From NCBI RefSeq assembly GCF_005771675.1, contig NZ_VAJM01000008.1, positions 1 to 64,000 on the forward strand: DNA of 64,000 nucleotides, read 5' to 3'. The translations under genes and the position numbers were made by a program. Below are positions 1 to 64,000 of this stretch, piece by piece. How positions within the stretch are numbered: position 1 is the first letter of the stretch; each line of letters starts with the position of its first letter. Origin of the DNA: Hymenobacter jeollabukensis. GTDB taxonomy: Bacteria > Bacteroidota > Bacteroidia > Cytophagales > Hymenobacteraceae. The notes beneath the pieces were generated by a model. That model was not told the DNA's origin. It was given only the letters and a program-made list of their open reading frames with translations, and made no database searches.

Positions 1-1172
<1,172 letters not shown>

Positions 1173-1354
1173 CGAAGAAAAAGGCAGCGCGGAAAACCAG
1201 CCCGGTCAGGCGCTGCGGTTGGTGTCGATTCGGGATGCCAAACCACGGACCGAAGGTGAGTGAGGAGTGGGCTTTGGTGTCAATAGGTTGTTATTCAGAA
1301 AGTAGTGTTCGATGCGTGGCCGCCTCAGGCTTCGCAGGCTACCAAAATGAAAGA

Positions 1355-1381
1355 GCCGCTTTGCCAATACGGCAAAGCGGC
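1355..1381 (-). terminator. Intrinsic terminator after the response regulator gene
   Basis: A perfect 11-bp stem (GCCGCTTTGCC / GGCAAAGCGGC) with a 5-nt loop lies about 50 bp past the stop of the response regulator gene. Read on the minus strand it is followed by a T-rich stretch (CTCTTTCATTTT). Confidence 0.7.
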
Positions 1382-1433
1382 CCGGGGCGCTGTCGCAGGT
1401 AAAACGAGCGGCGCAACACCGCTAATTCAGCGC

Positions 1434-2108
1434 CTACAGCACCAGCTTGTAGCCGATACCGCGCACGTTCACAATCTGCACCTGCGGGTCGTCCTTGAGG
1501 TAGCGGCGCAGGCGGGTGATGAACACGTCGAGGCTGCGGCCGTTGAAGAAGTTGTCGTCGCCCCACAGCTCGCGCAGCACGGTGGTGCGCTCCAGCACCT
1601 GGTTGCGCTGGTCGTAGAGGCGCTTGAGCAGCTCGGCTTCGCGGTGGGTGAGGGGCGCTTCCTGGCCCTGCCGGTGCAGGCGCTGCTTGGGGTGGTCGAA
1701 CTGGTACTGGCCCAGCGTGAGCACGCCCGTCGGGGCCGGCGCGGCGGCCGGCTGCCCCAGCCGCGCCCGGATGCGCACAATCAGCTCGTCCATGCTGAAG
1801 GGCTTCTTCAGGTAGTCGGAGCCGCCCAGCTCGAAGCCGCGCACCACGTCGGCGGGCTGCGAGCGGGCCGTGAGGAAGATGATGGGCACCCCGGGATTCT
1901 CGCGCCGGATGATTTCGGCCAGCGAAAACCCGTCGAGCCGGGGCATCATCACGTCGGCCACCACGATGTCGGGGCACTCGGCGCGGAACAGCTCCAGGCC
2001 TTCCTGCCCATCGGCCGCGTAGCGCACCGCGAAGCCGCGCACCTCCAGGCTGTCTTTCACAATCATGCCCAGGGCGGGCTCGTCTTCGATGAGGAGGATG
2101 GAAGGCAT
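1434..2108 (-). CDS. OmpR/PhoB-family response regulator
   Basis: The 224-residue product has a receiver domain (residues 1-120) with acidic pocket E8/D9, phospho-acceptor D52 in VADVMMP, and the conserved Lys in YLKKPFSMDEL. A C-terminal winged-helix domain (about 125-224) carries the RRYLKDDP and VRGIGYKLV motifs of OmpR/PhoB regulators. The start at MPSILLIEDE is chosen because the upstream in-frame residues come from a repeat element. The cognate kinase gene lies upstream on the same strand, separated by 278 bp that hold two inverted repeats. OmpR-type regulators bind direct repeats, and such repeats lie upstream of the divergent GLPGLI gene at 3889-3925. Control of that unit is inferred. 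Confidence 0.93.
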   Translation of the reverse strand: MPSILLIEDEPALGMIVKDSLEVRGFAVRYAADGQEGLELFRAECPDIVVADVMMPRLDGFSLAEIIRRENPGVPIIFLTARSQPADVVRGFELGGSDYLKKPFSMDELIVRIRARLGQPAAAPAPTGVLTLGQYQFDHPKQRLHRQGQEAPLTHREAELLKRLYDQRNQVLERTTVLRELWGDDNFFNGRSLDVFITRLRRYLKDDPQVQIVNVRGIGYKLVL

Positions 2109-2136
2109 GCGTAAGAGAGGGTAAAGGAGGAAAACT

Positions 2137-2370
2137 CCCCTCCTTAATTTATAAGGAGGGGACGCTTTGGCTTTAGCCAAAGCTGGGGTGGTTGCGTCGT
2201 TGCTGATGTTGAACAGGTTGTTCGCATTCTAGCTCGCAGAGGGCGCGGAGAGTTTTGCGGAGGGCGCAGGACTTGTTCGCACACGATGATACTATCTGGC
2301 GTCGGCAACGACTGAACCACCCCAGCCGCGCCTTCGGCACGGCGTCCCCTCCTTCAAAAAGGAGGGGAGC
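2137..2370. repeat. Pair of REP-like palindromic units in inverted orientation
   Basis: The left unit is a 10-bp stem (CCCCTCCTTA / TAAGGAGGGG, 2137-2161), then a second hairpin (2164-2183), then a GGGGTGGTT tail. The right unit (about 2315-2370) has the same parts reversed: AACCACCCCAG, a hairpin, then a CCCCTCCTT / AAGGAGGGG stem. The two face each other across about 120 bp, like a bacterial interspersed mosaic element. The pair separates the kinase gene from the response regulator gene and could form RNA hairpins in a shared transcript. The central spacer holds ACTATCTGGCGTC, also found inside the larger dispersed palindromes of this window. Confidence 0.8.
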
Positions 2371-2386
2371 TTTCGTTCTGACCACC

Positions 2387-3826
2387 TCACACCGGCAGCC
2401 ACAACGAAAACTCGCTGCCGCGGTTCGGCTCGCTGCGCACGGCGATGTGGCCACCGTGGCGCTCCACCACCTGGCGCACGTAGTAGAGGCCCAGGCCGAA
2501 GCCCTTGACGGGGTGCAGATTGCCGGTGGGCACCCGGAAAAACCGGTCGAAGATGGCGTCCTGGTAGCTTTTGGGGATGCCGATGCCGTCGTCCCGCACG
2601 GTGAGGCGCCAGCCGGTTTCGTCGCGGCGGCCGCGCAGGCTGATGGTCACCTGCTCGCGGGAGTACTTAATGGCGTTGTCGATGAGGTTGTTGATGACGT
2701 TGCCGAGGTGCAGCGCGTCGAGCGGCACCACGTCGGCGGGCTCGATGTCGACCTGGAACTGCACCGGCTTGGGGGCCTTCAGCTGCTGGCGCTGCACCAG
2801 CTCCTGCACCAGCGCGGCGGGGTGTACGGGTTCGAGGTGAAGCTCCAGCGCCTGCCGCTCTTCCACGGCAATGTTGAGAACTTTCTCCACCAGGTCCGAC
2901 AGCCGCTGCAGCTCCTGGCGCGAAATGCTCAGATAAGTCTGGGCCTTCTGCGGGTCGTTGAGCGCGCCGAAGTGCTGCATGGCCTCCACGGCGGCCGACA
3001 CCGTGGCCAGCGGCGTTTTCAGCTCGTGGGTCATGTTGTTGATGAAGTCGTTTTTCACGTCGGCCAGCTTTTTCTGGCGCAGAATCGTGTTCAGCATCAG
3101 GGCGAAGCAGCCGGTGGTGAGGCCCAGCAGCAGCACCGAGCCGGCCAGCAGCCCGCCCATGCGCCGCAGCAGGTAGAACGTGGGGGGGCGCAGCCCGGCC
3201 TGCACCTGCCAGCCGCCACCCACGTTCAGCGCGCCCAGCGGCACCGGCCTGGTGCGCAGCGAGTGAGTGGCCGGCACGTCGAGCACCGGCCCCCGGCCCG
3301 CAGTGGGGCGCAGCAGGTTCACGGTGTCGAGCACGAAATCGGCCTCGGTGTCGCGGCGGCGCAGTTCGACGCGGTAGTCGCGGGCCATCTGGCGCAGGTT
3401 TACTTCGGGCGGCGTGCCGGCGGCCGCAGCCCGAAGTAAACCTAGGGGCCGGGCGCCGGCCGCCGAGTCCCGGTGATGGTTGCGCACGATGAGGCGCTCC
3501 AGGCGCGGCACAGGCGCGGCCGTATCGGCCGCGCCGGACAGCACGATGACGCGGTTGGCGCCAGCCTTGGGGGAGCCGGCGCGCACCGACACGCCGGCGT
3601 CGTTGATGCGGAGCTGAAACTGCGTCAGGCCAGCGCGGGCAAACTGCCGCTGCAACTGCGCCGCCTGCTGCCGGAATACCACGGCCTGCAGGGCCTCGGT
3701 GGTGGTGCGCTCAAACTGGGTGCGGCTGAGCTGGTAGGTGGTGTAGAGCCAGTAGGCCTGGAAGCCGTTGATGCCCAGGATGCAGGCCGCCAGAAGCCAG
3801 AAGATGGTGCGGATGCGGCGTTTCAT
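2387..3826 (-). CDS. Two-TM sensor histidine kinase
   Basis: The 479-residue product has a membrane segment at residues 8-30, a periplasmic region of about 190 residues without a recognised ligand domain, a second membrane segment at 224-246, and a cytoplasmic kinase core. The phospho-accepting His is H267 in THELKTPL. The ATP-binding domain shows the N box (NVINNLIDNA), G1 (DDGIGIP) and G2 (GFGLGLYY). The start MKRRIRTIFW is chosen because it puts positive charges directly before the first membrane segment. The gene precedes its response regulator on the minus strand and is divergent from the GLPGLI gene. The signal is unknown; the neighbouring envelope proteins suggest envelope or metal sensing, by inference only. 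Confidence 0.93.
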   Translation of the reverse strand: MKRRIRTIFWLLAACILGINGFQAYWLYTTYQLSRTQFERTTTEALQAVVFRQQAAQLQRQFARAGLTQFQLRINDAGVSVRAGSPKAGANRVIVLSGAADTAAPVPRLERLIVRNHHRDSAAGARPLGLLRAAAAGTPPEVNLRQMARDYRVELRRRDTEADFVLDTVNLLRPTAGRGPVLDVPATHSLRTRPVPLGALNVGGGWQVQAGLRPPTFYLLRRMGGLLAGSVLLLGLTTGCFALMLNTILRQKKLADVKNDFINNMTHELKTPLATVSAAVEAMQHFGALNDPQKAQTYLSISRQELQRLSDLVEKVLNIAVEERQALELHLEPVHPAALVQELVQRQQLKAPKPVQFQVDIEPADVVPLDALHLGNVINNLIDNAIKYSREQVTISLRGRRDETGWRLTVRDDGIGIPKSYQDAIFDRFFRVPTGNLHPVKGFGLGLYYVRQVVERHGGHIAVRSEPNRGSEFSLWLPV

Positions 3827-3888
3827 GGGCGGAGTAGGAGGGAAGTGCTCAGCGAAAATACGACCCCGACCGGCCCCGGGCGGCGGCG

Positions 3889-3925
3889 TTAACACTCTTT
3901 AACACAAGATAACAGTGCTTTACAC
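3889..3925 (+). promoter_or_regulatory. Four direct repeats at 10-bp spacing, likely response-regulator site
   Basis: TTAACAC (3889), TTAACAC (3899), ATAACAG (3909) and TTTACAC (3919) recur with an exact 10-bp period, one helical turn. OmpR/PhoB-family regulators bind such tandem half-sites. The array lies between the divergent kinase and GLPGLI genes. A -7-like CTTTG (3939-3943) follows about 14 bp after the last repeat, a suitable place for activation of the GLPGLI promoter. Binding is inferred, not shown. Confidence 0.55.
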
Positions 3926-3975
3926 GCCGTTGTCGGTGCTTTGTGAGCGTCAAACCAATGCAACCACTGCCCGCC

Positions 3976-4803
3976 ATGAAAGCCCTGCTGACCATCCTCT
4001 TCCTCGTCCTGCTGCTCGTCACCGGCCTGAGCGCGTTCCAGCACCTGCACGCCCAGGCGGCCGGCCGCATCAGCTACGAAGCCACCCGCCGCATCGACCC
4101 TAGCCAGCTGCGCGTGGTCATCAACGGCCAGGAGCTGCGCCCCGGCTCCCCCGACTTCCCCGCCGACATTCCCGACGTGCGCACCTTCGCCCAGACGCTG
4201 AGCTTCGCCGGCGACTACGCCAAGGAAACCCAGGAAGGCGGCGGCATGATGATTCGCACCACCGTCGACGGGCCCGGCGGCCCGGGTGGCCCCGGCGGTG
4301 GCCGCGCCCCGCAGACCACCAACCTCGGCCGCCCCTTCGAGGAAACCACCTACCTCAACCTCAAGGACCGCACCGCCGCCACCGTGCTGGCCGTGAAGAA
4401 GGACGACAAAACCACCGAGTACCGCGCCGACGCGCCCATAGCCAAAACCGAAGGCTGGCAGCTGACCGAGCAAACCAGGAAAATTGCCGGCTACACCTGC
4501 CGTAAGGCCACGGTGCCCTTCCGCAAGGAAACCTACACCGTGTGGGTCACCACCGAGCTGCCCTTCACCTACTCGCCCATCCGCGAGCTGACCCCCGACA
4601 AAGGCGTGGTGCTGGCCGTGGAAGGCGCCAACGAGCAGTTCCGGGCCAGCAAAGTCGACCTGAAAGCCGCCGTGGCCGAAGCCGAGGTGCGCCCCGGCGC
4701 CCAGGCCCAAAAGGTGTCGCCGGAGGAGCTGAAGGACCTGCGCGACAAAGCCCGCGCCGACTTCCGCCAGCGCGCCATGGAAAGCTTCGGCGGCCGCAAT
4801 TAA
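3976..4803 (+). CDS. GLPGLI-family secreted protein
   Basis: The 275-residue product has a signal peptide (residues 1-27, ending HAQA), followed by a body resembling the Bacteroidota GLPGLI family. Features include the RISYEATRRI start, an NLKDRTA...VLAVKKDD strand region, an IAGYTCRKA motif and VWVTTELPF in place of the eponymous segment. A Gly/Pro-rich insert sits at residues 99-109. Family function is unknown; members are often encoded beside outer-membrane barrels, as here. The start was placed at MKALLTILF; another ATG 18 bp upstream would add residues before the signal peptide. The gene follows the direct-repeat site and precedes the barrel gene on the same strand, with 272 bp of repeats between. 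Confidence 0.75.
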   Translation: MKALLTILFLVLLLVTGLSAFQHLHAQAAGRISYEATRRIDPSQLRVVINGQELRPGSPDFPADIPDVRTFAQTLSFAGDYAKETQEGGGMMIRTTVDGPGGPGGPGGGRAPQTTNLGRPFEETTYLNLKDRTAATVLAVKKDDKTTEYRADAPIAKTEGWQLTEQTRKIAGYTCRKATVPFRKETYTVWVTTELPFTYSPIRELTPDKGVVLAVEGANEQFRASKVDLKAAVAEAEVRPGAQAQKVSPEELKDLRDKARADFRQRAMESFGGRN

Positions 4804-4844
4804 GCTCAGTTGGGCTCTGCGGAAGGCGGCAATGCTTTTTGAAC

Positions 4845-4933
4845 GGTCATGCTGAGCGCAGTCGAAGCATCTCTACAGATAGAATTTCTACCTGATGAAG
4901 CGGTAGAGATGCTTCGCGGAGCTCAGCATGACG
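4845..4933. repeat. Dispersed palindromic element, copy A (GCTGAG/GAAGCATCTC subtype)
   Basis: An imperfect inverted repeat of about 30 bp per arm carries GGTCATGCTGAGCGCAGTC on the left and its complement at the right end (GAGCTCAGCATGAC). It lies between the GLPGLI and barrel genes. Four related copies occur at 13054, 26349, 30359 and 41647, all with GTCAT-like outer ends. No coding capacity is seen. Confidence 0.85.
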
Positions 4934-5033
4934 CTGCTTTCCGATTCACAGGCCCCAAGGGCGCCAGATCTTCCCGCGCCCAACCCATCAAGCACAACCC
5001 CTGACGCAATCCTCCCCACGCCATCGTCAGGCT

Positions 5034-5057
5034 CCCCCTCTCCCTTTGGAGAGGGGG
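5034..5057. repeat. REP-like hairpin just before the barrel gene
   Basis: A perfect 10-bp stem (CCCCCTCTCC / GGAGAGGGGG) with a CTTT loop is followed by CCGGGGGGTGAGG, a shape typical of repetitive extragenic palindromes. It ends only 18 bp before the ATG of the outer-membrane barrel gene, unusually close for such an element, so it could influence translation or transcript stability. Confidence 0.7.
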
Positions 5058-5075
5058 CCGGGGGGTGAGGCTCCT

Positions 5076-7940
5076 ATGCGCTACGTTCTACTTCTTCTGC
5101 TCTTCAGCCTGGGCGCGGCTATGGCCCGGGCCCAACAGCCCACCGCCCCGCGCCCGGCCGCTGCCGCCGGCCAGATTCACGGCGCCGTGGCCGATTCGGC
5201 CAGCGGCAAGGTGCTGCGCGAGGCCTCGGTGTCCCTGCTCACGGCCCGCGACTCGTCGTACCTGAGCTTCACCATTACCGACGGCGACGGACGCTTCACC
5301 CTGCGCGGCGTGGCCCCGGGGCGCTACTTTCTGCTGCTGACTTTCCTGGGCTACCGCAGCCGCCTGGTGCCGCTGCAGCTCACGGCCGCCGCACCTTCGG
5401 CCGCGCTGGGCACGCTGCGCCTGCGGGCTACCACGCACACCCTGGGCGAAGTGGTGGTGGAGCAGGAGCGCGCCCCGGTGTCGGTGCAGGGCGACACGGT
5501 GGCCTTCAACGCCCGCGCTTTCAAAACCCAGCCCAACGCCGTGGTGGAGCAGCTGCTCAAGAAGCTGCCCGGGGTGCAGGTCGACCGCGACGGTACCATC
5601 CGGGCGCAGGGCCAGACGGTGAACCGCGTGCTGGTCGACGGCAAGCCCTTCTTCGGCGACGACCCCAAGGTGGCCACCCGCAACCTGCCCGCTGGCATCA
5701 TAGACCAGGTGCAGCTGTACAACCAGCAAAGCGACCAGGCGCAGTTCAGCGGCATCGACGACGGGCAGCAGCAGAAAACCATCAACCTGGTAACCAAGCG
5801 CGACAAGCGCAAAGGCTGGTTTGGGACCGAAGGCCTGGGCCTGGGCACCGATGGCCGCTACCGCGCCCAGCTGGGCCTGAACCGCTTCAACAACGGCCGG
5901 CAGATTTCGGCGCTTGGGCAGGCCAACAACGTCAACCAGCTCGGCTTCAGCGACAGCGGCGCGCCCGCCGCCGGTGACCTGAGCAGCGGACCCGGCGCCA
6001 ATGCGGGCGGCGGCCTGCCCGGCGGCTTCGGCGGGGTGGGCGGCCCCGGCAGCGGTGGCGGACCGATGATAGTGCAGGGCGGCGGGCGCGGCGGCAGCAG
6101 CGCGGGCGGCACCAACAACCAGCCCAGCAGCATCACCGAAAGCCTGACCGGCGGGCTGAACTACCGCGACGCCTGGGGCAAGCGCACCGAAGTGGCCACC
6201 AGCTACCTGGCCGCCCGTAGCACCGTGCGCACCGAGCAGGTCAGCCGCCGCGAAAACGCCACCGGCCGCAGCGCCGGCGACGAAGCCGCGCCGCCCCTGG
6301 TGACCGATCAATCGACCGCGGCCCATAACCGTACGCTGAGCCAGCGCCTGAACCTGCGCCTCGACTACAAGCTCGACTCGCTGACCTCGCTGCGATTCAC
6401 GCCCGCGCTCTGGTGGCAAAGCACCGAGCAGTGGCGCAACGTCAGCCAGCAAACGGCCCGGGGCGCGCAGCCGCTCAACCAGAGCCTGAGCCGCTACGAG
6501 GCCGCGGCCGCCAGCGCCTGGGGCAACGGCAACCTGCTGCTGATGCGCAAGTTTGCCAAGGCCGGCCGCACGCTCTCGGCCAACCTGAGCGCGGTGCTCA
6601 ACAACCAGGACGGCACCGCCTTCAACCGCGCCGACAACACCTTCTTCAACCCCGACGGCTCGGCCCGCCGCAGCCGCCTCGACCAGCGCATTGCCCAAGA
6701 CTACCCCGCCCGCACCCAAAGCCTGAGCCTGGCCTACGTGGAGCCGCTGAGCCTGCAGCAGAAGCTGGAAATGCACTACAACGCCTCGGATTCGCGCAGC
6801 CAGGCCCGCCGCGACGCCACCGACTACAACGACGCCACCGGCGCCTACGACCTGCTGAACCCGGTGTTGAGCAACCGTTTTCGCAGCCAGTTCCGGACCC
6901 ACCGCGCCGGCCTGACCTGGCAGACGCGCCGCCTGCGCTACGGCTACGCCCTTGGTATCGACGCGCAGCAGTCCCGCCTCGGTGTCGATAACCAAAGCCG
7001 CGACACCGCCCTCACGCGTCGCTACCAGACGTTGCTGCCCAACGCCATGTTCAGCTGGAATGGCAGCCGCGGCCGCACCCTGCGCCTGAACTACCGCACC
7101 CGCCTGCAGGCACCCTCGGCCACCCAGCTGCAGCCCGTGACCGACAACGCTAACCCGCTGTTCGTGCGCCGCGGCAATCCGTTGCTGCGCCCCGAGTACC
7201 TGCACTCGCTCACGGCCACCTACCAGCAGTTCAACGCTGTGAACAACCGCAGCCTCTTCGGCCTGCTCAGCGCCACCCAGGTGCAGGACCGCATCGTGTC
7301 CTCGACGGCCTTCGATGCCCAGGGCGTGCAGACCACGCGGCCCGTCAACGCCGACGGCTACCGCACGCTGAACGGCTTTCTGTCGCTGGGGCAGCGCCTG
7401 GGCTGGCACAAGCTGAACGTGAACCTGAGCACCAACGGCAACTACACCCAGGGCCGCAGCCTGGTAAATGAGCAGTGGAACCAGGCCCGCAACTGGAGCC
7501 TGGGCCAGGGCCTGAGCGTGAATACGGCCTTCAACGACCAGCTGGAGTTCGGCCTCGACCTGAACGTGACCTACCTCGACGCGCGCTATTCCCTGCTGCC
7601 CCAGCAAAATACCGCCTACTGGACCCAGACGCTGGAAGCCGACGTGTTCTACCAGCTGCCCGGCCGCTTCACCCTCAGCTCCGACCTCTGGCTGACGCGC
7701 TACGCCGGCCGCTCGGCGGGCTTCAACCAGGGCGTGGCCCTCTGGAACGTGGCCCTGGCCCGGCAGCTGTTCAAAAACAAGCAAGGCGAGCTGAAACTGC
7801 AGGCCTACGACTTGCTTCGGCAAAACCGCAGCGTGGTGCGCAACGTGACCGATACCTACCTGGAAGACGTGCGCAGCCGGGTGCTTACCCGCTACTTTAT
7901 GCTCAGCTTTAGCTACAACGTGCGCAGCTTCGGCAAGTAA
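5076..7940 (+). CDS. TonB-receptor-like outer-membrane barrel protein with CarboxypepD_reg domain
   Basis: The 954-residue product has a signal peptide (MRYVLLLLLF to about residue 20) and a carboxypeptidase-regulatory-like beta-sandwich (about 32-115; VADSASGKVL, FTITDGDGRF). A plug-like region follows (VVEQLLKKLPGVQVD, then VNRVLVDGKPFFGDD). A Gly-rich loop sits near residues 310-345, followed by a long OMP_b-brl_3-type barrel to the C-terminus (YFMLSFSYNVRSFGK). The plug lacks an obvious TonB box, as usual for this subfamily. It is probably an outer-membrane transport or assembly protein working with the upstream GLPGLI protein. An in-frame upstream start exists, but it lies inside the REP element and would spoil the signal peptide. 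Confidence 0.85.
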   Translation: MRYVLLLLLFSLGAAMARAQQPTAPRPAAAAGQIHGAVADSASGKVLREASVSLLTARDSSYLSFTITDGDGRFTLRGVAPGRYFLLLTFLGYRSRLVPLQLTAAAPSAALGTLRLRATTHTLGEVVVEQERAPVSVQGDTVAFNARAFKTQPNAVVEQLLKKLPGVQVDRDGTIRAQGQTVNRVLVDGKPFFGDDPKVATRNLPAGIIDQVQLYNQQSDQAQFSGIDDGQQQKTINLVTKRDKRKGWFGTEGLGLGTDGRYRAQLGLNRFNNGRQISALGQANNVNQLGFSDSGAPAAGDLSSGPGANAGGGLPGGFGGVGGPGSGGGPMIVQGGGRGGSSAGGTNNQPSSITESLTGGLNYRDAWGKRTEVATSYLAARSTVRTEQVSRRENATGRSAGDEAAPPLVTDQSTAAHNRTLSQRLNLRLDYKLDSLTSLRFTPALWWQSTEQWRNVSQQTARGAQPLNQSLSRYEAAAASAWGNGNLLLMRKFAKAGRTLSANLSAVLNNQDGTAFNRADNTFFNPDGSARRSRLDQRIAQDYPARTQSLSLAYVEPLSLQQKLEMHYNASDSRSQARRDATDYNDATGAYDLLNPVLSNRFRSQFRTHRAGLTWQTRRLRYGYALGIDAQQSRLGVDNQSRDTALTRRYQTLLPNAMFSWNGSRGRTLRLNYRTRLQAPSATQLQPVTDNANPLFVRRGNPLLRPEYLHSLTATYQQFNAVNNRSLFGLLSATQVQDRIVSSTAFDAQGVQTTRPVNADGYRTLNGFLSLGQRLGWHKLNVNLSTNGNYTQGRSLVNEQWNQARNWSLGQGLSVNTAFNDQLEFGLDLNVTYLDARYSLLPQQNTAYWTQTLEADVFYQLPGRFTLSSDLWLTRYAGRSAGFNQGVALWNVALARQLFKNKQGELKLQAYDLLRQNRSVVRNVTDTYLEDVRSRVLTRYFMLSFSYNVRSFGK

Positions 7941-7954
7941 GCCGCCACACGCAG

Positions 7955-7992
7955 CACGGCCCCGCCCGACACAACGCCGGGGCGGGGCCGTG
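7955..7992. terminator. Bidirectional terminator hairpin
   Basis: A perfect 13-bp GC-rich stem (CACGGCCCCGCCC / GGGCGGGGCCGTG) with a 12-nt loop lies between the convergent barrel and globin-like genes. No long T-run is seen on either side. Confidence 0.6.
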
Positions 7993-8020
7993 GTCATTCA
8001 GCGGGGCCGAAACTGCCGGC

Positions 8021-8452
8021 TCAGATCCAGTGTCGGGTGGCGGGGTAGTGGGGCGGCGGGGACGATGGCGCAGGCTCCGTCGGGCAGCCCAGGGCCAGGT
8101 GCTGCAGCAGCACGGCCACGTTGGAGGCGTGGGCCAGGGCTTCGGCGGCCTGGGTGCGGGGCAGGTGGCTGTAGAGGGTGGCGCCGAGCAGTAGCTGCCA
8201 ACGCTCGTACACAGCCAGCAGGTGCGCAGGCACCTGCAGCCTGGGGAACGGGCGGCCCAGGTAGCAGGTGCCGCTGAGCACGCCTTGCCAGAACCGGTAT
8301 TCCGCCGCCGTCAGCGGGTGGCGGGCCGTGATAAACAGCGGGGCCAGCAGCGCATCGGTGCCGAGCTGGTGGTGGAAGTCGCGGACGAAGGCCGGCAGGT
8401 GCGCGGCGGCTTCGGCCGGGGAAGCCTTGGGGGCAGGAGCGGAAAGGAACAT
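8021..8452 (-). CDS. Truncated-haemoglobin-like protein lacking the proximal His
   Basis: The 143-residue product follows the group III truncated haemoglobin pattern: an FVRDFHHQLGTDALLAPLF helix pair, then YRFWQGVLSGTCYLGRP, then an amphipathic helix (YERWQLLLGATL) and a C-terminal helix rich in Ala. In that family the segment after GxP carries the haem-ligating His (GxPxxxH). Here it reads GRPFPRL, so the position is Leu (residue 72). Haem binding is therefore doubtful or uses another residue; H77 in VPAHLL is a nearby candidate. A further ATG 27 bp upstream would add nine residues. The gene converges on the barrel gene. Confidence is good for the fold and low for any activity. Confidence 0.6.
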   Translation of the reverse strand: MFLSAPAPKASPAEAAAHLPAFVRDFHHQLGTDALLAPLFITARHPLTAAEYRFWQGVLSGTCYLGRPFPRLQVPAHLLAVYERWQLLLGATLYSHLPRTQAAEALAHASNVAVLLQHLALGCPTEPAPSSPPPHYPATRHWI

Positions 8453-8733
8453 ACCTGAATCAGGAACGAAGTCCGGCAAACAGCGGCAGGCAAGGACGGT
8501 GCCCGTAGCGGTGGCGGGGCGCCGGTGGCCACGGCCCGAAAAACCGCGGCAGAATCAGGGCCCAGCGCCCGGGCCGGCAGTTCCGGCCGGCAGCAGGGGA
8601 GCTGGGTAAGAGCAGCGCCAACGTGTGTGCAGCGCCGTGGCCTGGCTTCAGGTGGAGTAAGCCATTCAGTTCTAATATACGGCTCAGTGGGCCGCTAAGT
8701 CAAATATTTCGCCCTCAGATAGTTCGTAGCGGA

Positions 8734-8877
8734 TCAGCCCGTCGGTTTTGCCCAGTAAAAGGTCCGCCCGCGCCCGTTGCCGTAGTTGGTGGCCTTCTGG
8801 CCCTGCCGGAACACGTAGGCTGCCGGGGGGCTTTGGCCGGTGAGCAGCAGCGGCAGAAAAGACAGCAGCTTAGGCAT
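8734..8877 (-). CDS. Small secreted or membrane protein, 47 aa
   Basis: The 47-residue frame starts MPKLLSFLPLLLTGQ, a short hydrophobic N-terminal segment, and ends with an aromatic- and Gly-rich tail (TNYGNGRGRTFYWAKP). Codon use matches the neighbours, with C or G at third positions. It lies about 60 bp upstream of the convergent-side end of the kinase-like gene at 8939, on the same strand and downstream of it. No family is recognised. It could be a chance frame, but amino-acid composition and codon choice look real. Confidence 0.45.
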   Translation of the reverse strand: MPKLLSFLPLLLTGQSPPAAYVFRQGQKATNYGNGRGRTFYWAKPTG

Positions 8878-8938
8878 GGGAGGCCGGCGGGCCGGGTGGT
8901 GTGTCCGGCCCGCCGACTCCACTACACGCTGCCCGGCG

Positions 8939-9487
8939 CTACCGGCCGCTCAGCAGCCGGGCTACCTGCGCCTGCAGGTCGGCCAGCGAGCCGTCGTTGC
9001 GCAGCACCGCGTCGTAGTGCGCGTAGTCGTCGAGGGCGGTTTCGGAGGGGTGGTTGTCGTCGCGGGTGCCGTCGCCGCGCTGGTGCAGCGGGTCGCCCTC
9101 CACGCGCCAGATCAGCCCGCCGCGGGCGCGCAGCGTGTCGGCTTCGTCGGGGAAGCGCAAGTCGGCCACGATGACGGGGTGGTCGGTGGGCAGGTTGGCC
9201 AGCAGCGCCTCAATCCACACCGGCGCGCGCCAGGCGCGCAGGGCCGCGCCCACCTGCTGCAGCAGCTCGCCGCGCGTCAGGTCGTAGGTCGGAATCCGCT
9301 CGGCCTTGCCCGGCTGGGTGTAGTAGGGCGCCGTCGACTCGCCCGCCAGCACCGCGCACACGCCCTTGATGGCGTCGCCGAAGGAGCGGATCTGCCACTC
9401 GCGGCCGGGCTCCAGCTGCTGCACGAGGTGGGCGATGGTGTCTTTGCCGCTGCCGCGGCGGCCGGCCAGGCCAATCAGGTGAATCAT
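8939..9487 (-). CDS. Deoxynucleotide monophosphate kinase-like P-loop protein
   Basis: The 182-residue product begins with a Walker A motif (GLAGRRGSGKDT, residues 6-17). Phage-type dNMP kinase features follow: SFGDAIKGVCAVL, an LLQQVGAALRAW helix, and VIVADLRFPDEAD with an acidic residue for Mg/phosphate chemistry. A lid-like segment (DGTRDDNHPSE) carries conserved Arg/Asp. The expected reaction is ATP-dependent phosphorylation of deoxynucleoside monophosphates. The ATG is chosen because it begins two residues before the first beta strand. The gene is divergent from a RecE-like nuclease gene (144 bp apart); both types are common in phages, yet no other phage gene is visible nearby. Confidence 0.75.
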   Translation of the reverse strand: MIHLIGLAGRRGSGKDTIAHLVQQLEPGREWQIRSFGDAIKGVCAVLAGESTAPYYTQPGKAERIPTYDLTRGELLQQVGAALRAWRAPVWIEALLANLPTDHPVIVADLRFPDEADTLRARGGLIWRVEGDPLHQRGDGTRDDNHPSETALDDYAHYDAVLRNDGSLADLQAQVARLLSGR

Positions 9488-9631
9488 GGGGCGCAGGTTT
9501 TGGACTGATTTTTCGGCAAACAAAGCGGCAAAGTTGCGGCTTTCAGACAAACCGCCCCGCGCCCGGCCGCGGGCGCCGCGCCGCGCCCCCAACAACCCGG
9601 CCGCTCCCGCCGTAGTACATTGCGCTACGCT

Positions 9632-10384
9632 ATGTCCGACACCACCCCGCCTGCTCCCTGGCGCCGCCCCGATCTGCTGCGCCTTTCCTACGACGACTAC
9701 CGCGCCCTGCCCGCCATTGCCAACTCGGACCTCTCGCGGCTGCGCGACGCGCTGAATGGCCGGCCGCGGCGCGAATCCAGCGCCTCCTCAGCCCTGAGCT
9801 TCGGCACGGCCTTCCACACGGCTTTGCTCGAACCCGAGCAGTACGTGCCCAGCTACCCGGCCGTCAACGATACCTTGGTGTGGTGGCTGGTGGAAGGCGT
9901 GCGCATGCGCGACGACCTGCGCGAAATGCTCGACCACGGCGTGGCCGAGCCCAGCTGCCTCTTCACCGAGCCCACCACCGGTACCATGTGCAAGCTGCGC
10001 GCCGACCTGGTCGTCGACGTGCCCGGGCAGCCCTACACCATCATCGATTTCAAAACCACCCTGGCGCGCGACTACGAGCATTTCGTGGCCCAGTGCTCGG
10101 GCTACGACTACGACCGGCAGGCCGCCTTTTACCTCGACGCGCTGCACGCCGACCGGTTTTTGCTGGTGGGCGTGCAGAAGCAGCCCCCGCACCACCTGTT
10201 CGTCTACGAAGTGCCGCCGCACATGCTGGCGGAAGGCCGGGCCAAGTACCTGCGCCTGCTGCGCCTGCTCGACCCCTCGAAGCTGCCCGGCTACCTCGAC
10301 CCGGTCGTGCGCGACGTGGTGCTCGACCTGGGCCACACCCCGCCCGAGCAGGAGGATGACACCCCGGCACCGGCCGCTGAGTAA
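9632..10384 (+). CDS. RecE/exodeoxyribonuclease VIII-like PD-(D/E)XK nuclease
   Basis: The 250-residue product has the N-terminal [17 protein letters not shown] signature of phage-derived RecE-like nucleases (DUF3799 type), followed by [13 protein letters not shown]. The catalytic core shows KLRADLVVD and TIIDFKTT, matching the D...DxK pattern of the PD-(D/E)XK fold, then a [12 protein letters not shown] helix with the conserved Gln. Family members degrade duplex DNA for recombination. It is divergent from the dNMP kinase-like gene. No RecT-like annealing partner is seen in the window. The ATG at this position is preferred over an upstream TTG that adds four residues. Confidence 0.78.
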
Positions 10385-10460
10385 ACGCGGGTTTTTTCGC
10401 TTTTTCCTGCGTATTTGCCCCGGCACACTCACCATTTCACAATCTCACCATCTCACCGCC

Positions 10461-11210
10461 ATGCTGAAGCGAGATTTTCTGAAGAACAGCCTGCTGGCCG
10501 TGGTCGGCGCCGTTATCAGCCCGGCCGTGCTGGCCGCCGCCCACGAGGAAAAGCTGCTGCGCGAAGCCCGCGCCATGCCCATGGCCGACGGCCCCTTCAC
10601 CCTGCCGCCGCTGCCCTACGCCTTCAATGCCCTGGAGCCGCACATCGACGCGCGGACGATGGAAATCCACCACGACGCCCACCACAAAACCTACGTCTCG
10701 AAGCTGAACGAGGCCGTGGCGGGCAAGCCGGAGGAAAAGATGAGCCTGGCCCAGCTGCTGGCCTCCGCCAGCAAGCAGCCCGACGCCATCCGCAACAACG
10801 CCGGCGGCCATTGGAACCACTCCTTCTTCTGGCAGCTGCTGGCCCAGAAGGGCGGCGGGCAGCCCTCGGGCACCCTGGCCGCGGCCATTACCAAGGACTT
10901 TGGCTCGTTCGATAAGTTCAAGGAGGAATTCGCCAAAGCCGCCACCGGCCGCTTCGGCTCGGGCTGGGCCTGGCTGATTCACGACGCCAAGGCCGGCAAG
11001 CTGGCCATTACCAGCACCCCCAACCAGGACAACCCGCTGATGGACGTGGCCGGCATGCAGCGCGGCACCCCGCTCATCGGCCTCGACGTGTGGGAGCACG
11101 CCTACTACCTCAAGTACCAGAACAAGCGCCCCGACTACGTGGCCGCCTTCTGGAACGTGGTGAACTGGTCGGAAGCCGGCAAGCGCTACGACGCGGCCCT
11201 GAAAGGCTAA
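10461..11210 (+). CDS. sodA: Exported Fe/Mn superoxide dismutase, Mn-type
   Basis: The 249-residue product has an N-terminal signal-like segment ([20 protein letters not shown], cleavage near AAAH), then a full SOD domain from about residue 46. Metal ligands align as H70 (MEIHHDAHH), H120 ([10 protein letters not shown]), D209 and H213 ([10 protein letters not shown]). Q189 in TPNQDNP sits where Mn enzymes carry their outer-sphere Gln, so Mn or cambialistic use is expected. It converts superoxide to peroxide and oxygen. The leader suggests a periplasmic or membrane-anchored enzyme, unlike the usual cytoplasmic form. The upstream in-frame extension has no start better placed for a leader. Confidence 0.92.
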
Positions 11211-11219
11211 GCCGCCCGC

Positions 11220-11263
11220 GCACCCCCTGTTTCGGTCGTTCCGATGACCGAAACAGGGGGTGC
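11220..11263. repeat. 18-bp perfect palindrome, terminator-like
   Basis: An 18-bp perfect stem with an 8-nt loop (GTTCCGAT) begins 10 bp after the SOD stop. The left arm includes CCCCCTGTTTCGGTC and the right arm GACCGAAACAGGGGG. It lacks a clear T-run but is well placed to end or protect the SOD transcript. It shares the GACCRAAA motif with the longer palindrome at 11347. Confidence 0.85.
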
Positions 11264-11346
11264 AATGACCAAAACGGCGAAAGCGACGACCGGAATACTG
11301 ATCGGAATGACCGTTTCGGCGGTAACAATGACTGAAATGGTCATTC

Positions 11347-11409
11347 CGAAGACCAAAACAGCGGTAGTAATGACCAAAATGGTCGTTGCTACCGCTGTTT
11401 TGGTCTTTG
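11347..11409. repeat. 63-nt near-continuous palindrome
   Basis: A perfect 19-bp arm pair (11349-11367 and 11389-11407; GACCAAAACAGCGGTAG and complement) encloses a smaller palindrome (GACCA AAA TGGTC, 11372-11384). With G-U pairs the whole element folds into one hairpin of about 30 bp with a 3-nt loop. It lies between the convergent SOD and PepSY genes. The stretch between the two palindromes repeats short variants of AATGACC and GACCRAAA. Confidence 0.85.
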
Positions 11410-11434
11410 CCAGCGCTGAATTGGCGCTTTCCAG

Positions 11435-13003
11435 CTAGTGCTTCACCTTCACGAACAGCCATAAGCCCAGCAGCGACACGGCCAGCACGCCGGCGGCGGC
11501 CAGCATGGTAATGGCGTCGCGGATGTTTTTGCCCAGGCTGCCCACGGCGTGGTACTTGTGCAGAAAGGCGAAGCTCAGCCCCTCGTAGCGGTCCAGGTTG
11601 TCGACGCGGGCGGCCAAGCGGCCGGTGGCGGGCTCTACGTAGAGCGTGGTTTGGCTCGGGGTGCGCAGGACCACTTTCACCACCGGCAGGCGCTTGTTGA
11701 TGAAGCCGTACTCGCCCTCGAAGTGGTCGACCAGCGCGGTTTGCTCAATGGCGGGCGTGGCGGCATAGGGGCCGGCGGCCTGCTGGAAAAAGCGCGTGGC
11801 CAGGAAGCGGGCGTGCCGCTCGGCGCCCTCGAGCAGCAATTGGCCGGTGCTGGCGCGGTAGTAGCTGATGGGCGCGGCGCTCACGACTTCCACGGGCTGG
11901 CCGGTGCTGGCGCCGGTGGGTTTGCCGTTTGTGTGGTCGGCGTCCTCAGCGGGCAGCTGAAATACCTGGTAGTACAGCTCGCCGTCGAATTCGGCCAGGG
12001 CCACGTTCTGCACCCGCGCCCAATCAAGCGGCAGCTGGGTGAGGTCGACGGCGAGGCGGTCGGCGGCCAGGATGGGGGCGTGCTGGTAGCGCAGCCGCTC
12101 GTCGGGGTGCAGCTTCAGGTACACGTGAAAGGCCCCGCTGCTGGCGAAGGTGAGCGTGACCAGGGCCACGGCCAAACCCACGGCGCGGTGGTATTTCCGT
12201 AGCCAGCCGACTTTATCCGCCGCGTTGCGCGGCCGGCGGAAGCGGCCCCACATGAAGCCGTAAATCACCAGCCCGCTCACCGCCGAGCCGATGATGATGG
12301 TCAACAGCGCGAGCATCAGCAGCACGCGCACGGTGTTGCTGCCGCTGAGCCATTCCACCCAGCTCCAACTGTGCAGCGCGTCGAACGAGCGGATGAAGGC
12401 GGCGCGGGTCGCGTTGTTGAACGTGGCCAGCCGGGCGGGCATGGTCTCCACGTACACCGTCAGCCCATCGGGCCGCTCGAAAGTAACTTTCCACACCGGC
12501 AGCAGGCGGTTCACGAACTTGTACTCGGCGTCGAATCGGGTCAGCCGCTCGGCGCGGCGGATGCCGGTCGTGGAATCCTGGGCGAAGTAGCGGGCCAGCT
12601 GCTCGGCGTACTGGCGGTCGGCGTCGGCGGGCAGGGCGGCGCCGCTGGTGGCGTTGAAGTAGCGCGGCCGGGCCGTGGGGCCATCAATGAGTAGCTGGTA
12701 GGCCGGCTGGCCCCGCCAGCGCACCAGGCGCACGTTGCGCAGCTGCGTCAGGTTGTGTTGCCGCAGCACCTGCGTCAGCGGCAGGGCCGGGCGAGGGGCC
12801 GGCAGCGGGGGCAGGGCCTCGCGGGCAATCTTGGGCCGCAGCCAGTTGCTCATCAGTGGGTGCAGCAGCCCGCTGAGCGTCCAGCAGATAACGGGCAGCA
12901 CCGTGATAAGGCCGATGACGCGGTGCCAGCGGTACATGTGGCGCTGCACGGATTGGCGAATAGTGCCGCGCCGCGCTGGCGCGGTTTGATCGAGGGTTTG
13001 CAT
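11435..13003 (-). CDS. PepSY-domain inner-membrane protein (reductase-like)
   Basis: The 522-residue product has four predicted membrane segments: residues about 28-47 (VIGLITVLPVICWTLSGLL), 225-247 (LLMLALLTIIIGSAVSGLVI), 272-293 (AVGLAVALVTLTFASSGAF) and the C-terminus (AAAGVLAVSLLGLWLF). PepSY-type periplasmic modules lie between them, with histidines in MYRWHRVIG, HSWSW, YHRAVG and HKYHAVG. This is the PepSY_TM layout found beside siderophore or haem receptors in Bacteroidota and thought to reduce imported ferric chelates. It follows the TonB-dependent receptor gene on the minus strand, with a dispersed palindrome in between. The ATG was placed after the receptor-proximal repeat. Confidence 0.85.
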   Translation of the reverse strand: MQTLDQTAPARRGTIRQSVQRHMYRWHRVIGLITVLPVICWTLSGLLHPLMSNWLRPKIAREALPPLPAPRPALPLTQVLRQHNLTQLRNVRLVRWRGQPAYQLLIDGPTARPRYFNATSGAALPADADRQYAEQLARYFAQDSTTGIRRAERLTRFDAEYKFVNRLLPVWKVTFERPDGLTVYVETMPARLATFNNATRAAFIRSFDALHSWSWVEWLSGSNTVRVLLMLALLTIIIGSAVSGLVIYGFMWGRFRRPRNAADKVGWLRKYHRAVGLAVALVTLTFASSGAFHVYLKLHPDERLRYQHAPILAADRLAVDLTQLPLDWARVQNVALAEFDGELYYQVFQLPAEDADHTNGKPTGASTGQPVEVVSAAPISYYRASTGQLLLEGAERHARFLATRFFQQAAGPYAATPAIEQTALVDHFEGEYGFINKRLPVVKVVLRTPSQTTLYVEPATGRLAARVDNLDRYEGLSFAFLHKYHAVGSLGKNIRDAITMLAAAGVLAVSLLGLWLFVKVKH

Positions 13004-13053
13004 AGAGGTTGGAAGGCCGAAGCGGCAGGTAGACAAAGCTTATTGCTCCAGGC

Positions 13054-13161
13054 CGTCATGTAGAGCAAAGTCGAGACATCTCGCTGGATAGTATTCTGCT
13101 CGTTGAGGTTACTATCCGGCGTCAGCACGCAAGATTCCTCGACAAGCTCGGAATGACGTTC
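13054..13161. repeat. Dispersed palindromic element, copy B (mixed-arm type)
   Basis: The left end reads CGTCATGTAGAGCAAAGTCG and the right end GACAAGCTCGGAATGACG, so the arms belong to different subtypes (GTCATG and GTCATTCC). The centre holds a second inverted repeat (GGATAGTA / TACTATCC) followed by GGCGTCAGCACGC, shared with other copies. It lies between the receptor and PepSY genes. Confidence 0.8.
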
Positions 13162-13175
13162 GGGATACCCGGCCG

Positions 13176-15581
13176 CTATTTCTTACCGATGAAATTGTAC
13201 TGCACGCCCGCCGATACCGTGCGCGGGGCGCCGGGCGTGTAGGTGGTGCGGTCGGTGCGGGCGTTGCCGCGGGTGGCGGCGTTGGCGTACAGCTCGTCGG
13301 TCAGGTTTAGCACGTTCACGAAGACTTCCACCGTTTCGCGCCAGCTGTAGCCGGCGCGGGCGTTGAGCAAACTCACGCCGCGGGCCCCGAACAGGGTCCG
13401 GTCGTCGTAGCGCACGCGCTCCACCTGGTCCTGGTACCAGGGGCCGATGCGCTGGTACTCCACCGCCGCGCGCAGGCCCGGCAGCCAGCGGGGCTTGTAG
13501 GTCAGCTCGGCGTTGGCCACCCAGCGCGGGGCCTGGGGCATGTCCTTGCCGTTCACGTTCTGCACCGCGTCGCTGGCGTTGGTGCTGAGCACGAACCGCT
13601 CGAAGCGGTGCGCCGCGTTGGTGCCGCCGACGCGGAAAAACAGCTCCGCGGTGGGCTTCCAGGTCAGGCCGTACTCCACGCCCCTGTGTCGGGTTTTGCC
13701 CGCGCTCTGGTAGTCGGTGGAACCATCGGGCTGGCGGATGCTCAGCAACTCGTTGCGCCCGTCGAGCTGGTACAGGGCCACGTCGACGTACACCTTGCCC
13801 GCCATCAACGAGGCCCAGCCGCCGACCTCGTGGTTGCTGAAGCGGGCGGGCGTCAGGTTGTAGTAGAAATCGGCCGGCACGCTCACGCCGCCGGTCGTCA
13901 CGCCGGTGCCGGGGCGCTTGCGGAAGATGGAGGTGAGGCCCGGCGGCGCGAAGCCCCGCGAGTAGTTGGCGTACAGCCCACGGCCGTGGCCCAGGTCGTA
14001 GGTCAGCCCGATTTTGGGCGTAGCCTGCTGGTAGGCCTTTGTGCCCCGCGACTGATCCAGCCGGTTCTGGTAGTCAAACGACATCCGATCAAAGCGCCCG
14101 CCCAGCGTCACTTGCAGGCGGCGCAGCGGGTGCACATCGAGCTGGGTGTACACGGCCGAGCTGACGAGGTCGGTGGCGTAGTCGGCAATGGGTAAATCGG
14201 GCCGGTCGGCGGTGATGGTGTAGCGCTCCACCGACTTGCCGCCGGGCCGCAGCTGGGCCGCTAGGTCGATCTGGTGGGCGTCGTAGCGGGTGGGGGAGTA
14301 GTCGAGGCTGGCGCCGGCCAGCAGGCGCGAGTCCAGCCACTGCCAGCGCAGGCTGTGCTGGGCCAGCAGCCCGTAGCTGCGGAAGCGGCTCACGTTCACC
14401 TCCCCGCGGGCCTTATTGGGGTCGTTGGTGGCCGAAGCGGTGGGGTTCCAGCGGATGCCATAGCTCGGATTCTGGCCCAGCGCGTTGTCGCGGAAGTAGC
14501 TGGTGAGCGAAGTCGACTGCCGCTCCGACCACTGTTGCTCAGCCGTGAGGCGGGCGCGCAGGGCGTAGGCCTTGCGGTAGGTGAAGTCGGAGGTGCTGGA
14601 ATACTCGCGCCGGTAGTAGGCCACGCTGTCCACCGCGCTGCTGGTCTGCGAGTCGTAGTCATTCACCGAGCCGGCCGCCGTCAGCCGCAGCTGCTGGCTC
14701 AGCGCGTACTCCACCCGGGCGTTCAAGGAGGCCTTGTTGTAGTCCGACGACGCCAGCCAACTGTTGCGCTGCCGGGCCACGTAGCCGCTCACGAAGGCCC
14801 CGAGCTTCGCGGTAATCATGCCCCCGCCCGCAGCCTGCGCGCGGCGGTAGCCGTACTGGTCGCCCTGCACACCGATGCTGGCGGTGGGCACGCTGGTGGG
14901 CCGCTTGGTCAGCACGTTGAGGGCCCCGCCCACAGCCTCCGGCCCGTAGAGCGAGGAAGCCGGGCCCTTCACCACTTCGATGGAGTTGATGGCCAGCGGG
15001 TTGGTTTCGAGCAGAGCGTTGTGGTTGAACACGCCCATGGGCCGCAGCGGAATGCCGTCTTCCAGGTACAGGAAATAGGCCGCCGTGCCGAAGGGCTGCC
15101 GAATGCCCATGGCGTGCTGCTCGTTGCCGTAGTTGAGCATCACCACGCCCGGCACTTTGTTGACCAGCTCCACCAGCAGGGTGGGCTTGGTGTCCTGAAT
15201 GACGGTCGGCGTGATTTTGCTGATGGCCACCGGCGCGTCGGTGCGCAGCTGGGCCTCGCGCGAGGCCGTCACCACCACCGTCTGCAAGTCCTGCACGGCC
15301 GGCACTAGGGCCACGCGCAGCGGCCCCGGGCCCACGGCCACGGTCTGCGGCTGGTAGCCCACGGCCGTTACCACCAGCTCCGTAGCCGTGGTGGCGAGGT
15401 TGAATTGCCCGCTGGCATCGGTGGCGGTGCCGGTAGCCCCGTCCGGGGTACGCACCGTGGCCCCGACGAGCGGCTCCTTGGTCGTTGCGTCGAAAATGCG
15501 GCCCTGGCAGGCGCGCTGCTGCGCCCGGGCCGCCGGGCCCCCGACGAGGGCCACGAACAGCATTGGTAGTGCTTGTTTCAC
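13176..15581 (-). CDS. TonB-dependent receptor with carboxypeptidase-regulatory N-domain
   Basis: The 801-residue product has a signal peptide (KQALPMLFVALVGGPAARAQ), a CarboxypepD_reg-like domain (about 25-110; EPLVGATVRTPDG), a TonB box-like VVVTASR segment, and a plug (ELVNKVPGVVML, IEVVKGPASSLYGPEAVGG). A 22-strand-type barrel ends VSAGVQYNFIGKK. The plug motif VKGPASxLYGxxAVGG is that of siderophore/metal-chelate receptors. A GTG start is chosen because it adds a Lys before the hydrophobic core; an ATG six codons later is also possible. Upstream on the same strand lies the CNGKC membrane protein and downstream the PepSY protein, so the three form a probable iron or copper acquisition unit. 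Confidence 0.88.
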   Translation of the reverse strand: MKQALPMLFVALVGGPAARAQQRACQGRIFDATTKEPLVGATVRTPDGATGTATDASGQFNLATTATELVVTAVGYQPQTVAVGPGPLRVALVPAVQDLQTVVVTASREAQLRTDAPVAISKITPTVIQDTKPTLLVELVNKVPGVVMLNYGNEQHAMGIRQPFGTAAYFLYLEDGIPLRPMGVFNHNALLETNPLAINSIEVVKGPASSLYGPEAVGGALNVLTKRPTSVPTASIGVQGDQYGYRRAQAAGGGMITAKLGAFVSGYVARQRNSWLASSDYNKASLNARVEYALSQQLRLTAAGSVNDYDSQTSSAVDSVAYYRREYSSTSDFTYRKAYALRARLTAEQQWSERQSTSLTSYFRDNALGQNPSYGIRWNPTASATNDPNKARGEVNVSRFRSYGLLAQHSLRWQWLDSRLLAGASLDYSPTRYDAHQIDLAAQLRPGGKSVERYTITADRPDLPIADYATDLVSSAVYTQLDVHPLRRLQVTLGGRFDRMSFDYQNRLDQSRGTKAYQQATPKIGLTYDLGHGRGLYANYSRGFAPPGLTSIFRKRPGTGVTTGGVSVPADFYYNLTPARFSNHEVGGWASLMAGKVYVDVALYQLDGRNELLSIRQPDGSTDYQSAGKTRHRGVEYGLTWKPTAELFFRVGGTNAAHRFERFVLSTNASDAVQNVNGKDMPQAPRWVANAELTYKPRWLPGLRAAVEYQRIGPWYQDQVERVRYDDRTLFGARGVSLLNARAGYSWRETVEVFVNVLNLTDELYANAATRGNARTDRTTYTPGAPRTVSAGVQYNFIGKK

Positions 15582-15688
15582 TGCGTGATAAGCTGATTGG
15601 GGCAGGCCAACGCCGGCGCCGGACGCCACGAACGGCGCCGCGCCGGACCACGCTGGTCCGCCGAATTCCGGGAAAAAACGGGAAGCAA

Positions 15689-16075
15689 TCAGCCCTCCGC
15701 GGGCGGGTAATCGGGGCCAGGCCGGGCCCAGGCGTAGGCGGCTACGCGCAGGGTGGCGTAGCGCGGCGGGGCCGCGGCAAACCAGGCCGGCGCGGCCGGC
15801 AGCAGCGCGGCCGGGGCCGGGCAGGCCAGCACGATGTCTTGGAAGGCCTGCTTGTGGCTGCCCGGCTGCTCTTTGGCCTCGCGGGCGTCGGCGGCTTTCA
15901 GCTGCTTGCGCAGGTGGCACTTGCCGTTGCAGTGCATTTGGGGCTTGTCGCGGTTGATGCAGAGCACCCGCGCCACGTAGTCGCGCTGCAGCCACCAGCT
16001 GGCCACAATGCCCAGGCGCCCGGCGCAGTGCACCGAGAGCGAGCAGAGAAGCAGGATGGCAATGGCCTGGCGCAT
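15689..16075 (-). CDS. Small membrane protein with CNGKC motif
   Basis: The 128-residue product has an N-terminal hydrophobic segment (MRQAIAILLLCSLSVHCAG). A conserved-looking block follows: LCINRDKP, then C49-N-G-K-C53-H54 and RKQLKAA. Two Cys flanking NGK plus an adjacent His could bind metal or haem. Proteins of this shape recur upstream of TonB-dependent receptor genes in Bacteroidota, but I know of no assigned function. The C-terminal half is Ala/Pro-rich and low in complexity, with a second possible hydrophobic stretch. It reads into the receptor gene after 107 bp on the same strand. A role in metal delivery or sensing is inferred from position and the motif. Confidence 0.72.
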   Translation of the reverse strand: MRQAIAILLLCSLSVHCAGRLGIVASWWLQRDYVARVLCINRDKPQMHCNGKCHLRKQLKAADAREAKEQPGSHKQAFQDIVLACPAPAALLPAAPAWFAAAPPRYATLRVAAYAWARPGPDYPPAEG

Positions 16076-16296
16076 GCGCGGGGGAAGTCAGGACGACGGA
16101 ACTGGCCGTCTGTTCGAGTCGGCCCCGGCAACGGGTTGCTGCCGGGCTCGATTGAAGCCGCAAAGGAACAACCCGCGGGCCCAAGCGCCAAACCCGGCCC
16201 AGGGTAGCCGAACTGCTAGGCCGGAAAATGCGTAACGATATATCCCATGCGCACACAGGAAATCGGTGGCCCCGGAAAAATTATTTGTCTTGATTT

Positions 16297-16328
16297 TTTG
16301 GTGGCGTAATAATCGGTTCCTATTTTAG
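16297..16328 (+). promoter_or_regulatory. Promoter of the asnA leader
   Basis: TTTG (16297-16300) and TATTTTAG (16321-16328) are separated by 20 bp, close to the Bacteroidota consensus (-33 TTTG, -7 TAnnTTTG). Transcription would start near 16335, about 20 nt before the leader peptide ATG. A weaker candidate lies about 14 bp upstream (TAATAATC). Confidence 0.55.
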
Positions 16329-16355
16329 CCTTCGAAACGCTCCCAAGGCACCCTC

Positions 16356-16433
16356 ATGCGTCAGTTCGCCAACAGCCTCAATAACCAGAATCGGAACAAT
16401 AATCTGTTCCGAGATGGAAGGCTATTGGTCTGA
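16356..16433 (+). CDS. Asn-rich leader peptide of the asnA attenuator
   Basis: A 25-codon frame with seven Asn codons (at 16371, 16380, 16383, 16389, 16395, 16398 and 16401) reads MRQFANSLNNQNRNNN and then LFRDGRLLV before TGA at 16431. Four of the seven Asn codons fall within the last 15 nt of the Asn-rich block, where a ribosome short of Asn-tRNA would stall. The downstream gene makes asparagine, which fits the classic rule for leader-peptide attenuation. The frame is far too biased for chance in a GC-rich genome. It is too short for usual gene callers. Confidence 0.85.
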   Translation: MRQFANSLNNQNRNNNLFRDGRLLV

Positions 16434-16490
16434 TTGGCAGACTCCTAATCAACTGTTGATTTTGTAAGCCTTCCGTTTTTCGGAAGGCTT
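16391..16490 (+). promoter_or_regulatory. Attenuator: alternating hairpins between leader peptide and asnA
   Basis: Hairpins in order are 16391-16412 (TCGGAACA/TGTTCCGA, perfect, over the Asn codons), 16428-16442 (GTCTG/CAGAC), 16447-16461 (AATCAA/TTGATT) and the terminator 16466-16490. GGAAGGCT at 16416-16423 is exactly complementary to AGCCTTCC at 16467-16474, the left arm of the terminator. Pairing of these two would enclose the two small hairpins and block termination. A ribosome finishing at the stop codon (16431-16433) would cover 16416-16423 and let the terminator form. A ribosome stalled at the Asn codons would leave it free. Confidence 0.75.
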
Positions 16491-16496
16491 TTTTTT
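16466..16496 (+). terminator. Intrinsic terminator in the asnA leader
   Basis: A perfect 10-bp stem (AAGCCTTCCG / CGGAAGGCTT) with a TTTTT loop runs into eight consecutive T's. It lies 33 nt after the leader peptide stop and 137 bp before the asnA ATG, as expected for an attenuator. Confidence 0.92.
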
Positions 16497-16632
16497 CGCC
16501 CCTACGCGCGCATTTCCGGGTTCGTGACACCGAAAAAACAACGGGTTTTTTCGGCCGGGCACAGTCTTGCCAATACTTGGCAAAATCCTAAACGAAAAAC
16601 ACTTTCTCATACCTCCAAAACGCACGTTAATT

Positions 16633-17664
16633 ATGGAAACGGCCTCCGCCCAAACCCTGAGCCCCGCTGAGCTGCTCAAAACCGAAGAAGCCATCAGCTT
16701 CGTGAAGGATACCTTCGCCAAGGAGCTGGCCCGGCAGCTGCAGCTCACCAAAGTGTCCTCGCCCATTGCCGTGCTCGACGGCACCGGCATCAACGACGAC
16801 TTGAACGGCATTGAGCGCCCCGTCTCGTTTCCCATCAAGGCCCTCGACGAGCAAAAGGCCGTGGTGGTACACTCCCTGGCTAAGTGGAAGCGCCTGCGCC
16901 TCACGCAGCTGGGCATCCCGGCCGGCCGCGGCATCCTTACCGACATGCGCGCCCTGCGCCCCGACGAGGACTATTCGCCCATTCACTCGATCTACGTGGA
17001 CCAGTGGGACTGGGAAAAGCACATCCTGCCCGAGCAGCGCACCATCCCGTTCCTGCGGGAGACGGTGGCCAAAATCTACGAGGCGCTGCGCACCACCGAA
17101 CTGCGCGTGGCCGAGGAGTACGCGGACATTACGCCCATTCTGCCCGAGCAAATCACCTTCATCCACGCCGAGGAGCTGCTGCGGCGCTACCCGGAGCTGA
17201 CGGTGAAGCAGCGCGAAACGGAAGCCGCCCGGGAGTACGGTGCGGTGTTTATCATCGGCATCGGCGGCGAGCTAAGCCACGGCGAAATCCACGACGGCCG
17301 CGCCCCCGACTACGACGACTGGAGCACCGAAACCGAAGCCGGCCGCCGCGGGCTCAACGGTGACATCCTACTCTGGCACCCCGGCCTGCAGTCGGCCTTC
17401 GAGGTGTCGAGCATGGGCATCCGCGTCGACAAAGCGGCCCTGCTGAAGCAGCTGGCGGTGCGCGGCTGCCCCGAGCGCGCCGAGCTGGCCTTCCACAAGC
17501 TGCTGCTCGAAGGCGGGCTGACCGAAAGCATCGGCGGCGGCATCGGCCAGTCGCGCGTGACTATGTTTATGCTGCGCAAAACCCACATTGGCGAAGTGCA
17601 GGTGAGCATCTGGCCGGAAGCCGTGCGCGCCGAGCTGGCGGGCACGGGCGTGGAGCTGCTGTAG
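16633..17664 (+). CDS. asnA: Aspartate-ammonia ligase (asparagine synthetase A)
   Basis: The 343-residue product matches the ammonia-dependent asparagine synthetase: residues 24-40 (ISFVKDTFAKEL), DGTGINDDLNGIERPVSF, MRALRPDED, SIYVDQWDWEK, then GIGGELSHGEIHDGRAPDYDDW and the C-terminal GGGIGQSRVTMFMLRKTHIGEVQVSIW. It joins ATP, aspartate and ammonia to give asparagine, AMP and PPi, using a class II aaRS-like fold. Length is close to the usual 330. The ATG sits three bases after a TTAATT stretch, and the region upstream is non-coding leader. Expression is probably governed by the Asn-rich leader peptide and terminator upstream. Two further hairpins lie between terminator and start (about 16531-16555 and 16566-16582). 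Confidence 0.97.
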   Translation: METASAQTLSPAELLKTEEAISFVKDTFAKELARQLQLTKVSSPIAVLDGTGINDDLNGIERPVSFPIKALDEQKAVVVHSLAKWKRLRLTQLGIPAGRGILTDMRALRPDEDYSPIHSIYVDQWDWEKHILPEQRTIPFLRETVAKIYEALRTTELRVAEEYADITPILPEQITFIHAEELLRRYPELTVKQRETEAAREYGAVFIIGIGGELSHGEIHDGRAPDYDDWSTETEAGRRGLNGDILLWHPGLQSAFEVSSMGIRVDKAALLKQLAVRGCPERAELAFHKLLLEGGLTESIGGGIGQSRVTMFMLRKTHIGEVQVSIWPEAVRAELAGTGVELL

Positions 17665-17699
17665 GCGTGGCTGAGGCAAGTACGGTTTGACCCAAGAAC

Positions 17700-17738
17700 G
17701 GGCCGGTTCCTACAGCGGGAGCCGGCCCATTCGTTTTT
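17700..17738 (+). terminator. Terminator after asnA
   Basis: An 11-bp stem (GGGCCGGTTCC / GGGAGCCGGCCC with one G-U pair) and a TACAGCG loop are followed by ATTCGTTTTT. It is placed 36 bp after the asnA stop. Confidence 0.7.
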
Positions 17739-17821
17739 GGGCCTCGCATAAGCATGTGAGCCGGGAATAAATGCGCCTCAACTACGCCGATATTGCCGCC
17801 TAAAACCAACGCTTTAGCCTT

Positions 17822-18562
17822 ATGCGCATTCTCGTCATCGGCGACAGTATTACCCGCGGCACTCAGGGCGTCGGCTACGTGCCACGACTGGCGCGGCGGC
17901 ACCCGCGGTGGCAGCTGGAAAACGCGGGCGTCAACGGCGAGCCGCTGCAAAGCATTGGCCGGCGGCTGCTCCGGCGCCTGGCAGCCGCACCCACCGCCTA
18001 CGACGCGGTAGTGTGCGAAGCCGGCTACAACGACCTGCTGTTGCCCACGTTTGCCGAACGGGGTTTCTGGTTTCGGCAGGCGCTGGCGCAGATGCATCGG
18101 CAGGGCCACGAGCCGCTGGCCGATGCCACCGCCTTCGAGCAAGCCTACGCGCAGCTGCTGACCGAGGCAAGGGCTCTGAGTCCGGTGCCCATCGTGCTGA
18201 CCACGCTGGGCTGCCTGGGCGAAAACCTAACCGCTGGACTCAACGCCCCGCGACGCGCCTACAACGCGGCCATCCGGCGGGTAGCGACCCTGCACGGCTG
18301 CCCGCTGGCCGATGCCGAAGCCGCCTTTGATGCTGCGTTGCTTCCTTCGCCCCCGGCAGCCGAATTCCAAAGCAGCTTCGTGGGCCTGGCCTTCGCCGAT
18401 AAAATCTGGTGTGCCCTGGGCCGCGCCGATGCATTGAGCCGACAGCGCGGGCTGCACCTGACCATCGACGGCGGGCACCTGAACAGCCGCGGCGCCGAGC
18501 TGTTTGCGCAGGCCGTGGAGGCGCCGCTGCTGGCCCTGGCAGCTCATCGGCAGCTGGCCTGA
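17822..18562 (+). CDS. SGNH/GDSL-family hydrolase
   Basis: The 246-residue product begins with the GDSL block (MRILVIGDSITRG, catalytic Ser9), then a Gly/Asn block (AGVNGEPLQSI), the Asn block (CEAGYNDLLLP) and a C-terminal Asp/His pair (TIDGGHLN) that completes the triad. No signal peptide is seen, so it is probably a cytoplasmic esterase or acyl-hydrolase; the substrate is not evident. It has its own terminator-flanked position between asnA and the convergent P1-like gene. Confidence 0.88.
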   Translation: MRILVIGDSITRGTQGVGYVPRLARRHPRWQLENAGVNGEPLQSIGRRLLRRLAAAPTAYDAVVCEAGYNDLLLPTFAERGFWFRQALAQMHRQGHEPLADATAFEQAYAQLLTEARALSPVPIVLTTLGCLGENLTAGLNAPRRAYNAAIRRVATLHGCPLADAEAAFDAALLPSPPAAEFQSSFVGLAFADKIWCALGRADALSRQRGLHLTIDGGHLNSRGAELFAQAVEAPLLALAAHRQLA

Positions 18563-18582
18563 GCACCCCGGGCCTAAAAACA

Positions 18583-18613
18583 ATGGCCGGCCACTGTTGC
18601 AGCGGCCGGCCAT
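18583..18613. terminator. Bidirectional terminator hairpin
   Basis: A perfect 10-bp stem (ATGGCCGGCC / GGCCGGCCAT) lies between convergent genes. On the minus strand it is followed by TGTTTTTAGG, so it best serves the P1-like gene. Confidence 0.75.
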
Positions 18614-18635
18614 CGGGGTCTTATACAAGGTGAGC

Positions 18636-19652
18636 TTACTTGCCCTGCGGAAACTCCGTAAACGAGCTGAAGTCGACCAACTTGCCGCTCTTGTCGAGGG
18701 TTTTTAGCTCTTCCTTCAGGTTGTGCTCGTTGCTCTTGGTGGTGTATTCCGTGTCGAGCTTGGTCAGGTCGGGCTTGCCGGCGTTGACCCAGGCGGTGTA
18801 CCAGAAGTTGGCCGTGGCCTGGGCGGCGGTGCGCAGCTGGCGCTCCACCATGCGGTTCAGCTTCTGGTGGACGGCGGCCGTGTAGGCCTGGGTGCGGTAC
18901 GAGCTGTTGAAGATGTTTTTGCGCGGCTGCCCGTTGCTGGCCTCGATGACCTGGTCGGCGGGGGTGGCGGCGGCCAGCTGCTTTTCCACGGCCAGCAGCG
19001 TGTCGGCGGCGGCGTGGGCCTGCAGCACGATGCGCCAGATTTCGGCCGTCGGGTCCTCGATGAACTTGGGCTCGGCCAGCTTGAAGTTGTAGGTCTTGCC
19101 GAACTGCTCGACCATCTGCGACTCGTAGAAGGCGTGCACGCCCTTCTGGCCGGTTTTCTGCCCGTCGTGGTTGGCCGAGGTGTGCAGGGGCTGGGTGGCG
19201 TCGCCGAGGTAGTGGCCCAGGTCGGCCGCTACGAAGAGGATTTCGTCCTTGTGCTGCTTTTTCATGGCCGCCGTCAGCTTCACCATCATGTCCTGCACGT
19301 ACCAGGGCAGGCGGCCTTCCTTGTCGAGCTGAGCCGCGTCGTACTTGGCGTAGGCATCGGCGGCGGCGTGAGGAATGGCGTTGAGGTCGTCACCGTAGTT
19401 TTCCAGGTCCACGTAGTGGCGCGGGCCCTCGGCCCGGTCGCTGAGCACGTATTTGCGCGAATCGGGAATGACGGCTTCCGTGACCACAAAGTCGATGTGG
19501 TTGTAGAAGAACGTGCGCATGGGCGCGGGCAGAGCCAGCACGGCGGCGCGGTTTACGCGCTGGTGGCCCCAGTTGCCCCAGGCCATCAGCAGCGAGGGAA
19601 CGGCGACTAACACGGCAGCAGCCAGCACGGCGCGGCGACGAATGGAAAACAT
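18636..19652 (-). CDS. Secreted zinc-dependent S1/P1 nuclease or phospholipase C-like enzyme
   Basis: The 338-residue product has a signal peptide (MFSIRRRAVLAAAVLVAV, then LLMAWG). The mature protein starts with the Trp-Gly-x-x-Gly-His block (AWGNWGHQRVNRAAVLALP), which supplies zinc ligands. Further ligands appear in DLGHYLGDATQPLHTSANHDG (H and D, then H) and HAFYESQMVEQFG. This pattern is shared by S1/P1 nucleases and zinc-dependent phospholipases C, so the substrate (nucleic acid phosphodiester or phospholipid) cannot be settled by eye. The start is the ATG giving a signal peptide ending just before the conserved Trp, as is usual. It is probably periplasmic or secreted. Confidence 0.82.
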   Translation of the reverse strand: MFSIRRRAVLAAAVLVAVPSLLMAWGNWGHQRVNRAAVLALPAPMRTFFYNHIDFVVTEAVIPDSRKYVLSDRAEGPRHYVDLENYGDDLNAIPHAAADAYAKYDAAQLDKEGRLPWYVQDMMVKLTAAMKKQHKDEILFVAADLGHYLGDATQPLHTSANHDGQKTGQKGVHAFYESQMVEQFGKTYNFKLAEPKFIEDPTAEIWRIVLQAHAAADTLLAVEKQLAAATPADQVIEASNGQPRKNIFNSSYRTQAYTAAVHQKLNRMVERQLRTAAQATANFWYTAWVNAGKPDLTKLDTEYTTKSNEHNLKEELKTLDKSGKLVDFSSFTEFPQGK

Positions 19653-19767
19653 GGCGAAGCGTGGGAGTTTAAGGGAGGTCAAGGCAGCAAAGGTCAGCGG
19701 TTTGGCGGCCTTGTGCAAAAACTCGCTCAAAGAAAAAGCAGGACAGTCGTCGGCCACCCCAAAACGA

Positions 19768-19800
19768 CGAGCCCGCCGTGGCAGGACCACGGCAGGCTCG
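19768..19800 (-). terminator. Terminator after the PID-CTERM gene
   Basis: A 14-bp stem with one mismatch (CGAGCCCGCCGTGG / CCACGGCAGGCTCG) is followed on the minus strand by TCGTTTTGGGG. Confidence 0.65.
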
Positions 19801-19840
19801 GGCAGGGCAGCGGCGCCGCGGGGGCGTCCGGGGCAGGCGC

Positions 19841-20056
19841 TTAGCGGCGCTTGCGCAGGCGGTTCAGGGCGTAGGTAGCGCCGCCGGCCAGCAGCAGCGA
19901 GGCGCCGCCGTCGAGGGGCACGGCCGTGGGTTCGGGGGCGCCGGGCGTGGGGCCGCCCGAGCCCGGGTCCTGGGCGTGCAGGGGCGTGAGCGAGCAAGCC
20001 AGCAGCAGGGCGGCCACGGCCAGGGCGGCGCGCAGGGTGTTCAGCAAAGCAGTCAT
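19841..20056 (-). CDS. PID-CTERM-type sorted small protein
   Basis: The 71-residue precursor has an N-terminal signal (RAALAVAALLLACSL, then HAQD), a short Pro/Gly linker (PGSGGPTPGAPEPT), and a C-terminal sorting-like unit. That unit is VPLDGGASLLLAGGATY (a motif plus hydrophobic stretch) with a basic tail RLRKRR. This is the layout of Bacteroidota PID-CTERM proteins, with Leu replacing the Ile. Almost nothing remains once signal and sorting ends are removed (about 15 residues), so the mature product would be a peptide or an anchor. A lipid-anchored form is possible (LLLAC near residue 20). It lies downstream of the T9SS protein gene on the same strand, after a hairpin. Confidence 0.7.
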   Translation of the reverse strand: MTALLNTLRAALAVAALLLACSLTPLHAQDPGSGGPTPGAPEPTAVPLDGGASLLLAGGATYALNRLRKRR

Positions 20057-20073
20057 GAAAGCAACGGAAGGGG

Positions 20074-20108
20074 GCGGCGCCGCGCCTGAGTAGTCGACGC
20101 GGCGCCGC
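20074..20108 (-). terminator. Hairpin after the T9SS protein gene
   Basis: An 11-bp perfect GC stem (GCGGCGCCGCG / CGCGGCGCCGC) lies 32 bp past the stop codon. The T-tail on the minus strand is weak. Confidence 0.5.
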
Positions 20109-20140
20109 GTGGTGGTTGGATTAGAAATGAAACGGAGCGG

Positions 20141-23100
20141 TTATTCGACGACCAGGCGCTTGGTGATGGTGCCGGCGGGCAGGGCCACCCGCACCGAGTA
20201 CACGCCCTTGGCCAGGCCGGCCAGCGGCAGCGCCACGGCCGTGCCACGGCCGGTGGCCGGTACCTGCTGCGTGCGCACCTGTTGGCCCAGCGCGTTCAGC
20301 ACGCTCACCGTCACTGGCTGCTGCGTGGCGGGCAGGCCCAGGTACACCGTGCCGTGGGCCGGGTTCGGGTACACCGATACCGTGGCGGCCAGTTGGGCCT
20401 GGCCGGCCGAAGTCACGCGGCTCTGGGCAAACTCCACTGAGAAGCGGCCTGGGGCCTCGCCCGCGGCAATGGTGCAGCTGTAGCTAGGCTGTTGTTGCAG
20501 GTCGATGGTGGCGCCGGTCAGCGCGTCGCGCAGGGTGGCCGTCCAGCCCGTGGGCAGGTTGAGGAGCTGCCCGGCCTGCAGGGTGTAGGTGGCCGTCTGA
20601 GCCACGCGCACCAGCAGCGGCACCGTCACCGGGGCCGTACTCAGGGCCGGCAGGCCGCTGATCGACAGCGCCGTGGTGCCGGCCAGGGCCCCGAGCTGCA
20701 CCACGTTGCCGTTGCCGAGGCGGTAGGCGTCGTACTGCGCGTCGAAGCCGGCAGTAGCGCCCTGCTCGAAGTACACGGCCGTTTCATCCGATGCCGAGCC
20801 GGCGACGTTGGCCAGCGTCAGGCGCAGCAGCGGGCGCGTTTCGGCGGTGGTGCGCTGCAGGGCCGGGTTCTGGTAAGTGGTCAGGCGGGCGGCGTTGGTG
20901 AAGGCAATGGAACCGGGCGTACCTGGTACCGAGGTGCGCACGAAGAAAGCCTGGCCCATGGGCAGGATGTTGGAGCCGCCGTTGGCCGGCACCCCGTTGA
21001 CGTAGCTGGCGTAGGAGCCCGCGTACTGCCCGCTCGAGCGGAACACGTACACCGCGTTGTCGAGGCCCGTGCGGGTGAGCTGGGTGAAGTTGATGGGCGC
21101 GGGGTAGGGGTTACCGAGCAGGTGCCAGCCGGCCTGGCTGCCCGCGCCGCGGGTCAGGTTGATGCGGTTGTAGGTGCCGTTGCCCAGCGTGCCCACGAAG
21201 TCCATGATCTGCCGCCCCATCATGTTCACGGTGAAGCCGAAGGTCGGGAACATGGCATTGGTGACCGGCGACACCCAGCCCCGGTCGAAATCCGCCACGG
21301 CCGAGCCGCTGGTTACGCGCGTCTCGTCGAAGCTGAACACGTTCGGGAAGGGCGTCACCGAGCCGGGGTTGGGGGCGGTATTGTAAGCCGGGTTGGTGAC
21401 GGGGCTGAAGCCGCCCGCGCCGATGGCCATGTCGGCCAGGGTGGTATTGGTCACCGGGGCCGCCAGGTGGCGGTAGCCCATCTGCGGGTTGGTCGTCGGG
21501 CCGATGAAGCGCTCCACGGTCACGTTGCCGCTGACCGCGGCCGTGCCGTTGTTCACCACCATGGCCGTTTCCGAGCCGTCGATGCGCGAGTGCAGCGTCA
21601 GGTTGCCGTTGGAGGTCAGGTTGCCGTTGAGCGTGAGCAGCTGGTCGAGGGCCAGCGGCTGGTTGAGCACCGCGCCCGCCGCGCCGATGGTGGCGCGGTA
21701 GATGCTGGCGCTGCCCGTGCCGCTGAAGCTCTGGGACGCCGCGCCGTTGGTTTGCAGGGTACCCGCGCCCAGCAGCAGGCCGTTGTTGGTTAGGTTGCCC
21801 CCCAGCGTGAACACGCCGCCCGCGGCCACCGTCAGGTTGGCGCCGCTGGCAATGGTGAGGTTGTTCACCGCCGCCGCCGTGCTGAGCACCGGCATGCGCG
21901 GCACCCCGCTCGGAATGGTCACGTCGTCGGCGGCCGTGGGCACGGCGCTGGCGCTCCAGTTGGCCGGGTCGGTGTACACGGTGCTCACCGCGCCGGTCCA
22001 CTGGTTGCTGGCCAGCACCACCACCGTCAGGTCAAACTGCTGCGAGGCTACCGGGCTGCCGTTGTCGACGGCCTGGAAGCTGATGACGTGGCTGCCCAGG
22101 TTGCAGGCGGCCCCGGTCACGCTCAGGCTTAGTGTGGGGTTGGACGTGCCGTTGTTGCTCACCGTGGTATTGCACAGGCCGCCGGTATTAGTCGACACGG
22201 TTACCGACTGGCCCACTTCCGGGCCGAGGAACTGTAGGCTCAGGTTACGGGTCTGGCCCAACGTCAACGTGATGGTGTTGCCCGAGGGCATCCCCGTTAC
22301 GCTGGGTGGCACGTTGTTGCTGCTGGTGCCCACCTTAAAGGAAAAGCACTGGTTGTCGAGCCAGTCGACGCCGCTCGGGTCCTGGTTGTTGGGGTGGGAG
22401 GAGCCGGTCATGTTGAAGCGGCCGACCTGGATGAAGTTCACCCCGTTGCCCTTGTTAACGCCTACCGTGGCTGGCACCCCGCCGAAGCCGTTCACGCCGC
22501 CGTCGGCGCCGCCGGTGGTCCACTGCATGTCGCCGTAGGCAAAGAACACATCATCGCCGGTGAAGCCCGGGGCGGTGTTGGCCCTGATAGTGAGCTGGAA
22601 AGTATTCTTCTTGTCGGCTTGGCGCGAGAAATAAGCTACGCGGTTCCAGGTTACCACCAAGCGGTCGGAAAAGCGCTTGAACCAGATGTTGCCGCTGGGG
22701 TAGGGCGTGGCCAGGGTGTCGGCCAGTTCGACGTCTACATCGGCCCAGAACGGGGCAATCATCGGTACCGCAATGGGCAGGCCGGTGGCCGTGAAGGTGG
22801 TGAAGCCCTGGCCGAAGGTGATGTTGCCGTTGCTGTTGATGTATACCTCATTGTACACGTTGCCGTACAGCGAGAAGTTGAAGCCCAACGGAATCGGGCC
22901 CCGGTAGCTGTCGTCGGCGAAACCGCCCTGGCGCGAAAAGTGCTGCCAGCCGCCGGCCGCTGTGGTATCGAGCGGCACGAAGCACGTTGGGAGCTGTTGC
23001 GCCCCCGCAGCGGCACTGCCTTGGTTGCCAGACGTGATGGAGCGGGCTACTATGGGCAGCGCAGCTTGTTGCACGCGTTGTAGCTTTCTGGCCGCATAGC

Positions 23101-23227
23101 CAGGGTCGGTCAGTGCGGGCGACCAGCTGCCTCCAGCAGGTTGCTGCGCTAAGGCATTGCGACTAGGACCGAGCAGCGCCAGCGCCGCTACCAGCAGCGC
23201 CGATAACCGGGTAAAAAGTGTTGTCAT
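20141..23227 (-). CDS. Large T9SS type A secreted surface protein
   Basis: The 1028-residue product has a signal peptide (FTRLSALLVAALALLG, NALAQ) and an N-terminal beta-rich region with YGNVYNEVYINSNGNITFG and the matching DVFFAYGDMQW, resembling lectin/nidogen-like domains. A cadherin-like putative Ig segment follows (GMPSGNTITLTLGQ). The C-terminal type A sorting domain begins VSVYPNPAHGTVYL, continues VSVLNALGQQV and ends KGVYSVRVALPAGTITKRLVVE. Such proteins cross the outer membrane by the Por/type IX machinery and are anchored or released. The start is the ATG giving the signal peptide. The upstream region is AT-rich with a palindrome. Function beyond adhesion or surface coating is not evident. 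Confidence 0.9.
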   Translation of the reverse strand: MTTLFTRLSALLVAALALLGPSRNALAQQPAGGSWSPALTDPGYAARKLQRVQQAALPIVARSITSGNQGSAAAGAQQLPTCFVPLDTTAAGGWQHFSRQGGFADDSYRGPIPLGFNFSLYGNVYNEVYINSNGNITFGQGFTTFTATGLPIAVPMIAPFWADVDVELADTLATPYPSGNIWFKRFSDRLVVTWNRVAYFSRQADKKNTFQLTIRANTAPGFTGDDVFFAYGDMQWTTGGADGGVNGFGGVPATVGVNKGNGVNFIQVGRFNMTGSSHPNNQDPSGVDWLDNQCFSFKVGTSSNNVPPSVTGMPSGNTITLTLGQTRNLSLQFLGPEVGQSVTVSTNTGGLCNTTVSNNGTSNPTLSLSVTGAACNLGSHVISFQAVDNGSPVASQQFDLTVVVLASNQWTGAVSTVYTDPANWSASAVPTAADDVTIPSGVPRMPVLSTAAAVNNLTIASGANLTVAAGGVFTLGGNLTNNGLLLGAGTLQTNGAASQSFSGTGSASIYRATIGAAGAVLNQPLALDQLLTLNGNLTSNGNLTLHSRIDGSETAMVVNNGTAAVSGNVTVERFIGPTTNPQMGYRHLAAPVTNTTLADMAIGAGGFSPVTNPAYNTAPNPGSVTPFPNVFSFDETRVTSGSAVADFDRGWVSPVTNAMFPTFGFTVNMMGRQIMDFVGTLGNGTYNRINLTRGAGSQAGWHLLGNPYPAPINFTQLTRTGLDNAVYVFRSSGQYAGSYASYVNGVPANGGSNILPMGQAFFVRTSVPGTPGSIAFTNAARLTTYQNPALQRTTAETRPLLRLTLANVAGSASDETAVYFEQGATAGFDAQYDAYRLGNGNVVQLGALAGTTALSISGLPALSTAPVTVPLLVRVAQTATYTLQAGQLLNLPTGWTATLRDALTGATIDLQQQPSYSCTIAAGEAPGRFSVEFAQSRVTSAGQAQLAATVSVYPNPAHGTVYLGLPATQQPVTVSVLNALGQQVRTQQVPATGRGTAVALPLAGLAKGVYSVRVALPAGTITKRLVVE

Positions 23228-23294
23228 AGTAGGGAACGTGCTGAAATGAGACTGATAACACGAATGTATTGGCATATTCCATACTGATAATACT

Positions 23295-23316
23295 TTATCA
23301 CCTTATTATGTGATAA
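23295..23316. promoter_or_regulatory. AT-rich palindrome upstream of the T9SS gene
   Basis: A perfect 7-bp inverted repeat (TTATCAC / GTGATAA) with an 8-bp spacer lies about 70 bp before the T9SS protein start, in a local AT-rich island (about 23255-23340) that stands out from the GC-rich surroundings. It may be an operator or part of a promoter; no regulator can be named. Confidence 0.4.
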
Positions 23317-23509
23317 TAGTTGAGAGAAATAGAAATAAGTCGGGAACGGAGCTTGGTAGGATACCGGATCCGTCGCACTATTCTGCCGCTCGGAAAGCAT
23401 TGCTGCAGCAAGGTACAGTCAGCTTACTGCTCGGTGCTAATTGCCTAACCTGCTAGCCCGGGGCTGAATCCGGCAGGGGCGCAGAGGCCTAGCCTTTTGG
23501 CGCTGGTAA

Positions 23510-24790
23510 TCACACCAACTGGCGCACTACGGACCCCGCACTGCTCAGGGCGGCTTCCACGGTGCCGCCCGCCGGGCCTTCGTACAGCGCCTCCCCGGCA
23601 AAAAACAGCGTATCGGCCACCGGTGTGGCCAGCACCTGCCGGGCCGCGGCGCCGCCCACGGTGGGATAGGTGTAGGCGCCGCGGGCCCACGGATCGGCGC
23701 CCCAGTCGAGCACGCGGTGGGCGCGCAGGCGGCGGTGCAGCTCGGCCACCGGCGTGCAGAAGATGGCGGCCAGCGACTCCAGCGCCTGCGTGAGCAGCGT
23801 GTCGGGTGGCGTGGCGGCCTCGGCGGCGGGGCCACCCAGCCAGCCGGTAAGCAGGGGGCGCGGGTCGGGCTGCTGGCTCCACCACGTCGGAATGGCGGCC
23901 TCGACGAAGAGGAAGCCCAGCTCAGGCGCGGGCCGGGGCGCGTCGGCCTTTTCCCAGAAGGCCGCGTCGAATTCCAGCAGGATTTTCACTACCGAGCCCA
24001 TGCCCAGCGCCGCCACGGCCGCGCGCAGGCCCGGCAGCTCCGGCTCGAAGCGCAGGGCGCCCGGCGCCTCGGGCGGGGCCTGCAGCACGCCCAGCGGCAC
24101 GGTTATCAGCGCCTGCCGCGCCTCGAAAGTGCCGCCCGGCCCCTCGCAGCGCACGTGCCCGTCCCGCCAATGTACCGTGTGCACGGGCGCTTGGCAGCGT
24201 ACCGTCACGCCGGCGGCGGCGCACTGCCGCGTGAGCAGTTCCAGCAGCCGCGCGTAGCCGCCGGCGGGCCGCGGCGAGTCTTCGGCCCCGCCCTCGGCCC
24301 ACTCGTCGCGCAGGGCGAAGGTGCTGGCCCGGCGCAGGTCGGCTAGGTCGAAGCCCTCGGCAAACTGCGTGACCTGCCGGCGCAGCTCCGCGTTGCCGGC
24401 GCCCGCCAGGTAGCGGTCCAGGAAGTCGGCCAGGGGCAGGTCGTGCTCCAGCGCCTGCAGGGCCTGAATCAGCCGGGGCATTTCCGCAATAAACTCCTCG
24501 GCCTCGCGCAGCTGCCCGTTCTGCGCCTGGTAGTTGCGGCCCGCCGTGTCGTGCCAGGCTATGCCGCCTTCGCGCAGCAGGGCGCGGGTCAGCGGGGCTT
24601 CGCCGTGAATAAACTCGGCGCCGCCTTCCACCGGGGCCGAGAAGCCGCCATCCGAAATGGGGCAGATGCGGCCGCCCACCCGGTCGCGGGCTTCGAGCAC
24701 GGTGACGCGCCGGCCGGCGCGGGCCAGGTCGCGGGCGGCCAGCAGGCCCGCCACGCCCGCGCCGATGATGAGCAGGGAGGAATCAGACAT
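23510..24790 (-). CDS. Flavin monoamine oxidase-family FAD oxidoreductase
   Basis: The 426-residue product starts with a Rossmann dinucleotide motif (IIGAGVAGLLAARDL) and the GG motif (DRVGGRI). It ends with the FAD pyrophosphate segment TLFFAGEALYEGPAGGTVEAALSSAG typical of the amine oxidase superfamily. PVEGGAEFIHG near residue 55 is characteristic of the MAO/polyamine oxidase group. The substrate amine is not evident. The gene follows the TrxR-like gene on the minus strand with 135 bp between; that gap has a 25-bp imperfect palindrome (GCCCGGCGGGTATATCCC) around 24857-24881. Its neighbours suggest a redox-related operon, but co-transcription is uncertain. Confidence 0.88.
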   Translation of the reverse strand: MSDSSLLIIGAGVAGLLAARDLARAGRRVTVLEARDRVGGRICPISDGGFSAPVEGGAEFIHGEAPLTRALLREGGIAWHDTAGRNYQAQNGQLREAEEFIAEMPRLIQALQALEHDLPLADFLDRYLAGAGNAELRRQVTQFAEGFDLADLRRASTFALRDEWAEGGAEDSPRPAGGYARLLELLTRQCAAAGVTVRCQAPVHTVHWRDGHVRCEGPGGTFEARQALITVPLGVLQAPPEAPGALRFEPELPGLRAAVAALGMGSVVKILLEFDAAFWEKADAPRPAPELGFLFVEAAIPTWWSQQPDPRPLLTGWLGGPAAEAATPPDTLLTQALESLAAIFCTPVAELHRRLRAHRVLDWGADPWARGAYTYPTVGGAAARQVLATPVADTLFFAGEALYEGPAGGTVEAALSSAGSVVRQLV

Positions 24791-24925
24791 AAAGCAAAAC
24801 AACAGGCCGGGGCTGAAAGGGAAAAGCGCCGGGGCTGTCCTGACTTACGCAACATCGCCCGGCGGGTATATCCCACCGGGCGCAGCGCCCGCCAATACTG
24901 GGCGGCCAGCATGTAGATATAGGCG

Positions 24926-25834
24926 CTAAAAGTCCTCCGCAATCAGCTCGTGGTTGATAAAGGCCGCGGCCTTGCTGCCATTGGCCACCGCCGCCGCCAG
25001 CTGGCGCATGGGCGAGGAATTGTCGCCGGCCACGTAGAGGCCCGCCACCGCCGTGCGCCCGAATTCGTCGGCCGCGAGCAGGCCCGTCGGGCTCAGGGTC
25101 AGGCCCAGCTGGGTGCCCAGGTCGGAGGACTGGCGGAACGGTACCCGGGCAAACATGGCCGTGAGCGGCAGCCGGGTGCCATCGGCCAGCCGCAGGTGGT
25201 GCAGCTGCCCGGCCTGGTGCTCCACGGCCTGCAGCGGCGCTTCGATGATGGCCACGCCGCGGGCCGTGAGGTGGGCGGCCTGCTCGGCGCTGAGCGTGCT
25301 GGGGCCGTTGGTAAGCAGGCGCAGATCGGGGCTCCAGTGGTGAATGAGGCGGGCAAACTCGAAGCCCGTGTCGCCGTTGCCGAGCACGGCCAGGGGCTGC
25401 CCGTGCACCTCGTAGCCGTGGCAGTAGGGGCAGTGCAGCACCGAAATGCCCCAGCACTCGGCAAAGCCCGGCAGCGGCGGCAGCTCGTCGTGCAGGCCGG
25501 TGGCCAGCAGCAGCTTGCGCGCCCGGTAGGCCGGCCCCTCAGCCGTTTCAACGCGGAAGCCCCCGGCTTCGGCCGTGGCGCGGGTGGCCGTGGCGGCCCG
25601 GAGCTGCACGGTGGGGTAGGCGGCCAGCTGGGCGCGGGCCAGGGCCGCCAGCTCGGCGGGCGCGGCCCCGTCGCGGGTGAGGAAGCCGTGGGCGTGGGGC
25701 GTCTGGCGGTTGCAGGGCCGGCCGGCGTCGAGCACCAACACGCGGCGCAGGGCGCGGCCCAGCACCAGGGCCGCGCTCAGCCCGGCGTAGCTGCCGCCGA
25801 TGATGAGCACGTCGTAGGATTGATCGGGATGCAT
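24926..25834 (-). CDS. Thioredoxin reductase-like NAD(P)/FAD oxidoreductase
   Basis: The 302-residue product has an N-terminal FAD-binding motif (VLIIGGSYAGLSAALVLGR), a redox-active CPYC pair (VLHCPYCHGYE) inside the NADPH-binding half, a second nucleotide motif (VLGNGDTGFEFARL) and the C-terminal GLYVAGDNSSP FAD segment. This is the small thioredoxin reductase-type (TrxB-like) architecture, but without a thioredoxin gene nearby. The CxxC lies where TrxB carries it. It is divergent from the HxlR-family gene, and the intergenic region holds a 9-bp inverted repeat around a -7 TAGGTTTG on the minus strand. Repression or activation by that regulator is the usual arrangement and is inferred. Confidence 0.9.
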   Translation of the reverse strand: MHPDQSYDVLIIGGSYAGLSAALVLGRALRRVLVLDAGRPCNRQTPHAHGFLTRDGAAPAELAALARAQLAAYPTVQLRAATATRATAEAGGFRVETAEGPAYRARKLLLATGLHDELPPLPGFAECWGISVLHCPYCHGYEVHGQPLAVLGNGDTGFEFARLIHHWSPDLRLLTNGPSTLSAEQAAHLTARGVAIIEAPLQAVEHQAGQLHHLRLADGTRLPLTAMFARVPFRQSSDLGTQLGLTLSPTGLLAADEFGRTAVAGLYVAGDNSSPMRQLAAAVANGSKAAAFINHELIAEDF

Positions 25835-25879
25835 CGGGTAAGGGGAAATGAAGGGAAACGGGCCGCGGGCAAACTTTTC

Positions 25880-25914
25880 GGCCGGCGGCCGGCTTTACAA
25901 ACCTACCGCCGGCC
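25880..25914. promoter_or_regulatory. Divergent promoter with inverted repeat, candidate HxlR operator
   Basis: A perfect 9-bp inverted repeat (GGCCGGCGG / CCGCCGGCC) spaced by 17 bp flanks TAGGTTTG on the minus strand (25898-25905). That sequence matches the Bacteroidota -7 consensus TAnnTTTG exactly and would drive the TrxR-like gene with a leader of about 55 nt. The regulator gene starts 53 bp away in the other direction. Confidence 0.5.
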
Positions 25915-25966
25915 TTGCCGCCGCGCGCTGCTGTTTTGGAGAGCTACTTTCCCTTTGTATAGCCCG

Positions 25967-26302
25967 ATGTCGACCCTCAACCCCCAGGAGCTGCGCCCGA
26001 TCTGGGACGCGCTGGCCGTCGTGTGCGGCCGCTGGCGCATGCCTATCATTCACTGCCTGTGCGGGCAGCCGCTGCGCTTTTCCGAGCTGGAAGCCCACCT
26101 CGACTGCATCACGCCCAAGGCCCTGGCCGAGCACCTGCACGCGCTGGAGCTCAACGGCCTGGTGCACCGCGAAGTGGTGCCCTCGCGCCCCGTCATCACG
26201 CGCTACGGCCTTACCGAGCACGGGCGCACGGTGCTGCCGCTGCTGCAGGAGCTGCGCCGCTTCGGCGAAACCCACCGCCAGCATCTGACGACGGAGGTAT
26301 AG
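25967..26302 (+). CDS. HxlR-family winged-helix regulator
   Basis: The 111-residue product shows the HxlR pattern: VCGRWRMPIIHCLCGQPLRFSELEAHLDCITPKALAEHL helix-turn-helix, then the wing (LNGLVHREVVPSRPVITRYGLTEHGRTV). The usual GKWxxxIL is present as GRWRMPII. An N-terminal Cys found in redox-sensing members is not obvious, but C29, C41 and C43-like positions exist. It is divergent from the TrxR-like gene, typical for HxlR/YodB types that control oxidoreductases. The effector is unknown. Confidence 0.9.
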   Translation: MSTLNPQELRPIWDALAVVCGRWRMPIIHCLCGQPLRFSELEAHLDCITPKALAEHLHALELNGLVHREVVPSRPVITRYGLTEHGRTVLPLLQELRRFGETHRQHLTTEV

Positions 26303-26348
26303 AAGTTTGTGAGTTTAAGAGGGTGAGAGTTTGGGGAAGTGCTTCGTT

Positions 26349-26465
26349 GAACGTCATGTCGAGCGAAGTCGAGACATCTCGCGTGCTGACGTTCGAGGGT
26401 AATAACTGTTCAACGAGCAGATTACTATCGAGCGAGATGTCTCGACTTCGCTCGACATGACGTTC
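26349..26465. repeat. Dispersed palindromic element, copy C (34-bp perfect arms)
   Basis: The outer arms (26349-26382 and 26432-26465) are perfect 34-bp inverted repeats beginning GAACGTCATGTCGAGCG. The centre contains AACGAGCAGATTACTATCG. It lies between the convergent HxlR and ClpP genes and could act as a transcription end. Confidence 0.95.
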
Positions 26466-26497
26466 TTTCTCACCCCCTTCCTCAACTCACCAACTTC

Positions 26498-27190
26498 TTA
26501 CTCCCTGGTCAGCACTTCGTCGATGAGGCCGTAGGCTTTGGCTTCGTCGGCGCGCAGCCAGTAGTCGCGGTCGGAGTGCTGGTGAATCTGCTCGTAGGTC
26601 TGGCCGGTGTGCTTGGCGAGGATTTCGTAGAGCTCCTGGCGCATTTTCAGGATTTCGCGGGCCGTTATTTCGATGTCGGCCGAGGGGCCCTGGGCACCGC
26701 CGGAGGGCTGATGCATCATCACGCGGGCGTGGGGCAGGGCCGAGCGTTTGTGGGCGGCCCCGCCGGCCAGCAGCACCGAGGCCATGGAAGCGGCCAGCCC
26801 GGTGCAGATGGTAGCCACGTCGGGGCGGATGTACTGCATGGTGTCGTACATGCCCAGGCCGGCGTACACCGAGCCGCCGGGCGAGTTGATGTAGAGCAGG
26901 ATGTCCTTCTGCGCGTCGACGGACTCCAGGAACAAAAACTGCGCGATGATGATGTTGGCAATGTTGTCGTCGACGGCCTGGCCCAGGAACACGATACGGT
27001 CCATGATCAAGCGCGAAAACACGTCGATTTCGGCGAAGCGGGTGGGCCGCTCCTCGATGACGGAGCGCGTCATGCTCTCGATGTAGGGCCGGGCCAGGCC
27101 GGCGGCGTGGTGCAAGTACTGGTCGACGCGCAGGCCGCTCAGGCCCTGGTGGCCGACGGCAAAGCGGCGGAATTCGGTGGATGCGTGCAT
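26498..27190 (-). CDS. clpP: ATP-dependent Clp protease proteolytic subunit
   Basis: The 230-residue product has the full Ser-His-Asp triad: S135 in [12 protein letters not shown]160 in [13 protein letters not shown]209 in SDRDYWL. The oxyanion loop [12 protein letters not shown] and the family block [13 protein letters not shown] are also present. It assembles a chambered protease fed by ClpX or ClpA/C; neither gene is nearby. The ATG follows a 5' region with no conserved coding; residues 1-50 form a propeptide-like extension. It is transcribed leftwards, upstream of the convergent palindrome. No clpX or tig follows, so it may be a second clpP copy in this genome, which I infer from the isolated position. 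Confidence 0.95.
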
Positions 27191-27371
27191 GGTCGTTTTT
27201 GTTGTTGGTTTTCGTTTTTCGCCGGGGTATGGGTGCGCCGTGGGCGGCTGAATGCTGATCAGCAGCCGTAGCGGAAGAGAAAAAACGGGCAAAGCGCCGC
27301 CTTACAGCGGCCTCACGGCCGCCGCTACAGGCAAGAGAGTAGGGAAAGTGCGCCGCTAGGCCGGACCAGCC

Positions 27372-27662
27372 TCAGCGGCGGAAGCGCCGCAGCAGGGCGC
27401 GCAGTTCCCCAGCGGCGCCGCGCAGCCAGCCGCCCGTCGGCGGGCCGTAGAGCTGGCGGTGAATGGCCTGCAGCTCCCGGCGCAGCTGTTGGCGCCCGGC
27501 CAGCTGCAGACCCTGGTAGAGCTGTTGTTGCACGGCGGCATCGGCGGCCAGCGCAGGGTCGAGCAACTGCTCCAGCTGCCAGGCCGCGGCGGCTTCGGCG
27601 GTGGGCGCGGGGCCGAGCAGGTGCTGCTCAATGCGCTGCAGACGGGTTAGTTCGGGGCGCAT
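27372..27662 (-). CDS. Small Gln/Leu/Arg-rich protein co-transcribed with a sigma factor
   Basis: The 96-residue product is rich in Leu, Gln, Ala and Arg, with long helix-like stretches (RLQRIEQHLLG, AAVQQQLYQGLQLAGRQQLRRELQAI) and a basic C-terminus (RALLRRFRR). It has no membrane segment, unlike classical anti-sigma factors. Only three bases separate it from the sigma-70-like gene upstream on the same strand, so translation is probably coupled. Small genes just after Bacteroidota sigma factors often encode partners or regulators, and that role is inferred here. A shifted frame in the region also gives an open run, but this frame has the better codon pattern. Confidence 0.65.
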   Translation of the reverse strand: MRPELTRLQRIEQHLLGPAPTAEAAAAWQLEQLLDPALAADAAVQQQLYQGLQLAGRQQLRRELQAIHRQLYGPPTGGWLRGAAGELRALLRRFRR

Positions 27663-27665
27663 GGC

Positions 27666-28259
27666 TTAGCGGGCTAGCAGGTCGGCGGTACCGGCCCAGG
27701 CGGTGCGCACTGCCTGGCGCAGGCGCTCCAGGCACTTGAATTTCTGCACCGTGGCCGAGCGCACGCTGCCGTAGTCGTGAGTGGCGGCAATCTGCTCCAG
27801 CGGCTGGCGGTGGTAGTAGAAGGAAAGCAGAATGCTCTGGCACCGCTCGCCGAGCTGGGCCAGGTAGTCCAGCACCGAGGCGGCTTCCGCCGGTGCTTCG
27901 GCGTCGGGCAGCTCCTCGGCCTGCGCCGGGCTCAGCTCGGTGTGGGGCAGCTGGCGGCGGCGCTGCAGCTCGCGCCGCCACAGGTTGCGGCTGATAGCTA
28001 CCAGAAAGGTGCTCGGCGCGGCCGTGAGGGTGAGCGTGCCGGCCACGGCCTTTTCGTAGAGCACGATGAGCGCGTCCTGAAACACGTCCTGCGCGTCCTG
28101 GCCCGAGCCACCGTGGCGGCGCACGTGGCGCTCCACCATCGGGAACGTGCGCCGGTAGAGGCCGGTGAGCGTGCCGGGGCGGTCGGTCAGCAGCGCGGCG
28201 CGCAGGGCTGCGGCGCGGTCGGCGGGTGGGGCCGGGGGCGGAATCAGGTCGGTAGTCAT
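27666..28259 (-). CDS. RNA polymerase sigma-70-family (ECF-like) factor
   Basis: The 197-residue product has region 2 features (LTGLYRRTFPMVERHVRRHGGSGQDAQDVFQDALIVLYEKA, with the acidic DAQDVFQDA motif for core binding) and region 4 (LGERCQSILLSFYYHRQPLEQIAATHDYGSVRSATVQKFKCLERL). The linker has Pro- and Ala-rich stretches. It is about the size of an ECF sigma and directs transcription of a regulon, as yet unknown. The ATG is chosen because a Met here gives a start just before the Pro-rich N-terminus. The gene is divergent from a GNAT gene and followed at once by a 96-residue helical protein. Confidence 0.88.
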   Translation of the reverse strand: MTTDLIPPPAPPADRAAALRAALLTDRPGTLTGLYRRTFPMVERHVRRHGGSGQDAQDVFQDALIVLYEKAVAGTLTLTAAPSTFLVAISRNLWRRELQRRRQLPHTELSPAQAEELPDAEAPAEAASVLDYLAQLGERCQSILLSFYYHRQPLEQIAATHDYGSVRSATVQKFKCLERLRQAVRTAWAGTADLLAR

Positions 28260-28454
28260 AGCGGCGGGTGATGTACTGATTAATCGGCAGAACGCGCAAG
28301 TATCACCGTCGCGCAGGGAAAAAAGTTTAGCCCTTGTCTTGCTGCGGTTCGCCGGGCGGAGCAAACCGACCTTCCGGACGCGCCAGCCAGGCTGGAGCAG
28401 CCGGCTCGGGCCGCCCCCGCAAAACCACTCGCCGCCCTTACTTTGCGGCTTCAG

Positions 28455-29291
28455 ATGCTCCCGCCCATGCTCCACGCCGACCACGCCCTCGCCCAGCGCC
28501 TTGAACGCACCGAAGCCCGCAGCAACGCCGCCTTCGTGGAGACGCGGGCCTACCAGCAGCTCGGCAGCGGGGCCACCTGGCGCCGCATTGCCGGCGCCTT
28601 CGTGCTCTTCGATGGCCATGCTTCGCCACTGACGCAAACCTTCGGACTAGGCTTGTACGAGCCCGTCAGTGCGGCTGAGCTGACCGAAATTGAGTTCTTT
28701 TTCCTGGAGCGCGGCGCAGCCGTGATGCACGAAATCAGCCCTCTGGCCGATACCGCCTTGCTGCCGTTGCTGGCCGAGCGGGGTTACCATCCCATCGAGT
28801 ACACCAGCATTCTGTACCGCCCGCTTACGCCCGATTATCAACCTGCCACTCAGTCCAATCCGCAGTTGAGCACGCGCCGCATCGGGGTGGGCGAGGAGCT
28901 GCTGTGGGCGCAGACGGCCGCCGCCGGCTGGAGCACCGAAATGCCCGGATTGGCCGATTTTATGCTCGAATTTGGGCAGCTCAGCGCCCACAGCGCCGGG
29001 GCGGCTCCGTTTGTGGCCGAGCTGCAGGGGCAAGTCATTGCCACCGGCGGGCTGTTTATTTATGAGGATGTAGCCCTGCTCGCCGGGGCCAGCACCGTGC
29101 CCGCGGGGCGGCGCCAGGGCGCCCAGCTGGCCCTGCTCGATGCCCGCCTGCGCCACGCCGCCGCGCAGGGCTGCACCGTGGCCATGATGGGCGCCTTGCC
29201 CGGCAGCCAGTCGCAGCGCAACGCCGAGACGCAGGGCTTCCGCGTAGCCTACACCCGCGCCAAATGGATGCTGGGTCAGCCAGCCAGCTAG
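28455..29291 (+). CDS. GNAT-family N-acetyltransferase
   Basis: The 278-residue product has a C-terminal acetyltransferase core: VAELQGQVIATGGLFIYEDVALLAGASTVPAGRRQGAQ, with the R-R-x-G-A acetyl-CoA loop in the expected place, then LLDARLRHAAAQGCTVAMMGALPGSQSQRNAETQGFRVAY. The N-terminal half (about 130 residues) also resembles a decayed GNAT repeat (TEIEFFFLERGAAVMHEISPLADTALLPLLAERGY). The substrate is not evident. Two ATGs 12 bp apart are possible starts. It is divergent from the sigma factor gene. Confidence 0.82.
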   Translation: MLPPMLHADHALAQRLERTEARSNAAFVETRAYQQLGSGATWRRIAGAFVLFDGHASPLTQTFGLGLYEPVSAAELTEIEFFFLERGAAVMHEISPLADTALLPLLAERGYHPIEYTSILYRPLTPDYQPATQSNPQLSTRRIGVGEELLWAQTAAAGWSTEMPGLADFMLEFGQLSAHSAGAAPFVAELQGQVIATGGLFIYEDVALLAGASTVPAGRRQGAQLALLDARLRHAAAQGCTVAMMGALPGSQSQRNAETQGFRVAYTRAKWMLGQPAS

Positions 29292-29414
29292 TTGGCCGAC
29301 GGGTGCAACAACCGGCCGAACCTATCGGCGGCCGTTGCCGTTTGCCCACGTAATTTTGCAGGCTGCGCCGGGGTTCGTCGACCGCCCAACCGGCTGCAGT
29401 CTTTCCACTTGCCC

Positions 29415-30332
29415 ATGCAACAGCCCAGCCCGACTCCTTCCGTACGGCCCATCGCCGAGCGCGTGCAGCGCGGGCAGCGCAGCACCCTGGTGGGCGTGGG
29501 GGCCAATCTGCTGCTGGCCATGGTGAAGGGCGCGGCCGGGGTGCTGGGCCACAGCTACGCCCTCATTGCCGACGCCATCGAGTCGGCTTCCGACATCTTC
29601 ACCTCGCTGTTTGTGTGGCTGGGCCTGCGCGCCGCCGCCCGGGAGCCCGACGAAAACCACCCCTACGGCCACGGCAAGGCCGAGCCCCTGGCCTCCATGC
29701 TGGTGGCCGGGGCGCTGGTGCTGGCCGCGGGCATCATCGTGTGGCAGAGCATCGGGCACATCATGACGCCGCACAAGATTCCCTCGCCCTTCACCCTGCT
29801 GGTACTCGGCGGCGTGGTCATCATCAAGGAGTGGCTGTTTCGCCACATCGACCAGGTGGGCGACGAGGTGGGTAGCGGGGCGGTGAAGGCCGACGCCTGG
29901 CACCACCGCAGCGACGCCATTACCTCGCTCACCGCCTTTGTGGGCATCAGCATTGCCATTATCGGCGGACCCGGCTTCGAAAGCGCCGACGACTGGGCCG
30001 CCATCGGCGCCTCGTTCATCATCGTCTTCAACGCCTACCACATCTTCCGGCCGGCCCTGGGCGAAATCATGGACGAAGCGCCCGCCGGCACCTGGCCCGA
30101 AGACGTGGCCCGCGTGGCGCGCACCGTGCCCGGCGTGCTCGGCACCGAAAAGTGCATCGTGCGCAAGATGGGCTTCGAGTACTTCGTCGACCTGCACGTG
30201 TTGGTCGACGGCGACATCAGCGTGCGCGAAGGCCATGCCGTGGCCCACGCCGTGAAAGACACCGTCATTGCCCAGATGCCCGTCATCTACGACGTGCTGG
30301 TGCACATCGAGCCGGAAGACTGGCACGCGTAA
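29415..30332 (+). CDS. Cation diffusion facilitator (CDF) family metal exporter
   Basis: The 305-residue product has six predicted membrane segments. The metal site is HSYALIADAIESASDIF in TM2 and KADAWHHRSDAITS in TM5, the usual Asp/His tetrad. NHPYGHGKAEPLASM marks the TM3 boundary. A cytoplasmic C-terminal domain of about 85 residues (MDEAPAGTWPEDVARVART, FVDLHVLVDGDISVREGHAVAH) shows the metallochaperone-like ferredoxin fold of ZitB/YiiP. It is probably a Zn2+, Fe2+ or Mn2+/H+ antiporter at the inner membrane. The start gives an Arg-rich N-terminus before TM1. It follows the GNAT gene by 123 bp. Confidence 0.93.
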   Translation: MQQPSPTPSVRPIAERVQRGQRSTLVGVGANLLLAMVKGAAGVLGHSYALIADAIESASDIFTSLFVWLGLRAAAREPDENHPYGHGKAEPLASMLVAGALVLAAGIIVWQSIGHIMTPHKIPSPFTLLVLGGVVIIKEWLFRHIDQVGDEVGSGAVKADAWHHRSDAITSLTAFVGISIAIIGGPGFESADDWAAIGASFIIVFNAYHIFRPALGEIMDEAPAGTWPEDVARVARTVPGVLGTEKCIVRKMGFEYFVDLHVLVDGDISVREGHAVAHAVKDTVIAQMPVIYDVLVHIEPEDWHA

Positions 30333-30358
30333 CCAGCGGCCAGCGGCCCCGCAACTAA

Positions 30359-30485
30359 GAACGTCATTCCGAGCAGAGCGAGGAATCTCGCGTGCTGACT
30401 TCCACCAGTAACCTTCTCGTTGAACGAGGACTTTACTATCTGGCATCAGCACGCGAGATTCCTTGCTCTGCTCGGAATGACGTTC
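30359..30485. repeat. Dispersed palindromic element, copy D (40-bp arms, one mismatch)
   Basis: The arms 30359-30398 and 30446-30485 are 40-bp inverted repeats with one mismatch; they start GAACGTCATTCCGAGC. The centre holds TTACTATCTGGCATCAGCACGC, as in copy B. It lies between the convergent CDF and DinB genes. Confidence 0.95.
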
Positions 30486-30524
30486 TGGTTTAGGCGTTAA
30501 TAAGTTGGTATTACCGACGTCTGC

Positions 30525-31049
30525 CTAGCCCTGCCAGGTCGGCTCGTCGGCGGAGGGGCCGTAGGTGCCGGGCACGGGCACGTCGAGCAGGCGCAGGTAC
30601 ACGGTGAGCTGGCCGCGGTGGTGAATCATGTGGCTGATGAGGTGGCGCACCACTTCGGCGCGGGGCTGGGTGAGGAGTACCTGCGCGCCGCTACGCATGG
30701 TCCAGGGCTGCTCCAGGTCTTCGGCCGAGGCTGTTTCCAGACCGTTGCGCGCGGCTTCGGCGCGCTGCTCGAAGTAGGCCAGCAGCTCCTCCGAACTGGT
30801 GAGCGGCGCGGGCACCACGCCATCGAAGGCGGCCACGTCAATGTCGGTGGTGTCGAGCGTGTCCTTGATCCAGCCGATCAGGTCGGTGGTGTGGCCGGCG
30901 AGCTGGCCCAGCGTCATCGACTTGGGGTGGGGCTGCCAGCCGAACTGCGCGACGGGCACGCGCGCCAGCACGCGGCGGGTGAGCTGAGCTTCGGCGGTCA
31001 GCTCCTTGACTAAGGCTTGGGCGGGGGCGGCTACCAGGGTGGCTTCCAT
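30525..31049 (-). CDS. DinB-family protein
   Basis: The 174-residue product has a four-helix DinB/YfiT shape with metal-ligating His positions in LGQLAGHTTDLI and VVRHLISHMIHHRGQLTVYLRLLDVPVP. The last motif is the hallmark. DinB proteins are Ni/Zn-dependent enzymes of mostly unknown activity, some being thiol transferases. The start gives MEATLVAAPAQ; upstream in-frame codons lie in the region toward the WYL gene, which is on the same strand and upstream. A repressor of this size is not expected to act in cis, but the WYL protein may control it. Confidence 0.88.
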   Translation of the reverse strand: MEATLVAAPAQALVKELTAEAQLTRRVLARVPVAQFGWQPHPKSMTLGQLAGHTTDLIGWIKDTLDTTDIDVAAFDGVVPAPLTSSEELLAYFEQRAEAARNGLETASAEDLEQPWTMRSGAQVLLTQPRAEVVRHLISHMIHHRGQLTVYLRLLDVPVPGTYGPSADEPTWQG

Positions 31050-31113
31050 GGGCTTACAGGGGGTTGGGTTGATTGATAGCCCAAACTTCGGCGCCTCCAG
31101 TGACAGCCCTATG

Positions 31114-32082
31114 TCAGCAGGCGTCGGCCGGTACGCAAAAAAACTCGTGGGCGGCGCGGGCCAGCTCCTGCACCGTGGTCTGCAGCTCCGCCGGCGCCAC
31201 AATCTGCACCTGCCCGGCGAAGAGCAGCAGCCAGCGGCCGAAGTGCTCCAGGCAGCCGGGCACCAGCGTCATTTCCACCCAGCCATCGGGCAAGGCCTGC
31301 TCCTGTTTCCAGCCGAAGTAGTGCTTGTATTCGTGCACCTGCCCGAGCACCTGCGGCCCGAAGCGCACCATGGCCACCTGCGTCTGGCGGCGCCGGGCCT
31401 GCTCGGCCCAGTACGACTGCAGGGTGTCGGGGCGCGGCGCGAAGGCCTCGTCGAGCACCTGCAGGCCGGCAATGCGGTCGAGGCGGAAGTCGCGGAACTC
31501 CTGGCGCAGGCGGCAGAAGGCCACCACGTGCCAGTGCTGCCCGAAGTACACCCCGATGGGCTCCACGTCGCGGCGGGAGGGCGTGCCCTGGTGGCCGGCG
31601 CGGTAGTCGAGGCGCACCACGCGCTGGCGGGCCACGGCGTCGAGCAGGGGCTGCTGGGTGCCGGCGGCGGGCGTGGGCACCGCTGGGCGGCGCGGGCCGC
31701 CGAACACGCGGATGCGGGCGCTGAGCGTTTCCACGTAGTCGCGGTCGGGGCGGCGGAGCACGGCGCGCAGCTTGTCCATGGCCGACTGGCTGAGCTGGGC
31801 CGTGTGCGCGTCGGTGAGCTGGGCGGCCAGCTTTTCGGCGGTGAGCAGGGCCGTGGCTTCCTCCCGGGTAAACATGACCGGCGGCAGGCGGTAGCCCTCG
31901 GCCAGCGAATAGCCCACGCCGGCTTCCCCGCAGATGGGTACGCCGGCTTCCTCCAGGGTGCGCAGGTCGCGGTAGATGGTGCGCAAGCTCACGCCGTAGC
32001 GGGCGGCCAGCTCGGGCCCCTTCACCACGCGCTTGGTCTGCAGCTGCACGAGCAGGCCGGTGATGCGGTCGAAGCGGTTCAT
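31114..32082 (-). CDS. WYL-domain DeoR-type transcriptional regulator
   Basis: The 322-residue product has an N-terminal winged helix (FDRITGLLVQLQTKRVVKGPELAARYGVSLRTIYRDLRTLEEAGVPI). A WYL-domain half follows (about 130-205) with RRDVEPIGVYFGQHWHVVAFCRLRQEFRDFRLDRIAGL. A C-terminal WCX-like region (QVLGQVHEYKHYFGW) completes the usual architecture. WYL proteins sense nucleic acid or other ligands and often repress adjacent operons. The start MNRFDRI is chosen because the helix-turn-helix begins directly after it. The upstream gene is divergent (pectate lyase), with about 195 bp between; the DinB gene follows on the same strand. Confidence 0.92.
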   Translation of the reverse strand: MNRFDRITGLLVQLQTKRVVKGPELAARYGVSLRTIYRDLRTLEEAGVPICGEAGVGYSLAEGYRLPPVMFTREEATALLTAEKLAAQLTDAHTAQLSQSAMDKLRAVLRRPDRDYVETLSARIRVFGGPRRPAVPTPAAGTQQPLLDAVARQRVVRLDYRAGHQGTPSRRDVEPIGVYFGQHWHVVAFCRLRQEFRDFRLDRIAGLQVLDEAFAPRPDTLQSYWAEQARRRQTQVAMVRFGPQVLGQVHEYKHYFGWKQEQALPDGWVEMTLVPGCLEHFGRWLLLFAGQVQIVAPAELQTTVQELARAAHEFFCVPADAC

Positions 32083-32279
32083 GGGGCGCAAAGTAGCGCC
32101 AAATGGGCCGCGGGCCGGGCGGCAGGCAACGTTCCCGACAACGTTTGCATAAATAAAGCCCGGCCGCGGGCAGCGGTATTTGTGGCGGCGGGTGAAACTT
32201 CCGGCCGCCGCCGGGTCGTTGGGCCTGGGGCGAGGCACCGTGCCGCGCCTTTTTTCGGCCTGATTTTACGTTTTCGTGC

Positions 32280-33383
32280 ATGCGTCATAGCTCCTCCCGT
32301 TCGGCCGCTGGCCTGGTTCTTCTTCGTGCGGCCCGTACCCTGCTCCTCGGTGGGGCCTTGCTGGGCAGCCTCGCGGCCTGCGGCAGCAAAACCAAAACCA
32401 CCGACCCGGACCCGGTCACGCCCGACACCAGCGCCAACGAGCCCGCCATTTTCGCGCAGACGGGCTTTTCGACGCAGAACGGCGGCACCACCGGCGGGGC
32501 GGGCGGCAGCACCGTCACCGTGCGCACCCTGGCCGATTTGCAGCAGTACGCCAGCAGCGCTACGCCCTACGTCATCAAGATTGAGGGCACCATCTCGGGC
32601 GGTACGCAGGGCGCCTCGGTCAACGTGAATTCCAACAAAACCCTGCTGGGCGTGGGCTCGACGGCCTTTCTGGAGGGCGTGGGCCTGACCATCAGCGGCA
32701 AGCGCAACGTCATCGTGCGCAACCTGAAGTTCACCATGTCCACCGTCACCAACACCTACATCAACGACGAGAACCGCCCGCAGGTGGCCGTCAACGACGG
32801 GGACTGCGTGACGATTTCCAACAGCCAGAACCTCTGGATCGACCACTGCGAGTTCTACAACATCGACCCGGTGACGCAAACCAACCAGGACCTCTACGAC
32901 GGGCTGGTCGACGCGAAGGGCAGCAGCCAGTATATTACCGTATCGTGGAGCTACTTCCACGACCACCACAAGTGTCACCTGATCGGCTCCTCGGACTCGG
33001 ACAACCTGGACCGGAAGATGACCTTCCACCACAACTACTACAGCAACATCAAGGAGCGCCTGCCCAGCTACCGCGGCGGCACGGCCCACGTGTTCAACAA
33101 CTACTTCAAGCACGTGACCGGCTCGGGCGTGAACTCGCGCGTGGCGGCCTGCCTGCTGGTGGAAAACAACGTGTTTGAGGACGTGCGCGACCCGGTGACG
33201 AGCAAGAACAGCGCCGTGGGCTACTGGTCGGCCAGCGGCAACCAGTACCTGAACTGCACCGGCTCGCAGCCCACCAACGCCGCCTGCACCCTCACGGTGC
33301 CCTACGCCACCACCGGCGTGCTGAGCCCGGCCGCCGAAGTGAAGGACGCCGTCACGACCAAGGCCGGCGTGGGCAAGCTGTAA
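32280..33383 (+). CDS. Lipoprotein pectate lyase (PL1 family)
   Basis: The 367-residue product has a lipoprotein signal (LLLGGALLGSLAAC, Cys34) followed by a Pro/Thr-rich spacer and a right-handed beta-helix. The family signatures are present: ISNSQNLWIDHCEFYN, then DAKGSSQYITVSWSYFHDHHKC (Ca-binding Asp/Glu region), and TFHHNYYSNIKERLPSYRGG with the catalytic Arg in RLPSYR. It cleaves polygalacturonate by beta-elimination. Lipid anchoring suggests action at the cell surface or in the periplasm on imported pectin fragments. It is divergent from the WYL regulator, which may control it. The insertion DGDCVTISN is the usual PL1 segment. Confidence 0.9.
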   Translation: MRHSSSRSAAGLVLLRAARTLLLGGALLGSLAACGSKTKTTDPDPVTPDTSANEPAIFAQTGFSTQNGGTTGGAGGSTVTVRTLADLQQYASSATPYVIKIEGTISGGTQGASVNVNSNKTLLGVGSTAFLEGVGLTISGKRNVIVRNLKFTMSTVTNTYINDENRPQVAVNDGDCVTISNSQNLWIDHCEFYNIDPVTQTNQDLYDGLVDAKGSSQYITVSWSYFHDHHKCHLIGSSDSDNLDRKMTFHHNYYSNIKERLPSYRGGTAHVFNNYFKHVTGSGVNSRVAACLLVENNVFEDVRDPVTSKNSAVGYWSASGNQYLNCTGSQPTNAACTLTVPYATTGVLSPAAEVKDAVTTKAGVGKL

Positions 33384-33410
33384 TTTCGGCCTCCCACAAA
33401 CCTTCCCGCA

Positions 33411-33441
33411 AGCCCCGGCCACTCTGGCCGGGGCTTTTTTT
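33411..33441 (+). terminator. Terminator after pectate lyase gene
   Basis: A 10-bp perfect stem (AGCCCCGGCC / GGCCGGGGCT) with a 5-nt loop is followed by seven T's. Confidence 0.92.
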
Positions 33442-33475
33442 GCGCCGGTCGGGCGGGGGCGCGTAGTTTCGCCCC

Positions 33476-34012
33476 ATGAACTTCCGCACCACCCGCCCCG
33501 CCGCCGACGAGTACGGCGCCTACTACGACCGGTACATCCAGCAGATTCCCGCCGGCCACGACCCCGTGCAGCGCCTGCGCGAGCAGCAAGCCGAGCTGCA
33601 CGCCCTGTTCAGCGGCCTCAGCGACGAGCAGGCCCGGCTGCGCTACGCCCCCGGCAAGTGGAGCATCAAGGAAACGCTGGTCCACGTCATCGACACGGAG
33701 CGGGTGTTTGCCTACCGCGCCCTCAGCATTGCCCGCGGCGACCAGACCCCGCTGCCCGGCTTCGACCAGGATGCCTTTACCGCCCACAGCGGCGCCGACG
33801 CCCGCCCCCTAACCGGCATTCTGCGCGAGTACGACGCCCAGCGCGCCGCCACGCTGGCCTTGCTGGAGTCGTTGGCCGATGAGGCCCTGACGCGGCGCGG
33901 CACCGCCAGCGGCATGCCGGTGAGCGTGCGCGCCCTCAGCTACATGCTGCCCGGCCACGAGGCGCACCACCTGCAGCTCTGGCGCGAGCGGGTGTGGCCC
34001 TTGCTGGGGTAG
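33476..34012 (+). CDS. DinB-superfamily protein
   Basis: The 178-residue product resembles DinB-like damage-inducible family proteins: YAPGKWSIKETLVHVIDTERVFAYRALSIARGD with the first His in LVHVIDTER, and LSYMLPGHEAHHLQLWRERVW with a His-rich C-terminal motif (GHEAHH). This is a distinct subgroup from the DinB gene at 30525. The signature GKWSIKETLVHVIDTERVF is widely conserved in Bacteroidota. Biochemical function is unknown. The ATG follows the terminator closely, 35 bp after its T-run. It is co-directional with the downstream unknown gene. Confidence 0.88.
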   Translation: MNFRTTRPAADEYGAYYDRYIQQIPAGHDPVQRLREQQAELHALFSGLSDEQARLRYAPGKWSIKETLVHVIDTERVFAYRALSIARGDQTPLPGFDQDAFTAHSGADARPLTGILREYDAQRAATLALLESLADEALTRRGTASGMPVSVRALSYMLPGHEAHHLQLWRERVWPLLG

Positions 34013-34080
34013 AGCCGTAAAGGCAAAGCCTGGCCGCAGGCCCGAAGCAGTCAGTTCGAGGCCGCAGTTGCGTGTGCGCT

Positions 34081-34629
34081 ATGGGAATGGAAACCGTTAT
34101 CTACGGCTATATAGCCGAGCCGTACTACGGCAATCGTAACCCCGAGGAAATGCGGCGCCTGAACCGGCAATGCCAGCGCTTCAACGCCCGGGTGCTGAAA
34201 TCCCTACCCGTGTACGACGAATGGCCCCCGCTGTACCGGGGCTTTTTTCATGTGTTCGGTGGGTTTGATATGCCTGGCGGCTACGGCGACTATAAAGGCC
34301 GCGTCATTCCGTTTGGCGGGCGCTACAAGAGCATTGAGGCCGACTTTCTCCACTGGCTGCCGAAGTTCGAGGCCCTGCTGCGCCGCCTGCTCTGGGAGAA
34401 AGTGCGCCTGCACGTGGTAACGGAATACACCTTCCCGCTGACCCTGGAGTGGACGGTGCCGCTCGACGAGTACAGCACGATGCTGGAGGCCCGGCCGCTG
34501 GCGCCGCCCACGCGCTGGGACTTCAGCGGCAGCCTGGACTTCTTCTACGACGCCTACCAAAACGCCCACCGCCAACCCTTCGGCCCACGGCCCGTTATGC
34601 CGCCGCCGGCAACAGAATCCGGAAAGTAG
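34081..34629 (+). CDS. Conserved-looking protein of unknown function
   Basis: The 182-residue product is rich in Tyr, Phe and Trp (ETVIYGYIAEPYYGNRNPEEM, RGFFHVFGGFDMPGGYGDYKGRVIPFGGRYKSIEADFLHWLPKFEALL). It has an organised N-terminal sheet and a helix-rich middle. It carries no signal peptide. No family is recognised with certainty; its compact size and Gly-rich centre are reminiscent of immunity-type or structural proteins, which is only a guess. The 3' end overlaps the end of the convergent histidine kinase gene by 35 bp. Two ATGs six bp apart are possible starts. Confidence 0.62.
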   Translation: MGMETVIYGYIAEPYYGNRNPEEMRRLNRQCQRFNARVLKSLPVYDEWPPLYRGFFHVFGGFDMPGGYGDYKGRVIPFGGRYKSIEADFLHWLPKFEALLRRLLWEKVRLHVVTEYTFPLTLEWTVPLDEYSTMLEARPLAPPTRWDFSGSLDFFYDAYQNAHRQPFGPRPVMPPPATESGK

Positions 34630-37243
34630 TGCCTTCGCCCACTACGCTGTCCACCTCGATGCGGCCGCCGGCCTGCTGCACGATGCGGTTCACCAGGTAC
34701 AGCCCGAGGCCGGAGCCGCCCACGTGGTCGTGGAAGCGGCGAAACAGCTGAAACAAATCCGGGCCGTAGCGGGCCACGTCGAGGCCCAGGCCGTTGTCCT
34801 GCACCAGCAGCACCGGGGCGCCCTCGTCCGTCCGCGTGGTGCGCACGCGCACTACGGGGGCGCGGTCGGGGTGGCGGTACTTGAGGGCGTTGCTGAGCAG
34901 GTTGTAGAAGATGCTCTGCAGGTTGAGGCGGGCGAAGCGCAGGGCCGGCACGGCCGCGAAATCCAGCCGGAAAGCCGCCCCGGTGGCCGTGGCCTGCTCG
35001 TGCATGCTCTGAATGACTTCCTGCGCGAGGGGCAGCAGCGCCACCGGCTCCGTCGCGTCTTGGGCGTTGCGGCGCTCCACCTGCACCACTTCCGAAAGGC
35101 CCTGAATGGTGTTGTGAATCTGCCCGAGCGCGCCCTCGAACATCTGCATCAGCTGGGGGGCCTCGGGGTCGTGGAAGGTGGCCGTGCGCTTCAGCTCCTG
35201 AAACACGCCGGCCAGGTTGTACACCGGCTGGCGCAGGTCGTGCGAGGCGGTGTACACGAAGTTGTCCAGGTCCTGGTTGATGCGCGTGAGCTGGCGGTTG
35301 GCCTGGGCCAGCTCCTGGTTGATGGTCTGGGTTTCGTCGTTGGCGGCGCGCAGCTCGCGGTTGGTGGTGGCCAGTTTGCGGCTGGCCAGCTGCAGGGCTT
35401 CGGCCAGGCCTTTCTGCTGGTGCATGTCGGTGGCGGTGCCAAACCAGCGGGTAATCTGGCCGTGCTCGTCGCGCAGGGCCAGGGCCCGCGCCAGAAACCA
35501 GCGGTACTGCCCGTCGTGGCGGCGCAGGCGGGCTTCCACCTGGTAGGGCTGGCCGGAGTGCAGGCTGCTGGCCCAGTGCTGCTGCATGCGCGGCAGGTCC
35601 TGGGGGTGAAAATAGCGGCTCCAGCCGTCGTACAGGGCCTCGGCTACGGCGCCGCCGGTGTAGGCGCACCACTGCTCGTTGCAGTAATCCACCGCGCCGG
35701 CGGGCGTGGCCGTCCACACCAGGTGCGGAATGGCGTCGGAGAGCAGGCGAAACTCCAGCTCGCTCTGCTCGACCCGGCGGCGGGCCTGCACCAGCGCCGT
35801 CACCTCGTAGGCAAACACCAGCACCCCGTCGATGAGGCCCGCCGCGTCGTGGCGGGGCTGGTAGATGAAGGTGAAGTACCGGTCTTCGACGGGCCCGCCG
35901 GCCTGACGGGCGGCCTGCACCAGCGTTTCGCGCCCCTCGTACGGCTCGCCCGACTGGTAGACGCGCTGCAGAATGAGCCAGATGGGCTGCCGGGCAAATT
36001 CCGGCATGGCCTCGGCCAGGGGGCGGCCCAGCAGCGCCCGGTCCGGAAACAGCCGCTGGTAGCCGGGGTTGACCAGCTCGTACACCAGCTCGGGGCCATC
36101 GAGCACGCAGATGGCGGCCGGGGCCTGCATGAAAAACCGCTCCAGGCGGGCGCGCTGCCGCTCGGCTTCGGCGCGGGCGGCGTCGGCCTCGTAGGTGCGC
36201 TGCTGCACGCGGGCCTCCAGCTCCTGGTTGAGCTGGCGCAGGGCCTGCTGGGCGTGCTGCAGCGCGGCGTTGTTGTGGCGCAGGCCTTCGTTGACGGTGG
36301 CCAGCTCCTCGTTGGCCGCGCCGAGCAGCATGTTCAAGGCGCGCAGCTCCTGCTCTTTTTCCTCGATCTGCCGCCGGGCCTGCACCTGCGCCGTCACCTC
36401 GTAGGCAAAGCCCAGCACCCCGTCGACTTGCCCCGCCGCGTCGCGGGTGGGCTGGAAGAACACGTTGTAGTAGTTCTGGCTCAGTACCTGGGCGTTGTCG
36501 TGGCCCACCTTCACCGGCATTTCGCTGGCTGATTGCAGCTCGCCCGAGTGATAGGCCGCCTCGAGCAGCGCGTAGATGGGCTGCTGCGCCAGCTCGGGCA
36601 GGGCTTCGCGCAGGGGGCGCCCCAGCAGGACGCGGCCGGCCAGCAAGGCCTGGTGCTGCGCGTTGACGAACCCGAATACGTGCTCGGGGCCATGGTAAGT
36701 GGCAATCAGCGCGGGCGCTTCCAGCAGCAGCTGGTGCAGGCGGTTGCGCTGGATTTCGGCTTCGGCGCGGGCGTGCTGCTCCCGGGCCCGGCTGTCGCGC
36801 AGCACCTGCTCGGTGGCGGTGCGAGGCTGAGCGTCGGTATCAGTCAGGCTCACCAGCAGGCCCGGGCCTACGCGCCGGGCGGCCAGGCGGTAGTAGCTGT
36901 CGAGGCCGTGGCGCTGGTAGCGCACATCCAGGTGCAGCGGGGTAGGCGAGGCCAGCGCCTCGCGGTAGAACCCGAGCACGCCGGAAGCCACCGCGTCCGG
37001 AAACACCTCCAGCAGCGTGCGGGCGGGCTGGGCCGGTAGCGCCAGGATGCGCTGCGCCGCGGGGTTGACGTAGGCGTAGGCAAAATCGGCCACGGCCTCC
37101 GGTGGCGCAGCCTCAGGCAGCGGCCGCAGCAGCAGTAGCCCCGTCAGCGACACGTCGAACACGCCCGCCAGCAGCTCCTCCGGCGGAAAAGCAGCCCAGG
37201 TATCGGCGGGCGAAAACCCGGAAGCAGCGTCGGAAACGGTCAC
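34595..37243 (-). CDS. Cytoplasmic four-PAS sensor histidine kinase
   Basis: The 882-residue product begins with a short N-terminus and then has four PAS-like modules. PAS1 is about 25-120 and PAS2 about 165-270 (YHGPEHVFGFVNAQHQALL). PAS3 is about 340-450, highly similar to PAS2 (LDGPELVYELVNPGYQRLF). PAS4 is about 485-605 with a PAC tail (VEARLRRHDGQYRWF). Coiled-coil stretches (KEQELRALNMLLGAANEELAT, TNRELRAANDETQTINQEL) link them. The kinase core has the H box (TASHDLRQPVYNLAGV) and ATPase boxes (NLLSNALKYR, QDNGLGLD, GSGLGLYLV). No membrane segment is seen. A GTG start 24 codons after the first ATG of the frame gives MTVSDAASGF and is preferred; the partner regulator is not adjacent. Confidence 0.9.
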   Translation of the reverse strand: MTVSDAASGFSPADTWAAFPPEELLAGVFDVSLTGLLLLRPLPEAAPPEAVADFAYAYVNPAAQRILALPAQPARTLLEVFPDAVASGVLGFYREALASPTPLHLDVRYQRHGLDSYYRLAARRVGPGLLVSLTDTDAQPRTATEQVLRDSRAREQHARAEAEIQRNRLHQLLLEAPALIATYHGPEHVFGFVNAQHQALLAGRVLLGRPLREALPELAQQPIYALLEAAYHSGELQSASEMPVKVGHDNAQVLSQNYYNVFFQPTRDAAGQVDGVLGFAYEVTAQVQARRQIEEKEQELRALNMLLGAANEELATVNEGLRHNNAALQHAQQALRQLNQELEARVQQRTYEADAARAEAERQRARLERFFMQAPAAICVLDGPELVYELVNPGYQRLFPDRALLGRPLAEAMPEFARQPIWLILQRVYQSGEPYEGRETLVQAARQAGGPVEDRYFTFIYQPRHDAAGLIDGVLVFAYEVTALVQARRRVEQSELEFRLLSDAIPHLVWTATPAGAVDYCNEQWCAYTGGAVAEALYDGWSRYFHPQDLPRMQQHWASSLHSGQPYQVEARLRRHDGQYRWFLARALALRDEHGQITRWFGTATDMHQQKGLAEALQLASRKLATTNRELRAANDETQTINQELAQANRQLTRINQDLDNFVYTASHDLRQPVYNLAGVFQELKRTATFHDPEAPQLMQMFEGALGQIHNTIQGLSEVVQVERRNAQDATEPVALLPLAQEVIQSMHEQATATGAAFRLDFAAVPALRFARLNLQSIFYNLLSNALKYRHPDRAPVVRVRTTRTDEGAPVLLVQDNGLGLDVARYGPDLFQLFRRFHDHVGGSGLGLYLVNRIVQQAGGRIEVDSVVGEGTTFRILLPAAA

Positions 37244-37383
37244 GGAAAGGTGGTGGAAACGCGGAGGAAAGCCCGGCGGCAACCGGCGGGTCCGGCAAGA
37301 ATACTTTACTCCCACGGCCGGGAAAAGTTGGGCTACGGGGCGGCGCTCCGGACCAAGGTAGCCTGGATTTGACCGAAAACAGT

Positions 37384-37431
37384 GCGGCCCGTCGGCCGAC
37401 CCGGATACGTCCGGGCCGGCCGACGGGCCGC
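37384..37431. terminator. Long GC-rich hairpin after the disordered-protein gene
   Basis: A perfect 15-bp stem (GCGGCCCGTCGGCCG / CGGCCGACGGGCCGC) closes a smaller CCGGA/TCCGG stem. On the minus strand it is followed by CACTGTTTTCGG. Confidence 0.7.
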
Positions 37432-37453
37432 GCGTGCCATTTAGCTGAACTGC

Positions 37454-38335
37454 TTAGTAGTAGCGTCGGTCGTCGCGGTCCTGCCAGTCGCGGCGGGTGT
37501 CGCGCTCCTCGTCGTCGCTGAACCAGTCCGACACGCGGTCGGCCATGCGGCCGAAGAAGCCGCGGTGCTCGTCGCGGTCGTGCCGGTCGTCGTGGTCCCG
37601 CACGTGCTGGTAGCGGCTGTTTTCGTCGGCGTCGTAGTAGCCCTGGCTGTAGCTGCTGGCCGAGCGGCCGTGGTCGTAGCGGTCCGAGGGGTGGCTGCTC
37701 CAGCGGTTGTCGCGGTCCTGCTCGTAGCGGCCGGCTTGCTGCTGCGACGACCAATTGCCGTTCCGGTCACTGCGGCCATAGGCGTTCGGGTCGGAGCCGC
37801 TGGTGTAGGCCTGCCGGCCGTAGCTGCTGCCGTAGCCCTGGTTGCGGGTGCCATACCCCAGGCTCGAGGCGCCGTAATCGGTGCTGCCGTAGGAGCCGCG
37901 GGCGCTGTGGTCCTGCCAATTGCGGTCCGCCTCGGAGCGGTTCCACTGGTTTTGCTGGTCGTAGCTGCCGGAGCCGTAGTCGGCGCTGCTGCGGCCCATG
38001 CTGCTCGGGCTGCCGTAGCGGCGGCTTTCGTCTTGGCTGCGGCGGCTCCAGCTTTGCTCGTTGCGGTTGTTGGGGTTCATGCCGCTGCGGCTCAGCGCGC
38101 TTCGGTCGCGCTGCCAGTCGTTGTCGCGGCCATACGATGAGGAGGATGACGAGCCGCTGCTGTAGCCGTCGTTGCCGCTCACGCCGCGGGTGTTGCTGTC
38201 CTCGTCGTGCCAGCGCTGCTGGCCGCGGCGGCTTTCGTCGAAGCGGTTGTTCCAGTCGCGGTTCTGGTTGCTGTAGTTCTGATTGCGGCCGCGGTAGTCG
38301 CGGTCCTCATCCGGATGCTGATTGTAAGTGGCCAT
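37454..38335 (-). CDS. Low-complexity disordered Ser/Tyr/Gly/Arg/Asn-rich protein
   Basis: The 293-residue product is almost wholly composed of Ser, Gly, Arg, Asp, Asn, Gln and Tyr, with few aliphatic residues except near the C-terminus. Short recurring units appear, such as RNQNYSNQNRDWNNRF, SYGR, NRW and YGSTDYGASSLGYGTRNQGYG. The C-terminal 50 residues hold the only hydrophobic block (RGFFGRMADRVSDWF) before an acidic/basic tail (DDEERDTRRDW). It has no signal peptide. Such Bacteroidota proteins have no assigned function, and the composition resembles sequences that phase-separate or protect against desiccation, by analogy only. A -7-like TAAAATTG lies 29 bp upstream. Confidence 0.75.
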   Translation of the reverse strand: MATYNQHPDEDRDYRGRNQNYSNQNRDWNNRFDESRRGQQRWHDEDSNTRGVSGNDGYSSGSSSSSSYGRDNDWQRDRSALSRSGMNPNNRNEQSWSRRSQDESRRYGSPSSMGRSSADYGSGSYDQQNQWNRSEADRNWQDHSARGSYGSTDYGASSLGYGTRNQGYGSSYGRQAYTSGSDPNAYGRSDRNGNWSSQQQAGRYEQDRDNRWSSHPSDRYDHGRSASSYSQGYYDADENSRYQHVRDHDDRHDRDEHRGFFGRMADRVSDWFSDDEERDTRRDWQDRDDRRYY

Positions 38336-38674
38336 GATGGGAATGAGGGTTTTGGTTTGTCCTCAATTTTACCCCCGGCCAGCGCCAAAGGTTGCGTTCC
38401 GGCGGGGCGCGCGGCTCGTGCCGGCCAGCCTGGCGGAGTTCATGCTGCTCCTGGCTACCAGGTTGATGAATAAGGCGTTGATGAATGAAAATCGTCCGCC
38501 GGCAACGCGCTGATGGCCGGCGACGGGTCGCCCCGATAACCCGGTCGGCCTGCCCGGCGCACCGGGCCGCCCAGCCAAAAAAATAGCTGCGCTTTTGCCC
38601 GTAGGCTGGCTATATTTCACCGGGCCGGCGCCGCTGCCGGCCCGCTACGTTTCGCCCGCCATACCCCACTTCCC
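38336..38674. other. Divergent intergenic region (339 bp)
   Basis: No gene is seen here. A minus-strand -7-like element TAAAATTG (38364-38371) is placed for the disordered-protein gene and a plus-strand TATATTTC (38611-38618) for the cupin gene; good -33 partners at 19-21 bp are absent. A short direct repeat (GTTGATGAATAAGGC, then GTTGATGAATGAAA) lies at about 38461-38488. Confidence 0.5.
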
Positions 38675-39070
38675 ATGGACCAACCAAATCAGCTTCTGGC
38701 CCCGATGAAAAATGCTCAGCACCGCGAAGTCGGCGGCGTGCAGGTCGACGTGGTGGCCACCGGCGCGGCCCGCGTCAAGCGCATCATTTACCCGGCGGGC
38801 TTCCGCTGGTCGGCGCACATGCAGCCGGTGGTGGGCACGGCCCTGTGCATGCACGCGCACGTGGGCTTTCTGGCCCAGGGCAGCATCAGCATCCGTTACG
38901 CCGACGGCTTCGTGGAGGAGTTCGTGGCCCCGCAGGCCGTAGCCATCGAGCCCGGCCACGACGGCTGGGTGGTGGGCGAGGGCCCGGCCGTGCTCATCGA
39001 GTTCGACTTCGAGGGCGACACGGTGCAGCGGCTCGGGCTGCCCACGGTGCACGGCCAGGCGCAGCAGTAG
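38675..39070 (+). CDS. Cupin-domain protein
   Basis: The 131-residue product is a single small beta-barrel with MHAHVGFLAQGSISIRYADGF, where the His residues and Gly-rich turn match cupin motif 1. The second half (PGHDGWVVGEGPAVLIEFDF) matches motif 2 in shape with one His. The protein may bind a metal through H61, H63-like and H105-like positions; the substrate is not evident. No signal peptide. Stand-alone cupins of this size are often enzymes or ligand-binding regulators. The gene is followed immediately by the convergent nuclease-like gene. Confidence 0.75.
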   Translation: MDQPNQLLAPMKNAQHREVGGVQVDVVATGAARVKRIIYPAGFRWSAHMQPVVGTALCMHAHVGFLAQGSISIRYADGFVEEFVAPQAVAIEPGHDGWVVGEGPAVLIEFDFEGDTVQRLGLPTVHGQAQQ

Positions 39071-39080
39071 CTTCTGGCAG

Positions 39081-39575
39081 CTACAGCTGCACCGATACCT
39101 GCCAGCTCGATGATTTTGCCCGGGCCATTATGTCGGCTACCGAAGTCAGCAGGGCGGCTCCCGTGATGTTATTGAATAAGGCTACCCGGTGACGCGTACC
39201 CAAGGCTTCAGCAGCGGCAATTTCGCTTTCCGTCAGGGCAAAAAAGAATCCGCTGAAATCGTCTTTGACGCGGGCCTGATTGGCGGTTTTGATTTCGATA
39301 AACACCATCGAAGGCAGGGCCGCCCGCACCGCTTCCGCATCGTGAAAATCCAGCGTTATCGAGCCGGGCAACTCAATGGCGTCGAAGCTGCTGGGTTTGA
39401 TAAATACGCCGGTGTCACGGAGCGCTGCCAGCAAAATATGCAGCTCTTTGCCCTTTGGGCGAGGCCGCCACTCCGCCATGGTATCCAGGGCCCGAAGCTC
39501 GCCGGCGGCACCGTTCTGGTTTGCCAACCGGGCCAGATGCTGGCGCTTGGCTTTGATAAGGTCAAGTGGATTCAC
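39081..39575 (-). CDS. Putative orphan PD-(D/E)XK-like nuclease
   Basis: The 164-residue product has a possible catalytic core: SSFDAIELPG (candidate Asp), VFIEIKTANQARVKDDFSGFFFALTESEIAAAEALG, and RHRVALFNN. The E-x-K pair (EIK) after a beta strand plus the F-x-L-T-x-S-E helix start are like restriction-endonuclease-fold nucleases of the DUF3883/Holliday-resolvase kind. It is a stand-alone domain without a methyltransferase or helicase neighbour. It converges on the cupin gene. The nuclease call is inference from motif arrangement, not a firm family match. Confidence 0.5.
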   Translation of the reverse strand: MNPLDLIKAKRQHLARLANQNGAAGELRALDTMAEWRPRPKGKELHILLAALRDTGVFIKPSSFDAIELPGSITLDFHDAEAVRAALPSMVFIEIKTANQARVKDDFSGFFFALTESEIAAAEALGTRHRVALFNNITGAALLTSVADIMARAKSSSWQVSVQL

Positions 39576-39673
39576 CGTAAAATCGGGCTAGGGCGGAATA
39601 CCGCCGCAACTTAGCTATTGAGCCGAACTAGCGACGCTACCGGCGCGGATTGAGGTGCTGGACAATCTACAAT

Positions 39674-39714
39674 GGGCCCGCCGATACCGGAAAAAAGCCG
39701 GTACCAGCGGGCCC
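39674..39714. terminator. Terminator hairpin downstream of the SDR gene
   Basis: A 17-bp stem with one mismatch (GGGCCCGCCGATACCGG / CCGGTACCAGCGGGCCC) and a poly-A loop lies between the SDR gene's stop and the nuclease-like gene's start. It ends the SDR transcript (minus strand). Confidence 0.6.
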
Positions 39715-39746
39715 GTTGTGGGCAAATTGACAGCTTATGGCCCGTT

Positions 39747-40499
39747 CTACAGGGTCATACCGCCCGTCAGCTCGAGGCGCTGCCCGTTCAGCCATCGGGC
39801 GGCATCGGTGCAGAGGAAGGCCACCACACCGCCGATGTCGTCGGGCTCGGCGGTGCGGCCCAGCGCCGTGGCCTGGGCCACCCAGGCGCGCATTTCGGGC
39901 GAGTCGGGCATGGTGCCGCCGCCGAATACCGCCCCGGGCGCCACCACGTTGGCCGCAATGCCGCGCGGGCCCAGCTCCAGGGCCAGGTAGCGCGTGAATA
40001 CTTCTACCGCACCTTTCATGGCGGCGTAGGCCGACACGCCCACGAAGGAGCTGCGCGTCGTTGCCGAGGACACGTTGACGATGCGGCCCCCGTCGCGCAG
40101 CAGGGGCAGGGCCTTCTGGGTGAGGAAGTACACGCCCTTGAAGTGGATGTTCAGCATGTCGTCGAACTGCGCCTCGGTCGTTTCGGCAATAGGGGCGTTA
40201 AGGCTGGTGCCGGCGTTGTTGATGAGGAAGTCGAACCGGTCGGTGCCGAAGGTGCTGGCCAAGGCCGTGCTCAGCTGCGCGAAGAAGGCATCGAAGGTGC
40301 TCAGGTCGGCCGCGTTCAGGGGCAGGGCCAAGGCGCGGCGGCCCAGGGCCTCGATTTCGGCCACCACGGCGGCGGCCTCGGCCTGCTGGCTGCGGTAGGT
40401 CAGGATGACGTCGATGCCCTGCTGGGCCAGTTTCAGGGCCATGTTTTTGCCCAGGCCCCGGCTGCCGCCGGTGACAAGGGCTATGGGGGAAGTGCTCAT
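39747..40499 (-). CDS. Short-chain dehydrogenase/reductase (SDR)
   Basis: The 250-residue product has the classical SDR order: nucleotide motif TGGSRGLGKNMALKL, NNAGTSLNAPI, then SSATTRSSFVGVSAYAAMKG with catalytic Ser, Tyr and Lys, and a PGAVFGGG segment. The cofactor preference may be NADP(H), as an Arg lies in YRSQQ after strand 2. It reduces a ketone or aldehyde of unknown identity. An upstream ATG 36 bp away would extend it past a non-conserved N-terminus. It is downstream of the AraC gene on the same strand (93 bp), as is common for AraC-controlled SDRs. Confidence 0.93.
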   Translation of the reverse strand: MSTSPIALVTGGSRGLGKNMALKLAQQGIDVILTYRSQQAEAAAVVAEIEALGRRALALPLNAADLSTFDAFFAQLSTALASTFGTDRFDFLINNAGTSLNAPIAETTEAQFDDMLNIHFKGVYFLTQKALPLLRDGGRIVNVSSATTRSSFVGVSAYAAMKGAVEVFTRYLALELGPRGIAANVVAPGAVFGGGTMPDSPEMRAWVAQATALGRTAEPDDIGGVVAFLCTDAARWLNGQRLELTGGMTL

Positions 40500-40592
40500 G
40501 GGAGTGCGTGTGTCGCGTTGAATTGAACACGACAAAAGTCCCCCGGCCGGCCGCCCGCGGCGTTGTAGCGGCCAATCAGCTTGTTGTACAAA

Positions 40593-41537
40593 TCAAGCCG
40601 GCACGGCCGCCGGCGCGCGGAAAGCACCGGGGCTGACCGCGGCGTAGCGCCGGAAAAAGTGCGAGAAGTGCGCCACGTCGACGAAGCCCAGGCTGTCGGC
40701 AATTTCCCAGAGCGTCCAGTCGGTGTGGCGCAGCAGCGCCTTGGCCTCCTGCGCCAGCCGCCCGCCGATGAGGTCGGTGGTGGTGCGGCCGGTGCTGTCC
40801 TTGAGCACCTTGTTGAGGTGATTCACGTGCACGGCCAGCCGGTCGGCGAAGTCCTTGGCGGTGCGCAGGGGCACGCGCTGCTGGGGCGTGGTGAGCGGAA
40901 ACTGCCGCTCCAGCAGCTCCACGAAGCGCGCCGAGAGCCGGGCCGTGGCCGAGTGGGCGGGCGTCAGCGCGGGGGTGGGCTGCCGCTTCTGGCCCAGGTG
41001 CAGCAGCTCCAGCACGTAGGCCCGCAGCAGGTCGTACTTGTGGGCGTAGTCGGAGGCCAATTCTTCGTGCATCTGCCCGAACAGCGCCGTCGCGCGGGCG
41101 GCTTCCGCGGGCGTGAGCTGAAACACGGGGTAGCCCTCGTGCCGAAACAGCGGCAGCTCGTCCGGGGTCAGGCCCCCGAGCACCGGCAGCATAAATTCGG
41201 CCGTGAACAGGCAGAAATAGCCCTGCTGCTCCTCGACGGGCTGCCAGTGAAACGGCACTTTGGGCGTCGAAAACACCAGGGCGTCGGGCTCAATGGTGAT
41301 GGTCTGGTTGGCAAAATCGGCCCGGCTGCGGCTGCGCAGCAGGCTGATTTTGTAGAAGGAACGGCAGGGGTAGGGCGTGGCGGGTTGCAGCCGGGCCGAT
41401 TGCCAGAAATCAGCCAGCGCAAACACATTGAAGTGGCCGACTTCGCGTTGGATGCCTTCGGGCAGCAGCGTGCCCAGGTCGAGGCCGGTGCAGGGCGCCA
41501 GCTCCTGGTAGAGGGCGTGCAGCGAGGTAGTCGTCAT
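40593..41537 (-). CDS. AraC-family transcriptional regulator
   Basis: The 314-residue product has an N-terminal cupin-like sensor half (FYKISLLRSRSRADFANQTITIEPDALVFSTPKVPFHW) and a C-terminal double helix-turn-helix. Helix motifs are KDFADRLAVHVNHLNKVLKDSTGRTTTDLIGGRLAQEAKALLRHTDWTLWEIADSLGFVDVAHFSHFFRRYAAVSPGAFR. The final FSHFFRR and PGAFR blocks are diagnostic. It probably controls the downstream SDR gene and senses a small molecule. The ATG is chosen because upstream codons show no conservation. The promoter region also contains the composite palindrome E. Confidence 0.93.
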   Translation of the reverse strand: MTTTSLHALYQELAPCTGLDLGTLLPEGIQREVGHFNVFALADFWQSARLQPATPYPCRSFYKISLLRSRSRADFANQTITIEPDALVFSTPKVPFHWQPVEEQQGYFCLFTAEFMLPVLGGLTPDELPLFRHEGYPVFQLTPAEAARATALFGQMHEELASDYAHKYDLLRAYVLELLHLGQKRQPTPALTPAHSATARLSARFVELLERQFPLTTPQQRVPLRTAKDFADRLAVHVNHLNKVLKDSTGRTTTDLIGGRLAQEAKALLRHTDWTLWEIADSLGFVDVAHFSHFFRRYAAVSPGAFRAPAAVPA

Positions 41538-41646
41538 GGCAGCGGGCAGATGGTAGGATTCAAAGCCACGGCAACCCGCCACGGCGCGGAAAGTTTGCCG
41601 GCCGGCCGTCGAAACGTTGTTCTAAGGTTGTATCCGGGCAGTATCA

Positions 41647-41809
41647 GAACGTCATGCTCATCTGGCGTCCGCTTGTCGAAGCATATCTACCGCTTCGGTG
41701 AGGTTACCAGACATCAGCACGCGAGATGTCTCGACAAGCTCGACATGACATTCTATTCAGGCTGTTCAGACGAAGCGGTAGAGATGCTTCGACTGCGCTC
41801 AGCATGACA
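41647..41809. repeat. Dispersed palindromic element, composite copy E
   Basis: The left end is GAACGTCATGCTCATCTGGC and the right end GAAGCGGTAGAGATGCTTCG, then GACTGCGCTCAGCATGAC, together an imperfect outer palindrome of the copy A type. Inside lies a right arm of the copy C type (GCGAGATGTCTCGACAAGCTCGACATGACATTC). The copy is a mosaic of two subtypes. It occupies much of the 393-bp divergent gap between the AraC and SelO genes. Confidence 0.85.
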
Positions 41810-41930
41810 CTACTTCAGGCGTCTGCATGGTGCGCTGGTGTTTCCGGGCAGGCTCCAGACTTCGGCCCGTGGAAACATCCGCCGCTCGGCCGGTGTTGGC
41901 GTACTTGCCGCGCTTATCGTCCGCTTCCGC

Positions 41931-43535
41931 ATGTCCGCTTCCCCCGTTTCCCTCGATCAGGCCCCGTTTCAGAACTCCTTCGCCGATGCGCTGCGCGCCG
42001 ACCCCTCGCGCGAGTTGCAGCCCCGGCAGGTGCCCGGCTACCACTACTCGCCCGTGACGCCCACCGCCGTGCGCGACCCGCACCTGCTGGCCTGGTCCGA
42101 GGAGCTGGCCGCCGAGCTGGGCCTGAGCCGCCCGCCCGAGCGGGGCGCGGCCGTGGAGGTGCTGGCCGGCAACCGCGTGCTGCCCTCCATGCGGCCCTTC
42201 GCGGCGCGCTACGGCGGGCACCAGTTCGGCAACTGGGCCGGGCAGCTCGGCGACGGCCGTGCCATAGCCCTGGGCGAACTGACCGCGCCCGACGGCCGCT
42301 CCTGGGAAATCCAGCTGAAGGGCGCCGGACCCACGCCCTACTCGCGCCGCGCAGATGGGCGGGCCGTGCTGCGCTCCTCCCTGCGCGAGTTTTTGTGCTC
42401 CGAGGCCATGCACCACCTCGGCGTGCCCACCACCCGGGCCCTGAGCCTGGTGGGCACCGGCGAGCAAGTGGTGCGCGACATGTTTTACGACGGCAATGCC
42501 CGCCCCGAGCCCGGCGCCGTGGTGGCACGCGTGGCGCCCTCGTTCGTGCGCTTCGGCAACTTCCAGATCCTGGCCGCCCACGGCGAAATCGAGCAGCTGC
42601 GCGAGTTGACCGACTACGTTATCGGCCGCTTCTACCCCGAGCTGGGCCCGCCCTCGGCCGACGCGTACGTGCGCTTTTTCGGGGAAGTGTGCCGGCGCAC
42701 GGCCGTGATGGTGGCGCACTGGATGACGGTGGGCTTCGTGCACGGGGTGATGAACACCGACAACATGAGCATCCTGGGCCTGACCATCGACTACGGCCCC
42801 TACGGCTGGCTGGAGCCCTACCAGCCCGGCTGGACGCCCAACACCACCGACTTCAGCACCTACCGCTACGCCTTCGGGCAGCAGCCGCGCGTGGCCCTCT
42901 GGAACCTGATGATGCTGGCCCAGGCCCTCAGCCCGCTGGTAGCCGACGTGCAGGCCCTGCGCCCGGCTCTCGACGAGTACGTGCGCCTCTTCACCTTCAC
43001 CCGCAACGCCCAGCTGCGCCGCAAGCTCGGCCTCACCCGCCAGGCTGATACCGACGACGCCCCGCTGCTCGACAGCCTGCTCGAAGCCCTGGCCGCCGCC
43101 GAAGTCGACATGACGGTGTTCTTCCGCCGCCTTGCCCACCAAGTGCCGGCCCTGCTCACAAGGCCCGCTGAGGAAGAGGAAGCCCTCGAAGCCCTGCTGA
43201 CGGCCGCCGCCTACCCCGAATCATCGGCCGAAGGGCTGCGGCAGCTGCGCGAGTGGCTGGGTCGCTACCTGGAGCGCCTGCGCCAGGAGCCCGCCGATGC
43301 GGCCGGCATCGGCGCCGGTATGCTGGCTGCCAACCCCAAGTACGTGCTGCGCAACTACCTCGCCGCCCAGGCCATCGAAGCGGCCGAAGCCGGCGACCTG
43401 ACCCCACTCAACCGCCTGTTCGAGGTGCTCAAACGGCCCTTTGACGAGCAGCCCGAGCACGACGACCTGGCCGCCAAGCGCCCCGACTGGGCCCGCGAAA
43501 AGCCCGGCAGCGCCACGCTTTCGTGCAGCTCCTAG
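41931..43535 (+). CDS. selO: Protein adenylyltransferase SelO
   Basis: The 534-residue product is a SelO/YdiU pseudokinase. Motifs include VLPSMRPFAARYGGHQFGNWAGQLGDGRA (Gly-rich region), LKGAGPTPYSRRADGRAVLRSSLREFL, VLVRVAPSFVRFGNFQ-like text and GFVHGVMNTDNMSILGLTIDYGPYGW, which bears the metal-binding Asp. The protein ends SCSS, the conserved C-terminal Cys-Ser-Ser of bacterial SelO. It transfers AMP from ATP to Ser/Thr/Tyr of proteins, with roles in oxidative-stress response. The start MSASPVSL is chosen at the first ATG before the conserved N-terminus. It is divergent from the AraC gene, with the composite repeat between. Confidence 0.96.
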   Translation: MSASPVSLDQAPFQNSFADALRADPSRELQPRQVPGYHYSPVTPTAVRDPHLLAWSEELAAELGLSRPPERGAAVEVLAGNRVLPSMRPFAARYGGHQFGNWAGQLGDGRAIALGELTAPDGRSWEIQLKGAGPTPYSRRADGRAVLRSSLREFLCSEAMHHLGVPTTRALSLVGTGEQVVRDMFYDGNARPEPGAVVARVAPSFVRFGNFQILAAHGEIEQLRELTDYVIGRFYPELGPPSADAYVRFFGEVCRRTAVMVAHWMTVGFVHGVMNTDNMSILGLTIDYGPYGWLEPYQPGWTPNTTDFSTYRYAFGQQPRVALWNLMMLAQALSPLVADVQALRPALDEYVRLFTFTRNAQLRRKLGLTRQADTDDAPLLDSLLEALAAAEVDMTVFFRRLAHQVPALLTRPAEEEEALEALLTAAAYPESSAEGLRQLREWLGRYLERLRQEPADAAGIGAGMLAANPKYVLRNYLAAQAIEAAEAGDLTPLNRLFEVLKRPFDEQPEHDDLAAKRPDWAREKPGSATLSCSS

Positions 43536-43583
43536 CCGCTGAGCCAACCGCGCCCGTGCAGCCAGCCACGCGGTACACCCAGA

Positions 43584-43625
43584 ACGGCCCGCTCTTCGCG
43601 CCGGAGTAGCGCGCGAGCGGGCCGT
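43584..43625. terminator. Hairpin between SelO and T9SS type B genes
   Basis: An 11-bp perfect stem (ACGGCCCGCTC / GAGCGGGCCGT) with an internal GCGC palindrome lies between convergent genes. No T-run is seen. Confidence 0.6.
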
Positions 43626-43650
43626 GGTCTGGGCAGCCGGTAAGTAGCGG

Positions 43651-46413
43651 CTAACGGACGACCTCCAGTTGTCCTTTGTAGGCGGTGCTGCCCTGGCGCA
43701 GGCGGTAGAAGTAGGTGCCGGGCGGGGCGTCGGCGCCCCAGTCGTGGCGGTAGTCGGCCGTGCGGTAGACCTGCGTGCCCCAGCGGTTGTAGATTTCCAA
43801 CTGCCAGGCGCCCTTGGTCAGGCCGGGTACCACGAACCGGTCATTCCGTCCGTCGCCGTTGGGGGTGATGACGTTGGGCAGCAGCAGGCAACTCTGGTAG
43901 CGCACGCGCCGGCTCACGGTGCGCGTGTCGCAAAGCGAAGTAACGGTCAGCGCGTAGGTGCCGGGCTCGGTGACGGTGAGCGTGGGGCCGGTGGAGCCGT
44001 CGGCCCAGCGGTAGCCGAGGCCCGGGCCGGAGAGGGCCGGGGCGCGCAGCACCAGCGGCTGTTCCAGGCACAGCGTCGTGTCGGGGCCGAGCGAGAAGGC
44101 GGGCGCCAGCGGAGCCGCCTGCACCAGCAGCGAGTCGCGGCTGGTGCAGCCGCCGGCGTAGGTGAGGAGCACCGCGTACCGACCTGGTTGGGTAACGGTA
44201 ATATCGGGCGTGGTGGCGCCGGTGTTCCAGCGGTAGCTGAGCGCGTCGGGGTTCAGGGCCGTGAGCTGCAGCGCGGTGCCGGAGCAGAGCAAGGTGTCGC
44301 CGCTTACCGACGCGACGCTGGCCACCGGCGGCCCCACGGTATGCGTAGCCGTGCGGCGGCAGCCATCGGCGAAAGTGGCCGTGACGGTGTAAGTGCCGTG
44401 GGTGCCGACGAGCAGCGTGGCCCCGGTGGCCCCGGTGCTCCACAGGTAGCCTGTCGCAGGACTGCCGGTGGCCGCGGCGGTGAGCGTAGTGCTCTGCCCG
44501 GGGCACAGCTGCTGGCGCCCACCGATGCTCACCGCGTTGGTCACCAGGGTAGCAGTGGCCGTGACGGCGCAGCCGCTGCCGTAGCGGGCCGTCACGGAAT
44601 ACGTTCCGGCCTGCGTCACGGAAATGCTCGGCGTGGTAGCACCCGTGCTCCACTGGTAGCTGCCAGCGCCGGGCGCCACGGCCGTCAGGGTCAGCATCGT
44701 GCCGGGGCAGAGCGCGGTGGCGCCCGTAATCTGCACGCTCGGACTGATGCTACGCACCCGGATGCGTTCCGTGAGGGTGTAGCCGCCGCGAAAGGTGGCC
44801 GTCACGGAGTAGGTACCGGGCGTCGTCACCGTGATGCTGGCGGTGGTGGCGCCGGTGCTCCACAGGTAGCCCGTCACGGCGCCCGTGGTTTGGGCCGAGA
44901 GCTGCACCTGACCGCCCTGGCAGAGCAGGGTGTCGCCCGTGAGCTGGAGTGAGGGCGGTGGCAGGGCCCGGGTTAGGTAGGTGTAGCCGAAGGCGCCGGG
45001 CAGCGTAATACCCTGGCCAAAATCCAGCAGCGGCGAGTTGTAGTCGCCCGCCACGCTGGGAGTGGTGCTGCCCGGCGGCAAGGCAATGCTGTTGGCCACG
45101 TCCCCGCCCGTCCCGCGGATCGGCAGGGCCCAGCGCCAGTTGCCGTCGGCGTCGAGCCGGGCCACGAACCCGTCGTTGAGGCCCGCGGTGGTCAACGTGG
45201 AGGAGCCCAGCTGCAACGAGCCAAGAAAGCTGCCGCAGACGTAGCTGTTGCCGGCCGCGTCCAGCGTCAGAGCATTCGGGTACCACTGATTAACGCTGGT
45301 GAGGGCACCCGGCCTGACCCATTGGTAGCCGCCGTTGGGGTCCAGCCGGGCCACGTAGCCGGTGGCGGGAGTGACGCTGGTAAGCGTGATGCCGCCGAAG
45401 CTGTAGGTACCGCTGAAGCTGCTGGCGAACCGGCAGCTGCCGCTGGCGTCCACGGCCAGCGCGGATTTGTAGACGTACCGATAACCCGAATAGACATTGC
45501 CGCTGGGTACCAGCCAGCGGTAGTTGCCCTGCGCATCCAGCTTGCTCACGAAAGTGCCGGCTGCGGTCATCATCTGCGTGCCAAAACGGTTGTTGCTGCC
45601 CTCGCAGAAACCAGTCACGTACACGTTGCCCTGGGCATCGAGGGCAATGGCGGTGCCTCCATCACTGTTCTGCCCCCCGCCCGCCACGGCCCAGCCCCAG
45701 TTGCCCTGCGCATCGATGCGGGCTACGTACGCATCGGTATTGAATGTGGGCCGATACGGGTATACGTTGGTCAGCGTGGTGCTGCCGAAGGTGGCGGCGT
45801 CCCAGAAATGCCCGGTGATGTAGGCCGTGCCCGCTGGGTCCACGGCAATATCACCCGCCAGGTGCGGGCCGGCCCCTCCCGGGCATTTGGCCCACAGCCA
45901 GTTGCCGTTGGGGTCCAGCTTCGCTACAAAGGCGGCAGTGCCCGGTACCTGATTGCGGACCACCGGGCTGGCGAGCGAAATGCTGCCAAAGGAGGCTGTC
46001 GTGCTGATGAAAAAGCCCGTGACGTACACGTTGCCGCGGGCATCGAGGGCCACGCCCAGGCCCGAGTCGTTGTTGTCGGCGCCGCCGGCCTGCCGCATCC
46101 AGAGCAGGTTGCCGCGGGCGTCGTACTTGGCCACATAGATGTCGGTGCCCAGGGGGGAGGCGACGACCGTATTGGTGCCAAACCGCACCGTGCCCACGAA
46201 GTCGCCGATTACGTAGGTATTACCAGCGGAATCGGTGGCCATGTCGAACACCCGCGAGCCGCGGTTGTCGCCCTGCACGGGCACGCCCACGTTGACGGCC
46301 CAATCAAATGAAGGTGCCTGAGCGCGGGCCCGGCCCGCACCGAAGAGGCAGCACAAAAGAATGCAGCTCACGCGAAGCTGCCGGAGTAAGCGATAAGACA
46401 ATGGAATCGGCAT
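43651..46413 (-). CDS. T9SS type B surface protein with SBBP repeats and Ig-like modules
   Basis: The 920-residue product has a signal peptide (LLRQLRVSCILLCCLFGAGRARAQ). An N-terminal half of SBBP-type beta-propeller repeats recurs as DMATDSAGNTYVIGDF, VALDARGNVYVTGFF and IALDAQGNVYVTGFC. Then come five or so Ig-like/PKD-like repeats with STGATTASITVTTPGTYSVTA in variants. The C-terminus is the type B sorting/gliding domain (LPNVITPNGDGRNDRFVVPGL, YNRWGTQVYRTADYRHDW, PGTYFYRLRQGSTAYKGQLEVVR). It is exported by the Por system and may act in adhesion or gliding. A 354-bp gap lies upstream. Confidence 0.9.
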   Translation of the reverse strand: MPIPLSYRLLRQLRVSCILLCCLFGAGRARAQAPSFDWAVNVGVPVQGDNRGSRVFDMATDSAGNTYVIGDFVGTVRFGTNTVVASPLGTDIYVAKYDARGNLLWMRQAGGADNNDSGLGVALDARGNVYVTGFFISTTASFGSISLASPVVRNQVPGTAAFVAKLDPNGNWLWAKCPGGAGPHLAGDIAVDPAGTAYITGHFWDAATFGSTTLTNVYPYRPTFNTDAYVARIDAQGNWGWAVAGGGQNSDGGTAIALDAQGNVYVTGFCEGSNNRFGTQMMTAAGTFVSKLDAQGNYRWLVPSGNVYSGYRYVYKSALAVDASGSCRFASSFSGTYSFGGITLTSVTPATGYVARLDPNGGYQWVRPGALTSVNQWYPNALTLDAAGNSYVCGSFLGSLQLGSSTLTTAGLNDGFVARLDADGNWRWALPIRGTGGDVANSIALPPGSTTPSVAGDYNSPLLDFGQGITLPGAFGYTYLTRALPPPSLQLTGDTLLCQGGQVQLSAQTTGAVTGYLWSTGATTASITVTTPGTYSVTATFRGGYTLTERIRVRSISPSVQITGATALCPGTMLTLTAVAPGAGSYQWSTGATTPSISVTQAGTYSVTARYGSGCAVTATATLVTNAVSIGGRQQLCPGQSTTLTAAATGSPATGYLWSTGATGATLLVGTHGTYTVTATFADGCRRTATHTVGPPVASVASVSGDTLLCSGTALQLTALNPDALSYRWNTGATTPDITVTQPGRYAVLLTYAGGCTSRDSLLVQAAPLAPAFSLGPDTTLCLEQPLVLRAPALSGPGLGYRWADGSTGPTLTVTEPGTYALTVTSLCDTRTVSRRVRYQSCLLLPNVITPNGDGRNDRFVVPGLTKGAWQLEIYNRWGTQVYRTADYRHDWGADAPPGTYFYRLRQGSTAYKGQLEVVR

Positions 46414-46767
46414 TGGTGACGGAAGGACGTAGCGCCGCTGCTACAAGCCGCGGCCGGCAATAAGCGCGTTCCTAACGACGTGGCGGCCCTTTTGGTCTTT
46501 TTAGGTAGAAAAAGCAGGCCATGAAAGTCCGCTGGCTTCCGCGCGAAAGTCAGCGGGCTGCTTCGTAACCCAAGGCAAATCAGTCGATAAACAGCCGCCA
46601 GAAGCCCGGCCACTAGCGTCACACGCCCTAGTGCTGGTGGCAACCGGGCTCGGGGCTGGGCGTAGCGCGGGCTTAGGCCTGGATTGCGCGATTGGCGCGC
46701 AACGACCATCAGAAGAACGGCCGGAACTACGAGCAGATGGCCGCGCGTGAGGCCGTGCCGCGGCCTG
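46414..46767. other. Intergenic region (354 bp) with weak palindromes
   Basis: No convincing gene is seen. It holds an imperfect stem around 46529-46560 (GTCCGCTGGCTTCC with GCGGGCTGC) and a palindrome TTGCGCGATTGGCGCGCAA near 46683-46701. Part may be a degenerate repeat. It should contain the minus-strand promoter for the T9SS type B gene, but no clear -7/-33 pair stands out. Confidence 0.4.
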
Positions 46768-47451
46768 CTACACCGTCAGCAGCAGCACCAGGGCGTCGTT
46801 GCTGAGGGCCTCCAACTCCACCTCAGCGGTACCCCATAAGGCCAAGGCATCTTTTTCGTGCAGCAGACGACCTTCCAGCTCGAAGGCGCCGGCCACCACA
46901 AAGGCAAACAGCCGGGCACCTTCAGCCAGGCGGCACACGGCCTCGTGGCGCCCGGCGAAGCGGCCCAGCTGCAGCGTAAAGTCCAGCCGGGCATCCGCCG
47001 CTACGATGGTGGCCAGCTGGTTGTCCAGCGCCTCGGGCGCGAAGGTGAAGCGCTGGGGCGCCGTGAGCGGCGTGGCAGTGTCGAGCCAGAGGTGCAGAAA
47101 GCTGATGACGTCGGCCGGGTAAGGGTTCTGAAAATGAACTTCGGCGTCGGCGGCCAGCGGCAGCAGCAGCGCTTCCCCCGCGTCGACGGGGGCCGGGTCG
47201 TGCTGCGGAGTGCTCACGCGCACGGCGCCGGTGATGGGCAGCACCAGCAACAACGCGGCCGTTTCGGCGCGGAGGCTGACCTGCTGCCCGCCGGCCAGCA
47301 GCTCGTCGTTCAGGGCGCGCAGGCGGCCTACGGGGCCCTTGTGCGCGTCGGCGTAAGGGCCGAAGCTCAGGGTGCTGTAGCGGCGAAACTGCGCGGTTTC
47401 CGTCAGCCCGCGCTGCTCGCCCAGAAAGATTTTACCGGGCGTCTGCTTCAT
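46768..47451 (-). CDS. Pirin-like bicupin protein
   Basis: The 227-residue product begins with GKIFLGEQRGLTETAQFRRYSTLSFG, the typical N-terminus of pirin/YhhW-like bicupins, followed by RLRALNDELLAGGQQVSLRAETAALLLVLPITGAV. The second half (FTLQLGRFAGRHEAVCRLAEGARLFAFVVAGAFELEGR) reads as a second cupin barrel. The metal-ligand His cluster of classical pirins is thin here, so enzymatic quercetinase activity is not certain. It is the second gene of a pair; the first overlaps its start by 20 bp in another frame. Confidence 0.72.
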   Translation of the reverse strand: MKQTPGKIFLGEQRGLTETAQFRRYSTLSFGPYADAHKGPVGRLRALNDELLAGGQQVSLRAETAALLLVLPITGAVRVSTPQHDPAPVDAGEALLLPLAADAEVHFQNPYPADVISFLHLWLDTATPLTAPQRFTFAPEALDNQLATIVAADARLDFTLQLGRFAGRHEAVCRLAEGARLFAFVVAGAFELEGRLLHEKDALALWGTAEVELEALSNDALVLLLTV

Positions 47452-47968
47452 CGGGCGGGGCGGGCAGCTGAAGGGAATGAATCGACAAAAACGGCTGCAG
47501 TGCCACCAGGTGCGTGGGCAGCCCCGCGCCGGCCGCCGCGGGCGGAGCCGTGGCTACCGACACCAGCAGGTAGGTGCCGATGGTATCGTGCCAGGTCAGC
47601 GCGTCGGAGTAGAAATTGACGGCCACCTGGTGGCGGCTGCGGTCCTGCAGGTCGGAGTTGATGAGCTCGAACTGAAACTGGCTGAACGGCAAAAAGCGCC
47701 GCCCCAGGTTGTCGACGATGTCGGGCACCAGCCCGCCGAGCTGCGACAAATAGCCCCGCACGGCCGCGCTGACCAGAAAATGCAGCCGCTCGGCCCCGGC
47801 CGCGTGCTGCAGCAGCTGCCCGAAGGTGCGGTACTGCCGCGCCGGGTCCACCGTCTGAGCCTGCAGCCGGAACTCCTGGTAGCTGTCCTCCCACACCAGC
47901 TTGTCCCAGGCGTGGCTGGCGCCGGCGTCGATGATTTTGCGGTAGCAGAGCGTGATGGTGCGGGCCAT
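47432..47968 (-). CDS. Unknown protein coupled to the pirin-like gene
   Basis: The 178-residue product starts ARTITLCYRKIIDAGASHAWDKLVWEDSYQEFRLQAQ. Aromatic, soluble-looking sequence with AERLHFLVSAAVRGYLSQLGG follows, and a C-terminal half with FQFELINSDLQDRSRHQVAVNFYSDALTWHDTIGTYLLVSVA. No signal peptide or membrane segment is present. I do not recognise a family. Translation of the downstream pirin-like gene probably depends on it because the stop and start overlap (20 bp). It is likely a partner, but nothing in the sequence tells its role. Confidence 0.65.
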   Translation of the reverse strand: MARTITLCYRKIIDAGASHAWDKLVWEDSYQEFRLQAQTVDPARQYRTFGQLLQHAAGAERLHFLVSAAVRGYLSQLGGLVPDIVDNLGRRFLPFSQFQFELINSDLQDRSRHQVAVNFYSDALTWHDTIGTYLLVSVATAPPAAAGAGLPTHLVALQPFLSIHSLQLPAPPDEADAR

Positions 47969-48080
47969 GAGGCGAAATGGTGAGGTGGTGAACTGGTGAG
48001 TTGATGTTCGGGAGGCCGGAACTGCGCATTTCGCGCCTTCAGAACGACACTCGCCATTTCACCACCTCACCATTTCGCCG

Positions 48081-48803
48081 TTACGCCGGGACGCCCAGCG
48101 CGATGGACAGTTGGAAGCCGTCGGTGGTGTTGCCGGTCACCGCAGCCAGCTCCAGGCTCACCCCGTCGCTGAACACGTTATCGGTGGCGTTGGTGGTGTA
48201 GCCGCTCAGGCCCTTGGCGTAGCCGTTGACGGCCGCCACGGCCGAGCCCGAACCTTCGGGAAAGGCAATCTGGGTGACTTTCAACGACTGCCCGCTGGCC
48301 GAGTACACGTGCACGTGGATGTGGGTGGCGCGGCCCGAGTACCAGCCCGGGAAGATGCTGGTGAAGGTGACCAGCCCGCTCGCATCAGTGGTTTGGCGCC
48401 CGCGCAGGAAGTGCACCGCCTGGTAGTTGGTCGACTGCATCCCGGTGCCGCCGTACTCCGAGTAGTTGCCCTCGGCGTCGCAGTGCCAGATGTCGACCAG
48501 GGCCCCGGCCAGGCCCGCGCAGCCGTTGTTGGTATTGGTGATGGTGATTTTGGCCGTGAGCAGGTGCCCGGCTTTGCCGTCGCGGATGTCGGCGCGCACG
48601 TAGGAGGCGGGCTGCTTGGTGGGGAAGGGCCCCTCGGTTTCGGTGGGCGCCACCGAGCAGCTGCCCCCGGAGCCGGTGGTACCGCCCGTCGTGGAGGAAC
48701 CCGCGGCGTCCGGCGTCACCTCGTCCTTGCCGCAGGCCGACAAGAGGGCAGGGGCCGACACCGCGCCGACCAGAAGGCTCTTCAGAAAGTGCTTGCGTTC
48801 CAT
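48081..48803 (-). CDS. Intradiol dioxygenase-like lipoprotein
   Basis: The 240-residue product is a lipoprotein (SLLVGAVSAPALLSAC, Cys24) followed by a Ser/Thr/Gly-rich linker and a catechol-type intradiol dioxygenase domain. Family marks are CSVAPTETEGPFP, VDIWHCDAEGNYSEYGG and FPGWYSGRATHIHVHV, giving candidate Fe(III) ligands Y114 or Y117, Y155, H161 and H163. The reaction would be ring cleavage of a catechol between hydroxyls with O2, but a surface-anchored form is unusual and may serve another substrate. The ATG gives the lipoprotein signal. It is divergent from the LRR-kinase gene across a 500-bp region with a perfect palindrome. Confidence 0.82.
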   Translation of the reverse strand: MERKHFLKSLLVGAVSAPALLSACGKDEVTPDAAGSSTTGGTTGSGGSCSVAPTETEGPFPTKQPASYVRADIRDGKAGHLLTAKITITNTNNGCAGLAGALVDIWHCDAEGNYSEYGGTGMQSTNYQAVHFLRGRQTTDASGLVTFTSIFPGWYSGRATHIHVHVYSASGQSLKVTQIAFPEGSGSAVAAVNGYAKGLSGYTTNATDNVFSDGVSLELAAVTGNTTDGFQLSIALGVPA

Positions 48804-49302
48804 AAGGGTAGCTGCGTTAGGGTGGCTGATTCGTTTAGTCAAAGTTGTATTTATCCTTTTTGTGGTGTGGCCTCGAATCGACCACCGGCACAATTGTGCC
48901 GACGAATACCGGAGCCGCATTTTACCGGCTGCACGGGTGGACAAGGGGAGGCGTAGGAGTGGTTTTGTAGCTGTAAAGCGTCTATTTGGTGACATGTAAC
49001 AATTTTACTCCCGGTTTGCGCCGCATTCAGGGCGGTCATTAGCCGACTGGCGTAAGGCCTGTTTCTCTTCTGTTCAGAGGGCGTAGTATGCTCAGGCTGG
49101 TGTTAGTAAATGGTACTTTGGTAGTTGGAGTCAGATCAATCTGCTCTGGCCGGCTCGTGGTCGGGGAAAAGCGCCGATTGGTCGATTGCGGCCCTTGTTC
49201 CGCCCGCGCCAATGCGCCGGCTTGCCTGCGAACCAGCGTCGAAGGGCCCGGGCTGCGCCTGCCTTGGGGCGGTTCCGGCCGCCGCTGCCGACCTTTGCCC
49301 CA
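48804..49302. other. Divergent intergenic region (499 bp) with 16-bp perfect palindrome
   Basis: No gene is supported. A perfect 16-bp palindrome CGGCACAATTGTGCCG sits at 48886-48901, 83 bp from the dioxygenase gene start, a good operator shape. The stretch 48960-49140 is locally AT-richer than the surroundings; GGTACTTTGG at about 49111-49120 is a weak -7 match for the plus-strand kinase gene, leaving a leader of about 180 nt. Confidence 0.45.
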
Positions 49303-50649
49303 ATGCATACCCTCGAACAGCTCCGCGCCGGGCAGCTAGCCGGTGCCACCCGCCTCGACCTCGCCGCCGGCCTCACGGAATTTCCGCGCGAAATATTTGA
49401 CCTCGCCGACACGCTGGAAGTTCTCAACCTCAGCGGCAACCGCCTGCGCACGCTGCCCGCCGATCTGCACCGCCTGCACCGGCTGCGCATCCTGTTCTGC
49501 TCCGACAACCTGTTCGAGGAAGTGCCCGCCTCGGTCGGCCAGTGCCCCGCGCTGAGCATGGTGGGCTTCAGGACCAACCAGATTCGCACCCTGCCCGCCG
49601 CCGCGCTGCCGCCCCAGCTGCGCTGGCTGATTTTGTCCAACAACCGGCTGCAGGCCCTGCCGCCCGAAATCGGGCGCTGCACGCGGCTGCAGAAGCTGAT
49701 GCTGGCCGGCAACGAGCTGCGCGAACTGCCCGCCGAGCTGGCCCAGTGCCACCACCTGGAGCTGCTGCGCCTGGCCGCCAACCGCCTCGACCACCTGCCG
49801 GCCTGGCTGCTGCGCATGCCGCGCCTGAGCTGGCTGGGCTACGCCGGCAACCCTTTCGCCGACCGCAGCGAAGCCGCCGTGCTGGCCCGCCACCCTACCC
49901 GCCAGATTCCCTGGCCCGAGCTGACGCTGGAGCAAAAGCTGGGCGAGGGCGCCTCGGGCGTGATTTCCCGGGCCGTGTGGCAGCCGGCCGGGGCGGAGCC
50001 GCAGACCGTGGCCGTGAAGCTGTTCAAGGGCGCCATCACCAGCGACGGGCTGCCCCGCAGCGAAATGGACGCCTACATCAGCGCCGGCCGCCACGCCAGC
50101 CTGATCGGGGTGGAAGGGCAGATAACCGGGCACCCGGCCGGCACCGAGGGGCTGGTGCTGACGCTCATCAGCCCGCGCTACGGCAACCTGGCCGGGCCGC
50201 CCAGCTTCGCCACCTGCTCCCGCGACGTGTACGAGGCCGCTACGCGCTTCACCCTGCCCGCCGCCTTGCGCATCGCCACGGGCATTGCCGGGGCCGCCGC
50301 GCACCTGCACGCGCAGGGCATCACCCACGGCGACCTGTACGGCCACAACATCCTGGTGGAGCCCGGCGGCCACGCCCTGCTCGGCGACTTTGGCGCGGCC
50401 AGCTTTTTCGAGCCCGACGACGCGGCCACGGCCCAGGGCCTGCAGGCCTTGGAAGTGCGGGCCTTCGGCTGCCTGCTGGAAGAGCTGCTGGAGCGCTGCG
50501 ACGTCGCTTCGGCCGCCGAGCAGGCCGCCCTGGCGCCGCTGTGGGCGCTGCAGCGCCAGTGCGGGCAGCCCGAAGTGGCGGCCCGCCCCACGTTTGCCGC
50601 TATCGAACGGGCACTGGCTGCTGCCGAGCCGGTTGCTTCCCTCGAATAG
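49303..50649 (+). CDS. Leucine-rich-repeat protein kinase (Ser/Thr-type)
   Basis: The 448-residue product joins about seven leucine-rich repeats (residues 15-185; LEVLNLSGNRLRTLP, LRWLILSNNRLQALP, LQKLMLAGNELRELP) to a protein kinase domain (210-448). Kinase features are LGEGASGV (213-220), VAVKLF with K239, HGDLYGHN (D344, N349) and GDFGAAS (D362). The catalytic loop has Gly in place of the usual Arg (HGD rather than HRD). Helix alphaC is plausible with E254. No membrane segment is seen, so it is cytoplasmic. It could phosphorylate proteins or small molecules; the LRRs likely bind a partner. The start is at MHTLEQLRAG, since no better in-frame start precedes the first repeat. Confidence 0.88.
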   Translation: MHTLEQLRAGQLAGATRLDLAAGLTEFPREIFDLADTLEVLNLSGNRLRTLPADLHRLHRLRILFCSDNLFEEVPASVGQCPALSMVGFRTNQIRTLPAAALPPQLRWLILSNNRLQALPPEIGRCTRLQKLMLAGNELRELPAELAQCHHLELLRLAANRLDHLPAWLLRMPRLSWLGYAGNPFADRSEAAVLARHPTRQIPWPELTLEQKLGEGASGVISRAVWQPAGAEPQTVAVKLFKGAITSDGLPRSEMDAYISAGRHASLIGVEGQITGHPAGTEGLVLTLISPRYGNLAGPPSFATCSRDVYEAATRFTLPAALRIATGIAGAAAHLHAQGITHGDLYGHNILVEPGGHALLGDFGAASFFEPDDAATAQGLQALEVRAFGCLLEELLERCDVASAAEQAALAPLWALQRQCGQPEVAARPTFAAIERALAAAEPVASLE

Positions 50650-50769
50650 GGGGGAATAATCAACAGGAACGTCAGGCTGCGGCGGCCTCGGCAGGACGTG
50701 TCGTTTGCTTGCTGACGACGCATCCCGGGGTTGGTTCGTAAAACCAGGTCGAAACCACTGTATTCCGCT

Positions 50770-51237
50770 ATGCTGCGCTGGGTCGACGTCCTCAAATACG
50801 CCAGATACAGCAACCCCGAGCCGCCCCGGCGCCTGGTGCTGACTGAAGCAGAGTGGGCCGCGCAGCTCACGCCCGCCCAGCTGGCGGTGCTGCGCCAGCG
50901 CGGCACCGAGCCGCCCTACCGCAATACCTACTGCCGCACGTACGAGCCCGGCCGCTACGTGTGCGCCGGCTGCGGCTCGGTGCTGTTCGAGGCGGCTACG
51001 AAGTACCACGCCATTTCAGGCTGGCCGAGCTTCACGCAGCCCGCGGCCAAAAACGCCCTCAGCTACCACTTCGACGACGGCCACAACATGCAGCGGGTGG
51101 AGGTGCGCTGCAACGTGTGCGCAGGCCACCTCGGCCACGTCTTCCCCGACGGCCCCGCCCCGGCCGGGCTGCGCTACTGCATCAACTCGGTGAGCTTGCA
51201 CCGGCTAAGCCCCGACGACCCAGTGGAGAGCCACTAA
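50770..51237 (+). CDS. msrB: Peptide-methionine (R)-S-oxide reductase
   Basis: The 155-residue product has all MsrB marks: two zinc CxxC pairs (C65/C68 in VCAGCGS and C114/C117 in CNVCAGH), GWPSF, GHLGHVFPDGP and the catalytic C137 in RYCINSVSL. C55 in NTYCRTYEPG is a plausible resolving Cys. It reduces methionine-R-sulfoxide in proteins with thioredoxin. No signal peptide is seen, so it is probably cytoplasmic. An upstream start in the frame would add 13 residues without support. It sits between the LRR-kinase and UvrA2 genes, all plus strand. Confidence 0.96.
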   Translation: MLRWVDVLKYARYSNPEPPRRLVLTEAEWAAQLTPAQLAVLRQRGTEPPYRNTYCRTYEPGRYVCAGCGSVLFEAATKYHAISGWPSFTQPAAKNALSYHFDDGHNMQRVEVRCNVCAGHLGHVFPDGPAPAGLRYCINSVSLHRLSPDDPVESH

Positions 51238-51364
51238 GGCCGGTTTTGATACAGGAGCGGGGCTTACGGAGCGTGATGATGAGGCGCTTACCAGGCGCGG
51301 GCGGCTACTTCGCGCGCCGTTGCGTACTTCGAGGGATTCATCCGCTGCTTTTCCCTTGTCACCC

Positions 51365-53950
51365 ATGACCAAACCGCCCGTGCCGCCCCGGAATTCTACC
51401 CCTGCTCAAGGCTTCGTGCAAGTGCGCGGCGCCCGGGAGCACAACCTCAAGGACGTCGACGTGGACATTCCGCGCGACGCGCTGGTGGTGTTTACCGGCG
51501 TGTCGGGCTCGGGCAAGTCCTCCCTGGCGTTCGGTACGCTCTACGCCGAGGCCCAGCGCCGCTACCTGGAATCGGTGTCGCCCTACGCGCGGCGGCTGTT
51601 CCACCAGATGTCGGTGCCCGCCGTGGATAGCATCGACGGGCTGCCGCCGGCCGTGGCCCTGCAGCAGCAGCGCGGCACGCCCACCACCCGCTCGTCGGTG
51701 GGCTCGGTCACGACGCTGTCGAACCTGCTGCGCATGCTCTATTCCCGCGCCGGCGACTACCCCGCCGGGCAGGGCATTATCTACGCCGAAGCGTTTTCCC
51801 CGAACACCCCCGAGGGCGCCTGCCCCCAGTGCCACGGCCTCGGGCGCATCTACGAAGTCACCGAGCAAAGCATGGTGCCCGACCCCACGCTCACCATCCG
51901 CGAGCGGGCCATTGCCGCCTGGCCCCAGGCCTGGGGCGGGCAGAATCAGCGCGACATCCTCGTCACGCTGGGCTACGACGTGGACGTGCCGTGGAAAGAC
52001 CTGCCGCAGCAGCAGCGCGACTGGATTCTGTTCACCGACGAGCAGCCGGTGGTGCCGGTGTACCCCGGTTACACGCCCGCCGAAACCCGGCGCGCCCTCC
52101 AGCGCAAGGAGCCGCCCAACTACATGGGCACCTTCACCGGGGTGCGGCGCCACGTGCTCCACACCTTCGCCACCACCCAGAGCCCGCTGATGAAAAAGCG
52201 CGCCCTGCAGTACATGCTCAGCACCGCGTGCCCCACCTGCCACGGCAAGCGCCTGCGCCCGGAAAGCCTCTCAGTCACCTTCGCCGGCCTCGACATTGCC
52301 GACATGGCCCGCCTGCCGCTCAAGCGCGTGGCCGAGCTGCTGCGGCCCTACGCCGAAGGCACCGCCAAGGGCCGCAAAAAGCACGACGCCGAGCACCCCG
52401 AGCAGGCCGAAGTGGCCCGCCGCATTGCCGGCGACCTGACGGCCCGCCTGCGCGTGCTCCTCGACCTGGGCCTGGGCTACCTGCAGCTGGAGCGCAGCAC
52501 GCCCACGTTGTCACCAGGAGAGTTGCAGCGCCTGCGCCTGGCCACCCAGCTCTACTCCAACCTATTCGGCGTGGTCTATGTGCTCGACGAGCCCTCCGCC
52601 GGCCTGCACCCCAGCGACACCGAGGCCCTGCTCGCGGCCCTGCACAGCCTGAAAGCCGCCGGTAACACCCTCTTCGTGGTGGAGCACAACCTCGACGTGG
52701 TGCGCCAGGCCGATTGGCTGGTCGACGTGGGCCCTGCCGCCGGCGAAAAGGGCGGCGAAATCCTCTACAGCGGCCCCGTGGCTGGCCTGGCCGAAATCGA
52801 CGCCTCCCAGACGCGCCGTTACCTGTTCCGGGAAGAAGCCGCCGACGCTGCGGAAGCCGCGCCCCGCCCGCCCGCCGGCTGGCTGCGGCTCGAAGGCGTG
52901 CGCCGCAACAACCTCGACGGGCTCAGCGTGCAGTTTCCGCTGGGCGTGCTGACGACGGTGACGGGCGTGTCGGGCTCGGGCAAGTCCTCGCTGGTTTCGC
53001 AGGTGCTGGTGGAGCTGGTAGCCGAAGCGCTGGGCGTGAAAGGCGACGATGAAGGCGCCGCGGACGCGGCCGACGAAGACCCGCTGCAGTCGGCCGCCGC
53101 GCCGGCCCTGGAAGGCCGCATCGTCGACGGCCTGCAGACGATTCGCCGGCTGGTACGGGTGGATCAGAAGCCCATCGGGCGTACCCCGCGCTCCAACATG
53201 GCTACCTATACCGGCCTGTTCGACCACGTGCGCAAGCTGTTCGCGGCCACGCCCGAGGCCCGCAAGCGCCGCTATGACGCGGGCCGCTTCAGCTTCAACG
53301 TGGCCAAGGGCCGCTGCGAGAACTGCCAGGGTGAGGGCTTCGTGATGGTGGAGCTGCTGTTTCTGCCCTCGGTGTACGCGCCCTGCCCGGTGTGCCACGG
53401 AGCGCGCTACAACGCCAAAACCCTGGAAATCCAGTACCACGGCCGCAACATTGCCGAAGTGCTCGGCCTGACCGTGGACGACGCCCACGCGTTTTTCGCC
53501 GCGGAGCCCACCGTGCAGCGGCCCCTGGGGGTGCTGCGCGAAGTCGGGCTGGGCTACCTGCGCCTGGGCCAGCCCGCCACCGAGCTGTCGGGCGGCGAAG
53601 CCCAGCGCATCAAGCTGGCCACCGAGCTGCAGAAGGCCCAGCGCGGCGACACGCTCTACGTGCTCGATGAGCCCACCACCGGCCTGCACCCCGCCGACGT
53701 GGAGCGCCTGCTCACCCAGCTCAACCGCCTCGTCGACGCGGGCAACACGGTGGTGCTGGTGGAGCACGACATGCGCGTGGCGGCCGCCTCCGACTGGCTG
53801 ATTGACATGGGCCCCGGTGCCGGCGACGAAGGCGGACAGGTGGTGGCCGAGGGCCCACCGGCCGCGGTGGCGAAGTCGAAACACAGCCGCACGGCGCCCT
53901 ACCTGGCGCGGTTCCGACAGGGCCAGAACAGCTCTGCGCCCTCTGCGTAA
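51365..53950 (+). CDS. uvrA: UvrA2-type ABC ATPase (excinuclease subunit A paralogue)
   Basis: The 861-residue product has two ABC ATPase halves, each with Walker A (GVSGSGKSSL) and signature motifs (LSPGELQRLRLATQL in the first, LSGGEAQRIKLATEL in the second). Zinc-binding CxxC pairs lie in GACPQCHGLG, ACPTCHGKRL and CENCQGEGF ... CPVCHGARY. Compared with UvrA1 (about 940 residues) it is shorter in the N-terminal half, which may mean that the UvrB-binding region is reduced, as in UvrA2. The first signature has Pro in place of Gly. It binds damaged DNA or confers drug resistance; UvrB cooperation is uncertain. The start MTKPPVPP is the last in-frame Met before conserved sequence. Confidence 0.93.
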   Translation: MTKPPVPPRNSTPAQGFVQVRGAREHNLKDVDVDIPRDALVVFTGVSGSGKSSLAFGTLYAEAQRRYLESVSPYARRLFHQMSVPAVDSIDGLPPAVALQQQRGTPTTRSSVGSVTTLSNLLRMLYSRAGDYPAGQGIIYAEAFSPNTPEGACPQCHGLGRIYEVTEQSMVPDPTLTIRERAIAAWPQAWGGQNQRDILVTLGYDVDVPWKDLPQQQRDWILFTDEQPVVPVYPGYTPAETRRALQRKEPPNYMGTFTGVRRHVLHTFATTQSPLMKKRALQYMLSTACPTCHGKRLRPESLSVTFAGLDIADMARLPLKRVAELLRPYAEGTAKGRKKHDAEHPEQAEVARRIAGDLTARLRVLLDLGLGYLQLERSTPTLSPGELQRLRLATQLYSNLFGVVYVLDEPSAGLHPSDTEALLAALHSLKAAGNTLFVVEHNLDVVRQADWLVDVGPAAGEKGGEILYSGPVAGLAEIDASQTRRYLFREEAADAAEAAPRPPAGWLRLEGVRRNNLDGLSVQFPLGVLTTVTGVSGSGKSSLVSQVLVELVAEALGVKGDDEGAADAADEDPLQSAAAPALEGRIVDGLQTIRRLVRVDQKPIGRTPRSNMATYTGLFDHVRKLFAATPEARKRRYDAGRFSFNVAKGRCENCQGEGFVMVELLFLPSVYAPCPVCHGARYNAKTLEIQYHGRNIAEVLGLTVDDAHAFFAAEPTVQRPLGVLREVGLGYLRLGQPATELSGGEAQRIKLATELQKAQRGDTLYVLDEPTTGLHPADVERLLTQLNRLVDAGNTVVLVEHDMRVAAASDWLIDMGPGAGDEGGQVVAEGPPAAVAKSKHSRTAPYLARFRQGQNSSAPSA

Positions 53951-54028
53951 CCCTCCGCGCCCTCTGCGGGCTAAAACCGGCCCTGCACCGTAAAACCCCG
54001 TTCTTTGCGCCCCGAACTCAACATCCAT

Positions 54029-54817
54029 ATGCCCGCTGACTCCCCAACGCTGCGCACTGTCGACGTGACGCGCTACGTGACGCCGCTGCGCGAAGGCGGC
54101 TCGCTGCCCGCCCTAGTCGAAGCCGACGACGGCTTTCTGTACGTCGTTAAGTTCCGGGGCGCCGGCCAGGGCCCCAAGGCGCTGATTGCCGAGCTGATCG
54201 TGGGCGAGCTGGCCCGCGTGCTGGGCCTGCGCGTGCCCGAGCTGGTATTCGTGAACCTGCACGAAGCCTTCGGCCGCACCGAGCCCGACGAAGAAATCCA
54301 GGACCTGCTGCGCGCCAGCGAGGGGCTGAACCTGGCCCTGCACTACCTCAGCGGGGCCATCACCTTCGATCCGCTGGTCACCGCCGTCGACGCCCGGCTG
54401 GCCTCCCAAGTGGTGTGGCTCGATGCGCTGACCCTGAACGTGGACCGCACCGCCCGCAACACCAACATGCTGATCTGGCACAAGGAACTGTGGCTGATCG
54501 ACCACGGCGCGGCCCTCTACGCCCACCACACCGGCCCGGGTTGGGCCGCGAAGCCGCGCCCGTTCCCGCAGATCAAGGACCACGTGCTGCTGCCCCGTGC
54601 CACCGAGCTGCCGCAGGTCGATGCCGAGCTGCGCCCGCTGCTCACGCCGGCCGTCATCGAGGGCATCGTGGCGCTGGTGCCCGAGGCCTGGCTGCTGGAG
54701 CCCGACCAGAGCCCGGCCGAGCAGCGCGCCGCCTACGTGCAGTTCCTCACGGCCCGCGTGGCCGCCTCCGACACCTTCACCCAGGAAGCCGACCATGCCC
54801 GACAAGCACTTGTTTGA
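54029..54817 (+). CDS. HipA-like kinase
   Basis: The 262-residue product has features of a HipA-type (PI3/4-kinase-like) fold: VVKFRG (K41 as nucleotide-binding Lys), LIAELIVGELARVLGL, LNVDRTARNTNML (catalytic D139 with N144/N146) and LWLIDHGAAL (D158, metal-binding). It lacks the HipA N-terminal subdomain; this short form is the HipA_2 type often paired with DUF3037. HipA toxins phosphorylate glutamyl-tRNA synthetase, but the activity of this short form is not established. It is followed in an overlapping frame by the DUF3037 gene (23-bp overlap). No HipB-like antitoxin is seen. Confidence 0.8.
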   Translation: MPADSPTLRTVDVTRYVTPLREGGSLPALVEADDGFLYVVKFRGAGQGPKALIAELIVGELARVLGLRVPELVFVNLHEAFGRTEPDEEIQDLLRASEGLNLALHYLSGAITFDPLVTAVDARLASQVVWLDALTLNVDRTARNTNMLIWHKELWLIDHGAALYAHHTGPGWAAKPRPFPQIKDHVLLPRATELPQVDAELRPLLTPAVIEGIVALVPEAWLLEPDQSPAEQRAAYVQFLTARVAASDTFTQEADHARQALV

Positions 54818-55181
54818 GTACGCCGTGCTGCGCGTGGTGCCGCGCGTGGAGCGGGAGGAGTTCCTCAACGTGGGCGTGGTGCTCTACTGCCGCGACCAGG
54901 GCTTTCTGCAGTGCCGCTACCACCTGCCCGAAGCCCGCCTGCGCGCCCTCTGCGGCGACAAGCTGGACCTGGGCGAGCTGATGGCCCGCCTACACGCCTT
55001 CGATAAAATCTGCCGTGGGCGCAAGGAGGGTGGCCCCATCGGGCAGCTGGGCCTGGCCGAGCGGTTTCGCTGGCTCACGGCCACGCGCAGCACCATCGTG
55101 CAAACCTCCGCCGTGCACCCCGGCCTCTGCCACGACGCGGCCGAAACGCTGAACCGCCTGCACGCGCAGCTGGTAGAATAG
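54795..55181 (+). CDS. DUF3037-family protein
   Basis: The 128-residue product starts DKHLFEYAVLRVVPRVEREEFLNVGVVLYCRDQGFLQCRY, the typical DUF3037 block, then ELMARLHAFDKICRGRKEGGPIGQLGLAERFRWLTATRSTIVQTS. Function is unknown. Its ATG lies inside the 3' end of the HipA-like gene, so translation is coupled. The conserved pairing suggests that the protein is the partner or regulator of the kinase, as antitoxins are in HipBA-like units; this is inference. No DNA-binding motif is seen. Confidence 0.85.
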   Translation: MPDKHLFEYAVLRVVPRVEREEFLNVGVVLYCRDQGFLQCRYHLPEARLRALCGDKLDLGELMARLHAFDKICRGRKEGGPIGQLGLAERFRWLTATRSTIVQTSAVHPGLCHDAAETLNRLHAQLVE

Positions 55182-55184
55182 GCT

Positions 55185-55225
55185 CCTGCCGCCCGCCTTC
55201 CTCGCCTGCGGAACCGGGCGGCAGG
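55185..55225. terminator. Bidirectional hairpin after the DUF3037 gene
   Basis: A perfect 11-bp stem (CCTGCCGCCCG / CGGGCGGCAGG) with a 19-nt loop lies directly after the DUF3037 stop, between convergent genes. Confidence 0.55.
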
Positions 55226-55252
55226 CCTGTTGCCATTCGATGCCGCCCGGGC

Positions 55253-55561
55253 TCAGCGCAGCCCCAGCAGGCTGGTGGCCGGCGGCAGCTGCGCGGGCAG
55301 GGCCTGCACAATGCCGGTGGCGGCCGTGTCGCGGCCCGTTGCGTCGTGGTAGATCAGCTGGTACTCCGTGGGGGCACCCGGCGGCAGCGGCGTCCGGTCG
55401 ATAAAGGGGCTGCTGGCATTGTGGGCAATGCACTCCCAGGGGCCATTCCGGTCGCGGCGGTACACGTACGCGTAATGGCCCGGCAGCTGGGCGAAATCGA
55501 GGCGGCGGCCGGCGGGCACCATGTGCAGCCGTAGCGAAGCACTTAGGGTAGACGAAGGCAT
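55253..55561 (-). CDS. Small protein of unknown function, 102 aa
   Basis: The 102-residue product has LRLHMVPAGRRLDFAQLPGHYAYVYRRDRNGPWECIAHNASSPFIDRTPLPPGAPTEYQLIYHDATGRDTAATGIVQALP in order. It reads as a compact beta-rich fold (a fibronectin-like or Ig-like strand pattern). No signal peptide is present. It is the last of three small minus-strand genes (see 55663 and 56005), about 100 bp apart. I do not recognise a family. The frame is well supported by codon choice. Confidence 0.6.
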   Translation of the reverse strand: MPSSTLSASLRLHMVPAGRRLDFAQLPGHYAYVYRRDRNGPWECIAHNASSPFIDRTPLPPGAPTEYQLIYHDATGRDTAATGIVQALPAQLPPATSLLGLR

Positions 55562-55662
55562 ACAGCGGGGGAGTAGAAGGGGAGAAGGGAGCAAAGTCGG
55601 AGCGCGGCCGAGGGGCGCCGGTCGAGTGGCCAGAATCGGCCGAATCGGTGCCGCGCCCGGGC

Positions 55663-55956
55663 TCAGGCTTCGTCGGCGGAGGGGAAATACTGCTCCGTAT
55701 CGAGCAGCGAGGTGGCAATGGCCCAGGAAATGTGGGTGGGACCCACCAGCGCCCGGGTATCGGGGTAGGCGTCGAAGTACTGCTCGGTGATGAAGGCGGC
55801 GGTCTGCTCGGTGCCCATCGAGGCCCACAGCAGCCGGGGCATTTCCAGGTTCCAGCGGTGCGAGCCGGTATCGGTGCGGCAGCGGATGCGCACGCGGACC
55901 ATGGCCGAGAGCGGGGCGGCGCTGGCCTGAATGGTGTAGGAGATGGGGGCGCTCAT
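55663..55956 (-). CDS. Small protein of unknown function, paralogue of 56005 product
   Basis: The 97-residue product shares with the next gene a core of the form TDTGSHRWNLEMPRLLWASMGTEQTAAFITEQYF (compare TRTGTDVYEVELPYLLWESLGTRAAAGFVTRLYR), so the two are probably tandem paralogues. The N-terminus is a strand (SYTIQASAAPLSAMVRVRIRCR). No signal or membrane segment is seen. Function is unknown; the conserved aromatic/Trp core suggests a small ligand or partner-binding domain. Confidence 0.65.
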   Translation of the reverse strand: MSAPISYTIQASAAPLSAMVRVRIRCRTDTGSHRWNLEMPRLLWASMGTEQTAAFITEQYFDAYPDTRALVGPTHISWAIATSLLDTEQYFPSADEA

Positions 55957-56004
55957 GACGAAACGACGGCGGGGAGCAGTGAAGGATGCAGCAGCCGCAA
56001 ACGG

Positions 56005-56313
56005 CTAAGAGTCTGGTCCGGGAGCCAGCTGGTGGTGATGCGCGGCCAGGCCCGAAGCAATGCGCCGCCGCACCGCGCACAGCCCCAGGTGCCGCACCGA
56101 TTCGGGGCAGTGGCTGCGGTAGAGGCGGGTGACGAAGCCGGCCGCCGCCCGCGTGCCCAGCGACTCCCACAGCAGGTAGGGCAGCTCCACTTCGTACACA
56201 TCGGTACCGGTGCGGGTGTGCGTCACCAGGATCAGGGCCACCGCGGCGCCGCTGGCTTCGGCGTACACGCGCAGAATGCGCCAGGAGTTGGCCGGGTGCA
56301 TAGGGCAGGGCAT
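56005..56313 (-). CDS. Small protein of unknown function, tandem paralogue
   Basis: The 102-residue product is related to the 97-residue neighbour by its central helix pair (VELPYLLWESLGTRAAAGFVTRLY). It adds a C-terminal basic/His segment (SGLAAHHHQLAPGPDS). Two close in-frame Met codons are possible starts (56313 or 56301). No family is recognised. The two genes lie 48 bp apart on the same strand and end in a trio with 55253. Confidence 0.58.
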   Translation of the reverse strand: MPCPMHPANSWRILRVYAEASGAAVALILVTHTRTGTDVYEVELPYLLWESLGTRAAAGFVTRLYRSHCPESVRHLGLCAVRRRIASGLAAHHHQLAPGPDS

Positions 56314-56462
56314 GAAAGGGGAGAGGTTGCAGTCAAAGATGCCCAAAATGCCGGCCAAACGGGCCCGTACAAAATGGGATTTTGCGGCGACTAATACGGA
56401 GTAGTCGATTGGCCCGGGCTATGCGCCTGAGAAGCAGCGCCTAAGTGCTCCAATCGCACCGG

Positions 56463-57323
56463 CTACGCCACCGGCGCGTGGAAGGTAAGCACCGGCGCGG
56501 CGGCCTGCACGGCCACGCTCTCGGCAATGCTGCCCTGCAGCCAGTGGCGCAGGCCGGTGCGGCCGTGGGTAAGCATCACCACCAGGTCGGCGTGGGCCTG
56601 CTCGGCGTAGCGCGGAATGCCCGCGCTGACCTCGGGCGCGTCGAACACGTCGGGCTCGTAGGCGGCCAGCTGGTGGCGCTGCGCGAAGGCGTGAATGCGG
56701 GCAATGGCGGCGGGGTATTCGGTGGCACTGGTTACCACGTCGAGTAGGTGCAGGGTGGCTTCGGGGAAGGCGGCGCACACCTGGCGCAGGCTAGCCACGG
56801 CTAGGTCGGCTTCGGGCTGGAAGTCGGAGGCAAAGACGATGTGGTGCACCTCGAACTCGGGGGCCGGGTGTTTCACCGTCAGCACCGGGCAGGGGGCCAG
56901 GCGCACCAGCCGCTCGGCGTGCGAATCGGGCGCGAACAGCAGGTGCGAGCCGGGCTTGTGCTCGTGGGCGCCCACCACCACCAGGTCGATGCGCTGGGTG
57001 CGGATGGTATCGAGCACCGCCGCGTCGACGTCGCCGGTGGCCACGATGTCCTGCACCGGCACGGTGGCGTGGGTGCGGGCGGCCTCGGCCATCAGCGCGT
57101 GCATGTGGCGCTTGGTATTCTGCAGCAGCTGCACCATAAATACGCCGTCGAGGCCCGAGCCGCCGCCGGCCGGGCCGGTGGATACCACGCCCGCGGCGCC
57201 GGGCGTATCCACCACGTGCAGCAGCGTGACGTGGCCGCCGGTGCGGCGGGCCAGCTGCAGGGCCACCTCGAAGGCGTGGTGCGCTTCGGGGGAGAAATCT
57301 GTGGGAACGAGTAGGTTTTGCAT
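56463..57323 (-). CDS. Tandem universal stress protein (two UspA domains)
   Basis: The 286-residue product has two Usp domains. The first (1-150) begins MQNLLVPTDFSPEAHHAFEVALQLARRTGGHVTLLHVVD and has the DLVVVGAHEHKPGSHLLFAPDSHAERLVRLAPCPVLTV segment. The second (about 155-286) has IVFASDFQPEADLAVASLRQV and LVVMLTHGRTGLRHWLQGSIAESVAVQAAAPVLTF. The G-2x-G-9x-G-S/T ATP motif is degenerate in the first and near-complete (HGRTGLRHWLQGSIAES) in the second. It is cytoplasmic and responds to stress; the partner is unknown. It has its own AT-rich promoter upstream. Confidence 0.93.
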   Translation of the reverse strand: MQNLLVPTDFSPEAHHAFEVALQLARRTGGHVTLLHVVDTPGAAGVVSTGPAGGGSGLDGVFMVQLLQNTKRHMHALMAEAARTHATVPVQDIVATGDVDAAVLDTIRTQRIDLVVVGAHEHKPGSHLLFAPDSHAERLVRLAPCPVLTVKHPAPEFEVHHIVFASDFQPEADLAVASLRQVCAAFPEATLHLLDVVTSATEYPAAIARIHAFAQRHQLAAYEPDVFDAPEVSAGIPRYAEQAHADLVVMLTHGRTGLRHWLQGSIAESVAVQAAAPVLTFHAPVA

Positions 57324-57383
57324 GGCTAGGACCGTTGGGGGGAAGGGGAATTTTATCCGGGCCGCGGCAAGAACATTAGGATG

Positions 57384-57413
57384 ATAATATACTTACTTTT
57401 TGTATTTGTCCAA
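57384..57413 (-). promoter_or_regulatory. Candidate promoter of the universal stress protein gene
   Basis: On the minus strand TTG (57411-57413) is followed after 19 bp by TATATTAT (57384-57391), spacing and shape close to the Bacteroidota consensus. Transcription would start near 57378, leaving about 55 nt of leader. Confidence 0.45.
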
Positions 57414-57575
57414 TACCATTCGGAAAGTAAATGCGCCCGGCCCAGCCCACCAGCCCCTGCCGCGCCGCTGAAAGCGGTGGGCCGGGGCTGCGCGGGGTGC
57501 CCATTGAAAGCCGCTGGCGCCGAAATACTTCGCTAAACTGCTATACTTAACGTCGAACCTACTCTGCCAACCCCC

Positions 57576-59069
57576 ATGACCCCCTCGTCTCACCCCGCCC
57601 CCGAGCCGCTGAGCAGCGGCCTGCTCAGCGAGGACCTCGCGCCGGTGCCCGCCGCGGCCCGCACCTGGACCACCGCCAACTACGCCGCGCTCTGGATCAG
57701 CATGAGCCTCTGCATTCCGACGTACATGCTAGCCAGCTCGCTCATCGAGGGGGGCATGAACTGGTGGCAGGCGCTGCTCACCATCTTCCTGGGCAACACG
57801 GTGGTGCTGGTGCCCATGCTGCTCAACGGCCACGCCGGGGCGCGCTACGGCATTCCGTTCCCGGTGTTTGCGCGGGCCTCGTTCGGGGTGCGGGGGGCCA
57901 ACGTGCCGGCCCTGCTGCGCGCCGTCATTGCCTGCGGCTGGTTCGGCATTCAGACGTGGATCGGCGGCTTTGCCCTCTACCAGATGGCCGTGCTCTGGTG
58001 GCCCGCGCTGGGTACCCTGCCGGCGGTGTTTCCGGCCTCCTGGGGCCTGGCGACGGGGCCGGCGCTGGTGTTTCTGCTGTTCTGGGCGCTGAACATGTAC
58101 GTGGTCTACCTCGGCGTCGACAGCATCAAGAAGCTGCTGGTGTTCAAGGCCTTTTTCCTGCCGGTGGCGGCGGTGGCGCTGCTGTGGTGGGCCATTTCGG
58201 CCGGGCACGGCCTGGGCCCGATTCTGGCCCGGCCCAGCAAATTCGCTACCTCGGCCGAGTTCTGGGCCTTCTTCTTTCCGGCCCTGACGGGCATGGTCGG
58301 CTTCTGGGCTACCCTGTCCCTGAACATTCCCGACTTCACCCGCTATGCCTTGTCGCAGCGGGCGCAGGTGCTGGGGCAGGCGCTGGGGCTGCCCACGTCC
58401 ATGACCTTGTTTTCCTTCGTGGGCGTGGTCGTCACCTCGGCCACCTTCGTCATCTACGGGCAAACCATCTGGGACCCGGTGGTGCTGGCCGGCAAGTTCG
58501 AGAGCAAGCTGCTGGTATCGGTGGCCATGCTGGCGGTGGCCCTGAGCACCCTGGCCACCAACATTGCCGCCAACATCGTGAGCCCGGCCAACGACTTTGC
58601 CAACCTCAGCCCGCAGCGCATCAGCTTCACCACCGGCGGCTACATCACCGGCGTCATCGGCCTGCTCATCTTTCCCTGGAAGCTCATTGCCGACCCCTCG
58701 GGCTACATCTTCACCTGGCTGGTGGGCTACTCGGCGCTGCTCGGCCCCATCGGCGGCATCATGATTGCCGACTACTACCTGCTGCGCCGCCGCCACCTCG
58801 ACGTGCCCGACCTCTACCGCTACGACGGCCGCTACGCCTACCGCAACGGCATCAACTGGCAGGCCATGCTGGCGCTGATTATCGGCATTCTGCCCAACGT
58901 GCCGGGCTTTCTGCAGGCCGTGGGCGCGCTGCCCGCCGGCGCCGTGTGGCCCTGGCTGGCCGACGTGTACCACTACGCCTGGTTCGTGGGCTTCTTCCTC
59001 TCCGGCGGCCTCTACGTAGCCCTGATGCGCCCACGCCTGGAGCCGGTGCCGGTGGCCGTGGCGGGGTAG
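57576..59069 (+). CDS. NCS1-family nucleobase:cation symporter
   Basis: The 497-residue product has about 12 predicted membrane segments and the NCS1 N-terminus (TWTTANYAALWISMSLCIPTYMLASSLIEGGMNWWQALLTIFLGN), with the Trp-rich substrate site region. ACGWFGIQTWIGGFALYQM and GFWATLSLNIPDFTRYALSQRAQVLGQALGLP are Mhp1/PucI-type blocks. It imports a nucleobase, hydantoin or allantoin with Na+ or H+. The neighbours give no pathway clue. It is divergent from the universal stress protein gene and followed by a strong terminator. Confidence 0.94.
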   Translation: MTPSSHPAPEPLSSGLLSEDLAPVPAAARTWTTANYAALWISMSLCIPTYMLASSLIEGGMNWWQALLTIFLGNTVVLVPMLLNGHAGARYGIPFPVFARASFGVRGANVPALLRAVIACGWFGIQTWIGGFALYQMAVLWWPALGTLPAVFPASWGLATGPALVFLLFWALNMYVVYLGVDSIKKLLVFKAFFLPVAAVALLWWAISAGHGLGPILARPSKFATSAEFWAFFFPALTGMVGFWATLSLNIPDFTRYALSQRAQVLGQALGLPTSMTLFSFVGVVVTSATFVIYGQTIWDPVVLAGKFESKLLVSVAMLAVALSTLATNIAANIVSPANDFANLSPQRISFTTGGYITGVIGLLIFPWKLIADPSGYIFTWLVGYSALLGPIGGIMIADYYLLRRRHLDVPDLYRYDGRYAYRNGINWQAMLALIIGILPNVPGFLQAVGALPAGAVWPWLADVYHYAWFVGFFLSGGLYVALMRPRLEPVPVAVAG

Positions 59070-59109
59070 TCCAATCAGGTCAGCCGTAGCCCGTTAGCAA
59101 ACACCAAAA

Positions 59110-59141
59110 AAAGGCCCCGGAGCACGCGCTCCGGGGCCTTT
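59110..59141. terminator. Bidirectional terminator
   Basis: A perfect 14-bp stem (AAAGGCCCCGGAGC / GCTCCGGGGCCTTT) has a 4-nt loop and an A-run on the left side, giving a T-run on the minus strand. It separates the NCS1 gene from the convergent FN3 gene. Confidence 0.9.
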
Positions 59142-59189
59142 CAACTTATTGACCAGGGGAGGCGGAGCCGGCTACTAGCTCCACTCCGT

Positions 59190-62100
59190 TTAGTCGATTA
59201 CCAGGCGCTTGACGAGCACGCCCGCTTCGGTGGTCAGGCGCAGGGAGTACACTCCGCGCGGCAGTTGCGTCACGTCGAAAGCTACCTTGCTGGCGCCAGT
59301 AGCAGCCGGCAGGGTGCGCTGCTGCACCTGCTGGCCGATGCTGTTGAGCAGGGTCACCGTCACGGCTTTGCGCGTGAGCTGGGCCGGCACTTCCAGCCAG
59401 AAGCCGCGCTGGGCCGGGTTGGGGTACAGCTGCACCTGCTGGGCCAGAGCGGCGTTCTGCGTGGCCGTTACCAGCGTCGTGAACGTGGCAGCCGTCGAAG
59501 CCGCCGAGGTGGCACCGCCGGGGCAGTTGCTGGTCACCGACACGGTGTACTGGCTGTTGGGCGTCAGCCCCGACAGCGCGGCCGGCGAGGTGGTTACCAC
59601 CGTCGTTTGGGCCGAACCCCCGGCGCGCGTGTAAGTCACCTTGTAGTTGCTGGCCGTGGCGTTGGGCGTGAAGGTCACGCTGGCCCCGGTCGACGTGATG
59701 CCGCTCACCGCTACGCCGGTCGGTACCGGGCAGGTGGGGGTGGCGGTGGTGAAGGTGACGCACACCTGCGCCCCGGCCGTCGTGCCGCAGCTCGGCGTTA
59801 CGCACGCCGAATAAGCCGTGCCCGGAAGCAGGCCCGTGAACGTGGCCGGGGAAGCCGTAGCCTGCACGGTAATGGGCGTGCCGCCGGCGGCGGGCGTGAC
59901 CGAAACGGTGTAGGTCGTATTGCCCGCGCCCGCCACGAAGCTAACCGTGGCGCCGGAGGTGGTCGTGTTGCTCACCGTCAGCCCCGTTACGGGCGGACAG
60001 GCGGCGGTGGCCAGCGTAGTGAACGTGGTCGTCACGGCCGAGGAGCTGGCGCCGTTGCTGCAGTTGCTGACAACCGACACGCTGTACTGCGTGGCAGGCG
60101 TCAGCCCGGTCAGGCTCACCGGCGAGCTGCCGGGAGCCGGCGTTACCGTCGTGGCCGAGCCGCCCTGCGGGGTGTACGTCACCGTGTAAGTGGCGCCCGC
60201 CGTGCCGCCGAAAATCAACGACGCGGTGGTGGTCGAGATGCCCGTGGCCGTGAGGCCCGTAACAGCGGCGCAGGTCGGCAGAGCGGCGGTGGTGAAGGTG
60301 GTGGTAGCCGCCGTCGAGGTCTGCCCGCCGCCGCAGTTGCTGATAACCGATACCGAGTACGCGGTATTCGGCGTGAGGCCCGTCAGGTTCACCGGCGAGG
60401 CCGTGGGGGCCGGCGTGACGGTGGTAGCCGAGCCACCGGCCGGCGTGTACGTCACCGTGTAGCTGGTGCCCGCGCTGGCCGGCGTGAAGGTCAGCGAAGC
60501 CGAGGTCGTGGTTACGTTCGTGGCCGTCAGACTGGTCACCGCGTTGCAGGGCGCCAGCGTGGTGAAGGTCGTGGTGGCCGCCGTCGAGCTAAGCCCGTTG
60601 GCGCAGTTGCTGGTCACCGATACGGTGTACTGCGTGTTCGGCGTGAGGCCCGAGAGGGCCACCGGCGAAGCCGTCGGGGCCGGGGTCACCGTGGTAGCCG
60701 AGCCGCCCTGCGGCGTGTACGTTACCGTGTAGCTGGCGCCCGCGCCCACAAACGTCAGGCTGGCCGACGTGGTGGTGATGCTGCCGGCCGTGAGGCCCGT
60801 CACCGGGTTGCAGGGCGTGAGCGTGGTGAAGGTGGTGGTAGCCGCCGCGCTCTGGCCGGCGCCGCAGTTGCTCACGATGCTCACCGTGTAGAGCGTGCCC
60901 GGGGTCAGGCCCGTCAGGTTCACCGGTCCGCCCGTGGGGTTGGGCGTCACCGTCGTCGGCGAGCCGCCCTGCGGGGTGTAGGTTACCGTGTAAGTCGAGC
61001 CGTTGCCCACGCCGAAGCTCACCGTGGCCGCGGTCGTGGTGATGGCGCTGACGCTCAGGCCGGTCGGGGCAATGCAGCTGGTCGTGTTGAACGTGGTCGT
61101 GGCCGCCGTCGAGGTTTCGCCGGGCTGGCAGTTACTCACCACCGATACCGTGTAGGTGGTGCCGGGCAGCAGGCCCGTCAGCGCCACCGGCGAAGCCGTC
61201 GGCGCGGGCGTGACGGTGGTAGCCGTGCCACCCTGCGGGGTATAGGTCACGGTGTAGCTGGTGCCGGCGGTGGGGGGCGTGAAGGTCACCGAAGCCGAGG
61301 TTGTGGTGATGCTGCCCACGGCCAGGTTGGTCACGGCCGGGCAGGCCGGGTCGGTGGCGGCGCACACGGTGAACTGGCCGCCGTTGGTGCTGCCCACCTG
61401 CCACACGCGGGCGTATACGGTGCTGCCGGGAGTGAGGCCCGTGGCGCGCACCTGCGAGAAGTTGCTGGAACCGAAGTTGTCGTTGCAGCCCAGCGAGGTC
61501 AGGGCCGCGCAGGTGCCCGAGTATAGCTGCAGGCCGGTGTCAGTCACCGCGCTGCCGCTCACCGCGCCGGTCGTCACCTGCACGATGCCGTTGGCGGGCA
61601 CGGTCAGGCTAAACCACACGTCGTTGACGGTGCCCGTGGTGCAGCTCGGCGCCCCGATGGGCGCCGCCGAAGCCGTGGCGCCCACGTTGGTAGCCGTGAC
61701 GGGCGTGCAGGTGGTGCCCACGGTCAGCGCCGTAGGGGCCGAGCAGTTGTCGTTGGCCGGGGGCGGCGGGGCAGTGGTGAAGGTCAGGGCCAGCGGCAGG
61801 CCCGAGCCGCCCGTGCAGGTGGCCTGAATGGTGACGGTGTAGGTGGTGTTGGCCGTCAGGCCGGTCAGCTGGGCCGGCGAGGCCGTGGGGCTGGGCGTGA
61901 GCACGGCCAGCGAGCCGCCGGTGGGCGTGTAGGTAACGGTGTAGCTGGTGGCGCCCGAGGGAGGCGTAAACGTCAGCGCGGCCGAGGTGGCGGTGATGTT
62001 GTTCACGCTCAGGTTGCTCACCGTGCCGCAGGGCGCCTCGGTCTGGGCGCACACGGTGAAGTCGGTGCCGGCCGTGGCGCCGAACTTCCACACCCGCACG

Positions 62101-63998
62101 TACACGGTGCTGCCCGGCGTGAGGCCGGTGCGCCGCAGCAGCGAGAAGCTGCCGTTGGGCGAGCTGTCGTCGTCGCAGCCCAGCAGCGTGAGGCTGCCGC
62201 AGCTGCCCGAGTACAGGGCCAGGCCGGTATCATTCACGCTGTTGGTGGCGCCGGGGCCGGTTTCCACCTGCAGGGCGCCGTTGGCGGGCACCGTCAGGCT
62301 GAACCACACGTCCAGCGTGGTGGCTTGGAAGCCGGCGCAGCCCGGAGCCGGAGCCCCCGTCGACGAGGTAGCCGCCGTGATGGTGCCGGGCACCGCGGCC
62401 CCGCAGGTGCCGATGCCGATGCTGGTGATGGGCGTGGCGCCGAGGCACTCATCGTTGGCCGGGGCGCCGCCGCTGGCCGTGTAGGTGCGCGTGAGCACCG
62501 AGCCCGTGCCCGAGGGGCACACGCTCTGCAGCGTCACCGTGTAGGTGGTGCCGGTGGTCAGGCCCGTCAGCGCTACCGGCGAGGTGGTCGGGGCGGGCGT
62601 CACCGTCGTGGTGGCGCCGCCGCCCACGGGCGTGTACGCTACGATGTAGCTGGTGGCGTTGCCGCTGGGTGTAAACGAGAGGCTGGCCGTGGTGGCGTTG
62701 ACGCCGCTGATGGCGAGGTTGGTGGGGTCGGGGCAGGCCGGGGCGCCGGTCACGCAGATGGTGAAGTTGCCGCGCGGGCTGGTGTCGCTGTAGCCGGCCA
62801 CCATCACGTAGTAGGTGGTGCTGGGCGTGAGCGAGGTGTAGCTCAGCGGTGCCGCCGGGCCCGTAGCCACCTGCGAGCAGGCCAGCTGCGTGAGCGAGCC
62901 GCTGCACGAAGTGGCCGAAAACAGGCGTACCTGCCCGGCCGGTGGGCCCGTCACGGTGATGCTGGCACTGGTGCTGGCCCCGCCGGTGGCCGGGGTGGTG
63001 AACTGGTACCACACGTCCATGGGGCTGGCGTCGGCGGCGCAGCCGGGGTTGGTGTAGCCGTTGGGCGTGGTGGTGCTGGCCCCGAACGTGGTGCCCGTCG
63101 TCGGCGAGCAGGTCGAGCCTATGGGTAGGTTGATGGCGCCGCAGGGGTCGTCGTTGAGCAGCGGCACCGTGAAGCTGAAGAAGGGCGACTGCAGCGTGGT
63201 GCCGCCGCAATCCGTCCGGACCGACACGAAATAGGTGGTGCCCGGCGTCAGGCCCGTAAACAGCACCGGCGAGGTGGCGTTGTTCACGGTTTGCTGGCCG
63301 CCGGCCCCGCCCTGCAGCACGGCCGTGAAGGTGGTGTTGCCCGGGCCAGGCGTAAACGACACCGAGGCCGAGGTGCCCGTCGGGTACGTCACGCCGAGCA
63401 CGGCCGGGGCGCCGCAGGTGGGCGGATCGGTGATGCAGATGGTGAACTGGCCCTGGGTGTCGGTGGAAGTGTAGCCCGCCACCTGGAGGTAGTAGGTGGT
63501 GCCTGGCTGCAGCGCCCCGGTCACCAGGCGCGGCGCGGCCGTGTTGGCCGCATTCGACGACGAGCAGGTCACTTGGGTGAAGGTGCTCGTGCACGAGGAG
63601 GCCGAAAACAGGCGGATCAGGCCGGCGGGGTTACCCGTCACGGTGATGGTGGCGCCGGCGCTGGCCGCGCCCGTGGTGGCGGTGGTAAACTTGTACCACA
63701 CGTCCTTGGGCGCGGTGTTGTTGAACGCGCCGCAGGTGTTGGCCACCGTCCCGTTGACGGTGGTGGTGGTGGCCGCCACGTTAGTGCCCACGGTGGGCGT
63801 CACGCACAGGCTGCCGTTGAGGCTGAGCTGCACCGCGCCGCAGGGGTCGTCGTTGGCCGGGGCCTGCGCCTGGGCTGTAAAGCTCAGCAGCGAGGCAAAC
63901 AGCACGGCGGGCAGCCAGGCTGCCGAGGGGCCGAAGCGCCTACAAAGGGTGAGCAGCCGCTGCGTCAGCCGCTGGGTAAGGGGTAATGCTGGGGGCAT
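59190..63998 (-). CDS. Giant multi-FN3 T9SS type A surface protein
   Basis: The 1602-residue product has a long basic N-terminus with a signal peptide ending LLSFTAQAQ. Four PPC-like beta domains (such as NDDPCGAVQLSLNGSL, DVWYKFTTATTG, DVWFSLTVPANG) alternate with FN3 modules, ten FN3 modules in all. Seven FN3 modules lie in tandem (about residues 850-1490), each near TTTSASLTFTP...YTVTYTPQGG...SPVALTGLTPGTTYTVSVVSNC. The C-terminal T9SS type A domain is VQLYPNPAQRGFWL, VTLLNSIGQQVQQ and LPRGVYSLRLTTEAGVLVKRLVID. The near-identical modules look prone to recombination. It is complete, with its ATG two bases before the right edge. Confidence 0.92.
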   Translation of the reverse strand: MPPALPLTQRLTQRLLTLCRRFGPSAAWLPAVLFASLLSFTAQAQAPANDDPCGAVQLSLNGSLCVTPTVGTNVAATTTTVNGTVANTCGAFNNTAPKDVWYKFTTATTGAASAGATITVTGNPAGLIRLFSASSCTSTFTQVTCSSSNAANTAAPRLVTGALQPGTTYYLQVAGYTSTDTQGQFTICITDPPTCGAPAVLGVTYPTGTSASVSFTPGPGNTTFTAVLQGGAGGQQTVNNATSPVLFTGLTPGTTYFVSVRTDCGGTTLQSPFFSFTVPLLNDDPCGAINLPIGSTCSPTTGTTFGASTTTPNGYTNPGCAADASPMDVWYQFTTPATGGASTSASITVTGPPAGQVRLFSATSCSGSLTQLACSQVATGPAAPLSYTSLTPSTTYYVMVAGYSDTSPRGNFTICVTGAPACPDPTNLAISGVNATTASLSFTPSGNATSYIVAYTPVGGGATTTVTPAPTTSPVALTGLTTGTTYTVTLQSVCPSGTGSVLTRTYTASGGAPANDECLGATPITSIGIGTCGAAVPGTITAATSSTGAPAPGCAGFQATTLDVWFSLTVPANGALQVETGPGATNSVNDTGLALYSGSCGSLTLLGCDDDSSPNGSFSLLRRTGLTPGSTVYVRVWKFGATAGTDFTVCAQTEAPCGTVSNLSVNNITATSAALTFTPPSGATSYTVTYTPTGGSLAVLTPSPTASPAQLTGLTANTTYTVTIQATCTGGSGLPLALTFTTAPPPPANDNCSAPTALTVGTTCTPVTATNVGATASAAPIGAPSCTTGTVNDVWFSLTVPANGIVQVTTGAVSGSAVTDTGLQLYSGTCAALTSLGCNDNFGSSNFSQVRATGLTPGSTVYARVWQVGSTNGGQFTVCAATDPACPAVTNLAVGSITTTSASVTFTPPTAGTSYTVTYTPQGGTATTVTPAPTASPVALTGLLPGTTYTVSVVSNCQPGETSTAATTTFNTTSCIAPTGLSVSAITTTAATVSFGVGNGSTYTVTYTPQGGSPTTVTPNPTGGPVNLTGLTPGTLYTVSIVSNCGAGQSAAATTTFTTLTPCNPVTGLTAGSITTTSASLTFVGAGASYTVTYTPQGGSATTVTPAPTASPVALSGLTPNTQYTVSVTSNCANGLSSTAATTTFTTLAPCNAVTSLTATNVTTTSASLTFTPASAGTSYTVTYTPAGGSATTVTPAPTASPVNLTGLTPNTAYSVSVISNCGGGQTSTAATTTFTTAALPTCAAVTGLTATGISTTTASLIFGGTAGATYTVTYTPQGGSATTVTPAPGSSPVSLTGLTPATQYSVSVVSNCSNGASSSAVTTTFTTLATAACPPVTGLTVSNTTTSGATVSFVAGAGNTTYTVSVTPAAGGTPITVQATASPATFTGLLPGTAYSACVTPSCGTTAGAQVCVTFTTATPTCPVPTGVAVSGITSTGASVTFTPNATASNYKVTYTRAGGSAQTTVVTTSPAALSGLTPNSQYTVSVTSNCPGGATSAASTAATFTTLVTATQNAALAQQVQLYPNPAQRGFWLEVPAQLTRKAVTVTLLNSIGQQVQQRTLPAATGASKVAFDVTQLPRGVYSLRLTTEAGVLVKRLVID

Positions 63999-64000
63999 AA

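Follow-up and report, generated by a model that had tools for sequence, protein, structure and literature searches.

The attenuators of the trp and his operons combine a leader peptide rich in the end product of the pathway with four RNA regions able to form the alternative pairings 1:2, 2:3 and 3:4, and they precede a gene of the same pathway. The element that we describe here is alike in layout to these systems (Rfam Trp_leader and His_leader) and differs from them by its amino acid, asparagine, and by its gene, asnA. For Flavobacterium psychrophilum, strong indications of attenuation by leader peptides ahead of amino-acid operons were reported, and the word asparagine is absent from the main text of that paper (PMC9723704). 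The Bacteroid-trp RNA (RF01692), named after trp, is like the asnA element a cis-regulatory candidate of Bacteroidetes, according to the accessible part of its description (PMC2864571). T-box regulation of asparagine-related genes also senses uncharged tRNA; the part of the survey that we could consult gives T-boxes in none of seven Bacteroidetes/Chlorobi genomes (PMC2494555). No asparagine leader was found in the literature searched; subscription papers lay outside its scope, and the comparative study Lopatovskaya 2010 could contain one. Altogether, the kind of attenuator is classical, and its use for asparagine and the tandem form presented below look new.

The locus was studied in a window of 64,000 nucleotides of Hymenobacter jeollabukensis, by which we mean the whole stretch of DNA analysed. 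None of the Rfam families, T-box and leader families included, reached its gathering score in this window. This holds for Trp_leader, His_leader, Leu_leader, Thr_leader, Phe_leader and Bacteroid-trp, and the best sub-threshold match near the element was Phe_leader with 24.9 bits vs 55. RF01692 gave no match between 16200 and 16700 at E-values up to 5, and the T-box model gave none in the window, including in a sub-threshold search near the element. The same search on 15 other loci returned only the TPP riboswitch and tRNA. The TPP riboswitch (RF00059) lies near asnA in one locus of the Hymenobacter clade (L014, 1045-1141, minus strand).

The leader peptide MRQFANSLNNQNRNNNLFRDGRLLV is encoded by an ATG frame on the plus strand (16356..16433) of 25 residues, seven of them Asn, the first bases of the Asn codons being at 16371, 16380, 16383, 16389, 16395, 16398 and 16401; the frame and the count are as given in the preliminary description. 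The proposed regulated gene, asnA (16633..17664, plus strand), encodes an aspartate-ammonia ligase, assigned as AsnA by a sequence domain search (PF03590, 330.6 bits, E 7.5e-99), and is the single asnA match in the genome. The amino acid made by this enzyme is the one enriched in the leader. Among 755 short frames of the window (10-60 codons, both strands, collapsed by C-terminus), the leader stands out with 7 Asn in 16 residues, the runner-up having 3, and no frame with 7 Asn in 16 was obtained in 2000 shuffles of 16300-16632. Upstream of the leader, a likely promoter (16294..16328, plus strand) can be read from the sequence as a T-rich −33-like box TTTTTTGG (16294-16301) and a −7-like box TATTTTAG (16321-16328), the latter called with the consensus TAnnTTTG, as found in the part of the source consulted (PMC9723704). 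In 44 of 55 relatives, a loosely −7-like box precedes the leader ATG by 10-60 nt, with a median of 38 nt; in the window, transcription would start at about 16333-16336. A further hairpin, CCGAAAAAAC...GTTTTTTCGG (16530-16554), lies in the gap between the terminator and asnA and has no T tail; other Hymenobacter carry a hairpin CTCCC...GGGAG in the same region, also without T tail.

Four regions, all on the plus strand, can be delimited. Region 1, GCCAACAGCC (16368..16377), lies inside the leader codons and was defined from minimum free energy folds, in which its helix reaches T16378. Region 2 (16416..16429) consists of the antiterminator arm GGAAGGCT (16416-16423) followed by ATTGGT, and is the complement of region 3, AGCCTTCC (16467..16474), which is common to the antiterminator and the terminator. 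Region 4 and the T tract (16482..16496) comprise a second GGAAGGCT (16482-16489) and eight T's (16489-16496). The intrinsic terminator AAGCCTTCCG-TTTTT-CGGAAGGCTT (16466-16490) was recovered as first described, and so was the exact complementarity of its left arm to 16416-16423, in the last leader codons and near the leader stop. In the folds, a long hairpin is formed by GCCAA-AGCCT (16368-16378) and AGGCT-TTGGT (16419-16429), and encloses an inner hairpin TCGGAACA/TGTTCCGA (16391..16412) that contains the last three Asn codons. The whole window leader is predicted to fold as 1:2 plus 3:4 (−52 kcal/mol), and the stretch left free under a ribosome placed on the Asn codons as the 2:3 antiterminator (−20.9 kcal/mol). 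Folds and pairing tests indicate that 2:3 and 3:4 are mutually exclusive.

The preliminary description had sought region 1 upstream of the start site, in the motif AGCCTTC (16327-16333). This candidate was abandoned: it overlaps the likely −7 box TATTTTAG, and only 2 of 55 relatives (L001 and L002, one being the window's own copy) have AGCCTTC within 60 nt 5′ of the aligned leader. As judged from the predicted pairings, it is the region 1 inside the leader that completes a trp-like 1:2/2:3/3:4 system.

To place the element among relatives, 198 asnA loci were collected, one of the relative-locus collections keeping 80 of 177 relatives. Three loci without an asnA match (L161-L163) were left out, and the remaining 195 gave 151 distinct upstreams after collapsing duplicates, which our sorting divides into 59 of the Hymenobacter clade and 92 outside it, L157-L159 being assigned outside by hand. 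The gene asnA itself is found in 21 of 395 sampled Bacteroidota genomes, in 68 of 200 genomes of the family (one match being marginal) and in 8/8 genomes of the genus. We searched the asnA upstreams for Asn-rich frames before a T-tailed hairpin and built a covariance model. All 59 distinct clade upstreams, which are related sequences and do not count as independent, carry an Asn-rich leader: 55 were aligned with their terminator, three more have a terminator (L183, L185, L187), and in the last (L174) the hairpin was missed by the terminator scan and the model matches over its full length with 124 bits. In each of the 55 aligned relatives, the leader starts with ATG, overlaps region 2 and has 5-9 Asn codons (median 8) ahead of this region. 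Downstream of the Asn codons, the RNA rather than the peptide is kept, GGAAGGCTATTG being read as GRLLV or WKAIA in different frames. Both the Asn codons and the complementarity, whose loss in related asnA upstreams was named at the outset as speaking against an attenuator, are conserved. In the H. jeollabukensis genome, the model has a strong match only at asnA (E 1e-23); among the 150 of 591 candidates that were scored, the next stands at 0.1 and the other matches are as weak or weaker, and in one of these that we inspected (L281) no leader was found.

The 1:2 pairing is present in the individual folds of 55/55 relatives with 8-16 pairs, counts that come from single-sequence folding, a procedure favouring standard pairs. 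These folds replaced the consensus fold of the MAFFT alignment, in which 1:2 was not seen and region 1 is apparently misaligned by 1-2 columns. Compensatory changes are observed at alignment column 78 (C-G 9, G-U 5, A-U 13, G-C 27) and column 74 (U-A 39, C-G 8). Moreover, the mean energy of the own 1:2 duplexes is −14.8 kcal/mol vs −10.8 with divergent partners and −6.6 when region 1 is shuffled, and of 25 model-aligned rows, 12 of which belong to the clade and 13 to loci outside it, 23 form at least 8 pairs. For 2:3, 94.9% of the cells are paired over the same 25 rows, vs 40-70% when slid; seven cells show two-sided changes vs 2.3 in shuffles, a value reached by 0/500 of them. Counted by pairs, the signal of these phylum-wide rows is less clear (3 vs 1.8, reached by 94/500 shuffles). 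Within Hymenobacter, 2:3 is 98.9% paired and nearly invariant, and because it hardly varies there its covariation is weak, with one pair showing a two-sided change (reached by 71/500 shuffles). Local compensations occur in L059 (GAAAGGCT/AGCCTTTC) and in L025 (GGGAGGCT/AGCCCTCC), region 4 of the latter not having changed in step. In alignments, and in the folds of L011 and L062, the antiterminator of some species is lengthened by an inner stem, ATTGTTC/GAACAAT, GTTGTTC/GAACAAC or ATTGCTC/GAGCAAT. In 30 non-Hymenobacter units, a second L133 unit that reuses the same leader having been left out, the own arm scored 12.4 vs 4.0 for swapped arms, with a maximum of 7.0 in 300; in this analysis 16 of 57 clade units gave no arm, at least partly since an Asn beyond the arm was taken as the last one. 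The 3:4 pairing, to which the alignment was fitted, is 99% paired with 10 two-sided cells (0/500 shuffles).

The distance between the Asn codons and region 2 is also constrained. Counted from the start of the last Asn codon ahead of the arm, it amounts to 11-19 nt in 53 leaders out of 55 (sd 2.5), with 15 in the window; in the two others, an Asn codon stands 4 nt 5′ of the arm. In the 30 non-Hymenobacter units, an arm of 6 pairs was not found in six; in the other 24 the arm always starts 9-19 nt 3′ of the last Asn codon, when about 55 positions were open. Such a spacing is close to the distance to the leading edge of a ribosome, so that, with the last Asn codon in the A site, the front of the ribosome would come to lie immediately 5′ of the arm.

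Altogether, we consider it highly probable that asnA is controlled by a ribosome-mediated transcription attenuator of the classical four-region kind, with asparagine as its specific signal. Sequence and comparison show the leader with its Asn codons and the three alternative pairings, how these are conserved, and the spacing; from them we infer the start site, translation of the leader, stalling and how the system responds to asparagine. Under scarcity of Asn-tRNA, the ribosome would stall on the Asn codons and block the pairing of region 1, its front edge halting just short of region 2; the latter, left free, would form the 2:3 antiterminator and RNA polymerase would read into asnA. When asparagine is plentiful, the ribosome would proceed over region 2, 3:4 would form and transcription would end at the T tract. 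Without a ribosome, 1:2 would form and the terminator would win. The trp/his logic proposed at first for this leader is well supported by the conservation, covariation and geometry of the predicted structures.

How termination is brought about could vary between leaders. The position of the stop codon wanders (sd 14.2 over the 55 leaders): in 19 of them, the window's included, it is within 15 nt of the arm, in 36 it lies farther downstream than that, and 3/55 frames extend up to or through region 3. Masking of region 2 by a terminating ribosome can therefore not be general, and in the leaders with a distant stop the likelier termination route is a 1:2 hairpin that re-forms after ribosome release. 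The same variability would suit an asparagine attenuator in which masking of region 2 and the 1:2 hairpin matter less than a ribosome keeping regions 2 and 3 from each other, or than the timing of RNA polymerase pausing; the inner hairpin just 5′ of region 2 could in that case be a pause hairpin. We regard this variant as rather unlikely, as the 19 near stops are close enough for direct masking and the 1:2 pairing, kept in 55/55, would itself give termination after release.

Outside the clade, an Asn-rich frame precedes asnA in 21 of 92 upstreams, and each of these has a terminator. Among the 71 others, 57 lack a terminator and 14 have a terminator-like hairpin, which makes the association of frame and terminator strong ([[21,0],[14,57]], n=92, Fisher p 8e-12). 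Among the non-carriers are the Sphingobacterium loci and six loci (L139, L141, L160, L164-L166) from the same family as the window. Beyond Hymenobacter and its relatives, the element has a patchy distribution in the phylum, in divergent and at times tandem versions. In a different class of the phylum, three loci (L126, L133, L134) have asnA preceded by GC-rich Asn leaders whose arms are complementary, which suggests either a wide spread or separate origins.

The 14 terminator-like hairpins without an Asn-rich frame are what could be expected if a T-box-like or protein-bound element controlled the terminator and the frame were incidental. We hold this very improbable given that every one of the 21 frames is accompanied by a terminator, that the spacing from Asn codons to arm is nearly fixed, and that no Rfam family reaches its gathering score in the window, the matches near the element being sub-threshold only. 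Even less credible is a constitutive terminator of an upstream transcript next to a chance peptide or an unrelated small protein: the terminator is strong, but the nucleotides of region 2 are conserved despite frame changes, 1:2 and 2:3 covary, none of 188 control terminators elsewhere in asnA loci is preceded by an Asn-rich frame, and the long adjacent upstream frame (13176-16256) is on the minus strand, leaving no nearby same-strand gene in need of termination.

Leaders of the same layout, with histidine instead of asparagine, are found 5′ of hisG in Bacteroidota, in 5 of 30 upstreams and in 10 of 18 hand-picked ones; His-rich frames with terminators were noted in L208, L210, L216, L227, L228, L263, L265, L266 and L271-L277. 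One of them, the leader MNNALIINNHHHHHVSNTIRGRFMF of L263, matches the asn covariance model with 30.8 bits. At the hisG of the H. jeollabukensis genome itself (L259), no His-rich leader was found. Upstream of a homoserine dehydrogenase gene, it carries a Thr-rich leader, MRFGLTTTATTTTTARHGWVGGARTRG, followed by a terminator (L260, ~586-725, contig C12); Thr-rich leaders were seen in 0/30 phylum loci, an uninformative count because these loci mostly begin inside a long gene.

In twelve asnA loci outside the clade (L064, L065, L067, L068, L070, L075, L081, L085, L091, L099, L103 and L195, all but the last titled MAG), two Asn leaders stand in series and each is followed by a terminator of its own. 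The distance from the first terminator to the start of the second leader is 19-33 nt in 12/12 loci, and the second leader is consequently probably transcribed only through read-through. Two short ORFs in one leader acting on the same operon were described for Salmonella mgtCBR, where, in the part of the report consulted, they sense different signals, ATP and proline, whereas both members of the Bacteroidota pairs are Asn leaders (PMC3641672). In a further locus (L104), the frame of a second Asn run (MQRILINNNNNNKAPPPGG...) stays open up to asnA and is continuous with it, giving 380 aa; it is either a real fusion or a MAG assembly error.

The two units of a pair differ in their peptides and in their folds. 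In a residue window chosen after the peptides had been seen, and with the units classed purely by their position in the pair, Pro occurs at residues 2-5 after the last Asn in 12/12 second units and 0/12 first units, near-exceptions among the latter being L103, with Pro at residue 1, and L195, which has NPKN at the end. Second units have Pro-Pro in 8/12 cases and Pro directly before the stop in 8/12, and the third positions of the Pro codons vary (CCA, CCT, CCG, CCC). First-type units have a 1:2 hairpin (median z −1.8, 19 units), and second-type, or class II, units have no clear one (median z −0.3, with one unit at −2.8) among 15 units that were chosen partly by Pro after the last Asn, and that include three which are not tandem second units (L078, L094, L133). 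For the class II units, pairing of the Pro codons with the arm as a mini 1:2 hairpin found no support, the own duplexes averaging −3.79 vs −4.31 for permuted partners, with 4458 of 5000 permutations at least as good. As a pairing role for the C-rich Pro codons is unsupported, we read the Pro motif, as a hypothesis, as a peptide-level pause.

We can tentatively propose, at somewhat less than even confidence, that some Bacteroidota place two differently working asparagine attenuators in series. The first would be of the trp type with 1:2, 2:3 and 3:4; the second, without a clear 1:2, would use a Pro-based peptide brake that, in the presence of asparagine, slows the passage of the ribosome across the antiterminator arm. 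With the two read-through probabilities multiplied, the response to one amino acid would be very steep. A link between stronger attenuation and increased ribosome occupancy of leader stop codons was reported for E. coli without RF3, and this is the behaviour that a Pro brake would need (PMC5373646).

If the attenuator works as we infer, asparagine joins the amino acids sensed by leader-peptide attenuation, and in a phylum for which we found little published on leader-peptide control the asnA element offers a compact, covarying test case. The tandem arrangement, which may be a new variant of attenuation, would if true be a natural cascade with two switches for one signal, and the Pro motif predicts that slow translation termination can be a regulatory part of it.
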